64,000 bases of DNA from Tenacibaculum sp. Lineage in GTDB: Bacteria > Bacteroidota > Bacteroidia > Flavobacteriales > Flavobacteriaceae. The notes beneath the pieces are model-generated. The model was not told the origin of the DNA and ran no database searches. It saw only the letters and a list, made by a program, of their open reading frames with translations. Position 1 is the stretch's first letter. Each line of letters opens with the position of its first letter. Positions 1 through 64,000 of this stretch are shown in pieces. A program made the translations under genes and the position numbers. Location of the stretch: NCBI GenBank assembly GCA_018456245.1, contig JAGYHQ010000003.1, positions 1 to 64,000 of the forward strand, written 5' to 3'.

Positions 1-2
1 TT

Positions 3-488
3 ATGGATAACATAAAGAATAAGTTTTTACCTACGGTAGGAGCAGGTATTTATTATCATACTTATAAGTGGTACGTAGGTTTATCCGTACCAAATTTTAT
101 TCGTTCAGAGCATTATAGAGATGATAAGCGCGATGTTTCATTAGAGCGTATGCACTTTTTCTTAATAGCGGGTTATGTATTTGATTTAAGTGAAAGTGTT
201 AAGTTTAAGCCAGCAGCCTTATTAAAGGCAGTGTCAGGCGCACCATTATCATTAGATGTATCAGCAAACTTTTTGTTTAATGAAAGGTTTAGAGCAGGAG
301 TTGCATGGCGTTGGGATGATTCAATAAGTGCATTATTAGGTTTTAATATTACACGATCATTCTTAATAGGCTATGCATATGATTTAACTACGTCCAATTA
401 TAGTGTAACGAACAGTGGTACTCATGAGATTATGTTACGTTATGAATTTTTGAGAGAAGGCGCAATGAAATCACCAAGATTCTTTTAA
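3..488 (+). CDS. PorP/SprF family type IX secretion membrane protein, C-terminal part (5' end truncated by window)
   Basis: Frame open to the window edge; C-terminal beta-strand pattern (FNERFRAGVAWRWDDSISALLGFNITRSFLIGYAYDLTTS..GTHEIMLRYEF) typical of PorP/SprF. Confidence 0.85.
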   Translation: MDNIKNKFLPTVGAGIYYHTYKWYVGLSVPNFIRSEHYRDDKRDVSLERMHFFLIAGYVFDLSESVKFKPAALLKAVSGAPLSLDVSANFLFNERFRAGVAWRWDDSISALLGFNITRSFLIGYAYDLTTSNYSVTNSGTHEIMLRYEFLREGAMKSPRFF

Positions 489-513
489 TAAGAAGGGATT
501 AAATATTTTAATG

Positions 514-549
514 AAAAGAGACTGTTTAAAATAAAAACAGTCTCTTTTT
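514..549 (+). terminator. Intrinsic terminator after PorP/SprF gene
   Basis: AAAAGAGACTGTTT/AAACAGTCTCTTTTTT inverted repeat with T-run. Confidence 0.8.
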
Positions 550-696
550 TTATTTTTGAGGTTTATGTATAACAAAAAAATGTAGATAATGTTGTACCAA
601 TACTTATAGACCTCAAGAAATAGTTTTTTTATAATATTTTTTAAAGTAAAATTTGATTGAAGTGTTAACCATATTTTAGAATATACAAAATTTGGT

Positions 697-704
697 TGTA
701 CCTT
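697..704 (+). promoter_or_regulatory. Candidate Bacteroidetes -7 element (TACCTTTG) upstream of helicase
   Basis: Match to TAnnTTTG about 20 nt before the start codon. Confidence 0.5.
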
Positions 705-724
705 TGCCTTAAACTTATTCTTGA

Positions 725-2077
725 ATGATTACTTTTAAAGATTTAGATTTATCAAACCCATTAATTAATGCAATAGATGATTTAGGGTTTACAAACCCAA
801 CATTTATACAAAAGGATGCTTTTCCTGTGGTGCGTTCAGGTAAAGATGTGGTTGGAATTGCACAAACAGGTACAGGAAAAACCTTTGCTTATATTTTACC
901 TATTTTAAGAGACTTAAAATTTTCAAAGCAACAAAACCCAAGGGTTATGGTTTTAGTGCCAACTCGTGAGCTTGTTTTACAGGTGGTTGAGGAATTTGAA
1001 AAGCTGTCAAAATACATGTCTTTACGTGTTTTAGGGGTTTATGGAGGAGTGAATTTAAATAGGCATAAACAAGCTGTAGCCGAAGGCTGTGATATTATAG
1101 TGGCAACCCCAGGGAGATTATATGATTTAGGATTGAGTAGAGTTTTAAAATTAAAATCTATTCAGAAATTAGTTATTGATGAGGTAGATGTAATGCTTGA
1201 TTTAGGGTTTAGATTTCAAATTTTAAATATATTTGATTTATTACCTCAACGCCGTCAAAATATTATGTTTTCGGCAACAATGACAGATGATGTTGAGGCA
1301 TTAATTGATGAGTTTTTTATAGCACCACATAAAATATCTATTGCCGTAAGTGGAACACCATTAGATAATATTAAGCAAGTATGTTATGATATTCCTAATT
1401 TTTACACAAAGGTTAATTTATTAAATAAATTATTATTTGATAAAGAAGAGTTTAGTAAGGTTTTAATATTTGCACCTAATAAAAGGAATGCTGATAGATT
1501 ATTTGAGGCTTTAAAAGAGGAATTTCCTGCACAATTATGTGTTATTCATTCTAATAAAACTCAAAATTATCGTATTCGCTCTATAGAACAATTTAATAGA
1601 GGAGATAAAAGGATTTTAATTGCTACTGATGTTATTGCTCGTGGTTTAGACTTACAAGAAATAACACACGTTATTAATTTTGACACCCCTAATTTCCCTG
1701 AAAATTATATGCATAGAATTGGGCGTACAGGTAGGGCAGAACATGAAGGAAAATCAATATTATTTTCTACTGAAAAAGAGCAAGAGGCAAAAAAACGTAT
1801 TGAGGAATTAATGAATTATACAATTCCTAAATTAGAAATTCCTGATGATGTTCAAATATCAAAACAATTAACTGAGGAGGAACGTCCTAAAGAGGAAGTA
1901 GCTAATAAAAATAGAACTTCTAAAGAATATGTACCAGGACCTGCATTTCACGAGAAGAAAGACAAAAATAAAAAAACAAATCAAGGGGGTTCATACCGTA
2001 GGGAAATCGCTAAAAAATACAAGAAACCTAAAACTAGATCTCCTAAAAATACTAGTAAGAAGAATAAAAAAAGATAA
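725..2077 (+). CDS. DEAD/DEAH-box RNA helicase
   Basis: AQTGTGKT, PTREL, DEVD, SAT, ARGLD, HRIGRTGR motifs; basic C-terminal tail. Confidence 0.95.
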   Translation: MITFKDLDLSNPLINAIDDLGFTNPTFIQKDAFPVVRSGKDVVGIAQTGTGKTFAYILPILRDLKFSKQQNPRVMVLVPTRELVLQVVEEFEKLSKYMSLRVLGVYGGVNLNRHKQAVAEGCDIIVATPGRLYDLGLSRVLKLKSIQKLVIDEVDVMLDLGFRFQILNIFDLLPQRRQNIMFSATMTDDVEALIDEFFIAPHKISIAVSGTPLDNIKQVCYDIPNFYTKVNLLNKLLFDKEEFSKVLIFAPNKRNADRLFEALKEEFPAQLCVIHSNKTQNYRIRSIEQFNRGDKRILIATDVIARGLDLQEITHVINFDTPNFPENYMHRIGRTGRAEHEGKSILFSTEKEQEAKKRIEELMNYTIPKLEIPDDVQISKQLTEEERPKEEVANKNRTSKEYVPGPAFHEKKDKNKKTNQGGSYRREIAKKYKKPKTRSPKNTSKKNKKR

Positions 2078-2090
2078 TAATACCTATAAT

Positions 2091-2127
2091 AAAAAATGCA
2101 GATTAATTATTAATCTGCATTTTTTTC
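2091..2127. terminator. Bidirectional intrinsic terminator between convergent genes
   Basis: AAAAAATGCAGATTAATTATTAATCTGCATTTTTTT. Confidence 0.85.
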
Positions 2128-2140
2128 TTTCTTAAATAGC

Positions 2141-2752
2141 TTATTTAGCTTCGTTGTATCTTTTTTCTACTTCGTTCCAGTTAATTATATTAAAGAAAGC
2201 ATCAATATAATCAGGTTTTCTGTTTTGGTAGTTTAAATAGTATGCGTGTTCCCAAATATCTAAACCTAAAATAGGAGTTCCTGTACAACAAGAAACGTTT
2301 GGCATTAATGGGTTATCTTGGTTTGGTGTAGAACAAACTTCTAATTTTCCACCTTTACTAACACATAACCAAGCCCAGCCAGAACCAAATTGTGTAGATG
2401 CTTTTTTAGAAAATTCATTTTTAAAATTTTCAAAAGAACCAAATTCATTTTCAATAGCATCTTTTAATTCGCCAGATAAACGTCCGCGATTATTAGGGTT
2501 TATTACCGACCAGAATAATGAGTGATTGTAAAAACCACCTCCGTTATTACGAACGGCACTATTATTAACGTCTAAATTAGTTAAAATATCTTCTATTGAT
2601 TTGTTTTCTAAATCAGTTCCTTTAATTGCTGCATTTAATTTTGTTGTATATCCGTTATGATGTTTTGTATGGTGTATTTTCATAGTTTTTGCATCAATAT
2701 ATGGTTCTAATGCGTCGTAACTATATCCTAATTCAGGAAGTTTAAAAGTCAT
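2141..2752 (-). CDS. Superoxide dismutase [Fe/Mn]
   Basis: [30 protein letters not shown] and [28 protein letters not shown]. Confidence 0.95.
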
Positions 2753-2795
2753 AATTATTTGTTTTATTAAATTCTCAATTTCACGAATTTAACGT

Positions 2796-2828
2796 AAAAA
2801 AATAGGATTAACAAATGTTAACCCTATT
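2796..2828 (-). terminator. Intrinsic terminator downstream of fbp
   Basis: On minus strand AATAGGGTTAACATTTGTTAATCCTATTTTTTT. Confidence 0.65.
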
Positions 2829-2868
2829 CAATTATTTATTTTGGTATAAATAAAATTTATTACACCTA

Positions 2869-3900
2869 TCAATAAGTAGGTTTTTCTTCTTCAGAATATT
2901 TTTGCATAAATTCTTCTGCCTTTTCTACTAAAAGTTTACTTCCACAGTAAAAAGGAACTCGTTGATGTAATTCTGATGGTTTAATATCTAAAATTCGTGT
3001 AAATCCGTCAGATGCTTTACCACCGGCTTGTTCACATATAAATGCCATTGGGTTACATTCGTACAATAAACGCAATTTTCCGTTAGGGTCAATAGCTGTT
3101 GCAGGATAAATGTACACACCTCCTTTTATCATATTTCTATGAAAATCAGCTACCATAGAACCTATATAACGAGCAGTATATGGTCTGTTATCTTCTGGGG
3201 CTAATTCTTTACAATACACCAAAAATCGTTTCATTCCTTCTTGGAAATGTGTAAAATACCCTTCACTTACAGAATAAACTCTACCAATTTCAGGATATTT
3301 CATATTTGGGTGAGATAAATAAAATGTACCAATAGCAGGATTTAAAGTAAACCCATTAACCCCATTACCAGTTGTAAAAACAAGCATTGTTGAAGTTCCG
3401 TAAGCCACATAACCTGCTGCAACTTGTTCTCTCCCTTTTTGTAAGAAATCTTCTTTTGTAACAGGGGTTCCTACAGGTGAAACTCTATGGTAAATAGAAA
3501 AAATAGTTCCTACTGATACGTTTACATCAATATTTGAAGAGCCATCTAAAGGATCCATCAATAAAACATATCTGTTTTTATTAGAATTTTCTTTACCAGA
3601 AATTATAACAAAATCGTCTTCTTCTTCACTTGCTATACCACAAACAATATCTCTATTTACTAAATTTTTCTTAAATAATTCGTTTGCTAAAACATCTAAT
3701 TTTTGTTGGTTTTCTCCTTGAACATTTACTTTGCCTGCATCTCCTGTAATATCAACCAAACCAGCCTTTCTAATTTCATGGTTTACTACTTTGGCAGCCA
3801 ACCGAATAGAGTTTATTAAACGAGATAATTCTCCTGATGAATATTTGAATTCTTTTTGTTTGCTGATGATAAATTCACCAAGTGTCATATGCTTGTACAT
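2869..3900 (-). CDS. fbp: Class 1 fructose-1,6-bisphosphatase
   Basis: [48 protein letters not shown]. Confidence 0.95.
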
Positions 3901-3958
3901 AGTTTGTTGCGTTTAGGTAATTTTTACAAAGATGCTATCTTTTAATTACAATTACAAA

Positions 3959-4852
3959 TTAGGTTGTTAATTCGGTAAATAAATTTTCTAAACTTTTATT
4001 TTTAAGGCTTAGTTCTAATATTTTAAGTCCGTTTTCTTGTGCAAAATCAAATAATTTGGGACGCATATCTTCTTCTGAATAAAAGGTAAGTGTCCAAGAA
4101 TTATCATAATTATTTATAACCTCTTTACAATTTGGTAATTTCTTTAAAAATTGTTCTTCAATCTTATAATTAAAACCTATGTTTATAATTTGTTCTTTAT
4201 TGTCTTTAAGTTCAGATATGTTTTTATCTATAACAATTTTCCCTTTGTTAATAATAATAACTCTGTTACAAACGGCTTCTACTTCTTGTAAAATATGTGT
4301 TGAAAATAAAACAGTTTTATCTTTCCCTAATTCTTTTATTAATTCACGGATCTCTATTAATTGGTTAGGGTCTAAACCAGTTGTGGGTTCATCTAATATT
4401 AAAACGCTTGGGTTGTGTAAAATTGCTGATGCTAAACCTACACGTTGCTTATAGCCTTTTGAAAGTTGACTTATTTTTTTATGAACCTCACTATTTAAGT
4501 TAACTTTATTAATAACATCATTAATAGCCGTTTTTTCTAATTTATGTATTGATGCGTGAAATTGTAAATATTCTTTCACATACATATCTAAATACAACGG
4601 ATTATTTTCAGGTAAATACCCGATGTATTTTTGTGCTTCAATAGGGTTTTTTACAACATCAATATCATTTACTAATACCGTACCTTCGGATGCTTTTATA
4701 AAACCTGTTAATATTTTCATTGTAGTAGATTTACCAGCACCATTTGCACCCAAAAAACCTACTATTTCCCCTTTTTTAGCAGAAAATGAAATATTATCTA
4801 AAGCCTTTTGCTTTCCGTAAAACTTTGATATTGAATTTATTTGTATAGACAT
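3959..4852 (-). CDS. gldA: Gliding motility-associated ABC transporter ATP-binding protein GldA
   Basis: Walker A GANGAGKST, signature LSKGYKQRVGLA, Walker B VLILDEPTTGLDPNQ; length and overall sequence as GldA. Confidence 0.85.
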   Translation of the reverse strand: MSIQINSISKFYGKQKALDNISFSAKKGEIVGFLGANGAGKSTTMKILTGFIKASEGTVLVNDIDVVKNPIEAQKYIGYLPENNPLYLDMYVKEYLQFHASIHKLEKTAINDVINKVNLNSEVHKKISQLSKGYKQRVGLASAILHNPSVLILDEPTTGLDPNQLIEIRELIKELGKDKTVLFSTHILQEVEAVCNRVIIINKGKIVIDKNISELKDNKEQIINIGFNYKIEEQFLKKLPNCKEVINNYDNSWTLTFYSEEDMRPKLFDFAQENGLKILELSLKNKSLENLFTELTT

Positions 4853-5021
4853 TTATTTGTTTTTATAAACAATTATTAGCAAATTTAGGTGAATATGTAG
4901 TTTTAAGCAACTTATTATTAAATAATACATACTTAACCAACAGAAAAAGTGTAAAAAATGGTTATAAATTGTAGTAAAAAATATCAGATTTTATTACTAA
5001 TCTTGTATATGAAAATTATAA

Positions 5022-5900
5022 TTGTTTATGAATATGAAAAACACAAAATTACGAGAAAATTTTACAGATTTTTTATGCATAATTTTAGGGGTAATTATGG
5101 CTAGTATTGGGTTAAAAGGCTTTTTATTACCGAATCAATTTTTAGATGGGGGAGCAATGGGTATAGCTCTTTTAATTAAAAATCTTGCGAATTTTGATTT
5201 ATCTATTTTGATTGTTTTAGTAAATCTTCCTTTTATTTTAATAGGGGTTAAGCAAGTTTCTTTAAATTTTGCAATAAGGAGTTCTGTGGCTATTTTTGTA
5301 TTGGCTTTTTTAGTTCATTTTGTTTCTATGCCAGTATTTACTGAGGATAAATTGCTAATTTCTGTTTTCGGAGGTTTCTTTTTAGGAGCAGGAATTGGAT
5401 TAACTATTAGGGGAAGTGCTGTTATTGATGGAACAGAAGTTTTGGCTATTTCGGTAAGTAGAAAATCAAGTTTAAGTGTAGGTGACTTTATTGCTTTATT
5501 TAATGTTGTTTTATTTATAGTGGCATCAGTGTTAATTAACGTTGAAACAGCATTATATTCTATGTTAACATACATTTCTGCATCAAAAACAGTTGATTTT
5601 ATATTAAATGGTATTGAGGAATATATTGGAGTAATGATTGTTTCAAATAAAGCAATAGAAATTAAGAAAAAGGTTTCTTACGATTTAGGGAGAGGAGTTA
5701 CTGTTTTTAGGTCAGATGAAGGGTTTGGAAAAAGAGGAACTGATGTTGATGATAAGAAGATTTTGTTTTGTGTAATCACACGTTTAGAAATCACACGTTT
5801 ATTACATGAAATAGATAAATTAGACGATAAAGCGTTTATTGTGCAATATCCTATAAAAGATACCAAGGGAGGTATGATAAAGCGTAGACCATTACATTAA
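5022..5900 (+). CDS. YitT family protein (DUF161/DUF2179)
   Basis: N-terminal multi-TM region with GLKGFLLPNQFLDGGAMGIALL and C-terminal DUF2179-like domain; start may be 5028. Confidence 0.85.
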   Translation: MFMNMKNTKLRENFTDFLCIILGVIMASIGLKGFLLPNQFLDGGAMGIALLIKNLANFDLSILIVLVNLPFILIGVKQVSLNFAIRSSVAIFVLAFLVHFVSMPVFTEDKLLISVFGGFFLGAGIGLTIRGSAVIDGTEVLAISVSRKSSLSVGDFIALFNVVLFIVASVLINVETALYSMLTYISASKTVDFILNGIEEYIGVMIVSNKAIEIKKKVSYDLGRGVTVFRSDEGFGKRGTDVDDKKILFCVITRLEITRLLHEIDKLDDKAFIVQYPIKDTKGGMIKRRPLH

Positions 5901-5939
5901 TTTTAATTAAATTTGCAAAAAAGAATAAATAATAATTAT

Positions 5940-7628
5940 ATGTCAGAAGAAAAAAAATCACTTAATTTTATTGAGCAAATTATAGAAGATGATTTAGCAA
6001 ACGGAATGCCAAAAGAGAATTTGCGTTTTCGTTTTCCGCCAGAGCCAAATGGTTATTTACATATAGGTCATACAAAAGCAATTGGTATTAGTTTTGGTTT
6101 AGGGGAGCATTATAATGCACCAGTAAACTTGCGTTTTGATGATACAAATCCTGCAAAAGAAGAACAGGAATATGTAGATGCAATAAAAAAAGATGTTTCT
6201 TGGTTGGGCTATAAATGGGAAAAAGAATGCTATTCTTCTGATTATTTTCAGCAGTTATATGATTGGGCAGTTCAATTAATTAAAGACGGAAAGGCTTATG
6301 TAGATAGCCAATCTTCTGAAGAAATGGCAGAACAAAAAGGTACGCCAACACAGGCAGGGGTAAATAGCCCGTTCCGTAATCGTTCGGTTGAGGAAAATTT
6401 AGATTTATTTACTCGTATGAAAAATGGAGAGTTTAAAGACGGAGAGCATATTTTACGAGCAAAGATTGATATGGCATCGCCTAATATGTTACTTCGTGAC
6501 CCAATAATGTACCGTATTTTACATAAAGAACATCATAGAACAGGGAATGATTGGTGTATTTACCCAATGTATGATTGGACGCACGGAGAAAGCGATTATA
6601 TTGAACAAATATCACATTCATTATGTTCGTTAGAATTTAAACCACATAGAGACTTATATAATTGGTTTAAGGATAATGTTTATGAATACAGCAAATTGGA
6701 ATATCCACTAATTCCAAAGCAACGTGAGTTTTCTCGTTTAAATTTAAGTTATACTATAATGAGTAAGCGTAAGCTCCTTAAGTTAGTTGAAGAGGGTATT
6801 GTTGCTGGTTGGGATGACCCTCGTATGCCTACAATTTCAGGATTACGCCGTAGGGGTTATACGCCACAATCTATTCGTAGTTTTATTGAAACTGTTGGGG
6901 TATCAAAAAGAGAAAATGTAATTGATGTTGCATTGTTAGAGTTTAAAATCCGTGAAGATTTAAACAAAACAGCCGATAGGGTAATGGCAGTTTTAAATCC
7001 TGTTAAATTAGTGATTATAAATTATCCTGAAGATAAAGAAGAGATACTAATTGCAGAGAATAATCCAGAAGATGAAAATGCAGGAAGTAGAGAAGTGCCA
7101 TTTTCAAGAGAATTATATATTGAAAGAGAAGATTTTAAAGAAGAAGCAAACCGAAAATATTTCCGTTTATCAATAGGAAAGGAAGTTCGTTTAAAAAATG
7201 CTTATATTATTAAAGGAGAAAGTTGTGTTAAAGATGTTGACGGAAATATAACTGAAATACATTGTACTTATGACCCACTTAGTAAATCAGGAAGTGGAAC
7301 GGAAGAAAGTAAAAGAAAAGTAAAAGGAACGTTGCATTGGGTAAGTAAAAGACACGCTGTTAGTGCAGAAGTACGAGTTTATGATCGTTTATTTAATGAT
7401 GAGGCTCCTGACGGACATAAAGACAGAGATTTTATGGAGTTTATTAACCCGAATTCGTTAGAAGTGATTAATACTTTTGTTGAGCCGAGTTTACAATCTG
7501 CAAAAGTTGGGGACAGATTTCAATTCCAGCGTTTAGGTTACTTTAATGTAGATGATGATTCAACATCTGAAAAATTAGTATTTAATAAAACAGTTGGATT
7601 GCGTGATAATTGGACTAAAAAGAATTAA
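5940..7628 (+). CDS. glnS: Glutamine--tRNA ligase
   Basis: [37 protein letters not shown]; start placed at ATG 5940 (MSEEKKSLN). Confidence 0.95.
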
Positions 7629-7640
7629 AATTTTATAAAA

Positions 7641-8078
7641 ATGGTTGAAAAAGATGAAACTTTTAATGAAACAATTGATAATGTAAATTCTGGACCTACA
7701 AATAAGTACGAGGAAAAAGTAGATAAAGTTATAGAAAAGGTAGAGGAATATACAAAAGTAGCAGAAGAAAAATTTGATGAGCTTATTAAAAGTGAAACTG
7801 TTAAAGATATCAAGGTAAAAACACATGAAATTGTTGATGACGCAAAAGAAAAAATAGAAGATGTTATTTCAGGGGAAACTGCAGAAAAATTAAAGGAAAA
7901 GTCTTTAGAATATGTTAATAAAACCGAAGAGGTTTTAGAAGATGTTTCAGAAAAAATAAATAAATATTCAGAAATTGCAGAACAAAAAATAGAAAGTTTA
8001 ATAGATGAAGCTCCTGATGAAGTAAAAAACGCTGTAAATAAAGGAAAGAGTATTTTTAAGCGCTTATTTGGAAAGTAG
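7641..8078 (+). CDS. Highly charged coiled-coil/YtxH-like hypothetical protein
   Basis: 145-aa ORF, K/E/V heptad-like repeats, no clear enzymatic motif. Confidence 0.7.
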   Translation: MVEKDETFNETIDNVNSGPTNKYEEKVDKVIEKVEEYTKVAEEKFDELIKSETVKDIKVKTHEIVDDAKEKIEDVISGETAEKLKEKSLEYVNKTEEVLEDVSEKINKYSEIAEQKIESLIDEAPDEVKNAVNKGKSIFKRLFGK

Positions 8079-8107
8079 ATTGTTATATAGTTTCAAATAT
8101 ATTTTTT

Positions 8108-8136
8108 GGTATACCAATTTTTAAATTTGGTATACC
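8108..8136. repeat. Left copy of 29-bp GGTRTACC-N13-GGTRTACC site (candidate att site; could also be a terminator hairpin for 7641..8078)
   Basis: GGTATACCAATTTTTAAATTTGGTATACC; matches the 9984..10012 copy at 24/29 positions without gaps. Confidence 0.6.
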
Positions 8137-8208
8137 TTTTTCGTATAAAATAAAGTTAATTTTTAAACGATAAAATTTAAAAAAGGATAAGTTTTTTTCA
8201 GTCTATCC

Positions 8209-8526
8209 TTACTTATTTTTATTTGGATTTTGCCTTGTGTCAAATATTCTTACAACATAAACTTTATCTTTACCTTCTCTATATGTAATTTTACAATATT
8301 TTATAATAAGTTTTCTATACTCGTGTTTTAAATGAGTAAAACTTTCGTCTATTATTCCAATTCTTGTAAACTTACTTTCTCTTAAAATGTCAGTTCTTTT
8401 ATGAATTTCAAAGGCTATTTCTTTAGCTGTTTCTTCTCCATATAATTCACTGTAAAACTGCATTATTTTACTTAAATCTTTTAAGGCTCTATTAGTCCAA
8501 AAAACTTCTTTTACGATACTTTCCAA
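8209..8526 (-). CDS. Type II toxin-antitoxin system RelE/ParE family toxin
   Basis: VFWTNRALKDLSKIMQFYSELYG...REGKDKVYVVRIFDTRQNP, RelE/ParE fold signature; overlaps antitoxin ORF. Confidence 0.85.
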   Translation of the reverse strand: MESIVKEVFWTNRALKDLSKIMQFYSELYGEETAKEIAFEIHKRTDILRESKFTRIGIIDESFTHLKHEYRKLIIKYCKITYREGKDKVYVVRIFDTRQNPNKNK

Positions 8527-8744
8527 TTTTCAATATATTGTTTTACTTCATCTGAACTATGTAAATTTTCACTCTTAATATCATCTTCTCCCTCCTTAAT
8601 CATTCTATCCATTTTCATTTGTTCAATATGAGATTTAGCATTTTCATACAAAGCCTTTACAAATTCATCATTTGCAATATCTATGTAATTATGTAATTCT
8701 TGTTTTAAGTCTAATGTACTCATCTTAAAAGTATTTATTACCAC
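8511..8744 (-). CDS. Antitoxin partner of RelE/ParE toxin
   Basis: Small acidic ORF directly upstream of and overlapping the toxin; start probably 8723 (MSTLDLKQ). Confidence 0.8.
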   Translation of the reverse strand: MVINTFKMSTLDLKQELHNYIDIANDEFVKALYENAKSHIEQMKMDRMIKEGEDDIKSENLHSSDEVKQYIENWKVS

Positions 8745-8762
8745 AAATCTACTAAAAAAAAT

Positions 8763-9962
8763 CTACTTATAAAGTTTATCCTTTAATTTCAATACCTCAT
8801 CACTTACTTTCTTTCTCACTACTTTTGCGTAATGTTCTTGTGTAATTGTTATTTTAGAATGACCTAATAATTCACTAACAATTTCCATAGGAACATCATT
8901 ATAAAGTAATACTGTTGTAGCAAAAGTTTTCCTTGCAATATGATGAGTTAAATTCTTATCAATTCCTGTAAAATCTGCAATCTCTTTTAAATACGAATTA
9001 AATCTTTGGTTTGATATTTTAGGTAATTCATTATTATACTTTATTAGAATTTCTTTTGCTTTTGGTAGTAGAGGAATTGATACCTTTGATTTAGTTTTCT
9101 TTCTATACATCTCAATCCATTCATTACCATCAAAACCTACTTGAATGTGTTTAGATACATCTAAATTATTCATTTCAGCATATGCAAGTCCTGTATAGCA
9201 ACAGAATATAAATAAATCTTTAACTACTTGTAATCTATTCTGCTTTAGATGGATTGTTTCTAATGATTTTAATTCATCAGTAGTTAAAAAAATAACCTTT
9301 GTTTTAACCTTTTTTACTTTGTGCCCAACAAAAGGTAGTTTATTTATATACCCTTTTACCATTGCTGATTTTACAACCATTTTAAATCTCTGTATATCCT
9401 TGTTAATGGTAATCTGTTTTTTATTCTTTACTGATTTTAAATAAAATTCGAATTCATTTAAAAAATCTAAATTTAGTTTGTTAAGTAATACATCATTTTT
9501 CTTGTATTTCCACTTAACAAAACCTTTAAGGTCTTGCATAATGTACTTAAACTTATTCCAAGTGACTTGTTTAATATCTACACCAATTAATTTTTTATGA
9601 TTTTCAATAAACTCTTTGTAATACTCCAATACATCATATTCTTTTTTTATGGTTTTACCTTTGTATTTCAAATAAATATCTTCTACATCAAAAACCTTTT
9701 CATTAACTTGTAGAAATAAAAAAGCCTGATTAATTTTTTGCTTAATCAGACTTAGTTGAGTATTTATAAAGTTATTATCTTTATTGGGTGGTTTGGCTCT
9801 TTGTTCCTTATTGTACCAAAACTCTGGATTTATAAAAAATCCTGTTGAGAATATTTTACGTTTTTTATTATGAGTTATCCTACATCTTATAGGACACTTA
9901 TTTTGTTTGTTAATTCTGTTCTTTTGTAACACAAACAAAATAGTTATTTTATTATTATTCAT
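8763..9962 (-). CDS. Tyrosine-type site-specific recombinase/integrase (phage-integrase SAM-like and catalytic domains)
   Basis: CCYTGLAYAEMNNL, LTHHIARKTFAT, LGHSKITITQEHYAKV (R..H-x-x-R..H..Y catalytic residues). Confidence 0.95.
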   Translation of the reverse strand: MNNNKITILFVLQKNRINKQNKCPIRCRITHNKKRKIFSTGFFINPEFWYNKEQRAKPPNKDNNFINTQLSLIKQKINQAFLFLQVNEKVFDVEDIYLKYKGKTIKKEYDVLEYYKEFIENHKKLIGVDIKQVTWNKFKYIMQDLKGFVKWKYKKNDVLLNKLNLDFLNEFEFYLKSVKNKKQITINKDIQRFKMVVKSAMVKGYINKLPFVGHKVKKVKTKVIFLTTDELKSLETIHLKQNRLQVVKDLFIFCCYTGLAYAEMNNLDVSKHIQVGFDGNEWIEMYRKKTKSKVSIPLLPKAKEILIKYNNELPKISNQRFNSYLKEIADFTGIDKNLTHHIARKTFATTVLLYNDVPMEIVSELLGHSKITITQEHYAKVVRKKVSDEVLKLKDKLYK

Positions 9963-9983
9963 TGTTTTATATAGTATTTTTAT

Positions 9984-10012
9984 GGTGTACCAATTTTAAA
10001 AAATGGTGTACC
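9984..10012. repeat. Right copy of 29-bp GGTRTACC-N13-GGTRTACC site
   Basis: GGTGTACCAATTTTAAAAAATGGTGTACC, 22 bp upstream of the integrase start codon. Confidence 0.6.
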
Positions 10013-10119
10013 TAATTGTATGCCTTTTTTAATTAAAAATTAGCCTAATTTTTATTAATAAATAGATAAGGGAAATTAAAGAAATAAATATAACTTTCTG
10101 GTAAATAGCATATAAAAAC

Positions 10120-10148
10120 AAAAAAGCCACTCATTTCTGAATGGCTTT
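10120..10148 (-). terminator. Intrinsic terminator of tRNA-Asn
   Basis: Minus strand AAAGCCATTCAGAAATGAGTGGCTTTTTT immediately 3' of the tRNA. Confidence 0.75.
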
Positions 10149-10149
10149 G

Positions 10150-10223
10150 CTCCTCAAGCTGGACTCGAACCAGCGACCCTCTGATTAACAGTCAGATGCT
10201 CTAACCAACTGAGCTATTGAGGA
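10150..10223 (-). tRNA. tRNA-Asn (GTT)
   Basis: Minus strand TCCTCAATAGCTCAGTTGGTTAGAGCATCTGACTGTTAATCAGAGGGTCGCTGGTTCGAGTCCAGCTTGAGGAG; cloverleaf arms pair, anticodon GTT. Confidence 0.95.
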
Positions 10224-10408
10224 ATTTAAGTTTGCAACACAATTACCTGTTTTGCGAATGCAAATATAATATCATTTTTATATTCCACAAATTTTTTATG
10301 AAATTTTTTTATTGTTTTTTAAAGGAGGCTTTTTAAACAAAAATAAATTAGGTTTATTAAAAAACTGTACATTTGTTTTACGCCTAATAAAAAGTATATA
10401 AATGTAAC

Positions 10409-13135
10409 ATGGATAAGTTTTCATTCTTAAATGCAATGCATGCCAGTTTTGTTGAAGATTTGTATGAACAATACAAAGAAAATCCTAATGCTGTAGAACA
10501 AACTTGGAGAAATTTTTTCCAAGGATATGAATTTGCAAATAAAGATTATTCTGAAACTGAAGGAGAAGTTAGTGTTGAAATACCTGAAGAAGTTAAGAAA
10601 GAATTTTTGGTAATAGATTTAATAAATGGTTACAGAACGAGAGGACATTTATTTACTAAAACAAATCCTGTTCGTGAACGTAGAAAATATAGTCCAACTT
10701 TAGATATTGAAAACTTTGGTCTTTCACAAAATGATTTATCTACTGTTTTTAATGCGGGTGAAACTTTAGGAATAGGAGCAAGTACACTTAAAGAAATAAT
10801 AGAGCATTTAAAATCTGTTTATTGTGAATCTATAGGGGTAGAGTATATGTATTTAGGAAGTCCTAATGAAGTAAAGTGGTGGAGAGATAGGATTCATAAA
10901 AATAGTAATAAACCTAACTATTCTTTAAAAGAGAAGAAATATATTCTTAAAAAATTAAATCAAGCATCTACATTTGAGAATTTTCTTCAAAAAAAATATG
11001 TAGGGCAAAAACGTTTTTCATTAGAAGGAGGTGAAACATTAATCCCAGGTTTAAGTATAGCTTTAAAAACAGCTGCTGAAATTTACGGAGTTAAAGAATG
11101 TGTAGTAGGAATGGCACATAGGGGGCGTTTAAGTACATTGGTAAATATATTTAAGAAACCTATTAGAGATTTATTTAGTGAATTTGAAGGAAAGGATTTT
11201 AAAGATGAAAATATTGACGGAGACGTAAAATATCATTTAGGTTTAACGCTAAGTAAAACTTATAAAGACGGACAAGAAATTAAGATGAATTTAGTTCCTA
11301 ATCCGTCACATTTAGAAACTGTTTGTGCCGTTGTAGAGGGTATTTCACGAGCAAAAATAGATTTAGAATACAATTTTGATAGCAGTAAAGTTTTGCCCAT
11401 TTTAGTTCATGGAGATGCTGCTATATCAGGGCAAGGAGTTGTGTATGAAGTAGTGCAAATGGCACAATTAAACGGATATAAAACAGGAGGAACTATACAT
11501 GTAGTTGTAAATAATCAGGTTGGTTTTACTACGAATTATTTGGATGGGCGTTCAAGTACTTATTGTACTGATATAGCAAAGGTAACGCTATCGCCAGTAT
11601 TACACGTTAATGCAGATGATACCGAAGCCGTATGCCACGCAATGGAAATAGCAATTGAGTTTAGAATGAGATTTAAACGAGATATTTTTATTGATTTATT
11701 GGGATATAGAAAATATGGGCATAATGAGGGAGATGAGCCTCGTTTTACTCAACCAAAATTGTATAAAAGTATTGCAAAACATAAAACATCAAGAGATATA
11801 TATTTTGAAAAATTGTTAAATGAGAATAGTATTGAAAAAAGTTTTGTTGAAAAAATAACGAATAAGTACAATAAATTACTTGAAGAAGAATACGAAAAAT
11901 CTAAACAAGATAAGGTTTCAATAATAAATGATTTTATGCCAAAAGTATGGAAAGATTTTGAAAGAAAGGGCATAAATGAAATGTTGCAATCTGTTGATAC
12001 AAAATATCCTATTGATAAATTAAAGGCAATTGCAAAGGTAATTTCCATAACACCAAATTGGGCAAAATTTGTTCGTAAGGCAGAACGTATTTTAAAAGCA
12101 CGAGAAAAAATGGTTTTTGAGAATAATTCTCTTGATTGGGGGACTGCTGAAAATTTGGCTTACGGAACACTATTAGAAGAAGGATATAATATTCGTATTT
12201 CAGGGGAAGATGTGGAGAGAGGAACGTTTTCACATCGTCATGTAATTATGCACGATGAACAAACCAATGAACGTGTAAATTTATTAAACACAAACCCTAA
12301 TAATAAGGGAGAAATGAGTGTTTTTAACTCTAATTTATCAGAATACGGAGTTTTAGGGTTTGATTATGGTTACGCAATGGCTTCGCCTAATTCATTAACT
12401 ATTTGGGAGGCTCAATTTGGAGATTTTGCTAACGGAGCCCAAATAATGTTTGACCAATACATTTCTTCTGCCGAAGATAAATGGAAATTACAAAACGGAT
12501 TAGTAGTTCTTTTACCTCACGGTTACGAGGGGCAAGGACCTGAACATTCATCAGCAAGGATTGAACGTTATTTACAATCTTGCTCAGAAGATAATATGAC
12601 CGTAGCAAATTGTTCTACTCCGGCAAATATGTATCATATATTACGTCGTCAAATGAAACGTAATTTTAGAAAACCATTAATAGTATTTACCCCTAAAAGT
12701 TTATTACGTCATCCAAAAGCTGTAAGTAAAATTGAGGAACTGTCAGACGGAACTTTTAATGAAGTAATGGATGATTTTATTGATGTTAATAATGTGAAAA
12801 AAATGGTTTTTTGCACAGGTAAATTCTATTACGATTTGTTAGAAACTCGTGAAAAATTAGGAAGAAACGATATTGCATTAATAAGAATAGAGCAATTATT
12901 CCCATTACATAATGATAAAATTAAAAAAGTAATGGATAGGTATAAAAACGTTGAACGTTACATTTGGGCTCAAGAAGAACCTAAAAATATGGGGGCTTGG
13001 GGTTATATGTTAGAACGTTTTGAACACGCGAGGTTAGAAGTAATTTCAGATGATTATCGTTCTGCACCGTCGGCGGGTTCATATGCACGTTTTAAAAGAC
13101 GTCATCAACAAATAATTGATAAAGTTTTTGATTAA
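10409..13135 (+). CDS. sucA: 2-oxoglutarate dehydrogenase E1 component
   Basis: N-terminal MDKFSFLNAMHASFVEDLYEQYKENP, GMAHRGRL, HGDAAISGQG, YKTGGTIHVVVNNQ. Confidence 0.95.
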   Translation: MDKFSFLNAMHASFVEDLYEQYKENPNAVEQTWRNFFQGYEFANKDYSETEGEVSVEIPEEVKKEFLVIDLINGYRTRGHLFTKTNPVRERRKYSPTLDIENFGLSQNDLSTVFNAGETLGIGASTLKEIIEHLKSVYCESIGVEYMYLGSPNEVKWWRDRIHKNSNKPNYSLKEKKYILKKLNQASTFENFLQKKYVGQKRFSLEGGETLIPGLSIALKTAAEIYGVKECVVGMAHRGRLSTLVNIFKKPIRDLFSEFEGKDFKDENIDGDVKYHLGLTLSKTYKDGQEIKMNLVPNPSHLETVCAVVEGISRAKIDLEYNFDSSKVLPILVHGDAAISGQGVVYEVVQMAQLNGYKTGGTIHVVVNNQVGFTTNYLDGRSSTYCTDIAKVTLSPVLHVNADDTEAVCHAMEIAIEFRMRFKRDIFIDLLGYRKYGHNEGDEPRFTQPKLYKSIAKHKTSRDIYFEKLLNENSIEKSFVEKITNKYNKLLEEEYEKSKQDKVSIINDFMPKVWKDFERKGINEMLQSVDTKYPIDKLKAIAKVISITPNWAKFVRKAERILKAREKMVFENNSLDWGTAENLAYGTLLEEGYNIRISGEDVERGTFSHRHVIMHDEQTNERVNLLNTNPNNKGEMSVFNSNLSEYGVLGFDYGYAMASPNSLTIWEAQFGDFANGAQIMFDQYISSAEDKWKLQNGLVVLLPHGYEGQGPEHSSARIERYLQSCSEDNMTVANCSTPANMYHILRRQMKRNFRKPLIVFTPKSLLRHPKAVSKIEELSDGTFNEVMDDFIDVNNVKKMVFCTGKFYYDLLETREKLGRNDIALIRIEQLFPLHNDKIKKVMDRYKNVERYIWAQEEPKNMGAWGYMLERFEHARLEVISDDYRSAPSAGSYARFKRRHQQIIDKVFD

Positions 13136-13146
13136 TAATTAATAAA

Positions 13147-13500
13147 ATGGGAGACGAAAATAAATTAAAAGTAGGGCAGATTTGGAAGTATAATACCAAT
13201 GATAATTCTACAGTTATAATTTTAAAAATAGAAAGTCGTAGAGGTGTAGATATTGTTCATATAGCTGTTAATGGTCTTAATTCAAAAGAATTTAAAAATA
13301 TTGGGCATCTTCCATTTGATAAAAATACACTTATTGAAAGTTTAACCGAAATGATAAGTGAGGATAATATTTTGCCAGATTTTGAAGAGGGTTATAATCA
13401 ATGGAATGAAGCCTTTGAAAATGAAACAGGTGGAATTTTTACAATAAGTATTAAAGATGCTGTTAAATTTATAGTTGATATAGCAAATAAAGGTAAATAA
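13147..13500 (+). CDS. Hypothetical protein (117 aa) between sucA and sucB
   Basis: ORF with 11-nt and 1-nt spacing to its neighbours; [10 protein letters not shown]...[19 protein letters not shown]...[31 protein letters not shown]. Confidence 0.8.
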
Positions 13501-13501
13501 T

Positions 13502-14707
13502 ATGATTTTAGAAATGAAAATTCCTTCCCCAGGGGAGTCAATTACAGAAGTAGAAATATCATCTTGGTTAGTTAAAGATGGCGATTATGTAAAAAAAGAC
13601 CAGCCAATTGCTGAGGTAGATTCTGACAAAGCAACATTAGAATTACCTGCTGAAAAAAGCGGAGTAATAACTTTAAAAGTAGAAGAGGGGGAAGTAATAG
13701 AAGTTGGCTCTGTTATCTGTTTAATTGATGTAGATGCCGAAAAACCTGATAGTGAGGAAACACCAAAAGAAGAAAAAACATCGTTAGAAAAACCGTCTGA
13801 TTCAGTAGAAGTAAAATCTACCACTTACGCAAAAGGAACAGCGTCTCCTTCTGCAAGGAAAATTTTAGAGGAAAAAGGTATTAATCCCGATGAAATAAAA
13901 GGAACAGGAAAAGACGGTCGTATAATTAAGGAAGATGCTATTAATGCGGTTAAATTGCTAAAAACTCCAATAGAAAATGGTTTAAGAGGCTCTAATCGTA
14001 AAAAATTATCAATGCTTCGTAGAAAGGTTGCTCAACGTTTAGTTTCTGTTAAAAATGAAACGGCAATGTTAACCACATTTAATGAAGTTAATATGCAACC
14101 TATTTTTGATTTACGTAAAAAATACAAAGAAATTTTTAAAGAGAAGCACGGAGTAAGTTTAGGTTTTATGAGTTTCTTTACAAAGGCGGTAACAAGGGCA
14201 TTACAAATGTATCCTGATGTAAATTCAATGATAGATGGTGATTATAAAGTAGAGTTTGATTATCAAGATATTTCCATTGCAGTTTCAGGACCTAAAGGAT
14301 TAATGGTTCCTGTAATTAGAAATGCTGAAAATTTAACATTTAAGGGTATAGAAAGTGAGGTAAAACGTTTAGCCATTAGGGCAAGAGAAGGGCAAATTAC
14401 TGTTGATGAAATGGTGGGTGGAACATTTACAATTACTAATGGTGGTGTTTTTGGTTCAATGTTATCAACACCAATTATTAACCCACCACAAAGTGCTATC
14501 TTAGGAATGCATAATATTGTAAATCGTCCAATGGCAGTTGATGGTGAAGTGGTAATTCAACCAATAATGTATGTCGCCTTATCTTATGACCATAGAGTTA
14601 TTGACGGGCGAGAATCAGTAGGTTTTTTAGTGGCTGTTAAAGAAGCGTTAGAAAATCCTGTTGAATTATTAATGAATGGAGATATTGAAAAGGCTTTGGA
14701 AATATAA
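13502..14707 (+). CDS. sucB: Dihydrolipoyllysine-residue succinyltransferase (2-oxoglutarate dehydrogenase E2)
   Basis: Lipoyl domain [12 protein letters not shown], peripheral-subunit binding [12 protein letters not shown], catalytic [13 protein letters not shown]. Confidence 0.95.
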
Positions 14708-14719
14708 AATTTAAATAAA

Positions 14720-15820
14720 ATGGGATATTCATTTAGAAATACAGAAAAATTTTCTATTGAAATAAAAAAAAATGAAGAACTAAACTTAGCTGAATTTATT
14801 GATAGAGCAAAGCATATAAGCGGAATACAAATAAATTCATTTTATTTTGAAGAGGGTATAAATATTTCTGAAGCTAATCAGGAATACATGAGGGAAATGC
14901 TTCAAATAAACCCTGATATAAGTTTTAGAATTTATGGTGGAGTTGATTTTGATATTGCTCAAATTAAATATTTATATTTTTTGAAAAATCTTTCAATTCA
15001 AGCTATTGGATGTATTTCTGGCTTAAATTTTCTTACTTCATTTAAGGATTTAAAATCTTTACGACTTGTATCAGATGAATTAGAAAATTTAGATTTTCTT
15101 GAACACTTAACTCAATTAGAAGTTTTCCGATTAGAGCAAAATTCAAAAATAATAAAAAATATAGATTTAACTCCCATTGCAAATTTAACAAACCTAAAAA
15201 CGATAAGTTTTAATGGCTATGGTAAAAATTTAGAAAATATATTTTTAAATTTAAATAAATTAGAGGTAATAAGGTTACGGTCTATTTCCTCTATAAATTC
15301 GTTGGAATGTATCTCTCATATTCAATCATTAAAAAAAGTAATAATTCAGTTAGGTGGAGTTTATAGATTATCAACTCTTGAAAAATTAAAAAACTTACAA
15401 TATTTACAATTATGGCGTATTAATAAATTAGAAGATATATCTTTTATCTCAAATATGAAAAATCTACAGTATATAGATTTAGAAACTTTAAATAAAATTA
15501 AAGAATTCCCAAATATTGAAAAATTAAAAAGACTAAAAAGAGTTAGATTAGCTTCTTGTAAAAATATGAGTGATTTTACTACTTTTTATAATACAAATTC
15601 TGTTACAGATTTTATTTATGAAAATGCGAATGATAATCATAGTCCAACAGATTTCTTACCTGTTATTAGTAATAAAAATATTACAAATATTGGAATTGGT
15701 TTTGTAAAAGTAAAAGACCAAAAAATAGTAAAAGAACTATTCATCCAATACAATAAGAAAGGAATGACACACCAATACCCAAGTTTTAGAGAAGAGTTTA
15801 AATTTATAAACAACTCCTAA
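14720..15820 (+). CDS. Leucine-rich-repeat-like hypothetical protein
   Basis: Repeated L..L..L....I..I.. units (e.g. LKNLQYLQLWRINKLEDISFISNMKNLQYIDLETLNKI). Confidence 0.75.
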   Translation: MGYSFRNTEKFSIEIKKNEELNLAEFIDRAKHISGIQINSFYFEEGINISEANQEYMREMLQINPDISFRIYGGVDFDIAQIKYLYFLKNLSIQAIGCISGLNFLTSFKDLKSLRLVSDELENLDFLEHLTQLEVFRLEQNSKIIKNIDLTPIANLTNLKTISFNGYGKNLENIFLNLNKLEVIRLRSISSINSLECISHIQSLKKVIIQLGGVYRLSTLEKLKNLQYLQLWRINKLEDISFISNMKNLQYIDLETLNKIKEFPNIEKLKRLKRVRLASCKNMSDFTTFYNTNSVTDFIYENANDNHSPTDFLPVISNKNITNIGIGFVKVKDQKIVKELFIQYNKKGMTHQYPSFREEFKFINNS

Positions 15821-15855
15821 TTCGTATTCTTCGTATAAGGAATATTAAGTATAAA

Positions 15856-16215
15856 TTATTTACTAACCTTTAAAACATCATTTATAATTTGTTCAAGTTT
15901 TACTTTTGGTAAAGCTCCTGTTGCCATTTGTGGGTCTTCATTTATTGGGCAAAATAATAAAGAAGGTAGGCTTCTAATACCAAAAATAGCTGATACTTCT
16001 TGTTCTACTTCCGTATTAACCTTATAAATTACAATTTTTTCTTTGTACTCTTCGCTTAATTGCTCTAAAATAGGAGCTAGCATTTTACATGGAGAACACC
16101 AATCTGCATAAAAATCAATAATTGCAGGAAGTTTTCCTGTATATTTAAACTCGTTATTTTCTTCGTAATTAAATACTTTTTCTAAAAAAGTATCTTTTGT
16201 TAACGTTTCTACCAT
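15856..16215 (-). CDS. Thioredoxin family protein
   Basis: IDFYADWCSPCKMLAPILEQLSEEY. Confidence 0.95.
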   Translation of the reverse strand: MVETLTKDTFLEKVFNYEENNEFKYTGKLPAIIDFYADWCSPCKMLAPILEQLSEEYKEKIVIYKVNTEVEQEVSAIFGIRSLPSLLFCPINEDPQMATGALPKVKLEQIINDVLKVSK

Positions 16216-16330
16216 TGTTTATATTTTTATGTAAAGTTAATAAATTAAGTTAAAATATTTATAAATAATTAAATAAATCATATATTTTATATTAAATTTG
16301 GTACATCAATCAATGAATTATTATAAAAAT

Positions 16331-18466
16331 ATGAAAAAAGTAATTATCCCTATTTTAAGTGCAGTGGTATTTTTTACTGCTTGTAAAAAACAATCAGACG
16401 AAAAAATGATAAATGTAAAGTACCCAGAAACAGCTAAAAAGCCTGTAGTAGATGAATATTTTGGAGAAAAAGTAACCGATAATTACCGTTGGCTTGAAGA
16501 TGACCGAAGTAAAGAAACTGAAGAATGGGTTAAGGCTGAAAATAAAGTAACTTTTAATTATTTAAAGCAAATTCCGTATCGTGAGGAGTTGAAAAATCAA
16601 TTATCAAAAATATGGAATTATGAAAGAGTAGGAACACCTTTTAAAGAAGGAAAATACACATATTTTTATAAAAATGACGGATTACAAAATCAAGCAGTTT
16701 TATATAGAAAAGATGAAAATGGAAAAGAAGAAGTTTTTTTAAACCCAAATACTTTTGCTGAAGATGGAACGACTTCGCTTGACCAAGTTTCATTTACAAA
16801 AGACGGAAGTTTAGTTGCTTATTCTATTTCAGAAGGTGGTAGCGATTGGCGAAAAGTTATCGTAATGAAAACCGAAAATAAAGAAATTGTAGGTAATACT
16901 TTGGTTGATATAAAATTCTCGGGGATTTCATGGAAAGGTAATGAAGGTTTTTTCTATTCAAGTTACGATAAACCAAAAGGAAGTGAACTTTCAGCAAAAA
17001 CCGACCAACATAAACTATATTATCATAAACTTGGAACACCTCAAAAAGATGATAAAGTTATTTTTGGTGGAACAGATGCAGAAAAACACCGTTATGTTGG
17101 TGGGCAAGTTACTGATGACGGAAAATATTTATTAATTTCAGGAGCAACTTCAACTTCAGGTAATAAATTATTTATTAAAGATTTATCTAAAAAGAATAGC
17201 AAGTTAGTTACAATTATCAATAATTTTGATAGCGATACAAATTTAATCCACAACGAAGGAGATAAATTATTTTTAGTAACCAATTTAAATGCTCCTAATA
17301 AAAGAGTAGTTACTGTAAATGTTAAAAATCCTACTCCTAAAAACTGGAAAGATTTAATTTCAGAAACAGAAAATGTACTTGATGTTTCTACGGGTGGTGG
17401 TTATATTTTTGCAAAATATATGGTTGATGCTGTATCAAAAGTAAAACAATATGATTATAAAGGAAAATTAGTTCGTGAGGTGGAATTACCAGGAATAGGA
17501 ACTGCTGGTGGTTTTGGTGGAAAGGAAAAAGCAACGGAATTGTATTTTTCATTCCAAAATTATAAAACACCTACTTCATCGTATAAATTCAATCCAAAAA
17601 ACGGAAAATATGAGTTGTATTGGAAACCTGAAATTGATTTTAATTCTGATGATTATGAAAGTAAACAAGTGTTTTATACATCAAAAGACGGTACAAAAGT
17701 TCCTATGATTATCACCTATAAAAAAGGAATTGAATTAAATGGAAAAAATCCTACAATTTTATATGGTTACGGAGGGTTTAATGTTAGTTTAACCCCAAGG
17801 TTTAGTACTGCAAATGCTGTTTGGCTAAACAATGGAGGAATTTATGCTGTTGCAAATTTACGTGGTGGTGGAGAATATGGTAAAAAATGGCATAAAGCAG
17901 GAACTCAATTACAAAAGCAAAATGTTTTTGATGATTTTATTTCAGCGGGAGAATATTTAATTAAAGAAAAATATACTTCGTCAGATTTCTTGGCAATTCG
18001 TGGAGGGTCAAACGGAGGTTTATTAGTTGGTGCAACAATGACTCAACGACCAGATTTAATGAAAGTGGCACTACCAGCAGTAGGAGTGTTAGATATGTTG
18101 AGATACCATACATTTACAGCAGGAGCAGGTTGGGCTTATGACTACGGAACATCAGAACAAACTAAAGAAATGTTTAACTATTTAAAAGGATATTCGCCAG
18201 TTCATAATGTGAAAAAAGGTGTTGAATATCCTGCAACTATGGTAACTACAGGTGACCATGATGACCGTGTTGTACCAGCACATAGTTTTAAATTTGCTGC
18301 CGAATTGCAAGACAAACAAACAGGTAAAAACCCAGTATTAATTAGAATTGAAACTAATGCAGGGCACGGAGCAGGAACTCCTGTTGCAAAAATTGTTCAG
18401 CAATACGCTGATATATTTGGGTTTACACTTTGGAATATGGGAGTTAAAGAACTTCCTAAAAAATAA
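16331..18466 (+). CDS. Prolyl oligopeptidase family S9A serine peptidase (lipoprotein)
   Basis: Lipobox [19 protein letters not shown] nucleophile motif, [20 protein letters not shown]; start moved to ATG 16331. Confidence 0.93.
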
Positions 18467-18533
18467 TTGAAAAAAAAGTGTAACAAATTTTAAAAAATGA
18501 AGTCTAACTAAAAACAACTAATAAATAAAACTA

Positions 18534-20591
18534 ATGAAAAAACGTAAAATTTCAATAATTACAGCATCAGTGTTAGCATTAACATTTGGGGCTTGTAAAA
18601 CAGAGAAAAAAGCAGAAAAAGTAGTGCCAGGTATAGTATTAGAAAATATGGATACTTCGGTAAAACCAACCGATGATTTTTACAGATATGTAAACGGAAA
18701 ATGGCTTGATAAAACTGAAATTCCTGCCGATAGAAGTACTTGGGGAGGTTTTGGTGAACTTCGTAAAAAAACTGACGAAGATGTATTAGTAATTTTAGAT
18801 GATGCTATTAAAAACAAATCTTACGAAGTAGGTAGTGACCAAGAAAAAGCGGTTAATTTATACGAGAGTATAATGGATGTTGAAGCTCGTAATAAACAAG
18901 GAGTTGAACCATTAAAACCTATTTTAGCAAAAATTGAAGCTATTAAAACTAAAAAAGATATTGAAGATTTTATTAATGAAACTGCATCTTATAAAGGTAA
19001 TCCATTCTTTGGTTTTGGTGTTTTCAATGATATGAAAAATAGTAAAATGAATGCAGGATATTTAGGTGGAGGTAGTTTAGGGTTATCTCGTGATTATCTT
19101 GTTGATGAAGATGAAGATACAAAAGGAAAGCGTAAAAAATACGAGGAATTTGTATCTGTTTTATTCCAAAAAATAGGAGATAGTAAAGAAGTTGCAGATA
19201 AAAATGCTGAAAAAGTTCTTGCTTTTGAAGTTGCTTTGGCAAAACCAAGAATGACTAAAGAAGAAAGTAGAGATGCAAGAAAGAAATATAACCCTATGAC
19301 AGTTGCAGAGTTACAAAAATTATGTCCTGCAATTAATTGGAATGCTCATTTTAAAGCATTAGGGGTAACAGAACTTGATAAAGTAATTGTTACCGACCCT
19401 AATTACTTTAAAGCAATGAGTGAAATATTTAAAAATAGTTCAGTTGAAAATATAAAAACATTACTTCGTGCAGGTACTATTAATGGTGCTGCCGGGTATT
19501 TAACTACTGAATTAGAAAAAATAAATTGGGAGTTTTATGCTAAAACTTTAAGTGGTGCTAAAGAACAAAGACCTCGTAAAGAAAGAGCATTAGCATTAGT
19601 AAATGGAGTTATTGGTGAAGCATTAGGTAAGTTATATGTTGCTAAAAGATTTCCACCAGAGGCTAAAAAGAAAGCCGAAGAAATGATTGCAAATGTTCGT
19701 TTAGGATTTAAAAAGCGTATTGCTCAATTAACTTGGATGAGTGAAGAAACAAAGAAAAAAGCAGTTGAAAAATTAGATAAATTAACAGTTAAAATTGCTT
19801 ATCCTGATAAGTGGAAAGATTACTCTAAATTACAAATTAAAAGTGTAAAAGATGGAGGAGTTTTAATTGAAAATTTAAAAAGTGTTAGAGAATGGGCTCA
19901 CCACAGAAGTATTTCTAAATTAGGTAAACCTGTTGATAAAACTGAATGGGGAATGTCGCCACAAACAGTTAATGCTTATTTCAGTCCTTTAAATAATGAA
20001 ATAGTATTCCCAGCGGCAATCTTACAACCACCATTTTATAACTATCAAGCTGATGAAGCTGTAAATTATGGAGGAATTGGTGCTGTAATTGGACACGAAA
20101 TTTCACATAGTTTTGATGATTCAGGAGCAAGATTTGATGGAGATGGAAACTTAAACAACTGGTGGACAAAAGAAGATGCTGAAAAATTTGCAAAAGTTGG
20201 TGGAGCATTAATTAAGCAATATGATGATTTAGTTGCTGTTGATGATGTGCATGTAAACGGAACATTTACATTGGGTGAAAATATTGGAGATTTAGGAGGT
20301 GTTCAAGCGGCTTATGAAGGATTACAAATTTTCTTAAATAAAAATGGTCGTCCTGAAAAAATTGACGGATTTACACCAGAGCAAAGATTCTTTTTATCTT
20401 GGGCAACTGTTTGGAGAACAAAATCTCGCGACCAATATGTGAGAAATCAAGTTAAAACTGACCCTCATGCTCCAGCTCCATTTAGAGGATATGTTCCTTT
20501 AAAAAATGTTGATGCTTTTTATAAAGCGTTTGATATTAAAGAAGGAGATAAAATGTATTTAAAACCAGAAGATAGAGTTAGAATTTGGTAA
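18534..20591 (+). CDS. M13 family metallopeptidase (neprilysin-like), lipoprotein
   Basis: Lipobox LTFGACKT, NAYFSPLNNEIVFPAAILQPPF, VIGHEISHSFDDSG, GENIGDLGG. Confidence 0.95.
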   Translation: MKKRKISIITASVLALTFGACKTEKKAEKVVPGIVLENMDTSVKPTDDFYRYVNGKWLDKTEIPADRSTWGGFGELRKKTDEDVLVILDDAIKNKSYEVGSDQEKAVNLYESIMDVEARNKQGVEPLKPILAKIEAIKTKKDIEDFINETASYKGNPFFGFGVFNDMKNSKMNAGYLGGGSLGLSRDYLVDEDEDTKGKRKKYEEFVSVLFQKIGDSKEVADKNAEKVLAFEVALAKPRMTKEESRDARKKYNPMTVAELQKLCPAINWNAHFKALGVTELDKVIVTDPNYFKAMSEIFKNSSVENIKTLLRAGTINGAAGYLTTELEKINWEFYAKTLSGAKEQRPRKERALALVNGVIGEALGKLYVAKRFPPEAKKKAEEMIANVRLGFKKRIAQLTWMSEETKKKAVEKLDKLTVKIAYPDKWKDYSKLQIKSVKDGGVLIENLKSVREWAHHRSISKLGKPVDKTEWGMSPQTVNAYFSPLNNEIVFPAAILQPPFYNYQADEAVNYGGIGAVIGHEISHSFDDSGARFDGDGNLNNWWTKEDAEKFAKVGGALIKQYDDLVAVDDVHVNGTFTLGENIGDLGGVQAAYEGLQIFLNKNGRPEKIDGFTPEQRFFLSWATVWRTKSRDQYVRNQVKTDPHAPAPFRGYVPLKNVDAFYKAFDIKEGDKMYLKPEDRVRIW

Positions 20592-20614
20592 TAATATATT
20601 ATAATTTTTAAACT

Positions 20615-20643
20615 AAAACCGGTACTTTAAGTATCGGTTTTTT
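20615..20643 (+). terminator. Intrinsic terminator after M13 peptidase
   Basis: AAAACCGGTACTTTAAGTATCGGTTTTTTT. Confidence 0.75.
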
Positions 20644-20678
20644 TAGTTTGCGTATATTCGTAAAATAAATTTAATTGT

Positions 20679-23432
20679 ATGCAAACTTTTATTTCAGAAA
20701 CTATAAAAGATATTTTACAACAAACACAATCGTTTGAAGATGTTGTTTTTGTATTACCCTCAAGGCGTTCAGGTTTTTTTGTAAAACAATGTTTAAAAGA
20801 TGAAATTTCGGTTGGTTTTTTACCCGAAATTATAAATATTGAAGAATTTGTTTCTCAAGTTTCAGAAATAAAAAAGATTGATTCTGTTCAATTATTATTT
20901 CATTTTTATACAATTTATAAAGAAAAAGAAAAAAATCCTGATACGTTTGATGTATTTTCTTCGTGGGCATTTACTATTTTACAAGATTTTAATGAAATAG
21001 ACCAGCATTTAATAAATACCCAAGATATTTTTGTTTATTTAAGAGATATTAATAGGTTAAAAAAATGGTCAGTAAAAGGAACTTTTAACGAAACGGAATT
21101 AATAAAAAATCATAATTCATTTATTGAAAATTTAAATGAATATTACAATTTGTTTTATAAATTTTTAATTGAAAATAAAATTGGTTATCAAGGAATTTTA
21201 TACCGTGAAGCAGTAAAAAAGATTGATAATTTTTTAGAAAAAAACAGAAATAAAAAGTTCTTTTTTATAGGATTTAATGCTTTAAATAAAGTAGAAGAAT
21301 TTTTGTTTCAAAAATTACTTTCTGAAAATAAAGCAGAGGTTTATTGGGATATTGATTCATCGTTTTTAAATACTAATCATCAAGCAGGAAATTTTATTAA
21401 AAAATACAAGAAAGAGTGGAAGTTTTACGAGAAAAATGAAATTAAATCAATAGGAAGTTGGTTTGAAAAAGATAAAAATATTCAGGTAATAGGTGCTTCA
21501 AAAAATATAACTCAGCTAAAATATGCAGGAGAAATTTTATCAAAAATTCCTGATTATGAAAATACAGCATTAGTATTGGCAGATGAAACTTTATTGCCAA
21601 TTACCCTTAATTCTTTACCTGAAAATGTAAAGGATATTAACATTACAATGGGGTACCCATTAAAGAATATTCCTACAACAAATTTATTTTTTTCAATTTT
21701 TCAATTATTTCTTAGTCAGGAAAAATTACAGAAAGTAGAGGGAAATCTTTTTTACCATAAAGATGTGGTACGTTTTGTAAAACAAGCACTTATTTATAAG
21801 TTATTAAATGGTAATAATTTATTCATTTCAGATAAAATTGTTTCACAAATTTCACAAGAGAATAAAACATTTATTTCACAAAATTATTTAGCATCTTTTT
21901 TAAAAGAATTACCGAAAGAAACACAAAATATAATTAATTCAGTTTTTGAGAAAAATGTTTCAATCGCTAATTTTATTGATAGAATAATTAATGTAATAAA
22001 TCTTTTAAAGGAAGAAGCAAATGAGTTAGAAAAGGAGTATTTATTTAGGTTTTATACGGTATTTATACAGTTACAAAATTTACATTCTCACTACGAATAT
22101 TTAACCGATTTAAAAACATTATATAAATTTTTTAAACAATTAATTTCATCTGAAACATTGTCTTTTCAAGGAGAGCCATTACAAGGTTTACAGTTAATGG
22201 GAATGTTAGAAACTCGTGTTTTAGATTTTAAAAATATTATTTTAACCTCAGTTAATGAGGGGGTATTACCGTCTAACACTCAACAAAGTTCTTTTATCCC
22301 TTTTGATGTAAAAGTAGCCTTTGGCTTACCTACGTATAGAGAAAAAGATGCTATTTTTTCGTATCATTTTTTTAGATTAATTCAAAGAGCAGAAAATATA
22401 TATTTAATCTACAATACTGAACACGACAGTTTTGGAAATGGAGAAAAAAGTAGATTTATAATGCAGTTAGAGTTATTAAAAAACGGAATAATATCAAAAA
22501 ATATAAGTCCAAAAGTAATAACTAAAAACACCGAATTACAAGAAGTAAAAAAAGATAATGAAGTTTTAAAAAACTTAAAAGAATTAGCTGAAAAAGGAAT
22601 TTCCCCCTCAGCAATAACTAATTATTTGTATAATCCTATTGAATTTTATAAGCAAAAAATATTAAAAATAAGTGAATTTAAAGAAGTAGAGGAAGAAATT
22701 GCATATAATACTTTAGGAAATGTAGTTCACGAAACTTTAGAGGAGTTATACAAGCCATTTTTAGGTAAATTTATTGTTTTAGATGATATTACAGAAATGC
22801 AAAAAAAGGTTAAGCCTTTGGTAAAAAAGCATTTTGTTAATTATTTTAAAAATGGAGAAATATCTACAGGAAAAAACAGATTAATTTTTGAAGTAACTAA
22901 TAGGTTTGTAGAAAATTTTTTAAGAGAAGAAAAAAAATTACTTTCTGATGAAAATAATAGATTAAAAATTATTGCTACTGAACAAAATTTATCAGTACTA
23001 ATAACTATTGACGGGGTTAATTTCCCAATAAAAATACACGGACAAGTTGATAGAATTGACGAGCTTAACGGAACAACAAGAATAATTGATTATAAAACAG
23101 GAATGGTAAGCTCAACCGAATTAAAAATGGTAGATTTTAACCAAATAAAAGATTATAAATACTCAAAATGTATTCAAGTTTTGCTATACGCGTTTTTGTA
23201 TATTAATTCTGAGAATTATAATGAAAATAATCCTTTAGAAGCAGGTGTTTTCTCGTTTAAAAATTTAAAAAGTGGTTTTTTAAAGGTTAATTTTTCATCA
23301 AATTATAGAAATCCTGATAATTTTATTACAGAAGAAAAAATTGATGATTTTATGGAAGAAATTAAAATATTACTTCAAGAAATATTTAATATTAATAAAA
23401 ATTTTAAAGAGCCTAAAAACTTGCCTTTTTAG
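20679..23432 (+). CDS. PD-(D/E)XK nuclease family protein (AddB/RecB-like)
   Basis: LPSRRSGFFVKQ N-terminus; C-terminal GNVVHETLEELY...GQVDRIDELNGTTRIIDYKTG nuclease motifs. Confidence 0.9.
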   Translation: MQTFISETIKDILQQTQSFEDVVFVLPSRRSGFFVKQCLKDEISVGFLPEIINIEEFVSQVSEIKKIDSVQLLFHFYTIYKEKEKNPDTFDVFSSWAFTILQDFNEIDQHLINTQDIFVYLRDINRLKKWSVKGTFNETELIKNHNSFIENLNEYYNLFYKFLIENKIGYQGILYREAVKKIDNFLEKNRNKKFFFIGFNALNKVEEFLFQKLLSENKAEVYWDIDSSFLNTNHQAGNFIKKYKKEWKFYEKNEIKSIGSWFEKDKNIQVIGASKNITQLKYAGEILSKIPDYENTALVLADETLLPITLNSLPENVKDINITMGYPLKNIPTTNLFFSIFQLFLSQEKLQKVEGNLFYHKDVVRFVKQALIYKLLNGNNLFISDKIVSQISQENKTFISQNYLASFLKELPKETQNIINSVFEKNVSIANFIDRIINVINLLKEEANELEKEYLFRFYTVFIQLQNLHSHYEYLTDLKTLYKFFKQLISSETLSFQGEPLQGLQLMGMLETRVLDFKNIILTSVNEGVLPSNTQQSSFIPFDVKVAFGLPTYREKDAIFSYHFFRLIQRAENIYLIYNTEHDSFGNGEKSRFIMQLELLKNGIISKNISPKVITKNTELQEVKKDNEVLKNLKELAEKGISPSAITNYLYNPIEFYKQKILKISEFKEVEEEIAYNTLGNVVHETLEELYKPFLGKFIVLDDITEMQKKVKPLVKKHFVNYFKNGEISTGKNRLIFEVTNRFVENFLREEKKLLSDENNRLKIIATEQNLSVLITIDGVNFPIKIHGQVDRIDELNGTTRIIDYKTGMVSSTELKMVDFNQIKDYKYSKCIQVLLYAFLYINSENYNENNPLEAGVFSFKNLKSGFLKVNFSSNYRNPDNFITEEKIDDFMEEIKILLQEIFNINKNFKEPKNLPF

Positions 23433-23444
23433 TGATTTATATAT

Positions 23445-23452
23445 TACTTTTG
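23445..23452 (+). promoter_or_regulatory. Candidate -7 element (TACTTTTG) for pgk
   Basis: TAnnTTTG with TTG 21 bp upstream. Confidence 0.5.
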
Positions 23453-23473
23453 CTGAAAAACCTATAAAACGAA

Positions 23474-24661
23474 ATGAAAACAGTAAACGACTTTAATTTT
23501 GAGAATAAAAAAGCCTTAATACGTGTAGATTTTAATGTGCCTTTAAATGATAATTTTGAGGTTACTGATGATAACAGAATTCAGTCTGCAAAATCAACCA
23601 TAATTAAAATCTTGGAAGATGGTGGTAGTTGTGTATTAATGTCTCATTTAGGGAGACCACAAGGCGTTGAGGATACGTATTCATTACGTTATTTAGTAGA
23701 TTCAATAACTGATATTATTGGGGTACAGGTTAATTATGTTGATGATTGTGTGGGGGAAAAAGCAGAAAAAGCAGTGGCAGAATTAGAAATGGGAGAAATT
23801 TTGTTATTAGAAAATTTACGTTTTTATGATGAAGAAACAGCAGGAGACGTTCAATTTGCCGAAAAATTATCAAAATTAGGAGATATATATGTAAATGATG
23901 CTTTTGGTACAGCTCACAGGGCTCACGCATCAACATCAGTTATTGCACAATTTTTCCCTGAAAATAAGTGTTTTGGTTTATTGTTAGCCAAAGAAATTGA
24001 GAGTATTGATAAGGTTTTAAATAATTCAGAAAAGCCTGTAACAGCAATTTTAGGAGGCTCAAAAGTATCTTCAAAAATTACCATTATTAATAATATAATT
24101 GATAAAGTTGATAATATAATTATAGGAGGAGGAATGGCATTTACCTTTATTAAAGCATTAGGAGGTAGTGTAGGGAATTCATTAGTTGAAGAAGATAAAT
24201 TACAATTAGCGTTAGATATTTTAAAACAAGCAAAAGAAAAAAATACTGAAATTTATTTACCAACAGATGTAGTAGTTGCCGATAATTTTTCAAACGAAGC
24301 AAATACGCAAGTAGTAAATATAAATGAAATTCCTGACGGTTGGATGGGGTTAGATGTAGGTTTAAAAACCAACGAAAAATTTGCAGAGGTTTTAAAAAAT
24401 TCAAAAACTATTTTATGGAATGGTCCTTTAGGAGTTTTTGAAATGGAAAAATTTGCTAACGGAACTATACAATTGGGTAATGCTGTTGTAGAGGCAACTG
24501 AAAACGGAGCATTTTCACTTGTTGGTGGGGGTGATAGCGTTTCTGCTGTTAAACAATTTGGGTTTGCTGATAAGGTAAGCTATGTTTCAACAGGAGGAGG
24601 TGCTATGTTAGAAAGTTTAGAGGGTAAAAAATTACCAGGGATTGATGCAATTTTATCATAA
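23474..24661 (+). CDS. pgk: Phosphoglycerate kinase
   Basis: [43 protein letters not shown]. Confidence 0.95.
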
Positions 24662-24674
24662 TAAAACAATGAAC

Positions 24675-24706
24675 AAATAGGCTTTATTAAATTTTAAAGC
24701 CTATTT
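24675..24706. terminator. Bidirectional terminator between convergent pgk and mscS-like gene
   Basis: AAATAGGCTTTATTAAATTTTAAAGCCTATTT. Confidence 0.75.
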
Positions 24707-25939
24707 ATTCTTAAGCCTATCAGATAATCTTTGGTAAATTTGTAAATTAAATTCAGGTACTATTGAAATTATGTGTTCAAAAATATTAGACTGAACTTGT
24801 TCATAGTTTACAAAACTTTTTTCTTTACAGAAGAAATAAATTTCAATAGGAACACCAATTTCGGTAGATTGTAATTGGCGTACCATAAAGGTCATATCAG
24901 TATTTACGTATCCTGTACTTAATAAGTAATTTTCAATATATCTTCTAAAAGTTCCTATATTACTTATTTTACGTTGGTTAACCCATTCTTTTTCCCCTTT
25001 ATTACTGTTTTCAAGTTCTTCTAATTTATTTGAAATATATTTTTCTAATAGTTTAAACTTTCTTAAACGGTTAATTTCTTCAGTAGATAAAAAGTGAATA
25101 GAATTCATATCAATTTTAATATGTCTTTTTATTCTTCTTCCGCCAGATTCTTCCATTCCCTTCCAGTTGGTAAAAGATTCCGCCATTAATTTGTAGGTAG
25201 GAATTGTGGTTATGGTTTGGTCAAAATTTTGGATTTTAACGGTATTTAAACTAATTTCAGTTACTGTTCCGTCAGCATTATCTTTTGGTAAAGAAACCCA
25301 ATCACCAACTTTAACCATTTTATTTGCTGAAAGCTGAATACCAGCAACAAACCCCATAATTGTGTCTTTATATACAATTAAAAGAATGGTAATCATAGTA
25401 CCTAAACCTTTTAGGATATCAATAAAATTTCTGTTTGCAAAAATTGATATTATTGCTATAATTCCTAAAGAGAACAGAATAACTTTTATAAGTTGTAGGT
25501 ATAACTGAGGGTTATCTATCTCTCCCTCAATGTTTTTAGAAATATCACTAATGGCATTTATAACTGAGTTAGCCAATATTAAAAACACTATTATAAAGTA
25601 ACTATCTATAAAAAGTTCAATAATATGGCGTAAATCTTCAGATGCTATAAAGTGATAGAAATTTAATACAACAATTGCGGGTATAAAGTTAGAGATTTTA
25701 GAAAAAACTTTATTTTCTAACAAAGCCTCTCTCCAACCAATTTTTGTTTTTCCTATAATTACAGGAGCTAAACTTCTCATTAATTTAGTAGCAATTCTAT
25801 TTGCAACCCAAGCAAAAAGAAGTATTAATATAAATACGATAATTGATTGCACTACAACAGCCCAAAATGCAGGTAAATGTATTGTTTCTTGTAAAATAGA
25901 AACTGTTTGTTCCCTAAATTGAATTAAAAATTCTTTCAC
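24701..25939 (-). CDS. Mechanosensitive ion channel (MscS) family protein
   Basis: VGDWVSLPKDNADGTVTEISLNTVKIQNFDQTITTIPTYKL. Confidence 0.92.
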   Translation of the reverse strand: MKEFLIQFREQTVSILQETIHLPAFWAVVVQSIIVFILILLFAWVANRIATKLMRSLAPVIIGKTKIGWREALLENKVFSKISNFIPAIVVLNFYHFIASEDLRHIIELFIDSYFIIVFLILANSVINAISDISKNIEGEIDNPQLYLQLIKVILFSLGIIAIISIFANRNFIDILKGLGTMITILLIVYKDTIMGFVAGIQLSANKMVKVGDWVSLPKDNADGTVTEISLNTVKIQNFDQTITTIPTYKLMAESFTNWKGMEESGGRRIKRHIKIDMNSIHFLSTEEINRLRKFKLLEKYISNKLEELENSNKGEKEWVNQRKISNIGTFRRYIENYLLSTGYVNTDMTFMVRQLQSTEIGVPIEIYFFCKEKSFVNYEQVQSNIFEHIISIVPEFNLQIYQRLSDRLKNK

Positions 25940-26063
25940 TTTTTTTGTTTTATTCCTTCTTTAACAAAAGAGAAGAAAAATTTTGCCAAAATTAGTGAAA
26001 AAATGTATGATAGTATATGTTTTTTACAATATTATACTTTGTGTTTTTTATAATTATTTTGTT

Positions 26064-26384
26064 TTATTTTTTTAATCGTTTGAGAAAATACTGACTAAAT
26101 CCAAATGCACCAAATAAAATATTTATTAAAGAGATATTTTTATTAAAATTATTAATAAAAGACACATTAACAATATTAAATAAAAATATAACTATAAATG
26201 GAATTATTAGAAAATCAGATATTTCATTAAGCCTTTTATTAAGGGGATATAAAAATAAACCCAATAACATTAAAACCACAGAAATAATGTAAAAAGTAGT
26301 ATTTGATATAGTATAATTAACTATCTCTATAAATAGAGATATAGACCCTATCAAATACAAAAGAAAAATAATTTTCTTAAACAT
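26064..26384 (-). CDS. Small membrane protein, hypothetical
   Basis: Predicted TM segments; start MFKKIIFLLYLIGSIS overlaps the 3' end of gcvP. Confidence 0.65.
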   Translation of the reverse strand: MFKKIIFLLYLIGSISLFIEIVNYTISNTTFYIISVVLMLLGLFLYPLNKRLNEISDFLIIPFIVIFLFNIVNVSFINNFNKNISLINILFGAFGFSQYFLKRLKK

Positions 26385-29223
26385 AATCTTCAATACCATT
26401 ACAAGAACAGATTAAATTTCTATCACCAAAGGCATCATCAACACGGCGAACTGATGGCCAAAATTTATTTTCAGCAATATAACTTAATGGGAAACCTGCT
26501 TTTTTACGAGAATATGGTAAATTCCATTCATCAGCGGTAAGCATAGCCTCGGTATGTGGTGCGTTGTGTAAAACATTATTTTCATCATCTTTTAATGATT
26601 CATCAATTTCTTTTCGTATAGATATTAACGCATCACAAAAACGGTCTAACTCTTCTTTATTCTCGCTTTCTGTTGGCTCAACCATTAATGTTCCTGCTAC
26701 GGGGAAAGAAACTGTTGGTGCGTGGAAACCGTAATCCATTAGCCTTTTAGCAATATCGCCAACTTCAATTCCGTTTTCTTTAAAAGCTCTACAATCTAAA
26801 ATCATTTCGTGTGCAACATGTCCGTTTTCTCCTGTATATAAAGTTTGGTAGGCGTTTTGTAAACGCTTTTTCATATAATTTGCATTTAAAATGGCATTTT
26901 TTGTAGCGTTTGTTAGTCCGTTAGCACCAGACATTGCAATATATCCGTAAGAAATAAGGCAAGCCAATGCAGACCCCCAAGGAGCAGAAGAAACGGCTGT
27001 AATTGCTTTTTCTCCGCCAGTTGTTACAACAGGGTTTGTTGGTAAAAACGGAACTAATTGAGGAGCAACACAAATTGGTCCTACACCCGGTCCTCCACCT
27101 CCGTGAGGAATTGCAAATGTTTTATGTAGGTTTAAGTGGCAAACATCAGCACCTATTGTTGCAGGATTTGTAAGTCCTACTTGAGCATTCATATTGGCAC
27201 CGTCCATATAAACTTGCCCTCCATTATCGTGAATAATTTTTGTAATTTCGGTAATAGAACTTTCAAAAACTCCGTGAGTTGATGGGTAAGTTACCATTAA
27301 AGCCGATAAATTATCTTTGTGTAATTCGGCTTTTTCTTTTAAATCTTCTACATCAATATTTCCGTTCTCATCGGTTTTTGTAACTACAATTTTCATTCCT
27401 GCTAAGGCAGCCGATGCAGGATTTGTTCCGTGTGCTGATGCAGGAATTAAACATACATTTCTACTACCCTCCCCATTTGCGTTATGATATGCACGTATTA
27501 CCATTAACCCAGCATACTCACCGTTAGCACCAGAATTTGGTTGTAAAGATGTTCCTGCAAAACCAGTAATAATATTTAATTGTTTTTCTAAATTAGAAAG
27601 CATTTCACGATAACCTTCAGCTTGATTTGCAGGTACAAAAGGATGAATATTCGCCCATTGTGGGTTACTTAACGGTAACATTTCAGAGGCAGCATTTAAT
27701 TTCATCGTACAAGAGCCTAATGAAATCATTGAATGATTTAATGCTAAATCTTTACGTTCTAATTTTTTAATATAACGCATCATATCGGTTTCCGATTGAT
27801 ACTTGTTAAATACCTCACTCTCTAAAAATGGAGTGTTTCTTTGTAAATTTTTAGGGATTATATTTTTAACACAATCTGTAGAATAATGATTTATATCAAT
27901 TTTTTTATTAACACCAAAACACGATAAAATATCAACGATTTCTTTCATTTCAACCGTTTCATTTATAGAAATTGAGATGTATTTTTCATCAATATAATTA
28001 AAGTTAATTTTTTTGCTTTCGGCAATTTCTTTAACTTTTGTAACGTCTTTAACTTCTACTAATAAGGTATCAAAAAATACAGAATTTTTTTGTTTAATTC
28101 CTGCTTCCTTTAATTCGATGTTAATCATTTTTGTATTAAAATGAATTTTATCAGCAATAAATTTAATTCCGTCTTTTCCGTGATAAACTGCATACATTCC
28201 TGCCATAACAGCTAATAAAACTTGGGCAGTACAAATGTTTGATGTTGCTCGTTCTCTTTTAATATGTTGCTCGCGGGTTTGTAACGCCATACGTAAGGCT
28301 CTGTTTCCGTCAGCATCTTTTGTTACACCTATAATACGCCCCGGTATATTACGTTTGTATTCTTCTTTGGTTGCAAAATAACCAGCATGTGGTCCACCAT
28401 AACCTAACGGAATACCAAAACGTTGTGTTGTTCCTACTACAACATCAACCCCGAACTCAGCAGGAGCTTTTAACATTGCTAATGATAAAATATCAGCCGC
28501 AACAGTTACTTTTATTTTGTTTTCGTTTGCTTTCTCTACAAAATCAGTATAATCATAAACTTGCCCGTGTTTTGCAGGGTATTGTAAAATTGCACCGAAG
28601 AAATCTTCAGAAAAATCAAAATTTTCGTGATTTCCTACAACTAATTCAATTCCTAATGGTGTAGACCTTGTTTGTAAAACAGATAAGGTTTGAGGTAAAA
28701 TTTCTTCTGAAACAAAGAATTTATTAGCCCCTGTTTTTTTCTTTTCACGTTCACGAACACTAAATAATAAAGCCATTGCCTCTGCAGCTGCTGTTCCTTC
28801 ATCTAACAATGATGCGTTGGCTAATTTCATTCCTGTTAAATCGCATATCATAGTTTGGAAGTTTAGTAATGCTTCAAGTCTTCCTTGTGCAATTTCTGCT
28901 TGATATGGGGTATAAGCCGTGTACCAACTTGGGTTTTCTAAAATATTTCTTTGAATTACCGACGGTAAAATAGCTTCATTATATCCTAAACCAATATAAC
29001 TTTTAAAAACCTTGTTTTTATGTGCTAATTCGTTAATATGGTTTAAGTACTCATATTCACTCATTGCAGGAGCTAAATTTAACTCATTTTGCAATTTAAT
29101 ATTACTTGGTACAGTTTCATTAATTAATTGGTCTAAACTATTAACTCCAATAGTTTTTAGCATTTCTTTTTGCTTATCTTCATTAGAGCCTATATGACGT
29201 AGTTGGAATGAATTTGTGTTCAT
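26377..29223 (-). CDS. gcvP: Glycine dehydrogenase (decarboxylating), P-protein
   Basis: RHIGSNEDKQKEML, LNLHKTFAIPHGGGGPGVGPI, PHTEAMLTADEWNLPYSRKKAGFPL. Confidence 0.97.
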   Translation of the reverse strand: MNTNSFQLRHIGSNEDKQKEMLKTIGVNSLDQLINETVPSNIKLQNELNLAPAMSEYEYLNHINELAHKNKVFKSYIGLGYNEAILPSVIQRNILENPSWYTAYTPYQAEIAQGRLEALLNFQTMICDLTGMKLANASLLDEGTAAAEAMALLFSVREREKKKTGANKFFVSEEILPQTLSVLQTRSTPLGIELVVGNHENFDFSEDFFGAILQYPAKHGQVYDYTDFVEKANENKIKVTVAADILSLAMLKAPAEFGVDVVVGTTQRFGIPLGYGGPHAGYFATKEEYKRNIPGRIIGVTKDADGNRALRMALQTREQHIKRERATSNICTAQVLLAVMAGMYAVYHGKDGIKFIADKIHFNTKMINIELKEAGIKQKNSVFFDTLLVEVKDVTKVKEIAESKKINFNYIDEKYISISINETVEMKEIVDILSCFGVNKKIDINHYSTDCVKNIIPKNLQRNTPFLESEVFNKYQSETDMMRYIKKLERKDLALNHSMISLGSCTMKLNAASEMLPLSNPQWANIHPFVPANQAEGYREMLSNLEKQLNIITGFAGTSLQPNSGANGEYAGLMVIRAYHNANGEGSRNVCLIPASAHGTNPASAALAGMKIVVTKTDENGNIDVEDLKEKAELHKDNLSALMVTYPSTHGVFESSITEITKIIHDNGGQVYMDGANMNAQVGLTNPATIGADVCHLNLHKTFAIPHGGGGPGVGPICVAPQLVPFLPTNPVVTTGGEKAITAVSSAPWGSALACLISYGYIAMSGANGLTNATKNAILNANYMKKRLQNAYQTLYTGENGHVAHEMILDCRAFKENGIEVGDIAKRLMDYGFHAPTVSFPVAGTLMVEPTESENKEELDRFCDALISIRKEIDESLKDDENNVLHNAPHTEAMLTADEWNLPYSRKKAGFPLSYIAENKFWPSVRRVDDAFGDRNLICSCNGIEDYV

Positions 29224-29301
29224 TATAATTTTAATATTTTAAGGTGCATAAAGCCACTAAAATACAAAACATATTGCAAATGAATACAAAATATTTTTTA
29301 A

Positions 29302-29550
29302 CTAATTTTTATATTTATTAGCATATGGCTTACTTTTGGTGTTTTAATAAACAATTATTTAACAAATACGAGTATAAATTTTACAAGAGATAATAAAAAT
29401 AATATAGTTTACCAAAAAAAGGCAGGTGTTACACATAAATTCTTCGCTTATACTGAAAATATAAAAAGAGAAAAAACGTTAGAAAATGTAGACTATGTTA
29501 TAAGTAGTTTAGATGAATTTTTAACAATAAATAACATTAATGGTAAATAA
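29302..29550 (+). pseudogene. Open frame without ATG/GTG/TTG start; possible gene remnant, frameshifted gene or non-canonical-start gene
   Basis: Manual translation ends ...NIVYQKKAGVTHKFFAYTENIKREKTLENVDYVISSLDEFLTINNINGK*, overlapping the start of the next ORF by 11 nt. Confidence 0.4.
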
Positions 29551-29710
29551 AATATTAAAACCTGAAAAAGGAGATTATTACGTAAATGAAAAGGGTTATC
29601 GTGTTTTTACAGAAAAATATCATTTAAAACGTAGCTATTGTTGTAAAAGTGGGTGTAAACATTGCCCTTATGGATATGATAAAAAAACAGACAAGTTTAA
29701 AAATAAATAG
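29540..29710 (+). CDS. DUF5522-like small Cys-rich protein (56 aa), missed by the ORF track
   Basis: MVNKILKPEKGDYYVNEKGYRVFTEKYHLKRSYCCKSGCKHCPYGYDKKTDKFKNK*; CCKSGCKHCPYG motif. Confidence 0.85.
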   Translation: MVNKILKPEKGDYYVNEKGYRVFTEKYHLKRSYCCKSGCKHCPYGYDKKTDKFKNK

Positions 29711-29711
29711 T

Positions 29712-30425
29712 ATGAAAAAATTAGTAGTAATAGCAGTAGTATTTTTATTAACAGGTTGTGCAGAGTTACAAAAAGCTGTTAATTATCAATTAGGGCAACA
29801 AGGGGGAGTTTTATCTCAATTAGATATTGAACAAGGATTGCGTCAGGCATTGGATAATGGAATTCAAAATCAAGTAACAAAATTAACAGCTGTTGATGGC
29901 TTCTATCGTAATGAATTGGTTAAAATTTTATTACCAAAGGAACTGCAAGTGGTTGATAAAACATTAAGAAAAGTAGGTTTAGGTAAATTAGCAGATGAGG
30001 GTTTAAAAGTTATTAATAGGGCAGCTGAAGATGCAGTGAAAACAGCAACACCAGTATTTGTAAACGCAGTAAAAGAAATAACATTTACTGATGCTAAAAA
30101 TATTTTATTAGGGGCTGATAATTCTGCAACAAGTTATTTACAAGGTAAAACACAAAAGGAATTGTATTCTAAATTTAACCCTATTATTAAAAAATCATTT
30201 GCTAAGGTTGGGGCAGACCAAATTTGGACTAACTTAATTAACAAATATAATAGCCTAATATTTGTAAAAAAGGTAAATCCTAATTTAACCGATTATGTTA
30301 CAAATGAAGCCTTAAACGGAGTTTTTAAAATGATAACTTTAGAGGAGAAGAAAATCCGTAATAACATAGGAGCAAGAAATACAGATTTATTGCGTAAAGT
30401 TTTTGCTTTGCAGGATTATAAATAG
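29712..30425 (+). CDS. DUF4197-like lipoprotein
   Basis: MKKLVVIAVVFLLTGCAELQ lipoprotein signal; start moved from 29649 to ATG 29712. Confidence 0.8.
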   Translation: MKKLVVIAVVFLLTGCAELQKAVNYQLGQQGGVLSQLDIEQGLRQALDNGIQNQVTKLTAVDGFYRNELVKILLPKELQVVDKTLRKVGLGKLADEGLKVINRAAEDAVKTATPVFVNAVKEITFTDAKNILLGADNSATSYLQGKTQKELYSKFNPIIKKSFAKVGADQIWTNLINKYNSLIFVKKVNPNLTDYVTNEALNGVFKMITLEEKKIRNNIGARNTDLLRKVFALQDYK

Positions 30426-30512
30426 TTATATTTAAAAACTTTTGTTTAAATAACATATTGTAATTATTAATTGTAGAATTATATCTTTTTGAAGAATAAA
30501 AATAAAATAATA

Positions 30513-31271
30513 ATGAGACAGAATATAGTAGCAGGTAATTGGAAAATGAACAATAATCTTAGTGAAACTAAGAAACTTATTAAAGAAATTAAGAAAAATT
30601 TAAAATCGGTAAACCTTAAAAACACACGAGTTTTTATATCGCCTACGTTTGTAAATTTAAGAACAGCAGTAAAAAAGACAAAAAAATGTGAAATAGAGGT
30701 TGTTGCACAAAATATGCACTACGAAGAAAAAGGAGCATTTACAGGAGAAATTTCTGCTGATATGTTGTTAAATTTGGGTGTTAATACTGTTATTTTAGGA
30801 CATTCTGAACGCCGAGAATATTTTGGAGAAACTGATGAAATTCTTACAAAAAAAGTAAATACAGCATTAAAAAATAATTTAGAAATAGTTTTTTGCTTTG
30901 GAGAAAAATTGGAGGATAGAGAAAATAAAAATCATTTTAAGGTAGTAGAAAGCCAATTAAAAAATGTGTTATTTCACCTATCAAAAAAAGAAATAAAAAA
31001 TATAATTTTAGCGTATGAGCCCGTATGGGCAATAGGTACGGGTAAAACCGCTACTGCTAATGAAGCACAAGAAATACACGCTTTTGTAAGAAAATTATTA
31101 GCAGAGCAGTATGATAAGGAAACGGCAAATTCAATTTCTATTTTATATGGAGGAAGTGTGAAACCTAATAATGCACAAGAAATTTTTTCAAAAGAAGATG
31201 TAGACGGTGGGTTAATAGGAGGAGCATCATTAAAAGCTGATGATTTTACTGCAATTATAAAATCGATTTAA
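30513..31271 (+). CDS. tpiA: Triose-phosphate isomerase
   Basis: MRQNIVAGNWKMN, ILGHSERREYFGE, LAYEPVWAIGTGKTAT, YGGSVKPNNA. Confidence 0.97.
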   Translation: MRQNIVAGNWKMNNNLSETKKLIKEIKKNLKSVNLKNTRVFISPTFVNLRTAVKKTKKCEIEVVAQNMHYEEKGAFTGEISADMLLNLGVNTVILGHSERREYFGETDEILTKKVNTALKNNLEIVFCFGEKLEDRENKNHFKVVESQLKNVLFHLSKKEIKNIILAYEPVWAIGTGKTATANEAQEIHAFVRKLLAEQYDKETANSISILYGGSVKPNNAQEIFSKEDVDGGLIGGASLKADDFTAIIKSI

Positions 31272-31273
31272 TT

Positions 31274-32113
31274 ATGGAAAGTATTTATATAGAATACAAT
31301 TTTATAGTAGAGCCAAAAGACCCTGCTACTGAAATTTTAATTGCAGAACTAGGAAATGCAGGATTTGAAAGTTTTGTTGAAAATGATAATGGAGTTACTG
31401 CATACATTCAAAAAAATGAATGGTATGAAGATATTCTATCAGATATTTATATTTTATCTTCTGATGAATTTTTAATAAAATATGAGATAAAAGAGATTGA
31501 GCAAACAAATTGGAATAGTGAGTGGGAAAAGAATTTTAAACCAATTCAAGTTGATGATTTAGTTAGTGTTAGGGCTCCTTTTCACGAAAAACCAAATTTA
31601 AAATATGATATTGTTATTGAGCCAAAAATGAGTTTTGGAACGGGGCATCATGAAACTACTCATATGATGTTACAACATTTAATTGATTTAGATATTGAAA
31701 ACAAAAAAGTTCTTGATATGGGATGCGGAACAGGAATTTTAGCAATTTTCGCTGAAATGAAAGGAGCAAAACCTATTGATGCTATTGATATTGATAATTG
31801 GTGCTATGTAAATTCAATTGAAAATGTAGAGCGAAATAATTGTAATAATATTTCAGTTTTTGAGGGTGATGCATCTCTGTTAAATGGTAAAAATTATGAT
31901 ATAATTATTGCAAATATTAACAGAAATATATTGTTAAATGATATTAAAAAATATTCAAAATGTTTATCAAAGGGAGGTGTTTTACTTTTAAGTGGGTTCT
32001 ATAAAGAAGATATTTCAATAATTGATGAAGAGGCAATGAAATACGATTTATTGTTAGAAAAAACTATTGAACGAAATAATTGGGTAGGGTTACGATATAA
32101 AAAAACACAGTAA
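31274..32113 (+). CDS. prmA: Ribosomal protein L11 methyltransferase
   Basis: EPKMSFGTGHHETTHMM, VLDMGCGTGILAIFA, IIANINRNILL. Confidence 0.93.
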   Translation: MESIYIEYNFIVEPKDPATEILIAELGNAGFESFVENDNGVTAYIQKNEWYEDILSDIYILSSDEFLIKYEIKEIEQTNWNSEWEKNFKPIQVDDLVSVRAPFHEKPNLKYDIVIEPKMSFGTGHHETTHMMLQHLIDLDIENKKVLDMGCGTGILAIFAEMKGAKPIDAIDIDNWCYVNSIENVERNNCNNISVFEGDASLLNGKNYDIIIANINRNILLNDIKKYSKCLSKGGVLLLSGFYKEDISIIDEEAMKYDLLLEKTIERNNWVGLRYKKTQ

Positions 32114-33384
32114 TGTCAAAATTAATATCAGGATTTTCAAAACTTACGAAAGAGGAAAAAATAAATTGGTTAGCAGAAAATTATTTTAATAACCAAGAGG
32201 AAACTATAAAAATCATTAAAAAATATTGGCATTCTAATGCTAAATTACAGCAACTTCATGATGATTTTATAGAAAATACCATTACAAATTTTTATCTGCC
32301 TTATGGTATTGCTCCAAACTTTGTAATTAATAATAAGGAATACGTTATTCCTATGGTTATTGAAGAAAGTTCTGTGGTTGCATCAGCATCAAAAGTTGCT
32401 AAATTTTGGAGTACGAGAGGAGGATTTAAAACTAAGGTAATTTCTACTACAAAAACAGGTCAAATTCATTTTATATATAAGGGTAATTTTTCTGATTTAG
32501 AAGATTATTTCAATTCAAAAAAAGATGATTTTAAAACAGCAACATCAAGCATTACCAAAAATATGGAAAAGCGTGGTGGAGGTATTTTAAATATAGAATT
32601 GGTTGATAAAACATTAAGTTTAGAAAACTATTATCAAATTAACGTTACGTTTGACACCAAAGACTCAATGGGGGCAAACTTCATAAACTCTTGTTTAGAA
32701 GCCATTGCAAATTCCTTTAGAAAAGATGATATTGATATTATAATGAGTATCCTGTCAAATTACATTCCTCAATGTTTAGTAAGGGCAGAGGTAAGCTGTA
32801 AAATTGAAGATTTAGGAGGGGAAGATCCATATAAATTTGCCAAAAAATTTGAACAAGCAGTTAAAATTGCAGAAATAGAGCCATATAGGGCAGTTACTCA
32901 TAATAAAGGTATTATGAACGGAATTGATGCAGTTGTATTAGCCACAGGTAATGATTTTAGGGCTATTGAGGCAGGCGTTCACGCATATGCATCAAAAAAC
33001 GGAAAATACACAAGTTTATCACATTGTGAAGTTGTAGATGATAATTTTAAATTTTGGATAGAACTTCCTTTAGCAGTAGGAACAGTTGGTGGGCTAACTA
33101 AGTTACACCCAATGGCGAAATTATCGTTAGAATTATTACAGCAACCGTCAGCAAAGGAATTAATGGAGATTATGGCAACGGCAGGTTTAGCTCAAAATTT
33201 TGGTGCTTTAAGTGCTTTAACAACCAAAGGAATTCAATATGGGCATATGAAAATGCACTTAAATAATATTTTAAATCAGTTAAACGCTACTGATGAGGAA
33301 AAAGAAGTAATTTCAAAATATTTTGAAAATAAAACAGTTACACATAGTGCTGTACTTAATAAATTTAACGAATTACGAAAATAA
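32113..33384 (+). CDS. mvaA: Hydroxymethylglutaryl-CoA reductase, degradative-type (class II)
   Basis: IPMVIEESSVVASASKVAKFW, DSMGANFINSCLE, LPLAVGTVGGLTKLHP. Confidence 0.92.
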   Translation: MSKLISGFSKLTKEEKINWLAENYFNNQEETIKIIKKYWHSNAKLQQLHDDFIENTITNFYLPYGIAPNFVINNKEYVIPMVIEESSVVASASKVAKFWSTRGGFKTKVISTTKTGQIHFIYKGNFSDLEDYFNSKKDDFKTATSSITKNMEKRGGGILNIELVDKTLSLENYYQINVTFDTKDSMGANFINSCLEAIANSFRKDDIDIIMSILSNYIPQCLVRAEVSCKIEDLGGEDPYKFAKKFEQAVKIAEIEPYRAVTHNKGIMNGIDAVVLATGNDFRAIEAGVHAYASKNGKYTSLSHCEVVDDNFKFWIELPLAVGTVGGLTKLHPMAKLSLELLQQPSAKELMEIMATAGLAQNFGALSALTTKGIQYGHMKMHLNNILNQLNATDEEKEVISKYFENKTVTHSAVLNKFNELRK

Positions 33385-33423
33385 ATTCTAATCAAACCTC
33401 ACAGGTTTATGAATTCAAAATAA

Positions 33424-34353
33424 ATGAACTTTTACAGCAATGGAAAATTATTATTAACAGGCGAATATCTTGTTTTAGATGGAGCAAAATCTTTAGCAAT
33501 TCCTACAAAATTTGGGCAAGATTTGCAATTAGAACCGATACAAGAAAATGAACTTATTTGGGCGAGTTTTACTAACGAAAATATTTGTTGGTTTGAGGCT
33601 CGGTTTAGTTTGCCAAATATCCGTTTGATATCGGCAACGTTTAATTCAAATAATGAGGGAAATAGCGAAATGATTGCTGAAACTTTGCAAAATATTCTTC
33701 AAGAAGCAAGAAGATTAAATCCAAAATTTTTAGATACAAAAAACGGATTTATAGCTAAAACGTATTTAACGTTTCCTCAAAATTGGGGGCTTGGAAGTTC
33801 ATCAACTTTGATAAATAATATTGCGACTTGGGCAGAAGTCAATCCGTTTACATTACTTTGGAATAGTTTTTCGGGCAGTGGTTACGATATTGCTTGTGCA
33901 AAAGAAAATACGGCTATTTTTTATACGCTTGAAAATAAAAAACCGATTATTGAAAATGTAAATTTTCAACCAAACTATAAAGATGAATTATTTTTTATTC
34001 ATTTAAACAAAAAGCAAAACAGCCGAGAAGGAATTGTCGAATACAAAAAAAACAGAAACAATCTAACCTCTGAAATTAAGCAAGTTTCTGAACTTTCTAA
34101 TGAATTTTATTCAGCAAAAAACATAAATGATTTAGATAAAATTATAACCGAACACGAGCAAATTATAAATTCAATAATTAAGCAAAAACCTGTAAAAATT
34201 AGGTTATTTAATGATTATTTTGGGCAAATAAAAAGTCTTGGTGCTTGGGGTGGCGATTTTATTCTTGCCACAGGAAATGATGACACACCGAGATATTTTA
34301 AAAATAAAGGGTTTGATACTATTTTAAAGTATAACGAAATGATAAAACAATAA
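33424..34353 (+). CDS. GYDIA family GHMP kinase
   Basis: GKLLLTGEYLVLDGAKSLAIPT, WGLGSSSTLINNIA, GSGYDIACA. Confidence 0.9.
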   Translation: MNFYSNGKLLLTGEYLVLDGAKSLAIPTKFGQDLQLEPIQENELIWASFTNENICWFEARFSLPNIRLISATFNSNNEGNSEMIAETLQNILQEARRLNPKFLDTKNGFIAKTYLTFPQNWGLGSSSTLINNIATWAEVNPFTLLWNSFSGSGYDIACAKENTAIFYTLENKKPIIENVNFQPNYKDELFFIHLNKKQNSREGIVEYKKNRNNLTSEIKQVSELSNEFYSAKNINDLDKIITEHEQIINSIIKQKPVKIRLFNDYFGQIKSLGAWGGDFILATGNDDTPRYFKNKGFDTILKYNEMIKQ

Positions 34354-34379
34354 TATTATAAAACACGAATTTAGAAAAT

Positions 34380-35420
34380 ATGAGAATAGAACATGAATTA
34401 AAATTAGGATTTAAAGATGTAATGTTTCGTCCGAAACGCTCTACACTTAAATCTCGTTCAGAAGTTGATTTAGAAAGAGAATTTACTTTCTTACATACAA
34501 AAAAGAAATGGAAAGGTGTTCCTATTATTTCAGCAAATATGGACACTGTCGGGACTTTTGAAATGGCAAATGCTTTGGCAAAAGATAAAATAATAACAGC
34601 AATTCATAAGCACTATTCTATTGAGGAGTGGGACAACTTTTTAAAAGACAAGGATAAAGAATTTTTTCAGTATATCGCGTTAAGTACAGGAACAGGAAAA
34701 GCCGATGAAGAAAAAATTGACATCATATTAAAAAAACACACCAACATAGAATTTATTTGTATTGATGTTGCAAACGGTTATTCGGAGCATTTTGCTAATT
34801 TCGTGAGGAAAATTCGTAAAAAATATCCTGAAAAAATTATCATCGCAGGGAATGTTGTAACGGGCGAAATGGTTGAAGAATTACTTTTATCGGGTGCTGA
34901 TATTGTAAAAGTTGGTATTGGGCCGGGTTCAGTATGTACAACTCGTGTAAAAACTGGGGTTGGTTATCCTCAACTTTCTGCAATTATAGAATGTGCCGAT
35001 GCTGCTCACGGACTTGGCGGACATATTATAGGCGACGGAGGTTGTAAAATCCCCGGTGATGTTTCAAAAGCATTTGGTGGTGGTGCCGATTTTGTAATGC
35101 TTGGTGGTATGCTTGCAGGTCACGATGAAAGTGGTGGCGAAATGGTTGAAGAAAATGGCGAGAAATTCCGTTTATTCTACGGAATGAGTTCAAAAACAGC
35201 AATGGACAAACATTCAGGAGGGGTAGCAGAGTATAGAGCATCGGAAGGAAAAACTGTGAAAGTACCATATAAAGGAGCAGTTGCAGAAACGGTAAAAGAT
35301 ATTTTAGGTGGAGTTCGTTCAACTTGTACTTATATTGGCGCATCTAAATTAAAAGAACTTTCAAAACGAACAACTTTTATCCGTGTGCAAGAACAACATA
35401 ATCAAGTTTTTGGAGATTAA
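34380..35420 (+). CDS. guaC: GMP reductase
   Basis: [74 protein letters not shown]. Confidence 0.95.
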
Positions 35421-35447
35421 ATAAATTAACTCTCTTGTCATAAATTT

Positions 35448-36650
35448 ATGGAAAAAGTAATAATAATCGGTGGTGGTGCAAGTGGATTTTTCACAGCAAT
35501 AAACATAAAAGAACAAAACCCAAATTTAGAGGTTGTGATTTTGGAAAAAAGCAAATCTGTTTTGCAAAAAGTCAAAATTTCTGGTGGTGGGCGTTGCAAT
35601 GTAACTCATGCTTGTTTTGAACCGAAAGAACTCGTGAAATTTTACCCACGAGGAGCAAAAGAATTACTAGGAGCATTTCATAAATTTATGACAGGAGATG
35701 TTTTTGAATGGTTTGAAAATAGGGGCGTTCCGTTAAAAATTGAAGAAGACGGGCGAGCATTCCCCGAAAGTAATTCATCACAAACCATTATTGATTGCTT
35801 TTTAAATTTAGCAAAAACACACAATATCATCATTAAAAAAGGGTGTGGAGTAAATGACTTTTATCCGAAAGAAAACAAATGGATTATTGAAACCAAAAAC
35901 GAAACTTTTACTATCGATAAAATCATCGTTGCGTGTGGAAGTAACAAACGAATTTGGGATATTTCAAAAAAATTAAATCATACGATTATTGAGCCTGTTC
36001 CGTCGCTTTTTACATTTAATATTAACGACGAAATTATTAAAGATTTAGGTGGAATTTCAGTGCCAAATGCAACGGTAAAACTTGTAAATACTAAACTTGA
36101 AAATTACGGGGCATTATTAATTACACATTGGGGTTTGAGTGGTCCTGCGGTATTAAAATTATCGGCTTTTGGGGCAAGAATTTTAGCCGAAAAAGATTAT
36201 AATTATGAAGTTGAGGTTAATTGGCTCTCTGTTCCGTTTGAAGAAATATTATTACAACTTAATGATTTAAAGCAAAATAACGCACGTAAAACAATTGGTA
36301 TAAAATCGCCTTTTTCTGAAATTCCAAAACGTTTATGGGAACGAATTGTTATTGCATCAGGAAATAATATTAATGAAAATTGGGCTGATTTAAGTAAAAA
36401 TCAACTACGAAAACTTTGCGAACAACTTACAAAATGCACTTTTAAGGCAAACGGAAAATCAACTTTTAAAGACGAGTTTGTAACCGCTGGCGGAATTGAT
36501 TTAAAAGAAATTAACTTTAAAACCTTTGAAAGTAAACTTCATAAAAACCTATATTTTGTTGGCGAAGTTTTAAATATTGATGCCGTTACAGGTGGTTTTA
36601 ACTTCCAAAATGCTTGGACGAGTGGTTTTATTTGTGCAAAATCACTTTAA
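35448..36650 (+). CDS. NAD(P)/FAD-dependent oxidoreductase, HI0933/BaiN-like flavoprotein
   Basis: IIGGGASGFFTAINI, VKISGGGRCNVTHAC, THWGLSGPAVLKLS, GFNFQNAWTSGFICAKSL. Confidence 0.9.
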   Translation: MEKVIIIGGGASGFFTAINIKEQNPNLEVVILEKSKSVLQKVKISGGGRCNVTHACFEPKELVKFYPRGAKELLGAFHKFMTGDVFEWFENRGVPLKIEEDGRAFPESNSSQTIIDCFLNLAKTHNIIIKKGCGVNDFYPKENKWIIETKNETFTIDKIIVACGSNKRIWDISKKLNHTIIEPVPSLFTFNINDEIIKDLGGISVPNATVKLVNTKLENYGALLITHWGLSGPAVLKLSAFGARILAEKDYNYEVEVNWLSVPFEEILLQLNDLKQNNARKTIGIKSPFSEIPKRLWERIVIASGNNINENWADLSKNQLRKLCEQLTKCTFKANGKSTFKDEFVTAGGIDLKEINFKTFESKLHKNLYFVGEVLNIDAVTGGFNFQNAWTSGFICAKSL

Positions 36651-36709
36651 AAAAATGTAAAATACATAAAGCCAGTGTTTTATATTAATTTATAAATTAG
36701 GATAAGTCG

Positions 36710-36722
36710 TTTTTTTTTTTTT
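36710..36722. repeat. T13 homopolymer tract upstream of a lipoprotein gene
   Basis: 13 consecutive T directly abutting CTTTG, 36 bp before the ATG at 36758. Confidence 0.9.
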
Positions 36723-36757
36723 CTTTGTGAGGTTAACTCAATTAAAATCAAACAAAA

Positions 36758-37627
36758 ATGAAAAAATTATTTTTAGTATTAGTAGCCTCATTATTGGCAT
36801 TTACGTCTTGTAGTAAAGACGATGGAAATAATAATCCTGAAAAAGAAAAAATTAAAAGAAAATTACAGAAAATAATTAGAACATCAAATAGTGGAACTGA
36901 AACTACTATTCTTACTTACGGAGGAAATGGCTTTGTTGAAAAAATTGATATTAATGAAGTAGTTAAACCAGATAAAATGTTTGATGAAGAAGGATATGAA
37001 TATAATACTACTGTTAGATTTAATTATAATTCTAAAAATTATATTAATAAATATGAGTATTTTGTGAAAGAAAATGATGAAGATGATTTTTCAGGTTCAG
37101 CTTTGGTAAATTATGATGATAAAGGTAGGATAACATCTATTAAAGATAATGATAGTGAAGGAACAGATATTCGTATTTATAAATATGATAAAAAAGGTTT
37201 ACTTGTTGAAGTTAAATATGAAGGAACATATGAAGATGAAGGAAAAGAAAAAAATCATGCTTATACAACAACTTATGAGTATGATGTTGAGGGTAATGTT
37301 TCAAAGAAAGTAATAAAATATGATGATCGTGAACTTAGTAGTGACGATGTAGCTACTTATACTTATGACAACAAAATAAATCCTACAAATTCAGTGTTTC
37401 CTAATAATTTTAAGTTAGGGTCATTAGGTGAAGGCATAATTTTAGAGAATTTTTTGAGTAATAATAATATAATTTCTAAAATGAATGGTCGTGGTACAGT
37501 AACAAATTATAAGTATACTTATGTAGATGACTTACCTGAAACTGTAACTTATGAATATTATGGAACTATTAATGGAGTAAAAAAAGTTACAGAAAAAGTT
37601 ACAGAAACGTTATTTTATAACAACTAA
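36758..37627 (+). CDS. Putative lipoprotein, YD-repeat-like (DUF4595-like)
   Basis: MKKLFLVLVASLLAFTSCSKDD lipobox; recurring Y(x)YD units. Confidence 0.75.
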   Translation: MKKLFLVLVASLLAFTSCSKDDGNNNPEKEKIKRKLQKIIRTSNSGTETTILTYGGNGFVEKIDINEVVKPDKMFDEEGYEYNTTVRFNYNSKNYINKYEYFVKENDEDDFSGSALVNYDDKGRITSIKDNDSEGTDIRIYKYDKKGLLVEVKYEGTYEDEGKEKNHAYTTTYEYDVEGNVSKKVIKYDDRELSSDDVATYTYDNKINPTNSVFPNNFKLGSLGEGIILENFLSNNNIISKMNGRGTVTNYKYTYVDDLPETVTYEYYGTINGVKKVTEKVTETLFYNN

Positions 37628-37657
37628 ATAAATACTTTTAAAAAGTAGTTTACAATT

Positions 37658-37703
37658 ATATAGTGGTTTTGTATGAGTTTTAATTTATACAAAACCACTA
37701 TAT
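37658..37703 (+). terminator. Long intrinsic hairpin/terminator
   Basis: 17-bp perfect arms ATATAGTGGTTTTGTAT / ATACAAAACCACTATAT. Confidence 0.7.
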
Positions 37704-37722
37704 TTGTTTAAAATTTTAAGTA

Positions 37723-38802
37723 TTGGAAACATCAGAGTTTATTTTTATAGGAGTAAAAGATTTAATTGACAAAGCAAAATTTACTTGGAAAACACCAAGT
37801 AATATTGCATTGGTAAAATATTGGGGTAAAACTAATCCGCAAATTCCTAAAAACGCATCAATTAGTTTTACATTAAATAATTGCCACACTACTACAACTA
37901 TGGAGTTTGAAAAATCATCATCAAACAAAATAGATTTTGAGTTATATTTTGAAGGGCAAAAGAAAGATGAATTTAAACCAAAAATTAAAGAGTTTTTCAA
38001 TCGTATATTAAAATATTGTTCATATTTAACTGATTATAAAATAATTATAAATTCTAAAAATTCATTTCCGCATAGTAGTGGAATTGCATCATCAGCAAGT
38101 GGAATGAGTGCAATTGCAATGTGTTTAATGAGTTTGGAAAGGGAATTAAATCCGTCAATTACTAACGAGTTTTTTAATAAAAAAGCATCATTTTTGGCTC
38201 GTTTAGGGTCGGGTAGTGCAAGTAGAAGTATTGAGGGAGATGTAGTTGTTTGGGGAAGTCATTCAAAAATTGAAAAATCATCAAACTTATACGGAATCAA
38301 ATTTCCTTATAAAATTCACTCTGCTTTTAAAGATTATCAAGATACTATTTTGTTGGTAGATAAAGGCGAAAAACAAGTATCAAGTACCGTTGGGCATAAT
38401 TTAATGCATAACCACCCATATGCTGAACAACGTTTTAAACAAGCTAATGAAAACGTTTTAAAACTGTCTGAAATTCTGCAAAATGGCAATATAAAAGAGT
38501 TCATTAATTTAGTTGAAAGTGAGGCTTTAACACTTCACGCAATGATGTTAACGAGTAATCCTTATTTTATTTTAATGAAACCCAACACATTGCAAATCAT
38601 CAATAAAATTTGGGAATATAGAGCCAAAAACAATAGTAATGTTTGTTTTACTTTAGATGCTGGTGCAAATGTTCATTTATTATATCCGTTAAAAGAAAAA
38701 AAACAGATTGAGGTTTTTATAAAAAATGAATTAGCTGATTTTTGTGATAAGGGGCAAAATATTTGTGATAATTTAGGATTTGGTGCAAAAGAAATAATTT
38801 AA
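37723..38802 (+). CDS. mvaD: Diphosphomevalonate decarboxylase
   Basis: TPSNIALVKYWGKTNPQIPKNASISFTL, HSSGIASSASGMSAIA, GSGSASRSIEGDVVVWG. Confidence 0.93.
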   Translation: METSEFIFIGVKDLIDKAKFTWKTPSNIALVKYWGKTNPQIPKNASISFTLNNCHTTTTMEFEKSSSNKIDFELYFEGQKKDEFKPKIKEFFNRILKYCSYLTDYKIIINSKNSFPHSSGIASSASGMSAIAMCLMSLERELNPSITNEFFNKKASFLARLGSGSASRSIEGDVVVWGSHSKIEKSSNLYGIKFPYKIHSAFKDYQDTILLVDKGEKQVSSTVGHNLMHNHPYAEQRFKQANENVLKLSEILQNGNIKEFINLVESEALTLHAMMLTSNPYFILMKPNTLQIINKIWEYRAKNNSNVCFTLDAGANVHLLYPLKEKKQIEVFIKNELADFCDKGQNICDNLGFGAKEII

Positions 38803-38905
38803 CCATAAATTTAGTAAAATTTGTGGTTTACGTTTAAAAGTTGTTTATAACTTTCTTAAAATCAAAGAAAAATTGTATCTTTGCGAGCTTAAAATCACCA
38901 AATTA

Positions 38906-39832
38906 ATGAAAGGACCTTTATTTTACGCTAAGATTTTACTTTTCGGAGAATACGGAATTATTAAAGATTCCAAAGGTTTGGCTATTCCTTTTAATTCTTA
39001 CAAAGGAGCATTAAAATCATCTAAAAATTTAGAGGGAAATGCTAAAAAATCAAACGAAAGTTTGTTGGGGTTTTATAATTATTTATCAAATTTAAAAACC
39101 GATTTAGTGTCTTTTGATTTAGAGAGCTTAAAAGAAGATATTAATGAAGGTTTGTATTTTGATTCTTCAATTCCACAAGGTTACGGAGTAGGAAGTTCAG
39201 GGGCATTAGTTGCTTCAATCTATGATAAATATGCAATAAATAAAATTACTGTTTTAGAGAATTTAACGAGAGATAAATTACTAAAACTAAAAAATATTTT
39301 TTCTGTGATGGAATCATTTTTTCACGGAAAAAGTTCAGGGTTAGACCCTTTAAATTCATATTTAAGTTTACCAATTTTAATTAATTCAAAAGATAATTTA
39401 GAGCCTGCTGGTATTCCGTCACAAAAAGAGGGAAAAGGGGCAGTGTTTTTATTAGATTCTGAACAAATAGGAGAAACAGAGCCAATGGTAAATATTTTTA
39501 TGAATAAAATGAAAAATGAAGGTTTCCGTAAAATGATAAGTGAGGAATTCGCCACTTATACTGATGCCTGTATTGATGACTTTTTAAAAGGAGATGTAAA
39601 ATCATTATTTGGTAATGTAAAGCAATTATCAAAATTAGTTTTACATAATTTTAAACCTATGATTCCTAATACTTTTCATAAGGTATGGGAAGACGGTATT
39701 CAAACTAATGATTATTACCTAAAACTTTGTGGATCAGGTGGTGGAGGTTATATTTTAGGTTTTACAGAAGATTATGAAAAGGCTAAAAAAAGTTTAGAGA
39801 ATTACAAATTAGAATTGGTTTATAATTTTTAA
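38906..39832 (+). CDS. Mevalonate kinase (GHMP kinase)
   Basis: YAKILLFGEYGIIKDSKGLAIPF, SSIPQGYGVGSSGALVAS, FHGKSSGLDPLNSYL; start moved to ATG 38906 (MKGPLFYAK). Confidence 0.85.
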   Translation: MKGPLFYAKILLFGEYGIIKDSKGLAIPFNSYKGALKSSKNLEGNAKKSNESLLGFYNYLSNLKTDLVSFDLESLKEDINEGLYFDSSIPQGYGVGSSGALVASIYDKYAINKITVLENLTRDKLLKLKNIFSVMESFFHGKSSGLDPLNSYLSLPILINSKDNLEPAGIPSQKEGKGAVFLLDSEQIGETEPMVNIFMNKMKNEGFRKMISEEFATYTDACIDDFLKGDVKSLFGNVKQLSKLVLHNFKPMIPNTFHKVWEDGIQTNDYYLKLCGSGGGGYILGFTEDYEKAKKSLENYKLELVYNF

Positions 39833-39849
39833 TCAAGCATTTTTTTGCT

Positions 39850-40761
39850 ATGGACAAAATATTAGCAAAAAAAGTATTTAGTTTACTATCTGTAATACGA
39901 GGTTATAACATTGCTGTTCTTGTTGTTGCGTTGTATTTGTCGTCTCTTTTCGTTTTTTCTGAAACACAATCTATCAAAGAAATTTTATTTGATTATAAAT
40001 TGCATTGCCTTGTTATAGCTACAGTTTGTGTTATTGCAGGGGGATATATCATTAATAATTTTTATGATAATAAAATAGATAAAATAAACCGACCAATAAA
40101 ATCTTATTTAGATAATTACATAAGGCAGGAAACAAGGCTTAGTATATATTTTTTATTAAATTTTTTAGGGTTTGTATCTGGTTCTTTGGTTTCGTGGAGG
40201 GCATCATTGTTTTTTGCAACCTATATATTTGGTATTTGGTTTTATTCCCATAAATTAAAACGATATCCTATTTTAGGATTAATTTCAGTAACCACACTTA
40301 CTGTTTTACCTTTTTTTGTAATTTTTATTTATTATAAGAATTTTTCTACTGTAATTTTAATGTATGCTTTTTTCGTATTCTTTTTAATTATGGCAAGAGA
40401 ATTAGTGAAGGATTTAGAAAATATAAAAGGTGCAATAGCAGGTAATTATGATACATTTCCTGTGGTTTACGGTGAAAAAACAACAAAATTTCTTATAGTT
40501 TTTTTATTGTTTTTGGCATTAATTCCTATCTATGTTTTGTTTACTTGTTCTGGCTTTAATTTTATGAAATATTATTTTTACATTTTTGCTATCACTACTG
40601 TTTTTGTAGCTTTTTATCTTAAAAAATCTATAACAATTAATCATTATTTATTGGTACATAACATTTTAAAAATTTTATTGTTAATATGGGTGTTTTGTTT
40701 AATTTTCATAAATAAATCTTTAATTTTTGATAGAATAATTAAAATGTTGAGTTATACGTAA
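39850..40761 (+). CDS. UbiA-type prenyltransferase (geranylgeranylglycerol-phosphate geranylgeranyltransferase-like)
   Basis: NNFYDNKIDKINRP and RELVKDLENIKGAIAGNYDTFPVVYG Asp-rich motifs; multi-TM. Confidence 0.88.
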   Translation: MDKILAKKVFSLLSVIRGYNIAVLVVALYLSSLFVFSETQSIKEILFDYKLHCLVIATVCVIAGGYIINNFYDNKIDKINRPIKSYLDNYIRQETRLSIYFLLNFLGFVSGSLVSWRASLFFATYIFGIWFYSHKLKRYPILGLISVTTLTVLPFFVIFIYYKNFSTVILMYAFFVFFLIMARELVKDLENIKGAIAGNYDTFPVVYGEKTTKFLIVFLLFLALIPIYVLFTCSGFNFMKYYFYIFAITTVFVAFYLKKSITINHYLLVHNILKILLLIWVFCLIFINKSLIFDRIIKMLSYT

Positions 40762-40836
40762 TTGTATAAATTAAAATAGTAGAATTAATATTTAATTATA
40801 AAATAATTAATGTAATTTTGCGCACTTATTAAAATA

Positions 40837-41676
40837 ATGAATATGCAAAAAAATAACTCGTCGAGAGGACGACAAACTGGTAAGAACAGTAATCCTCAAA
40901 GTAAATTTAAGAAAGATTATAAAAAATCAAGGACTACTACAAAACCTAAATCAGTAAAATCAGAAGATGATGGTGTTAGGCTAAATAAATTTATTTCTAA
41001 TTCAGGTATTTGTTCTCGCCGTGAAGCTGATACATATATAGAACATGGAAGCGTTACAGTAAACGGTAAATTAGTTACTGAAATGGGTTATAAAGTAAAA
41101 CCTAATGATGAAGTTCGTTTTGATGGCTCGTTAATATCTTTAGAGCAAAAACGTTACATTTTACTAAATAAGCCAAAAAATTACATTACAACTATGGAAG
41201 ATGATAGGGGTAGAAAAACAGTAATGGAATTAATAGAACACGCAACAAAAGAACGAATTTACCCTGTTGGAAGATTAGACAGAAACACAACAGGATTATT
41301 ACTTTTTACTAACGATGGTGAGTTAGCTAAAAAATTAACGCATCCAAAACATAATGTTCGTAAATTATATCACGCTTCGTTAGATAAAAAACTATCAATG
41401 TCTGATTTAGATAAATTGAGAGGAGATGTAATTATTGAGGGGAGAAAAGTATTTATTGATGCCGTTTCATACGTAGCAGGAGAGAAAAAAACGGAAGTTG
41501 GTATAGAAATACATTCAGGAAGAAATAGAATTGTTCGTAAAATATTTGAACATTTTGGTTATACTGTTACAAAATTAGACCGTGTTGTTTTTGCAGGGTT
41601 AACAAAGAAAAATTTACCACGTGGTAGGTGGAGAGAGTTAACAAATCAAGAAATTAATAATTTACATATGATGTAA
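40837..41676 (+). CDS. RluB-type pseudouridine synthase (S4 domain)
   Basis: RLNKFISNSGICSRREADTYIEHGSVTVNG, YPVGRLDRNTTGLLLFTNDG. Confidence 0.93.
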   Translation: MNMQKNNSSRGRQTGKNSNPQSKFKKDYKKSRTTTKPKSVKSEDDGVRLNKFISNSGICSRREADTYIEHGSVTVNGKLVTEMGYKVKPNDEVRFDGSLISLEQKRYILLNKPKNYITTMEDDRGRKTVMELIEHATKERIYPVGRLDRNTTGLLLFTNDGELAKKLTHPKHNVRKLYHASLDKKLSMSDLDKLRGDVIIEGRKVFIDAVSYVAGEKKTEVGIEIHSGRNRIVRKIFEHFGYTVTKLDRVVFAGLTKKNLPRGRWRELTNQEINNLHMM

Positions 41677-41704
41677 TATTAGTAAATTTTATAAAAAAAT
41701 AAAA

Positions 41705-41944
41705 ATGAAATTTAACAAAGATATAGTAGGTTGGGCAGGAGTAATATGTTTATTATTTGCTTATTATGGTTTAACGGTACAAGAGTTGTTTACATCAAAA
41801 AGTTTGGAATATAATGTAATTAATTTAGCTGGTGGGGTTTGTTTGGCTTGGAGAGTTTGGCAAGATAGGAATGTTCCTAATTTTATATTTGAACTTGTAT
41901 TTGTAGCAATAGCATTATTTAATTTATTTAAATTTTTTGTATGA
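41705..41944 (+). CDS. Small membrane protein (CBU_0592-like)
   Basis: 79 aa, predicted TM, GWAGVICLLFAYYGLTVQ..NLAGGVCLAWRVWQDRNVPNFIFE. Confidence 0.7.
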   Translation: MKFNKDIVGWAGVICLLFAYYGLTVQELFTSKSLEYNVINLAGGVCLAWRVWQDRNVPNFIFELVFVAIALFNLFKFFV

Positions 41945-42399
41945 TAAGTATAGAAATGCTTAAAAAAGGAATTGATAATATTTTTAATACAACCAATAAA
42001 AAGGAAGATATACTTCAAAAAATATGTGATTATTTAAAAAATGAAGTTTCTTATTATGATTGGGTAGGTTTTTATTTTAAAGATGAAGATAAGGAACAGT
42101 TAAAATTGGCTCAATTTTCAGGAAAACCAACCCAACATACAATTATACCTTTTGGAAAAGGAATTTGTGGGCAAGTTGCTATTTCAAATGAAAATTTTGT
42201 TGTTCAAGATGTTACGGAACAAAATAATTATATTTCTTGTGGAATAGAAGTGAAATCTGAAATTGTAATTCCTATTTTTGTAAATGATGAAAATATTGGG
42301 CAAATAGATATTGATTCTCACACAAAAAATCCTTTCAAAAAAGAGGATGAGGAACTTTTAGAATATATTTGTTTACAAGTATCAAATATTTTACAATAA
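41941..42399 (+). CDS. GAF domain-containing protein
   Basis: YYDWVGFYFKDED, GICGQVAISNENFVVQDV, EIVIPIFVNDENIGQIDIDSH. Confidence 0.88.
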   Translation: MISIEMLKKGIDNIFNTTNKKEDILQKICDYLKNEVSYYDWVGFYFKDEDKEQLKLAQFSGKPTQHTIIPFGKGICGQVAISNENFVVQDVTEQNNYISCGIEVKSEIVIPIFVNDENIGQIDIDSHTKNPFKKEDEELLEYICLQVSNILQ

Positions 42400-42529
42400 A
42401 TTTCGTTAAAATTTAACCAAAAAGACTATTCCTTTATATTGTTTATGATGTTAAGTTTTAGTAAGTTTGTGTGTTGAAGTAATTAATAATAAAACTCTTT
42501 AAAGAGTTACAAAAATATAAAGCTATTTT

Positions 42530-43558
42530 ATGGGATTTTTTGATTTTATGAGGGAAGATATTGCAATTGATTTAGGAACAGCAAATACTCTTATCATTCA
42601 TGATGGTAAGGTGGTTATTGATGCTCCTTCAATAGTTGCAAAAAACAGGGTGTCTGGTAAAATTATTGCTACAGGTGATGTTGCAAGGAGAATGCAGGGT
42701 AAAACGCATGATGATATAAAAACAATTCGCCCGTTAAGAGATGGGGTAATTGCTGATTTTCATGCTTCTGAAGAAATGATAAAAGAATTTGTTAAGCAAA
42801 TCCCATCAATAAGAAAAAAAATATTTCCACCTTCATTACGAATGGTAATTTGTATTCCTTCAGGAATTACTGAAGTTGAAAAACGTGCTGTTATTGATTC
42901 TGCACGACACATGAATGCTAGAGAGATTTTTCTTATTTATGAGCCAATGGCAGCAGCAATAGGTGTGGGTATTGATATTATGGAACCTAAAGGGAATATG
43001 GTTATTGATATAGGAGGAGGTACTACAGAAATTGCTGTTATTTCTTTAGGTGGTATTGCTTGTGATAAATCAGTAAAAGTAGCGGGAGACTTGTTTACAA
43101 ATGATATTTTGTATTATATGCGTACTCAGCATAACTTATCTATTGGAGATAGTACTGCGGAAAGAGTTAAAATAGAAGTTGGTGCTGCAACTGAAGAATT
43201 AGAAGAAGCCCCAGAAGATATTATGGTACAAGGTAGAGATTTACTAAGTGGTAAACCAAAACAAGTACAGGTTTCGTATAGAGAAATAGCAAAAGCATTA
43301 GATAAATCTATACTTCGAATTGAAGATGCTGTTATGGAAACTTTATCAAAAACTCCACCAGAATTAGCAGCAGACATTTATAATACAGGAATTTATTTAG
43401 CAGGAGGAGGTTCTATGTTAAGAGGTTTAGATAAGAGATTATCTAGAAAGACAGATTTGCCTGTTTATGTAGCTGAAGACCCGTTACGTTCAGTAGTAAG
43501 AGGTACAGGTATAGCTTTGAAAAATTTAGACAAATACAAAGTGGTATTAATTAAATAA
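42530..43558 (+). CDS. mreB: Rod shape-determining protein MreB
   Basis: IAIDLGTANTLI, EPMAAAIGVGIDI, VIDIGGGTTEIAVISLGGI. Confidence 0.97.
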   Translation: MGFFDFMREDIAIDLGTANTLIIHDGKVVIDAPSIVAKNRVSGKIIATGDVARRMQGKTHDDIKTIRPLRDGVIADFHASEEMIKEFVKQIPSIRKKIFPPSLRMVICIPSGITEVEKRAVIDSARHMNAREIFLIYEPMAAAIGVGIDIMEPKGNMVIDIGGGTTEIAVISLGGIACDKSVKVAGDLFTNDILYYMRTQHNLSIGDSTAERVKIEVGAATEELEEAPEDIMVQGRDLLSGKPKQVQVSYREIAKALDKSILRIEDAVMETLSKTPPELAADIYNTGIYLAGGGSMLRGLDKRLSRKTDLPVYVAEDPLRSVVRGTGIALKNLDKYKVVLIK

Positions 43559-43578
43559 TCTGAATAGTTTAGGGCTTT

Positions 43579-44409
43579 ATGCAACGATTTGTTTATTTTA
43601 TTCAGAGATATAAATTTTTTCTTTATTTTTCATTGTTGCAAATTTTTTCTTTAATTTTAACAGTGAACAATCATAATTTTCATAAGAGTAAAATTATAAG
43701 TTCAGCTAATTTAATTACTGGAGGAATTTATAATAATGTAGCTAAAATGGGTGATTATTTTAATCTAAAATCAAAAAATGATATACTTTTAGAAGAAAAC
43801 CACAAGCTTAAAAATCAAGTACAATTTTTGTTATCTAAATTAGATAGTGTTAAATACAATACAATTATAGATAGTTTAAAGTACAAACAAAAGTATAGCT
43901 ATGTACTTGGTAAAATTATAAAGAATGAATATACAAAATCTTATAATTACATTACAGTTAATAGGGGAGAAAATCAAGGTGTTGGAATAGAAATGGCTGT
44001 TATAAATGGTAAGGGTATAATAGGTATAACGGATGATGTAACAAATGGTTATGTTCGTGTAAGGTCTATTTTAAGCAGAAATAGTAAAATAAATGCTCGG
44101 TTTAAAAATAGTTATTATTTCGGAACTTTAACATGGAATGCAAAAGATTATAATATTGTTCAACTAACAGATATTCCAAGACAAGCAAATTTTAAATTAG
44201 GAGATACAATTATTACAGGAGGAAGGTCAAGTATTTTTCCTGAAGGAATACCTATAGGTAAAGTAATTAGTTTGCCAAAGAAAAAATCAGCATCAAACAC
44301 TATAGATATTCAATTATTTAATGATATGAGTAATTTAGGTTATGTTTATATTGTTAATAGTTTTCACAAGCAAGAAATTAAAAAATTAGAAGAAGGGAAA
44401 GATGAATAA
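43579..44409 (+). CDS. mreC: Rod shape-determining protein MreC
   Basis: Position after mreB; coiled coil then VNRGENQGVGIEMAVINGKGIIG. Confidence 0.92.
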   Translation: MQRFVYFIQRYKFFLYFSLLQIFSLILTVNNHNFHKSKIISSANLITGGIYNNVAKMGDYFNLKSKNDILLEENHKLKNQVQFLLSKLDSVKYNTIIDSLKYKQKYSYVLGKIIKNEYTKSYNYITVNRGENQGVGIEMAVINGKGIIGITDDVTNGYVRVRSILSRNSKINARFKNSYYFGTLTWNAKDYNIVQLTDIPRQANFKLGDTIITGGRSSIFPEGIPIGKVISLPKKKSASNTIDIQLFNDMSNLGYVYIVNSFHKQEIKKLEEGKDE

Positions 44410-44905
44410 AAATTTATATCTATTTATTGTTTTTTTTTCTCTATTGTTATTACAGGTTATAGTTTTTAATAATATATTATTATTTGGCTATATAAATCCG
44501 TATTTATATATAGCCTTTATTTTTATTTATCCATTTACTGGGAATCGTTTTTTGTTTTTAACTTTATCTTTTTTATTAGGATTAAGTGTTGATTTTTTTA
44601 CAAATTCAGGGGGAGCTAATGCTTTTGCTACATTATTTATAGCGTATTTAAGAACATATTTTTTAAGAACTATTTTCAACAAATCAGAAAGTGAAGATGT
44701 TTTTTTTAATTTTAAAGAAGAGCCTTTTGGTAGGGTTTTTAATTATGTAGCAGTTTTAACTATTATACATCATTTTATTTTGTTTAATTTAATTAATTTT
44801 AGTTTTAATAATTACTTAAATGTATTAATTAATACTTTTTTATCAAGTGTTTTTACATTGTTATTGTATTTTACAGGAAACTATATTTTTAGCAATAAAA
44901 AATAA
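44402..44905 (+). CDS. mreD: Rod shape-determining protein MreD
   Basis: Multi-TM, overlaps mreC, position in operon. Confidence 0.85.
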   Translation: MNKNLYLFIVFFSLLLLQVIVFNNILLFGYINPYLYIAFIFIYPFTGNRFLFLTLSFLLGLSVDFFTNSGGANAFATLFIAYLRTYFLRTIFNKSESEDVFFNFKEEPFGRVFNYVAVLTIIHHFILFNLINFSFNNYLNVLINTFLSSVFTLLLYFTGNYIFSNKK

Positions 44906-46785
44906 TGAAAAAAGGATTTTTATTAGTTTTTTCAATTATTCTCGTCGGATTAATTTTTATCGGGCGTCTTTTTTATTTGCAAATAATTAAACATGGAAAT
45001 AAAAATCCAATAGAAAGTGCTACTGTCAAAATTGAATATGATTACCCTGAACGAGGTTATATTTATGATAGAAAGGGAAGATTGTTAGTGGCAAATCAAT
45101 TATCATATGACGTAATGGTTATTCCTAAAGAAGTAATGCCTTTAGATACTTTAGAGTTTTGTTCTCTTTTAAAAATAGATAAAGAAAACTTTAAAAAGCG
45201 TATAAATAAGGCTATAAATTATGCTACTTATCGTCCTTCAGTATTTTTAAAACAATTAGCAAAAGAAGATTACGCTGTTTTACAAGAAAAATTAAACAAG
45301 TTTAAGGGGTTTTATATTCAAAAACGTATTATTAGAAACTACCCCGTAAAATCAGCTGCTAATGTATTAGGTTATATTAGTGAAGTTAATGAAAGAGTTG
45401 CAAAAAATAGTGATTACTATGAGCAAGGAGAATTAATAGGATGGTGGGGAGTTGAAAAACAATATGAAAAAGTATTAAGAGGGGTTAAGGGAAAAAAATA
45501 TTTTAGTAGAGATAATTTAAATAGAATAACAGGAGTTTATAAAAAAGGAAAATATGACACACTTGCAGTGGCTGGTAAAGATTTAACATTAACAATTGAT
45601 ATTGAATTACAAAAGTACGGAGAAGTATTAATGAAAGGTAAGAGAGGTGGAATAGTTGCTATTGAACCTAAAACAGGAGAAATATTAGCATTGGTAACAG
45701 CACCGTCTTATGACCCTAATATGTTAGTAGGTAGAAAAAGAAGGGTTAATTCTTTAAGGTTATTTAATGATACTATTAATAAACCAATGATAGATAGAGG
45801 GTTACAAGGGGCTTATCCTCCAGGATCACCTTTTAAAATTGTTAATGGTTTAATAGGTTTACAAGAGGGGGTTATTAATGAAAAATTTTCGGTATACTGT
45901 AATGGAGGTTATAAATATGGTAGAAATAAAAGAGCTTTTATGGGATGTCATTGTGGTATTTATGGTAGACCTGTAAGATTAAGAGAAGCTATAGCAAAAT
46001 CATGTAATTCTTATTTTGCAACTGTGTATAGAAAAATTATTGATAATAGCCAAACAGCTAGAAAGGGTATGGATATTTGGAGTAATCATGTAAAAAGTTT
46101 CGGCTTGGGTAATTTTTTAGGATATGATTTACCAGTGGGGCAAAAAGGTTTAATTCCTGATTCAAAATTATATGATAGATTTTATAGAAATTTTAAGTGG
46201 GGAGCTACAACCAGTATTTCTAATGCTATTGGGCAGGGAGAAGTTTCAACCACACCTATTCAGTTAGCAAATGTGACTGCTGCAATAGCGAATAAAGGGT
46301 ATTATTATACTCCACATATCGTTAAAAAAATACAAAATGAACTAATAAAAGACACTTTGTATACTAAACAAAAAAACACAAATATAAACTCTACGTATTT
46401 TAATGAAGTTATTGAAGCAATGCATGATGTTTTTAAAACGGGTACGGGGCGTTATAGTCAGGTTAAAGGTATTGATATTTGTGGTAAAACAGGAACTTCA
46501 GAAAATTATATAAGAGTTAATGGTAGCAAAATAAAACTTGAAGATCATTCAATTTTAATTGCTTTTGCACCTAAAAATGACCCTAAAATTGCTTTGGCTG
46601 TTTTTGTAGAAAATGGAGGGTATGGCTCTACAATTGCAGCTCCTATAACCAGTTTATTAATTGAAAAATATATAAATGGGGAAGTATTGAGGAAACACGT
46701 AGAGGAAAGAATGATAAATTTAAGTTTAGAACATATTTATGATAAACAGATTAAAAAAATAGATTCGATTGAAACGAGAAGATAA
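44905..46785 (+). CDS. mrdA: Penicillin-binding protein 2 (transpeptidase)
   Basis: DYPERGYIYDRKGRLLVANQ, YPPGSPFKI (SxxK), KSCNS (SxN), GKTGTSEN (KTG). Confidence 0.93.
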   Translation: MKKGFLLVFSIILVGLIFIGRLFYLQIIKHGNKNPIESATVKIEYDYPERGYIYDRKGRLLVANQLSYDVMVIPKEVMPLDTLEFCSLLKIDKENFKKRINKAINYATYRPSVFLKQLAKEDYAVLQEKLNKFKGFYIQKRIIRNYPVKSAANVLGYISEVNERVAKNSDYYEQGELIGWWGVEKQYEKVLRGVKGKKYFSRDNLNRITGVYKKGKYDTLAVAGKDLTLTIDIELQKYGEVLMKGKRGGIVAIEPKTGEILALVTAPSYDPNMLVGRKRRVNSLRLFNDTINKPMIDRGLQGAYPPGSPFKIVNGLIGLQEGVINEKFSVYCNGGYKYGRNKRAFMGCHCGIYGRPVRLREAIAKSCNSYFATVYRKIIDNSQTARKGMDIWSNHVKSFGLGNFLGYDLPVGQKGLIPDSKLYDRFYRNFKWGATTSISNAIGQGEVSTTPIQLANVTAAIANKGYYYTPHIVKKIQNELIKDTLYTKQKNTNINSTYFNEVIEAMHDVFKTGTGRYSQVKGIDICGKTGTSENYIRVNGSKIKLEDHSILIAFAPKNDPKIALAVFVENGGYGSTIAAPITSLLIEKYINGEVLRKHVEERMINLSLEHIYDKQIKKIDSIETRR

Positions 46786-48043
46786 TATATTTATAAATTT
46801 AGATTTAATATTAATCATCTTATACTTACTTTTAGTCGGTTTTGGGTGGATGAATATTTATTCGGCATCATCTATAGGTGATGCACCAGAAATATTAGAT
46901 TTTTCAACCAAATACGGAAAACAATTATTGTGGATAGGTTTAAGTTTGCCTTTAATAGGTTTTATACTTTTATTTAATGCTAATTTTTATGATAGGTTTT
47001 CAGGGGTATTGTATTTAGTGTCTTTGTTTTCATTAGTAGGTTTATTTATTTTTGGTAAAAAAATAAACGGAGCAGTATCTTGGTATAGTTTTGGCGGTTT
47101 TAGCATTCAACCAGCTGAATTTGCAAAAGTATTTACTGCCCTGGCTTTAGCTAAATTAATGAGTGATAGAAATTATAATTTAAACCTCATTAAAAACCAA
47201 ATCAAAACATTTGTTATAATTTTTACACCTGCATTTTTAGTGGCTTTACAGCCAGATATGGGATCAGTGTTAATATATTTTACATTCTTTTTTGTTTTAA
47301 ATAGAGAGGGGTTAACACTTATATATATTGTTTTAGGTGTTTTGGCAATACTATTATTTTTATTAATAATTTATTTTGGGGTTAAATCAGTTTTAATTGC
47401 CGTATTTTCCATAATTACGTTTTTTGTTATTTATAGATTACGTGTAGATAAACAATTCTTACGTTTTAACGGCTTGAAAATATTGTTTTTTTATGGTTTA
47501 GTTGGTGTATATATCTTAATGTCAGGATTTGTGTTTAATAATGTTTTTAAGCAACACCATCGTGATCGTTTTGATATTCTATTAGGAAAAAGTATAGATA
47601 ATAAAAACATAGGGTATAATTCATATCAATCTGAACTAACTATTGGTTCGGGAGGTTTTTTAGGGAAAGGTTTTTTACAAGGAGATAGAACTAAAGGTAA
47701 TTTTGTTCCTGAACAACATACTGATTATATTTTTTCAACAGTTGGAGAGGAATGGGGGTTTGTAGGAAGTAGCATAGTAATAATTCTTTTTATACTATTA
47801 TTACTTAGAATAGTTTATTTATCCGAAAATTCAGCTAATAAATTTACTAGAATTTATGGTTATGGTGTAGCATCAATCCTATTTTTCCATTTAGTGGTAA
47901 ATGTAGGTATGGTAATAGGACTTTTGCCTACTGTAGGAATTCCGTTACCATTTTTTAGTTATGGGGGGTCTTCTCTTTGGAGTTTTACTATACTGTTATT
48001 TATCTTCATAAGATTAAATGCTCATAAATCTTATGATTTATAA
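46769..48043 (+). CDS. rodA: Rod shape-determining protein RodA (SEDS family)
   Basis: SFGGFSIQPAEFAKV, FVPEQHTDYIFSTVGEEWGFVGS, LPTVGIPLPFFSYGGSS. Confidence 0.95.
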   Translation: MKREDNIFINLDLILIILYLLLVGFGWMNIYSASSIGDAPEILDFSTKYGKQLLWIGLSLPLIGFILLFNANFYDRFSGVLYLVSLFSLVGLFIFGKKINGAVSWYSFGGFSIQPAEFAKVFTALALAKLMSDRNYNLNLIKNQIKTFVIIFTPAFLVALQPDMGSVLIYFTFFFVLNREGLTLIYIVLGVLAILLFLLIIYFGVKSVLIAVFSIITFFVIYRLRVDKQFLRFNGLKILFFYGLVGVYILMSGFVFNNVFKQHHRDRFDILLGKSIDNKNIGYNSYQSELTIGSGGFLGKGFLQGDRTKGNFVPEQHTDYIFSTVGEEWGFVGSSIVIILFILLLLRIVYLSENSANKFTRIYGYGVASILFFHLVVNVGMVIGLLPTVGIPLPFFSYGGSSLWSFTILLFIFIRLNAHKSYDL

Positions 48044-48180
48044 TATTTATTTCTTGATATTACGTATAATGCTTAAATATAAAATTAAACTTTAAACTGT
48101 TTATATATATTGGGGGGTACGATATACTATATTGAAAGTAAGCTAAAACATTTAATATTTTATTAAAAAATATAAAAAAA

Positions 48181-48212
48181 CAAAGGCACTTCAAAAAAAT
48201 GAAGTGCCTTTG
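48181..48212. terminator. Bidirectional terminator between rodA and rpsT
   Basis: CAAAGGCACTTCA/TGAAGTGCCTTTG flanked by A- and T-runs. Confidence 0.85.
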
Positions 48213-48239
48213 TTTTAACTAACCTTAAAACTATAATTT

Positions 48240-48491
48240 CTATAAAGTAGCAACGTGTTTAGTAAGTTTAGATTTTAAATTAGCTGCTTTATTCTTGTGA
48301 ATAACATTTTTCTTTGCTAATTTATCTAACATTGATACAACAGAAGAAAGCATAGTTTCTGCTTCTTTCTTATCAGTAAGCTCTCTTAATTTTTTAACAG
48401 CATTACGTGTTGTTTTATGCTGATATTTGTTTAATAAACGCTTAGCTTCGTTGCTTCTAATTCTTTTTAATGCTGACTTATGATTTGCCAT
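48240..48491 (-). CDS. rpsT: 30S ribosomal protein S20
   Basis: [35 protein letters not shown]. Confidence 0.97.
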
Positions 48492-48529
48492 TCTTTTAAA
48501 TTCTTAAAATGTTTATAAAAAAACTTTTG

Positions 48530-48601
48530 TAGTCCGTACGGGAATCGAACCCGTGTTACCAGGATGAAAACCTGGCGTCCTAACCCCTAGACGAACGGAC
48601 C
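48530..48601 (-). tRNA. tRNA-Glu (TTC)
   Basis: Minus strand GGTCCGTTCGTCTAGGGGTTAGGACGCCAGGTTTTCATCCTGGTAACACGGGTTCGATTCCCGTACGGACTA; anticodon TTC. Confidence 0.95.
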
Positions 48602-48702
48602 ATTACAATCCTTTAAATTGCGAGTGCAAATATATAAATGTTTTTTAATTCTGCAAAATTATTTTTTAAAATTTTTAATTTTATAATTAATTCTCTTTGT
48701 TT

Positions 48703-50187
48703 TTAATAAGCTTTAGCAAATAACACTCGCTTATTTGATGGTTTTCCACTAAATATACACACACCATTTTCCTCTTTTACATCATTAGGAATACAACGGA
48801 TTGTAGCTTTTGTAAGTTCTTTTATTTTATCTTCGGTTTCGGCTGTACCGTCCCAGTGAGCAGAAACAAATCCGCCTTTTGTTTCAATTACTTCTTTAAA
48901 CTCTTCAAATGAATTTACTTCGGTAATATGTTCATTTCGGTAATTTAATGCTCTTTTAAATAGGTTTTCTTGAATTTCATTCAATAAATTTTCTACAAAA
49001 TTAATAACTTCTGTTTGGTTAATTGTTTGTTTTTCAAAAGTGTCACGGCGTGCAATTTCAAGCGTTCCGTTTTCTAAATCACGGTTACCTATTGCAATTC
49101 GTACAGGTACACCTTTCATTTCGTATTCGGCAAATTTTGCTCCGGGGCGGTATGTATCTCTTGTGTCAAATTTTACTGAAATTCCTCGTTTTTTAAATTC
49201 GCTTACAAATTCATTAACTTTTTCTGAAATTGCATTTAATTGCTCTTCATTTTTATAAATAGGAACAATAACTACCTGAATTGGAGCTAATTTTGGAGGT
49301 AAAACTAAACCAGCATCATCAGAGTGAGTCATAATTAATCCACCTATTAAACGAGTAGAAACACCCCAAGAAGTTGCCCAAACATATTCTTGTTTTCCTT
49401 CTTTTGATGTATATTTTACATCAAACGCCTTAGCGAAATTTTGTCCTAAAAAGTGTGATGTTCCTGCTTGTAGTGCCTTTCCGTCTTGCATTAAGGCTTC
49501 AATTGTGTAAGTATCATCAGCCCCTGCAAACCTTTCACTTTCTGATTTTACTCCTTTAACCACAGGCATTGCCATATAATTTTCAGCAAAATCAGCATAA
49601 ACTTCTTGCATTTGTTGTGCTTCTTTTACTGCTTCATTTTTAGTTGAGTGAGCTGTATGACCTTCTTGCCAAAGAAATTCAGCTGTTCGTAAGAACGCAC
49701 GAGTTCTCATTTCCCAACGAACAACGTTTGCCCATTGGTTTATTAGTAGTGGTAAATCTCTGTGAGATTCAATCCAACCACGGTAAGTATTCCAAATAAT
49801 TGCCTCAGATGTAGGGCGAACAACTAACTCTTCTTCTAATTTTGCATTAGGGTCAATGCGTAATTTGCCTTTATTATCTGGGTCATTTTGTAAACGATAA
49901 TGAGTTACAACAGCACATTCTTTTGCAAATCCTTCAGCGTTTTTTTCTTCTGCCTCAAACAAACTTTTGGGTACAAAAAGTGGGAAGTAAGCGTTTACGT
50001 GTCCTGTTTCTTTAAACTTTTTATCAAGGACTTCTTTCATCTTTTCCCAAATAGCAAATCCGTAGGGTTTTATAACCATACAGCCACGAACTGCTGAGTT
50101 TTCAGCCATATCGGCTTTTACAATTAATTCATTGTACCATTTAGAGTAATCATCTGTTCTCTTTGTTAAGTGTTTGCTCATAATCAA
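48703..50187 (-). CDS. proS: Proline--tRNA ligase
   Basis: [51 protein letters not shown]; start likely ATG 50181. Confidence 0.95.
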
Positions 50188-50299
50188 ATATTTGGCATAA
50201 AAATTGTGTTTCTTTACACATACTAGTTGTTTGCAAAGCTACATAAAATTTGCTTATCAACTAAAAAAAGAGTATTTTACAGAACCAAAAAATAATATT

Positions 50300-51229
50300 A
50301 TGAAGTCATATTACAAAACTAAGTTGCCTTTTTATATTTTATCATTGTTTATGTTAACAACGTTGGTTTCTTGCGGTACAATGCAAGTAGTTTCCGATGA
50401 TGATGGAATTTATGGAAGTGAACCTACACAAAGAAGAGTTGTTGTTGAAAATAACCAAAACCGTAGTGAAAATTATTTCACCAAAGAATTACAACGTTTA
50501 GATAAAATAAACGGAACTGATATTGTTAAAGACGTTAATAAATATAAGCGTAATGATTTTAATTATAGAAATGACGAAGATGTTGTTAATGATGATAGAT
50601 ACGGAGTAGCTTCATCACCTCGTTACAATACGCCGAGAAATTATTACTACAATAATAATGTGTATTTCAACGATTATAACGATTATTATTGGGGTAGAAG
50701 TAATTACTACAATAATTATGCTTATCCTTTTTGGAACAGACCTTGGAGATATAGTTATAATTACGGAATGGGCTGGTATGGTGGGTATTCATATTATTCA
50801 AATCCTTGGTATTTAGGTTATAGCTATTATGATCCTTATTATTATTATTATTATTATTACCCATATGGAAACTGGTATGGATATAACAGGTATAGAGATT
50901 ATTGGGGGTATAATAATTATTATAGAAATATTAAAAGGGGTACTAACATAAATAGAGGAGTAAGAGGTTCTGCTTCGTCTTCAAGAAGAGGTTATCATAA
51001 TAGAGGAAATAGAAAATCATATTCACGTTCTTCTAGAGGTAGAAGTTATAGAAGAAGTAATAATTCTTATTCAAGGTCAAACAGTAATCGTTCTACAAAA
51101 AGTTATAATTATAGTGGAAGTAGTAACAGGTCGTACAGAAGAAGTAGCTCTTATAACAATACAACATCACGTAGTAGTGGGGTAAGTACAGGCGTTCGTA
51201 GAACATCAAGAGATTATTCTAAAAGATAA
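50300..51229 (+). CDS. Tyr/Asn/Arg/Ser-rich putative lipoprotein
   Basis: MKSYYKTKLPFYILSLFMLTTLVSCGTMQ lipobox; YYNNY... and SRRGYHNRGNRKSYSRSSRG low-complexity segments; start moved to ATG 50300. Confidence 0.75.
   Translation: MKSYYKTKLPFYILSLFMLTTLVSCGTMQVVSDDDGIYGSEPTQRRVVVENNQNRSENYFTKELQRLDKINGTDIVKDVNKYKRNDFNYRNDEDVVNDDRYGVASSPRYNTPRNYYYNNNVYFNDYNDYYWGRSNYYNNYAYPFWNRPWRYSYNYGMGWYGGYSYYSNPWYLGYSYYDPYYYYYYYYPYGNWYGYNRYRDYWGYNNYYRNIKRGTNINRGVRGSASSSRRGYHNRGNRKSYSRSSRGRSYRRSNNSYSRSNSNRSTKSYNYSGSSNRSYRRSSSYNNTTSRSSGVSTGVRRTSRDYSKR
50837..50860 (+). repeat. (TAT)n trinucleotide tract inside the Tyr-rich ORF
   Basis: TTATTATTATTATTATTATTATTAC coding for part of a YYYYYYYY run. Confidence 0.85.
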
Positions 51230-51261
51230 AACAAGACATAAATAAAATTAAAAAATTAAAA

Positions 51262-52641
51262 ATGAAGAAAATTATATTTTTATTAACCGTTATTTTTTCG
51301 GTTTCAACTTATTCACAATCTTTAGGTTATGATGATTTAGGAGTTATGTTTGCTAAAGATGATAATTTTGGAACAGCTCGTTTTGAAGCTATGAGTGGTG
51401 CTTTCGGGGCATTAGGAGGAGATTTATCATCAGTACATATTAATCCTGCGGGCGGTGCAGTTGCAAGAAGAAGTAATTTTTCAATTACTGCAGGAAACAC
51501 AAGTGTAAATTCAAAAGCCAATTATTATGGTGCAGAAAATAGTTTGAGAGATAATTCTTTTAATTTATCACAAATAGGGGGAGTTTTGGTTTTTGGTGGT
51601 GCTAAAAATTCTAATTGGAATAATTTTGCTATTTCATTTAATTATAAAATGAAATCAGATTTTAATAAATCTTATTCAGTTAAGGGTAATAGTGGTTTTG
51701 CATTGTTTAATCAGCACCCGAGTGATAAATCAAACCCAACAAATAAATATAATAAAGCTAAAGAGCAATATTTTTCAAATACTTATAGTGGGGAGTCCGG
51801 TGTTTTCAATATAGGTCTTTCTTCAGTATATCAAAATAAATTATACATTGGGGGAGGAGTAAATATTCATAGTTTTAAGTTAGATCAGGTTACTAATTTA
51901 ACCGAAGTAAATTTAGATGATAAAGGAAATGAATTAACGGCATTTAATGAACAAACGAGTGCTTTTGAAGCTACTGGGGTATCTTTATCAGTAGGTTTTA
52001 TATATAAAACAGATAGTAATTTTAGATTTGGTTTAGCTTATGAAACTCCAACGTGGTATTCAAACGTAATTGAAGAAAATAATTTAGTTGAGGATCCTGT
52101 ATTTGATGATTGGTTGTTTGGTTTTACAGAAATAAAAACAAATGATTTAGGAGCTGTTAGTGCAGAAAATGAAACAAGAACTAATGAATATAGTTTGAAG
52201 ACTCAAGGAAGATTAACGGCAAGTGGTGCTTATGTTTTTGCTAAAAAAGGTTTATTAAGTATAGATTATACTTACAAAAATTATAAAGGAATAAAGTATA
52301 TAGATGAAAATGATATAAACGAAAATTTAGAAAGTATTTTTAAAGCAACACATAGTTTTAATATTGGTACTGAGTGGCGTTTTGATAAGGTAAGTGTTAG
52401 AGGAGGTTATCATTATGAACAATCACCATATGAAAACACTAAATTTAAAGGTAATTTAAACGGATTTTCTTTAGGAGCAGGTTATAATTTTGGTAAAATG
52501 AAGATTGATTTATCATATAGAAATAGTAACAACAATAGTTCGTATGAAATGTATGATTCTAGATACCCAAGAGACGTAAAACCTATTGAAATTAAAAATA
52601 ATAATTCAAGAATTATAGGAACAGTTACATTTAGTTTATAA
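51262..52641 (+). CDS. Outer membrane protein, OmpP1/FadL-like
   Basis: Signal peptide, DLGVMFAKDDNFGTARFEAMSGAFGALGGDLSSVHINPAGGAVARRS, beta-strand-rich C-terminus. Confidence 0.88.
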   Translation: MKKIIFLLTVIFSVSTYSQSLGYDDLGVMFAKDDNFGTARFEAMSGAFGALGGDLSSVHINPAGGAVARRSNFSITAGNTSVNSKANYYGAENSLRDNSFNLSQIGGVLVFGGAKNSNWNNFAISFNYKMKSDFNKSYSVKGNSGFALFNQHPSDKSNPTNKYNKAKEQYFSNTYSGESGVFNIGLSSVYQNKLYIGGGVNIHSFKLDQVTNLTEVNLDDKGNELTAFNEQTSAFEATGVSLSVGFIYKTDSNFRFGLAYETPTWYSNVIEENNLVEDPVFDDWLFGFTEIKTNDLGAVSAENETRTNEYSLKTQGRLTASGAYVFAKKGLLSIDYTYKNYKGIKYIDENDINENLESIFKATHSFNIGTEWRFDKVSVRGGYHYEQSPYENTKFKGNLNGFSLGAGYNFGKMKIDLSYRNSNNNSSYEMYDSRYPRDVKPIEIKNNNSRIIGTVTFSL

Positions 52642-52667
52642 TAAATTTTAATAGTTTAGTAAAATTA

Positions 52668-52702
52668 GCGAGTAGAGATTAAGTTATTTCTATTCGCTTT
52701 TT
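52668..52702 (+). terminator. Intrinsic terminator
   Basis: GCGAGTAGAGATTAAGTTATTTCTATTCGCTTTTTTT. Confidence 0.65.
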
Positions 52703-53029
52703 TTATACTAATTCAGCCGATAAGCCTAATTCTAAAAGTTTTGAACATCGTGGTTTTAAATCTTTAAGTTCGCCTGTTTTTACCGTGCATTTTCCTTTGT
52801 AATGAACTATAAAGGCACATTGTTCAGCTTGTTCAAGGGTATGTTCGCAAACTGTGATGAGGCTTTCTATTACAAAATCAAAAGTATTTACATCATCATT
52901 ATGTAAAATTATTTGGTGTTCATTAGTTTGTTGTGTTTTTGTAGTAATTTTTTCTTCCGTTTTAACCGAACTTTCGTTTTGCATACTTTTTAACATATAA
53001 AATTTGTTGCAAATATAATTATTTAACAA
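52703..53029 (-). CDS. clpS: ATP-dependent Clp protease adaptor ClpS
   Basis: HQIILHNDDVNTFDFVIESLITVCEHTLEQAEQCAFIVHYKGKCTVKTG. Confidence 0.93.
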   Translation of the reverse strand: MLNNYICNKFYMLKSMQNESSVKTEEKITTKTQQTNEHQIILHNDDVNTFDFVIESLITVCEHTLEQAEQCAFIVHYKGKCTVKTGELKDLKPRCSKLLELGLSAELV

Positions 53030-53112
53030 TCAATTATTAAAGAATTTTATTTGGGTGTATAATTGTTAGTATTTTAACAAAAATATATATTTTGATGTGA
53101 AGTTTAAAGATG

Positions 53113-53120
53113 TATATTTG
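53113..53120 (+). promoter_or_regulatory. Candidate promoter of ppdK (-7 TATATTTG, -33 TTTTG)
   Basis: TTG-N18-TATATTTG matches the Bacteroidetes promoter consensus. Confidence 0.6.
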
Positions 53121-53218
53121 TGAAGAATTTTTATAAATAAAAAGAACTATAAATATTTAAAATTAAAGTAATTAACAAAATTATAATTAACAACAACAAC
53201 AAATAATTAAGGTATCTA

Positions 53219-55945
53219 ATGAAAACGAAATTAGAAGTTAAAAAAAGTATTTACAAGTTTGGTAATAAGAAAGCAGATGGAGATAGTACTATGAGAAACC
53301 TTTTGGGTGGTAAAGGTGCAAATTTGGCTGAGATGAGCCGTATAGGTATTCCTGTTCCTCCGGGGTTTACAATAACTACAGAAGTCTGTTCAGAATATAA
53401 CAAATTAGGTGAAGATGTAGTAATTAATGCTATAAAGAATGATGTTGAAGAATCTATAGCTTATATTGAAAATATTATAGGTGCTAAGTTTGGAGATAAA
53501 GAAAATCCGTTATTAGTTTCTGTTCGTTCAGGGGCGAGAGTTTCTATGCCAGGGATGATGGATACCGTACTTAATTTAGGTTTAAATGATGATGCAGTTA
53601 TTGGTATAGCAAAAAAAACAAATAATGAGCGTTTTGCTTGGGATTCATATCGTCGTTTTATACAAATGTATAGTAGTGTTGTTTTAGATATGAAACCGAA
53701 ATCAAAAGAAGATATTGATCCTTTTGAAGAAATTTTAGAAGAAGTAAAAGAAAAGAGAAATTTTGAATTAGATACCCAATTAACTGTTGATGACTTAAAA
53801 GATTTAGTAGTTAAATTTAAAAAAGTTGTTAAGGAATATATAGGAGAAGAATTCCCAACAAATCCTTGGGAGCAATTATGGAAAGCAATTATTGCTGTTT
53901 TTGATAGTTGGAATAGTGATAGAGCTATTTATTATAGAAATATGAATGGTTTCCCTAATGATTGGGGAACGGCTGTAAACGTTCAATCAATGGTGTTTGG
54001 AAATATGGGTAATACCTCAGGAACAGGGGTGTGTTTTACCAGAGATTCAGCTACAGGAGAAAACGTTTTTAATGGCGAATATTTAATAAATGCACAAGGA
54101 GAAGATGTAGTTGCGGGTGTTAGAACTCCTCAACAAATTACAAAAGAGGGGTCATTAAATTGGGCTAAATTGGCAAAAATATCAGAAGAAGAAAGAGTTA
54201 GTAAATATCCGTCTTTAGAAGAATTAATGCCTGAAATTTATAATCAATTAAATGAACTTCAAAAAACTTTAGAAAACCATTATAAAGATATGCAAGATAT
54301 TGAGTTTACCATACAAGAAGGTAAATTATGGTTTTTGCAAACTCGTAATGGAAAGCGTACAGGGGCATCAATGGTTAAAATAGCAATGGACTTGCTAAAA
54401 GAAGGTTTAATAACAGAAAAAGAAGCGTTATTAAAAATTGAGCCTAATAAATTAGATGAATTACTACATCCTATTTTCAATCCTCAATCATTAGAAAAAG
54501 GACAATTAATAGCACAAGGATTACCAGCTTCACCGGGTGCATCAACAGGACAAATTGTATTCTTTGCAGATGAAGCAAAAAAATATAAAGAAAGTATTTT
54601 AGTACGTGTTGAAACTTCCCCTGAAGATTTAGAAGGAATGAATGTTGCTAAAGGTATTTTAACAGCTCGTGGAGGTATGACTTCTCACGCAGCCGTTGTT
54701 GCTAGGGGAATGGGAAAATGTTGCGTGTCAGGAGCAGGAGCTTTAAGAATTAATTACAAGAAAAGAATGCTTACTGTTAATGGTAAGGAATATAAAGAAG
54801 GAGATTGGATTTCTTTAAATGGTTCAACAGGAAATGTTTACGAAGGTAAAATAGATACTATAAACCCTGAAGTTGGAGGGGATTTTGCAGATATAATGGC
54901 ATTGGCTGATAAATATGCAACAATGCAGGTAAGAACAAATGCTGATTCACCAAAAGATGCTGAAATTGCCCGTAAATTTGGTGCTAAGGGAATAGGATTA
55001 ACACGTACAGAGCATATGTTTTTTGAAGCTGATAGAATTAAAGCAATGCGTGAAATGATTTTAGTAGATACCAAAGAGGAAAGAGAATTGGCTTTAAGTA
55101 AATTATTACCTATGCAACGTTCTGATTTTGAAGGTATTTTTCAGGCAATGGAAGGTTTACCAGTAACAGTACGTTTGTTAGACCCTCCTTTACACGAATT
55201 TGTTCCTCACGAGTTAGCAAATCAACAAGAAATGGCTGATGAAATGGGTATTTCTTTAGAAAAAGTTCAATCTAAAATAGAAGAATTAGAGGAATTTAAC
55301 CCTATGTTAGGGCATAGAGGGTGTAGATTAGGAAACACATATCCTGAAATTACTGAAATGCAAACAAGAGCAATTATTGAGGCTGCTTTAAACTTAAAAG
55401 AGAAAGGTGTTAAAGCGATGCCAGAAATAATGATACCTCTTATAGGAACTGTTGAAGAATATATTGAGCAAGAAAATATTATTAAAAAAACTGCAAATAC
55501 TGTTTTTGAAGAAAGAAATGATACTATTGATTATTTGGTAGGTACTATGATTGAAATACCAAGAGCAGCTTTAACGGCTGATTTAATTGCTGATAGAGCA
55601 GATTTCTTCTCTTTTGGAACAAATGATTTAACTCAAATGACATTTGGGTATTCGCGTGATGATGCAGCTAAATTCTTACCTATTTATCTTGAAAAAGGAA
55701 TTTTAAAAGTTGATCCTTTTGAAGTTTTAGACCAAGAAGGAGTGGGACAATTGGTAGAAATAGCTTCTAAAAAAGGAAGAAGTATAAAGAAAAATTTAAA
55801 ACTTGGTATTTGTGGAGAACATGGAGGAGAGCCAAGTTCAGTAGAGTTTTGTTATAGAAACGGCTTAGATTACGTAAGCTGTTCTCCTTTTAGGGTTCCT
55901 ATTGCAAGGGTAGCTTCGGCCATTGCAACAATAAAAGAAAGTTAA
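53219..55945 (+). CDS. ppdK: Pyruvate, phosphate dikinase
   Basis: LLGGKGANLAEMSRIGIPVPPGFTI, GGMTSHAAVVARGMGKCCVSG, CGEHGGEPSSVEF. Confidence 0.96.
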   Translation: MKTKLEVKKSIYKFGNKKADGDSTMRNLLGGKGANLAEMSRIGIPVPPGFTITTEVCSEYNKLGEDVVINAIKNDVEESIAYIENIIGAKFGDKENPLLVSVRSGARVSMPGMMDTVLNLGLNDDAVIGIAKKTNNERFAWDSYRRFIQMYSSVVLDMKPKSKEDIDPFEEILEEVKEKRNFELDTQLTVDDLKDLVVKFKKVVKEYIGEEFPTNPWEQLWKAIIAVFDSWNSDRAIYYRNMNGFPNDWGTAVNVQSMVFGNMGNTSGTGVCFTRDSATGENVFNGEYLINAQGEDVVAGVRTPQQITKEGSLNWAKLAKISEEERVSKYPSLEELMPEIYNQLNELQKTLENHYKDMQDIEFTIQEGKLWFLQTRNGKRTGASMVKIAMDLLKEGLITEKEALLKIEPNKLDELLHPIFNPQSLEKGQLIAQGLPASPGASTGQIVFFADEAKKYKESILVRVETSPEDLEGMNVAKGILTARGGMTSHAAVVARGMGKCCVSGAGALRINYKKRMLTVNGKEYKEGDWISLNGSTGNVYEGKIDTINPEVGGDFADIMALADKYATMQVRTNADSPKDAEIARKFGAKGIGLTRTEHMFFEADRIKAMREMILVDTKEERELALSKLLPMQRSDFEGIFQAMEGLPVTVRLLDPPLHEFVPHELANQQEMADEMGISLEKVQSKIEELEEFNPMLGHRGCRLGNTYPEITEMQTRAIIEAALNLKEKGVKAMPEIMIPLIGTVEEYIEQENIIKKTANTVFEERNDTIDYLVGTMIEIPRAALTADLIADRADFFSFGTNDLTQMTFGYSRDDAAKFLPIYLEKGILKVDPFEVLDQEGVGQLVEIASKKGRSIKKNLKLGICGEHGGEPSSVEFCYRNGLDYVSCSPFRVPIARVASAIATIKES

Positions 55946-55968
55946 AAAATAAAAGTAATTTATAATAA

Positions 55969-55999
55969 GGATGTCATTGTTTTTTATGACATCCTTTTT
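55969..55999 (+). terminator. Intrinsic terminator of ppdK
   Basis: GGATGTCAT/ATGACATCC then TTTTT. Confidence 0.8.
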
Positions 56000-56012
56000 G
56001 TAATTAAGATAT

Positions 56013-56588
56013 ATGAATATACTAATATTAGATAATTATGATTCATTTACCTACAATTTAGCACATTATGTAGAAGATATTACAGGTAAATTACCTGATG
56101 TGTATAAAAATGATGAAATAACGGTTGATGAAATAAAAAATTATGATATTATTATTTTATCACCTGGGCCGGGTTTGCCAAGTGAAGCAGGAATTTTAAA
56201 AGAAGTTATAAGAACTTATGCAGGTAAAATTCCAATTTTAGGAGTGTGTTTAGGTTTACAAGCAATTGTTGAAGTTTTTGGAGGGAAGTTAAAGAATTTA
56301 GATGAAGTTTTTCATGGAGTTGCATCAACAGTAAATGTAATGAATACGGATAGTGTTTTATTTAAAGATATTTCAGAAAAATTTGAAGTTGGGAGATATC
56401 ATTCGTGGGTTGCATCAAAAAATAATTTTCCAAAAGATTTAGAAGTTACTTGTGAAGATAAATTTGGTAATATTATGGCAATTAAACATAAAAAACACAA
56501 AATAGAGGCTGTTCAATTTCATCCTGAAAGTATTTTAACGCCTTTTGGAAAAAAAATGATGGCTAATTTTATTAATAGTATTAATTAA
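56013..56588 (+). CDS. Glutamine amidotransferase, anthranilate/aminodeoxychorismate synthase component II
   Basis: ILDNYDSFTYNLAHYVED, GVCLGLQAIVEVFGG, VQFHPESILTPFG; trpG versus pabA not decidable from sequence alone. Confidence 0.92.
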   Translation: MNILILDNYDSFTYNLAHYVEDITGKLPDVYKNDEITVDEIKNYDIIILSPGPGLPSEAGILKEVIRTYAGKIPILGVCLGLQAIVEVFGGKLKNLDEVFHGVASTVNVMNTDSVLFKDISEKFEVGRYHSWVASKNNFPKDLEVTCEDKFGNIMAIKHKKHKIEAVQFHPESILTPFGKKMMANFINSIN

Positions 56589-56613
56589 TTTTTTAGTTTA
56601 AATAAAAAAAGTG

Positions 56614-56621
56614 TACATTTG
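56614..56621 (+). promoter_or_regulatory. Candidate -7 element (TACATTTG) of the trpB leader transcript
   Basis: TAnnTTTG match, last base 8 nt before leader-peptide-1 ATG. Confidence 0.6.
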
Positions 56622-56629
56622 TAGTAACA

Positions 56630-56683
56630 ATGAAACAGAATTCAACAAATACAATATGGTGGAAATCTCTTAACAAAAGTTAG
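56630..56683 (+). CDS. Trp leader peptide 1 (MKQNSTNTIWWKSLNKS)
   Basis: 17-codon ORF with two consecutive Trp codons followed by a rho-independent terminator. Confidence 0.8.
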   Translation: MKQNSTNTIWWKSLNKS

Positions 56684-56715
56684 TGGGACTATTTTTCGTA
56701 CAAAAAATATTATAG

Positions 56716-56745
56716 AAAGGCTTATCTCATGATAAGCCTTTTTTT
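56716..56745 (+). terminator. Attenuator terminator 1
   Basis: AAAGGCTTATC-TCAT-GATAAGCCTTT then T-run. Confidence 0.88.
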
Positions 56746-56766
56746 ATTGAAAAAAATAATAAACAA

Positions 56767-56820
56767 ATGACAAATTTTAAATTAAATAATTGGTGGTGGA
56801 TAACTCAAAACACAAGTTAG
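56767..56820 (+). CDS. Trp leader peptide 2 (MTNFKLNNWWWITQNTS)
   Basis: 17-codon ORF with three consecutive Trp codons followed by a rho-independent terminator. Confidence 0.82.
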   Translation: MTNFKLNNWWWITQNTS

Positions 56821-56852
56821 TGAGTTTATCCGTGTATATAATAAAATTACAG

Positions 56853-56881
56853 AAAGGCCTATCTCACGATAGGTCTTTTTT
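56853..56881 (+). terminator. Attenuator terminator 2
   Basis: AAAGGCCTATC-TCAC-GATAGGTCTTT (one G.U pair) then T-run. Confidence 0.88.
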
Positions 56882-56923
56882 AGTTAAAAAAAAACAAATA
56901 ATAATAAATTAAAAACAATTAAA

Positions 56924-58108
56924 ATGAAGTATCAAGTAAACGAAAAAGGTTATTACGGAAAGTTTGGAGGAGCATTTATTCCGCCAATGCTACAGCCAAA
57001 TGTAAAAGAATTAGAAGATAATTATTTAAAAATTATTCAGTCAGAAGCATTTCAAAAAGAGTATAAAGAATTATTACAAGATTATGTGGGACGACCAAGT
57101 CCGTTGTATTATGCAAAAAACTTATCTAATAAATATGGAACACATATTTATTTAAAACGAGAGGATTTAAACCATACAGGGGCACATAAAATTAACAATA
57201 CTATCGGTCAAATTTTAATAGCAAAACATCTTGGAAAGAAAAAAATAATTGCAGAAACAGGAGCAGGGCAACACGGGGTGGCAACAGCAACAGCTTGTGC
57301 TTTAATGGGTATGGAATGTACCGTTATTATGGGAGCAGAAGATATTAAACGCCAAGCACCAAATGTATCAAGAATGAAAATGCTTGGGGCAACTGTAAAA
57401 CCAGCAAATTCAGGCTCAGCAACATTAAAAGAAGCTGTTGATGAGGCATTAGGGTATTGGATGGAAGACCCAACAGCATTTTTTTTAATAGGCTCGGTAG
57501 TAGGTCCTCACCCTTATCCTGATATGGTTGCAAGGTTACAATCGGTTATTTCCGAAGAAATTAAAAAACAATTAAAAGAGAAAACAGGAAAAGAAAACCC
57601 TGATACTATTATTGCTTGTGTTGGAGGAGGTAGTAATGCCACAGGTGCTTTTTATCATTTTTTAGATGATGAAGAGGTGGAATTAGTTGTAGTAGAATCG
57701 GCAGGTTGTGGAGTAAATTCAGGGAAAACGGCGGCTACCTTACATTTAGGAAAAGAGGGAGTTTTACATGGAAGTAAAACAATTTTAATGCAAGATGAAA
57801 ACGGAGAGGTTATAGAGCCATATTCAATTTCAGCAGGATTAGATTACCCCGGAGTAGGACCTCTTTTTGCCCATTTAAATGATGTAGGAAGAATAAAATT
57901 AATTAGTGTAACCGATGATGAAGCTTTAAATTCAGCTTATGAACTAACCAGAATTGAGGGGATTATTCCTGCATTAGAAAGTTCTCACGCAGTGGCAGTT
58001 TTATCTAAAATGAAGTTTAAAAAAGACCAAGTGGTTGTGGTAAATTTATCAGGACGAGGAGATAAGGATTTAGAAACGTATATGAAAAGTTTAAAAGATT
58101 ATGAGTAA
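56924..58108 (+). CDS. trpB: Tryptophan synthase beta chain
   Basis: [57 protein letters not shown]. Confidence 0.97.
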
Positions 58109-58155
58109 AATTTATAATATGATTTGTTGTAAATTTGTTTAAAATTGTAAACGAA

Positions 58156-58341
58156 ATGTATCCTTATCATAATAGAATTAAGCAACGTATAAAAAACGAT
58201 GAATTAGTAGGTTATGAATATGTAGAAAAATACAAGAATATATCTCCTTGTTTATTGTTGTATTTTTCTACCGAGCCTAAAATTCGTCCTATTAGAGAAC
58301 ACCGTTTTAAAGAATACGAAGAAATTTTAAAAAGTTTTTAA
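58156..58341 (+). CDS. Small conserved-looking hypothetical protein
   Basis: MYPYHNRIKQRIKNDELVGYEYVEKYKNISPCLLLYFSTEPKIRPIREHRFKEYEEILKSF, 61 aa, tight spacing to trpB and ruvB. Confidence 0.75.
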   Translation: MYPYHNRIKQRIKNDELVGYEYVEKYKNISPCLLLYFSTEPKIRPIREHRFKEYEEILKSF

Positions 58342-58365
58342 AAGTTCTGTTATATTTGTAAGTAT

Positions 58366-59391
58366 ATGAATGAAAATTTAAACCCTGAAAATAGTAATTT
58401 AACAAATGAAGATTTAGATGTAGAAAAAAAACTACGTCCTCTTTCGTTTGATGATTTTACTGGGCAAGACCAAGCTATTGAAAATCTTAAAATTTTTGTA
58501 GAAGCGGCAAATATGCGAGATGAAGCTCTTGACCACACTTTGTTTCACGGTCCGCCGGGGTTAGGGAAAACTACACTAGCACATATTTTAGCCAATGAAT
58601 TAAATGTTGGTATAAAGGTAACATCGGGTCCTGTTTTAGATAAACCGGGTGATTTAGCAGGGCTGTTAACCAATCTTGATGAAAGAGATGTTTTATTTAT
58701 TGATGAAATTCATCGTTTAAGTCCAATTGTAGAAGAATACTTGTATTCGGCTATGGAAGATTATAAGATTGATATTATGATTGAATCAGGGCCTAACGCA
58801 CGAACTGTTCAAATTGATTTAGAGCCGTTTACATTAATAGGTGCAACAACTCGTTCAGGATTATTAACAGCACCAATGAGAGCAAGGTTTGGTATTAGTA
58901 GCCGTTTACATTATTATTCAACTGAATTATTATCAACCATTGTACAAAGGAGTGCCTATATTTTAAATGTGCCAATTTCTATGGAAGCAGCCATTGAAAT
59001 AGCAGGAAGAAGTAGAGGAACGCCACGTATTGCCAATGCATTACTACGCAGAGTGAGAGATTTTGCACAAATAAAAAGCAATGGTAAAATTGATATTAAA
59101 ATAGCCAAATTTGCTTTACAAGCCTTAAATGTAGATTCTTACGGGTTGGATGAAATGGATAATAAAATTTTATCTACAATAATTGATAAATTTAAAGGAG
59201 GACCTGTTGGTATTTCTACCTTAGCTACCGCAGTGGGTGAAAATGCTGAAACCATTGAAGAGGTTTACGAACCTTTTTTAATTCAGCAAGGTTTTATAAT
59301 GCGTACCCCAAGAGGTAGAGAAGTAACCGATTTAGCTTATAAACACCTTGGAAAGATTAAAAATAATCTTTCACAAGGAGAATTGTTTTAA
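58366..59391 (+). CDS. ruvB: Holliday junction branch migration DNA helicase RuvB
   Basis: [62 protein letters not shown]. Confidence 0.97.
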
Positions 59392-59411
59392 ATTAGGATA
59401 TTTTATAAAAA

Positions 59412-61550
59412 CTAAAATTTCAAAGTTAAACCTATTAAAAAGTTACGTGTTGCTTGAGGATAATACCCTGAATAACCAACGGTTTTACCTTTACTAACAT
59501 AAGTTCCAAAGTAACCTCTGTCCACATATTCTTTGTTAAAAATGTTATTTACAAGCCCTGATAAAACGATATATTTAAAAATCTTTTTAGGTTTTATCTC
59601 GTAAGTAACATTCAAATCAGAAGTGAAATAATCTTCTAATAAATCGCTGTAAGGAATTCCCCATGCTTCGCCGTTTATGCGATTTTCTAAATTACTCATA
59701 TGTTGCTCTCCAACGTATTTAGATAAAAATGAAATCTGTAAATTTTCCGTAGGAATATAAGTAATGATATTTCCAGCTATGACATTTGGCGAGAAAGAAA
59801 TCGCTGTATTTCCTAAATTTTCAATTTTTCCGTCAATTTCAGTTCTAAAATCTACGTTTTTATGATGATTATAAGAGAAATTAGGCTGAATAATTAATTT
59901 GTTATTGATATTGAAAAAGGCATCAATCTCAATTCCTGCACGATAACTTTTTCCACTATTTTTTCTGATTGGGCTTCCTACATCGTTAATTTCCCCCGTT
60001 AAAACCAACTGATTTTCATAACCCATATAATATGCATTAGCATTTATTTTAATGTTTTCGCTATTATAACGGTATCCTAATTCAAAATCGTTTAGTGTTT
60101 CGTGTTGGTCTGTTCCGTTTTTGAAATCATCACGATTTGGCTCACGGTTTGCTCGTGCATACGATAAATAAGCACTATTAAAATTGTCAAACTTATAAGT
60201 CAAACCAGCCTTTGGATTAAAAAAGTTAAAATCTTTATTAACGTCCAAATTGCTTTGGTTAGAATTAACGCCTTTGGTTTTATAGTTGATAAATCTACCT
60301 TGTAAATCAACATATCCCATTAATTTTGGTAAAATATGAAAAGACGTTTTTATAAATGCTGAATTTTCTGTTTTTACAGCGTCGTTAAAGTAATATCTAT
60401 CACGGATTTTAGTATTTGATGCTAAATCACTTCCCCAAATTACTTCGCCAAAATGGTCACCCGTATAGTTTGTGAAAGATGTTCCTCCGATAACTTCTAA
60501 ACCTCCTTTTTTGTAATTCGCTGTGAAATTCATCACATAAAAATCGTTATCTAACCAACGACGAACAATCACATCACTTCCGTCAGTAATTAAATTTTTA
60601 AAATTTTTAGCCTCTTCTTTGTCTTTGAATTGTTCGTAATAACCTTTTCCTTTTGTGTAATTTAATCCAACGTTTGTTGACCAATATTTGTTGTATTTTT
60701 GTGTCCAATGCAACTGATAATGGTCTTGTTGATAGTTGTCCGTTTCGTTGTCATAAGTGTACGGATTTTGACGGCGATTTTCTTTCAGTTGTTTTGCATC
60801 TATACCATACCAAGCCTGATAAGTTTTTTCTTTTCCTCCGAAAACTAATGCTTTTATAATGGTATTATCATCGGAATAACTTCCTTGTAAAAAGTACGAT
60901 TTTAAGTCAGAAAATGCTCGGTCTATATAACCATCAGAATGAATGTTTGACAATCGTCCAGCAAATTCTACGTGGTTGTTTATCTTTCCTGTTGAATATT
61001 TTACGGTATGTTTTCTTGTGCCATAACTTCCGAATGAATTTGAAATTTCAGCATTTGATTTTTCTGAAATTTTATCAGTTAAAATATTTAAACTTGCACC
61101 AAAAGCACCTGAACCGTTTGTTGATGTCCCAACACCACGTTGTAATTGTAAACTTTCAGTTGATGAGGCAAAATCACTCATATTTACCCAAAAAGTGCCT
61201 TGACTTTCAGCATCATTATACGGAATTCCGTTAATAGTTACGTTAATGCGAGAGGCGTCCGAACCACGAACACGCATATAGGTATATCCAACCCCAGCAC
61301 CGGCGTCCGAAGACGTGATTACAGAGGGTAAATAGTTCATCAAAACGGGAATGTCTTGTCCTAAATTACGTTTTGAAATATCTTTTTTTGTTAGATTTGA
61401 ATGCGTTACAGGAGTATCTTCTTTTACCCTAACAGCATTTACGATAACTTCGTCTAACTTTTCAGACTTAATAGTGCCTTTTTCTATTTCTTGTCCAAAT
61501 CCGAGAGTAGAAATAGCTAAAATTAATAGTGAAAAAATTTGTTTTTTCAT
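59412..61550 (-). CDS. TonB-dependent receptor, candidate thiamine/thiamine-precursor importer
   Basis: Signal peptide, plug domain (QDIPVLMNYLPSVITSSDAGAGVGYTYMRVRGSDASRINVTINGIPYND), C-terminal NIFNKEYVDRGY...PQATRNFLIGLTLKF; preceded by TPP riboswitch. Confidence 0.92.
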   Translation of the reverse strand: MKKQIFSLLILAISTLGFGQEIEKGTIKSEKLDEVIVNAVRVKEDTPVTHSNLTKKDISKRNLGQDIPVLMNYLPSVITSSDAGAGVGYTYMRVRGSDASRINVTINGIPYNDAESQGTFWVNMSDFASSTESLQLQRGVGTSTNGSGAFGASLNILTDKISEKSNAEISNSFGSYGTRKHTVKYSTGKINNHVEFAGRLSNIHSDGYIDRAFSDLKSYFLQGSYSDDNTIIKALVFGGKEKTYQAWYGIDAKQLKENRRQNPYTYDNETDNYQQDHYQLHWTQKYNKYWSTNVGLNYTKGKGYYEQFKDKEEAKNFKNLITDGSDVIVRRWLDNDFYVMNFTANYKKGGLEVIGGTSFTNYTGDHFGEVIWGSDLASNTKIRDRYYFNDAVKTENSAFIKTSFHILPKLMGYVDLQGRFINYKTKGVNSNQSNLDVNKDFNFFNPKAGLTYKFDNFNSAYLSYARANREPNRDDFKNGTDQHETLNDFELGYRYNSENIKINANAYYMGYENQLVLTGEINDVGSPIRKNSGKSYRAGIEIDAFFNINNKLIIQPNFSYNHHKNVDFRTEIDGKIENLGNTAISFSPNVIAGNIITYIPTENLQISFLSKYVGEQHMSNLENRINGEAWGIPYSDLLEDYFTSDLNVTYEIKPKKIFKYIVLSGLVNNIFNKEYVDRGYFGTYVSKGKTVGYSGYYPQATRNFLIGLTLKF

Positions 61551-61649
61551 CAGTTAAAATATTTTTTAACCGAATAAAAAGAGGTAATTACTCGTATGTT
61601 ATTGAATAATTAAACAGTAATTATATACAATAAATTGCATATAAATTTC

Positions 61650-61733
61650 ACAATTCCCTAAACAGCATTACCTGTTCTAGGTTCATTGGGTATAATCTCA
61701 GCCGATATTTGGCACCCCTTTATGAGAATTGTG
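61650..61733 (-). ncRNA. TPP riboswitch (THI element)
   Basis: Minus strand CACAATTCTCATAAAGGGGTGCCAAATATCGGCTGAGATTATACCCAATGAACCTAGAACAGGTAATGCTGTTTAGGGAATTGTG: GGGGTGCC, GCTGAGA, ACCC, GAACCT, CAGGTAATGCTG.TTAGGGA core with closing P1 helix. Confidence 0.92.
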
Positions 61734-61741
61734 CAAATATA
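61734..61741 (-). promoter_or_regulatory. Candidate -7 element (TATATTTG) for the riboswitch/receptor transcript
   Basis: TAnnTTTG immediately upstream of riboswitch P1. Confidence 0.55.
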
Positions 61742-63049
61742 TTAATTAATACTTATTTTTAATATGGTTTTAGTTTTATTATTAATGCAAAATCTTCGGT
61801 CTTGTCTCATTCCTATAACCCAAATTATTTCATTGTTATTGCATAATAACCAAGTGTTTTTTTTGTCAATTATTGATAGTTTTTCATCTTTAAAAAACTT
61901 ACTTAGTTTCTTTTTTCCGTTTAAACCTATTGGGTAAAAAATATCGCCTTTTTGCCATTTTCTTATTGTAAGATTTTCATTTAATAAATCTTTATCAACT
62001 AAAATAGAGGTTTTAGAAGTATTTTCGGTTTTATTGGTGGTTTCAATTTTTAGTTTTATAGGTTGCTCAATTTCTTGCTCACTAATAGGGAATGAAAATT
62101 CAGTATTTTGTGAATTATCATTAATTTTTGATAGAATTAAAAACTCACGATTTTTTAATAATTGATATTCATTAGAAGTTATTAGTTTTCCTGATTGGGC
62201 TGATAGTAAATCATAAATATTGTCCCATTCAGTAAATCCGTAATTTTTTAAAAGCTCGTATAAATAAATTTTTGGGTTTGAAAGCTTTTTTAATTTTGCT
62301 ATATCAAATTTTAAAATGTTGTTTTCTTTGGTAAGAATATTTTTAGAAATTTCGTTTATTCTATCTTCTATTATTTGCTCACTTTGTTTTAAATAATTTA
62401 ATGTTTTACTAAAGCTATTTAGTAATTCAGGGTTAATTTCTTTAAGTTTCGGTGTAATATTATGCCTTATTTTATTTCTAATATATTTTGTTTCAGAATT
62501 GCTTAAATCTTCTCGCCAAGTTATGTTATTTTTTAAAGCATAATTTTTAATATTTTCTCTTGAAAAATTTAATAAAGGGCGAATAATATTTTTGTTAATT
62601 TCAGGAATGCCTGTTAAGCCTTTTAACCCCGTTCCTCTTGTTAGGTTTATAATAAAAGTTTCTAAATTATCATCTGCGTGATGTGCTGTTATGATATAAT
62701 CAAAACTATGTTTTTTTACTAATTCATTAAACCAATCATAACGCAATTCTCGGGCTGATATTTGTGTTGAGGTTTTGTTTATTTTAGAATATTCCTTTGT
62801 ATTAAAAGAGGTTGTATGCACTTCAATATTTAATTCTTTCCCTAAATTTTTAACAAATTCTTCATCTAAATCACTTTCATTATTTCGTAGTTTAAAATTA
62901 CAATGTGCTAAACTTATTTTATAGTTTAATTTATGTAATAAATGTGTAATAACAACACTGTCAATTCCACCAGAAATAGCAATTAATAATTTATTTTCTG
63001 AAAGAAAAGGGAGTTTTTGTTCAATATGTTTTTTAAATTCTTTTAACAT
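61742..63049 (-). CDS. tilS: tRNA(Ile)-lysidine synthetase
   Basis: LLIAISGGIDSVVITHLLHKL (SGGxDS), HCNFKLRNNESDLDEEFV, TAHHADDNLETFIINLTRGTGLKGLTGIP. Confidence 0.95.
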   Translation of the reverse strand: MLKEFKKHIEQKLPFLSENKLLIAISGGIDSVVITHLLHKLNYKISLAHCNFKLRNNESDLDEEFVKNLGKELNIEVHTTSFNTKEYSKINKTSTQISARELRYDWFNELVKKHSFDYIITAHHADDNLETFIINLTRGTGLKGLTGIPEINKNIIRPLLNFSRENIKNYALKNNITWREDLSNSETKYIRNKIRHNITPKLKEINPELLNSFSKTLNYLKQSEQIIEDRINEISKNILTKENNILKFDIAKLKKLSNPKIYLYELLKNYGFTEWDNIYDLLSAQSGKLITSNEYQLLKNREFLILSKINDNSQNTEFSFPISEQEIEQPIKLKIETTNKTENTSKTSILVDKDLLNENLTIRKWQKGDIFYPIGLNGKKKLSKFFKDEKLSIIDKKNTWLLCNNNEIIWVIGMRQDRRFCINNKTKTILKISIN

Positions 63050-63873
63050 TAAATATGTGTATTAAGCCAGTTTATGATATCTGCCATAAAATCCTCTCTA
63101 CAAAGGTCGTTATGTAATTCGTGATAACCTCCTTCATATGTTTTAAATGTTACTAAATCTGTTTTTTTAGCAAATTCTTCTGATGCTTTGTAATTTGTTA
63201 GTCCGTCGGCTGTACCGTGAACTAAAAATATAGGGATATTTAATTTTGTTGCATTTTTTATAGCCCAATCACCAGCTTCTATAAATGAAATTGAATAATT
63301 TGGAGATACTTTACTATGAATTAATGTATCTTTTCTGTATTTCTCAACTTCACTATTAATTCTTGAAACTTTTGAATCGTCTAATTTGCTATCTAACGTT
63401 ATTGTCGGAATTATTTTCTTTAAAAATTTTCCTATTGTCATCTTCCATTTGGGTGGAGTAAATGCCAAACCTAAAAACGGACTTGAACTTATAACTCCTT
63501 TTAAATCAGGATTTTTTCTTAATGTGTAATTAATTACAACATTTCCTCCCATTGAATGACCATATAAAAATATAGGTTTGTTAGGGAATAATTCTTTTGC
63601 TTTTTCAATAACAACAGAAACACTATCTAAAACAGCCTCAAAACTTGGGCAATAGCCTCGCTTTCCTTTTGTTTTTCCGTGTCCAAAATGGTCAAAAGAA
63701 ATTACAGAATAATTATTTTCAGTTAATTTAGGAACAACAAAATCGGCATATCTTGATGAATGCTCTCCCATTCCGTGAACAAGTACAATTACTGCTTTTG
63801 TTTCAGGAGCTTTCCAATATTGACCAAAGAAATCGGTTTTATGAAAATTAAATCTAAATTCGTTGTGTATCAT
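63049..63873 (-). CDS. Alpha/beta hydrolase (monoacylglycerol lipase-like)
   Basis: VLVHGMGEHSSRYADF, YGHSMGGNVVINY, VHGTADGLTNYKAS. Confidence 0.9.
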   Translation of the reverse strand: MIHNEFRFNFHKTDFFGQYWKAPETKAVIVLVHGMGEHSSRYADFVVPKLTENNYSVISFDHFGHGKTKGKRGYCPSFEAVLDSVSVVIEKAKELFPNKPIFLYGHSMGGNVVINYTLRKNPDLKGVISSSPFLGLAFTPPKWKMTIGKFLKKIIPTITLDSKLDDSKVSRINSEVEKYRKDTLIHSKVSPNYSISFIEAGDWAIKNATKLNIPIFLVHGTADGLTNYKASEEFAKKTDLVTFKTYEGGYHELHNDLCREDFMADIINWLNTHI

Positions 63874-63874
63874 T

Positions 63875-64000
63875 TTATTTATTTTTCATTAATACTTCTT
63901 TCATTGCTTTTGCTTTAAGCATACATTCTTCATATTCTTTTTCGGCAGATGACTTTGCTGTAATTGCACCACCAACCGAATATGAAACGTACTTTTTATC
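63875..64000 (-). CDS. Chorismate-binding enzyme C-terminus (aminodeoxychorismate/anthranilate synthase component I family), truncated by window end
   Basis: Manual reverse translation DKKYVSYSVGGAITAKSSAEKEYEECMLKAKAMKEVLMKNK*. Confidence 0.8.
   Translation of the reverse strand, partial: DKKYVSYSVGGAITAKSSAEKEYEECMLKAKAMKEVLMKNK

Follow-up and report, generated by a model that had tools for sequence, protein, structure and literature searches.

Two leader-peptide units in series upstream of trpB

The stretch of DNA analysed here (hereafter the window; 64,000 nt) carries a trpG/pabA-type gene followed by trpB, and the 335-nt gap separating them holds two units built to a like plan, all on the + strand. 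The features of the locus are:

56013..56588, + strand: trpG/pabA-type glutamine amidotransferase (NCBIfam TIGR00566, over cut-off), upstream of and outside the attenuated unit
56614..56621, + strand: TACATTTG, -7 box of a Bacteroidota primary promoter; the position of TAnnTTTG is conserved in the genus
56630..56683, + strand: leader peptide 1, MKQNSTNTIWWKSLNKS; Trp codons 56657-56662, stop codon TAG 56681-56683
56666..56688, + strand: module 1 hairpin 1:2, lying over the stop codon; fold of -5.3 kcal/mol
56682..56730, + strand: module 1 antiterminator 2:3, from a fold without the 3' arm and covariation across 19 lineages
56714..56747, + strand: terminator 1 (3:4) and U tract; -16.4 kcal/mol, arms 56714-56726 and 56731-56743
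56767..56820, + strand: leader peptide 2, MTNFKLNNWWWITQNTS; Trp codons 56791-56799, stop codon TAG 56818-56820, A-rich start context
56798..56831, + strand: module 2 hairpin 1:2, from folding; GGAUAACUC.AAAC with GUUAG..UGAGUUUAUCC
56820..56867, + strand: module 2 antiterminator 2:3, from folding and covariation; GUGAG (56820-56824) with CUCAC (56863-56867)
56851..56881, + strand: terminator 2 (3:4) and U tract; -15.4 kcal/mol, arms 56851-56863 and 56868-56880, one G-U pair
56924..58108, + strand: trpB, tryptophan synthase beta, 394 aa (TIGR00263, 572.9 bits against a cut-off of 392.5)

The initial annotation had proposed two leaders of 17 residues each (one with WW, one with WWW), each followed by a terminator, with a shared AAGTTAGTGRG segment. 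Both leaders are present exactly at 56630-56683 and 56767-56820, both terminators lie where they had been placed (56714-56743 with the loop TCAT and 56851-56880 with the loop TCAC), and the shared segment occurs exactly twice in the 64 kb, each time within a module, with 0.07 occurrences expected. The two leaders are also the only ATG-started mini-ORFs shorter than 30 aa with a WW pair on either strand of the window; at least two such ORFs appeared in 2/5000 mononucleotide shuffles of the 335-nt intergenic region. Folding z-scores were -3.1 for module 1 and -3.6 for module 2, and a covariance model (described below) scored the modules at 93.2 and 93.1 bits, respectively. A generic terminator scan of the window did not list the two + strand attenuator hairpins, a likely reason being that the stems extend into the T tract. 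Downstream, a small + strand ORF of about 61 aa (MYPYHNRIKQRIKNDELVGYEY...) occupies window positions 58156-58342 between trpB and a ruvB-like gene.

Competing pairings within the two modules

In module 1, segment 1 (UCUCUUAAC, 56666-56674) follows directly after the Trp codons, and segment 2 (GUUAG-U-GGGA, 56679-56688) covers the leader stop codon (GUUAGUGGGA). Segment 3 consists of the terminator loop plus the last part of the 5' arm (UCUCAU), and the 3' arm forms segment 4; the 2:3 partners lie around GUGGGA (56683-56688) and UCUCAU (56725-56730). The arrangement thus combines an ORF with Trp codons, mutually exclusive antiterminator and terminator, a terminator with a U tract and a pathway gene downstream, as in a trp-type attenuator. 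Within the window the 2:3 pairings are weak, at -5.7 and -6.1 kcal/mol versus -16.4 and -15.4 kcal/mol for the terminators. For segment 2 of module 1, pairing with terminator 2 is slightly more favourable than with terminator 1, so that crosstalk between the modules is possible.

A single module precedes trpE in relatives

A search for trpE and trpB in relatives revealed that the trp operons of the genus are headed by trpE, and that a single leader stands just before it, for example MMKQNNIWWWNSLNK followed by TAAGTGAG and the hairpin AAAAGGCTTATC-TCAC-GATAAGCCTTTT. Most relatives carry three Trp codons and module 1 carries two. All three pairings (1:2, 2:3 and 3:4) can be folded in the modules of the genus, the 1:2 hairpin being weak in three of them. 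The residues NSLN, which recur in the leader peptides of the genus, probably reflect a constraint on the nucleotides of segment 1 and not on the peptide.

A covariance model built from the alignment of 21 relatives' modules and the two window units matched 282/301 genomes of the family and 103/109 of the genus. In 80 fetched family loci, one Trp-run leader with a terminator was the usual arrangement, and the next ORF was TrpE-like in 76. Outside the family, Trp-run leaders with terminators were also found upstream in the trp regions of the Bacteroidota Sphingobacterium, Dyadobacter, Carboxylicivirga, Chryseolinea, Labilibacter, Prolixibacter, Olivibacter and others. In the 30 best-scoring trpE loci across the phylum (L308-L337), only three (L332, L334 and L336) showed a Trp leader, reflecting either a limit of the scan or true absence, and its presence is therefore not universal in the phylum. 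The large surveys used stricter filters, which weak units may escape.

The strongest support for the antiterminator is comparative and includes a permutation test on the pairing of the stretch that separates the Trp codons from the terminator with the terminator 5' arm plus loop. Across 19 lineages, own 2:3 partners paired with a mean of -15.5 kcal/mol versus -10.7 (sd 0.64) for swapped partners, and none of 20,000 permutations was as low. Both sides of the pairing have been replaced together between lineages: GUGAG:CUCAC in the genus, GAGAAGC:GCUUCUC in two further loci (L037, L054), GAGAGUU:AACUCUC in Carboxylicivirga and UGUGAACAGC:GCUGUUCACA in Chryseolinea. The two window modules themselves pair no better with their own partners than with many of the exchanged ones. 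Similar units have this sequence in common, so exchanging partners among them makes no difference, and the argument for the 2:3 pairing rests on the wider set. One genus module (L033 of genome G003, 1320-1436) has its terminator hairpin core inverted, with TTATCGTGAGATAA in place of TTATCTCACGATAA and the loop GTGA in place of TCAC; judged from its sequence, this inversion keeps the terminator and should break the usual GUGRG:CUCAC antiterminator, making it an exception.

With leader, segments 1-4 and covariation conserved across Bacteroidota, these comparisons lend good support to ribosome-mediated Trp attenuation as the type of module, as had been suggested from the window alone. The initial annotation had regarded such attenuation as established in Proteobacteria; the type was correctly recognized, but it is not proteobacterial only, being near-universal in Flavobacteriaceae (282/301).

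A small relative (1.5 Mb) carries a further variant of the element. At L242 (G094:C1:130370-131280; minus strand, ~511-390), the leader MKKLQLNMWWWKHEIFIS and a terminator are present, and no ORF of at least 60 aa follows in the same direction within the 911-nt locus. This gene-less attenuator is possibly a relic or a trans-acting RNA. By extension, the terminated RNAs or leader peptides of the window might act in trans, with the control of trpB being secondary. Besides the retention of an attenuator without a gene at L242, a trans action has been reported for a Trp leader, the peTrpL peptide of Sinorhizobium (PMC7298713). However, the conserved features are all explained in cis, and we consider this account extremely improbable for the trpB locus.

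Promoter position and predicted near-leaderless translation

In the genus, the TAnnTTTG box ends 7 nt (range 6-8) before the leader ATG in 22/22 members, and it ends 8 nt before leader 1 in the window; a TTG is mostly present 19-20 nt upstream in the promoters of relatives. The almost fixed spacing of 7 nt at the 22 genus leader loci (L033-L057) is an observation in its own right, and selection seems to maintain near-leaderless translation of the leader throughout the genus. As the -7 box spans -12 to -5 in Flavobacterium psychrophilum (PMC9723704), the predicted start of transcription is about 3-4 nt upstream of the ATG of leader 1. This would place the start at approximately 56626, with a 5' UTR of about 4 nt, and make leader 1 near-leaderless; leaderless mRNAs are a minority (5.5%) in F. 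psychrophilum (PMC9723704).

The 50 nt preceding leader 2 contain no -7 box, and inspection by eye revealed none from terminator 2 to trpB. Since the promoter box lies before leader 1 only, both units should share one transcript, and the locus would thus present two complete units on a single RNA. The modules are therefore not equivalent, the promoter box and predicted near-leaderless start belonging to the first only: ribosomes should begin leader 1 right at the 5' end of the RNA, and leader 2 would require internal initiation or reinitiation.

These observations bear on two alternative accounts. According to the first, trpG/pabA and trpB are separated by hairpins that terminate constitutively or insulate, with the Trp-rich mini-ORFs being there by accident; this would suit flanking genes that may now serve different pathways. 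However, the same leader and hairpin stand before trpE in hundreds of genomes, the 2:3 pairing covaries, WW mini-ORFs are unexpected by chance, and transcription of trpB would have to cross both hairpins, as the sole promoter box observed precedes leader 1. We consider this account highly improbable. The second account proposes a gate with two inputs, in which leader 1 also reports the global state of initiation or ribosomes and leader 2 reports Trp-tRNA. The predicted 4-nt 5' UTR of leader 1 and the internal start of leader 2 would fit such a division, for which the tandem, two-signal leader of Salmonella mgtCBR offers a precedent (PMC3641672). Yet the Trp runs occupy the same place in both leaders, and the single modules of the genus are equally near-leaderless, meaning that this property is not special to the double arrangement. 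We regard a division of signals as rather improbable.

Rarity and origin of the double module

Among the 103 genus genomes with a model match, no genome other than that of the window showed a second match beside the first. The initial annotation had suggested that relatives be compared for single versus double modules: the single module turned out to be conserved, but the double is not conserved in the genus. Doubles were found elsewhere. In another genus of the same order, two of three genomes (L031 and L343, two species) have two WWW units in series before trpE and the third (L341) has the downstream unit only, and gain or loss of the double could be dated in this genus. In Prolixibacter denitrificans (L093), two modules in series precede a trpE-like start. 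Doubles are rare and, from their distribution, seem to have arisen more than once. An apparent second module at L247 was rejected, as reading of the DNA showed an unrelated upstream terminator, and a screen of ~800 genomes for paired TGGTGG runs separated by a T tract was too noisy, the matches that were read being coding-like.

The two window modules agree in 84/122 alignment columns (~69%), and each matches the single modules of relatives up to 72-74%. The proposal of a module duplication with divergence therefore finds no support in these identities, the two like modules being no closer to each other than to the units of relatives. A recent tandem duplication was dropped as an explanation since the mutual identity of ~69% is no higher than that with relatives; the event is either not recent or obscured by divergence.

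It could be argued that only one of the modules works and that the other was left behind when a rearrangement brought the element from trpE to trpB, being now either neutral or no more than a terminator. The lack of conservation of the double within the genus, the retention of the second module only in L341, the WW instead of WWW in module 1 and the identity of only ~69% would all agree with this. On the other hand, both modules keep an intact leader ORF, the Trp run, segments 1 and 2, a terminator with complementary arms and the U tract, and their model scores are near-equal (93.2 vs 93.1 bits). A dead module should have lost some of these features in an AT-rich, reduced genome. A single working module is therefore unlikely, and joint action of both remains our preferred reading.

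A tandem Trp leader-peptide attenuator was not found in the open-access papers searched, and an earlier description is possible. A serial pair responding to the same Trp signal appears to be undescribed; the single unit is of an ordinary type in the phylum.

An orphan trpB in a reduced genome

The genome comprises 1.59 Mb in 56 contigs and is 96.5% complete. No trpE was found in it beyond pabB and menF-like matches; the trpE match on the same contig is best explained by pabB (TIGR00553), located at contig positions 63893-64972. A joined TrpA-TrpF-TrpC-TrpD query gave no match in the genome, whereas all four proteins were found in the positive controls, three genus members and one genome of another family. 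The description of a lone trpB behind the modules was confirmed, and the genome as a whole yielded no other trp-specific gene, which the initial annotation had no means of seeing; with 96.5% completeness, a missed trp operon is unlikely. The claim of two attenuator modules in series before a lone trpB is accordingly upheld.

TrpB is intact, retaining the 13-residue and SGRGDKD catalytic motifs. It is 73-76% identical to its counterparts in genus members, which are 83-100% identical to each other, and this divergence fits a changed constraint after the loss of TrpA. Another genome (G024:C15:5471-6643) has, besides the operon copy, a divergent second TrpB with 55% identity to the query.

The TrpG of the window shares 73-75% identity with TrpG from the trp operons of two genus members, and the locus accordingly resembles what is left of an operon in which the attenuator now stands behind trpG. 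This position would free a pabA function from Trp control, and with pabB on the same contig, the trpG/pabA-type gene probably serves folate synthesis. For the orphan trpB, a role in indole salvage is plausible, where Trp would be made from scavenged indole and serine.

A proposed serial gate on trpB

Altogether, we propose that two ribosome-mediated attenuators sensing charged tRNA-Trp are arranged in series and jointly control the orphan trpB, a reading to which we assign a probability of roughly 0.78. It builds on the anatomy of the units, their conservation and covariation, the position of the promoter box and the absence of other trp genes, all read from DNA; ribosome stalling, termination, an output set by the product of two steps and indole salvage are what it predicts. 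When the Trp codons are read without delay, the ribosome at the stop codon would cover segment 2, allowing 3:4 to pair and transcription to stop. A ribosome stalled at the Trp codons would cover segment 1 only, so that 2:3 could pair and the polymerase pass. If translation is absent, 1:2 would form, and the terminator as well. Because both modules lie in the path of the polymerase, trpB should be expressed only under a shortage of Trp-tRNA. In comparison to one module, two would be expected to leak less and respond more steeply. A likely use would be the conversion of scavenged indole and serine to Trp when the supply fails in a cell without de novo Trp synthesis.

A more far-reaching version can be offered only tentatively, as we give it somewhat less than even odds. 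Here, the pair would be an ultrasensitive, low-leak gate for a single signal that has arisen repeatedly in Bacteroidota and, at this locus, guards a TrpA-independent TrpB for the use of indole. The two tests would differ in their kinetics, since ribosomes would load on an almost leaderless mRNA at the first gate and initiate internally at the second.

Classical Trp attenuation is best known from Proteobacteria and Actinobacteria. The present comparison places it in nearly all Flavobacteriaceae and in many further Bacteroidota, and its leader ORF is unusual in being, by prediction, near-leaderless. The trpB locus itself may serve as a natural test of what a second, like attenuator contributes in terms of leak, steepness and noise, a question discussed so far mainly for tandem riboswitches and T-boxes. 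It also appears as a case in which pathway loss left one enzyme, with its control kept and doubled.

Comparison with known attenuation systems

The modules share with the E. coli trpL type a leader with a Trp run, exclusive pairing among segments 1-4, a stop codon over segment 2 and an intrinsic terminator before a trp gene. They differ in their unrelated sequence, the predicted nearly leaderless 5' end, the serial pair and the position before an orphan trpB instead of a trpE-headed operon. In agreement with this, an Rfam search of the window returned two tRNAs only, with no match to RF00513 (Trp_leader) at the gathering score and none to a T-box.

Within the same family, leader-peptide attenuation has been inferred in Flavobacterium psychrophilum, where the same kind of element precedes amino-acid biosynthesis operons; the main text of that study, however, contains no Trp module, tandem or orphan trpB (PMC9723704). 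The leader of Salmonella mgtCBR likewise holds two attenuators that depend on short ORFs, but it senses ATP and proline, whereas here both leaders have Trp runs and each has its own terminator (PMC3641672). In the tandem T-boxes of Gram-positive trp operons, tRNA-Trp is likewise sensed twice in series by the same device, and these pairs were proposed to be pseudo-cooperative, resembling a digital system (PMC12452182). T-boxes, however, bind uncharged tRNA directly (PMC12452182), while in the units described here the sensor would be the translating ribosome. With regard to physiology, trpRBA of Chlamydia offers a comparable setting, as a reduced genome has kept tryptophan synthase for the use of indole under Trp-dependent control (PMC7755916). 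Chlamydia, however, retains trpA and employs TrpR and YtgR (PMC7755916), whereas the locus analysed here has trpB alone behind a pair of leader-peptide attenuators.
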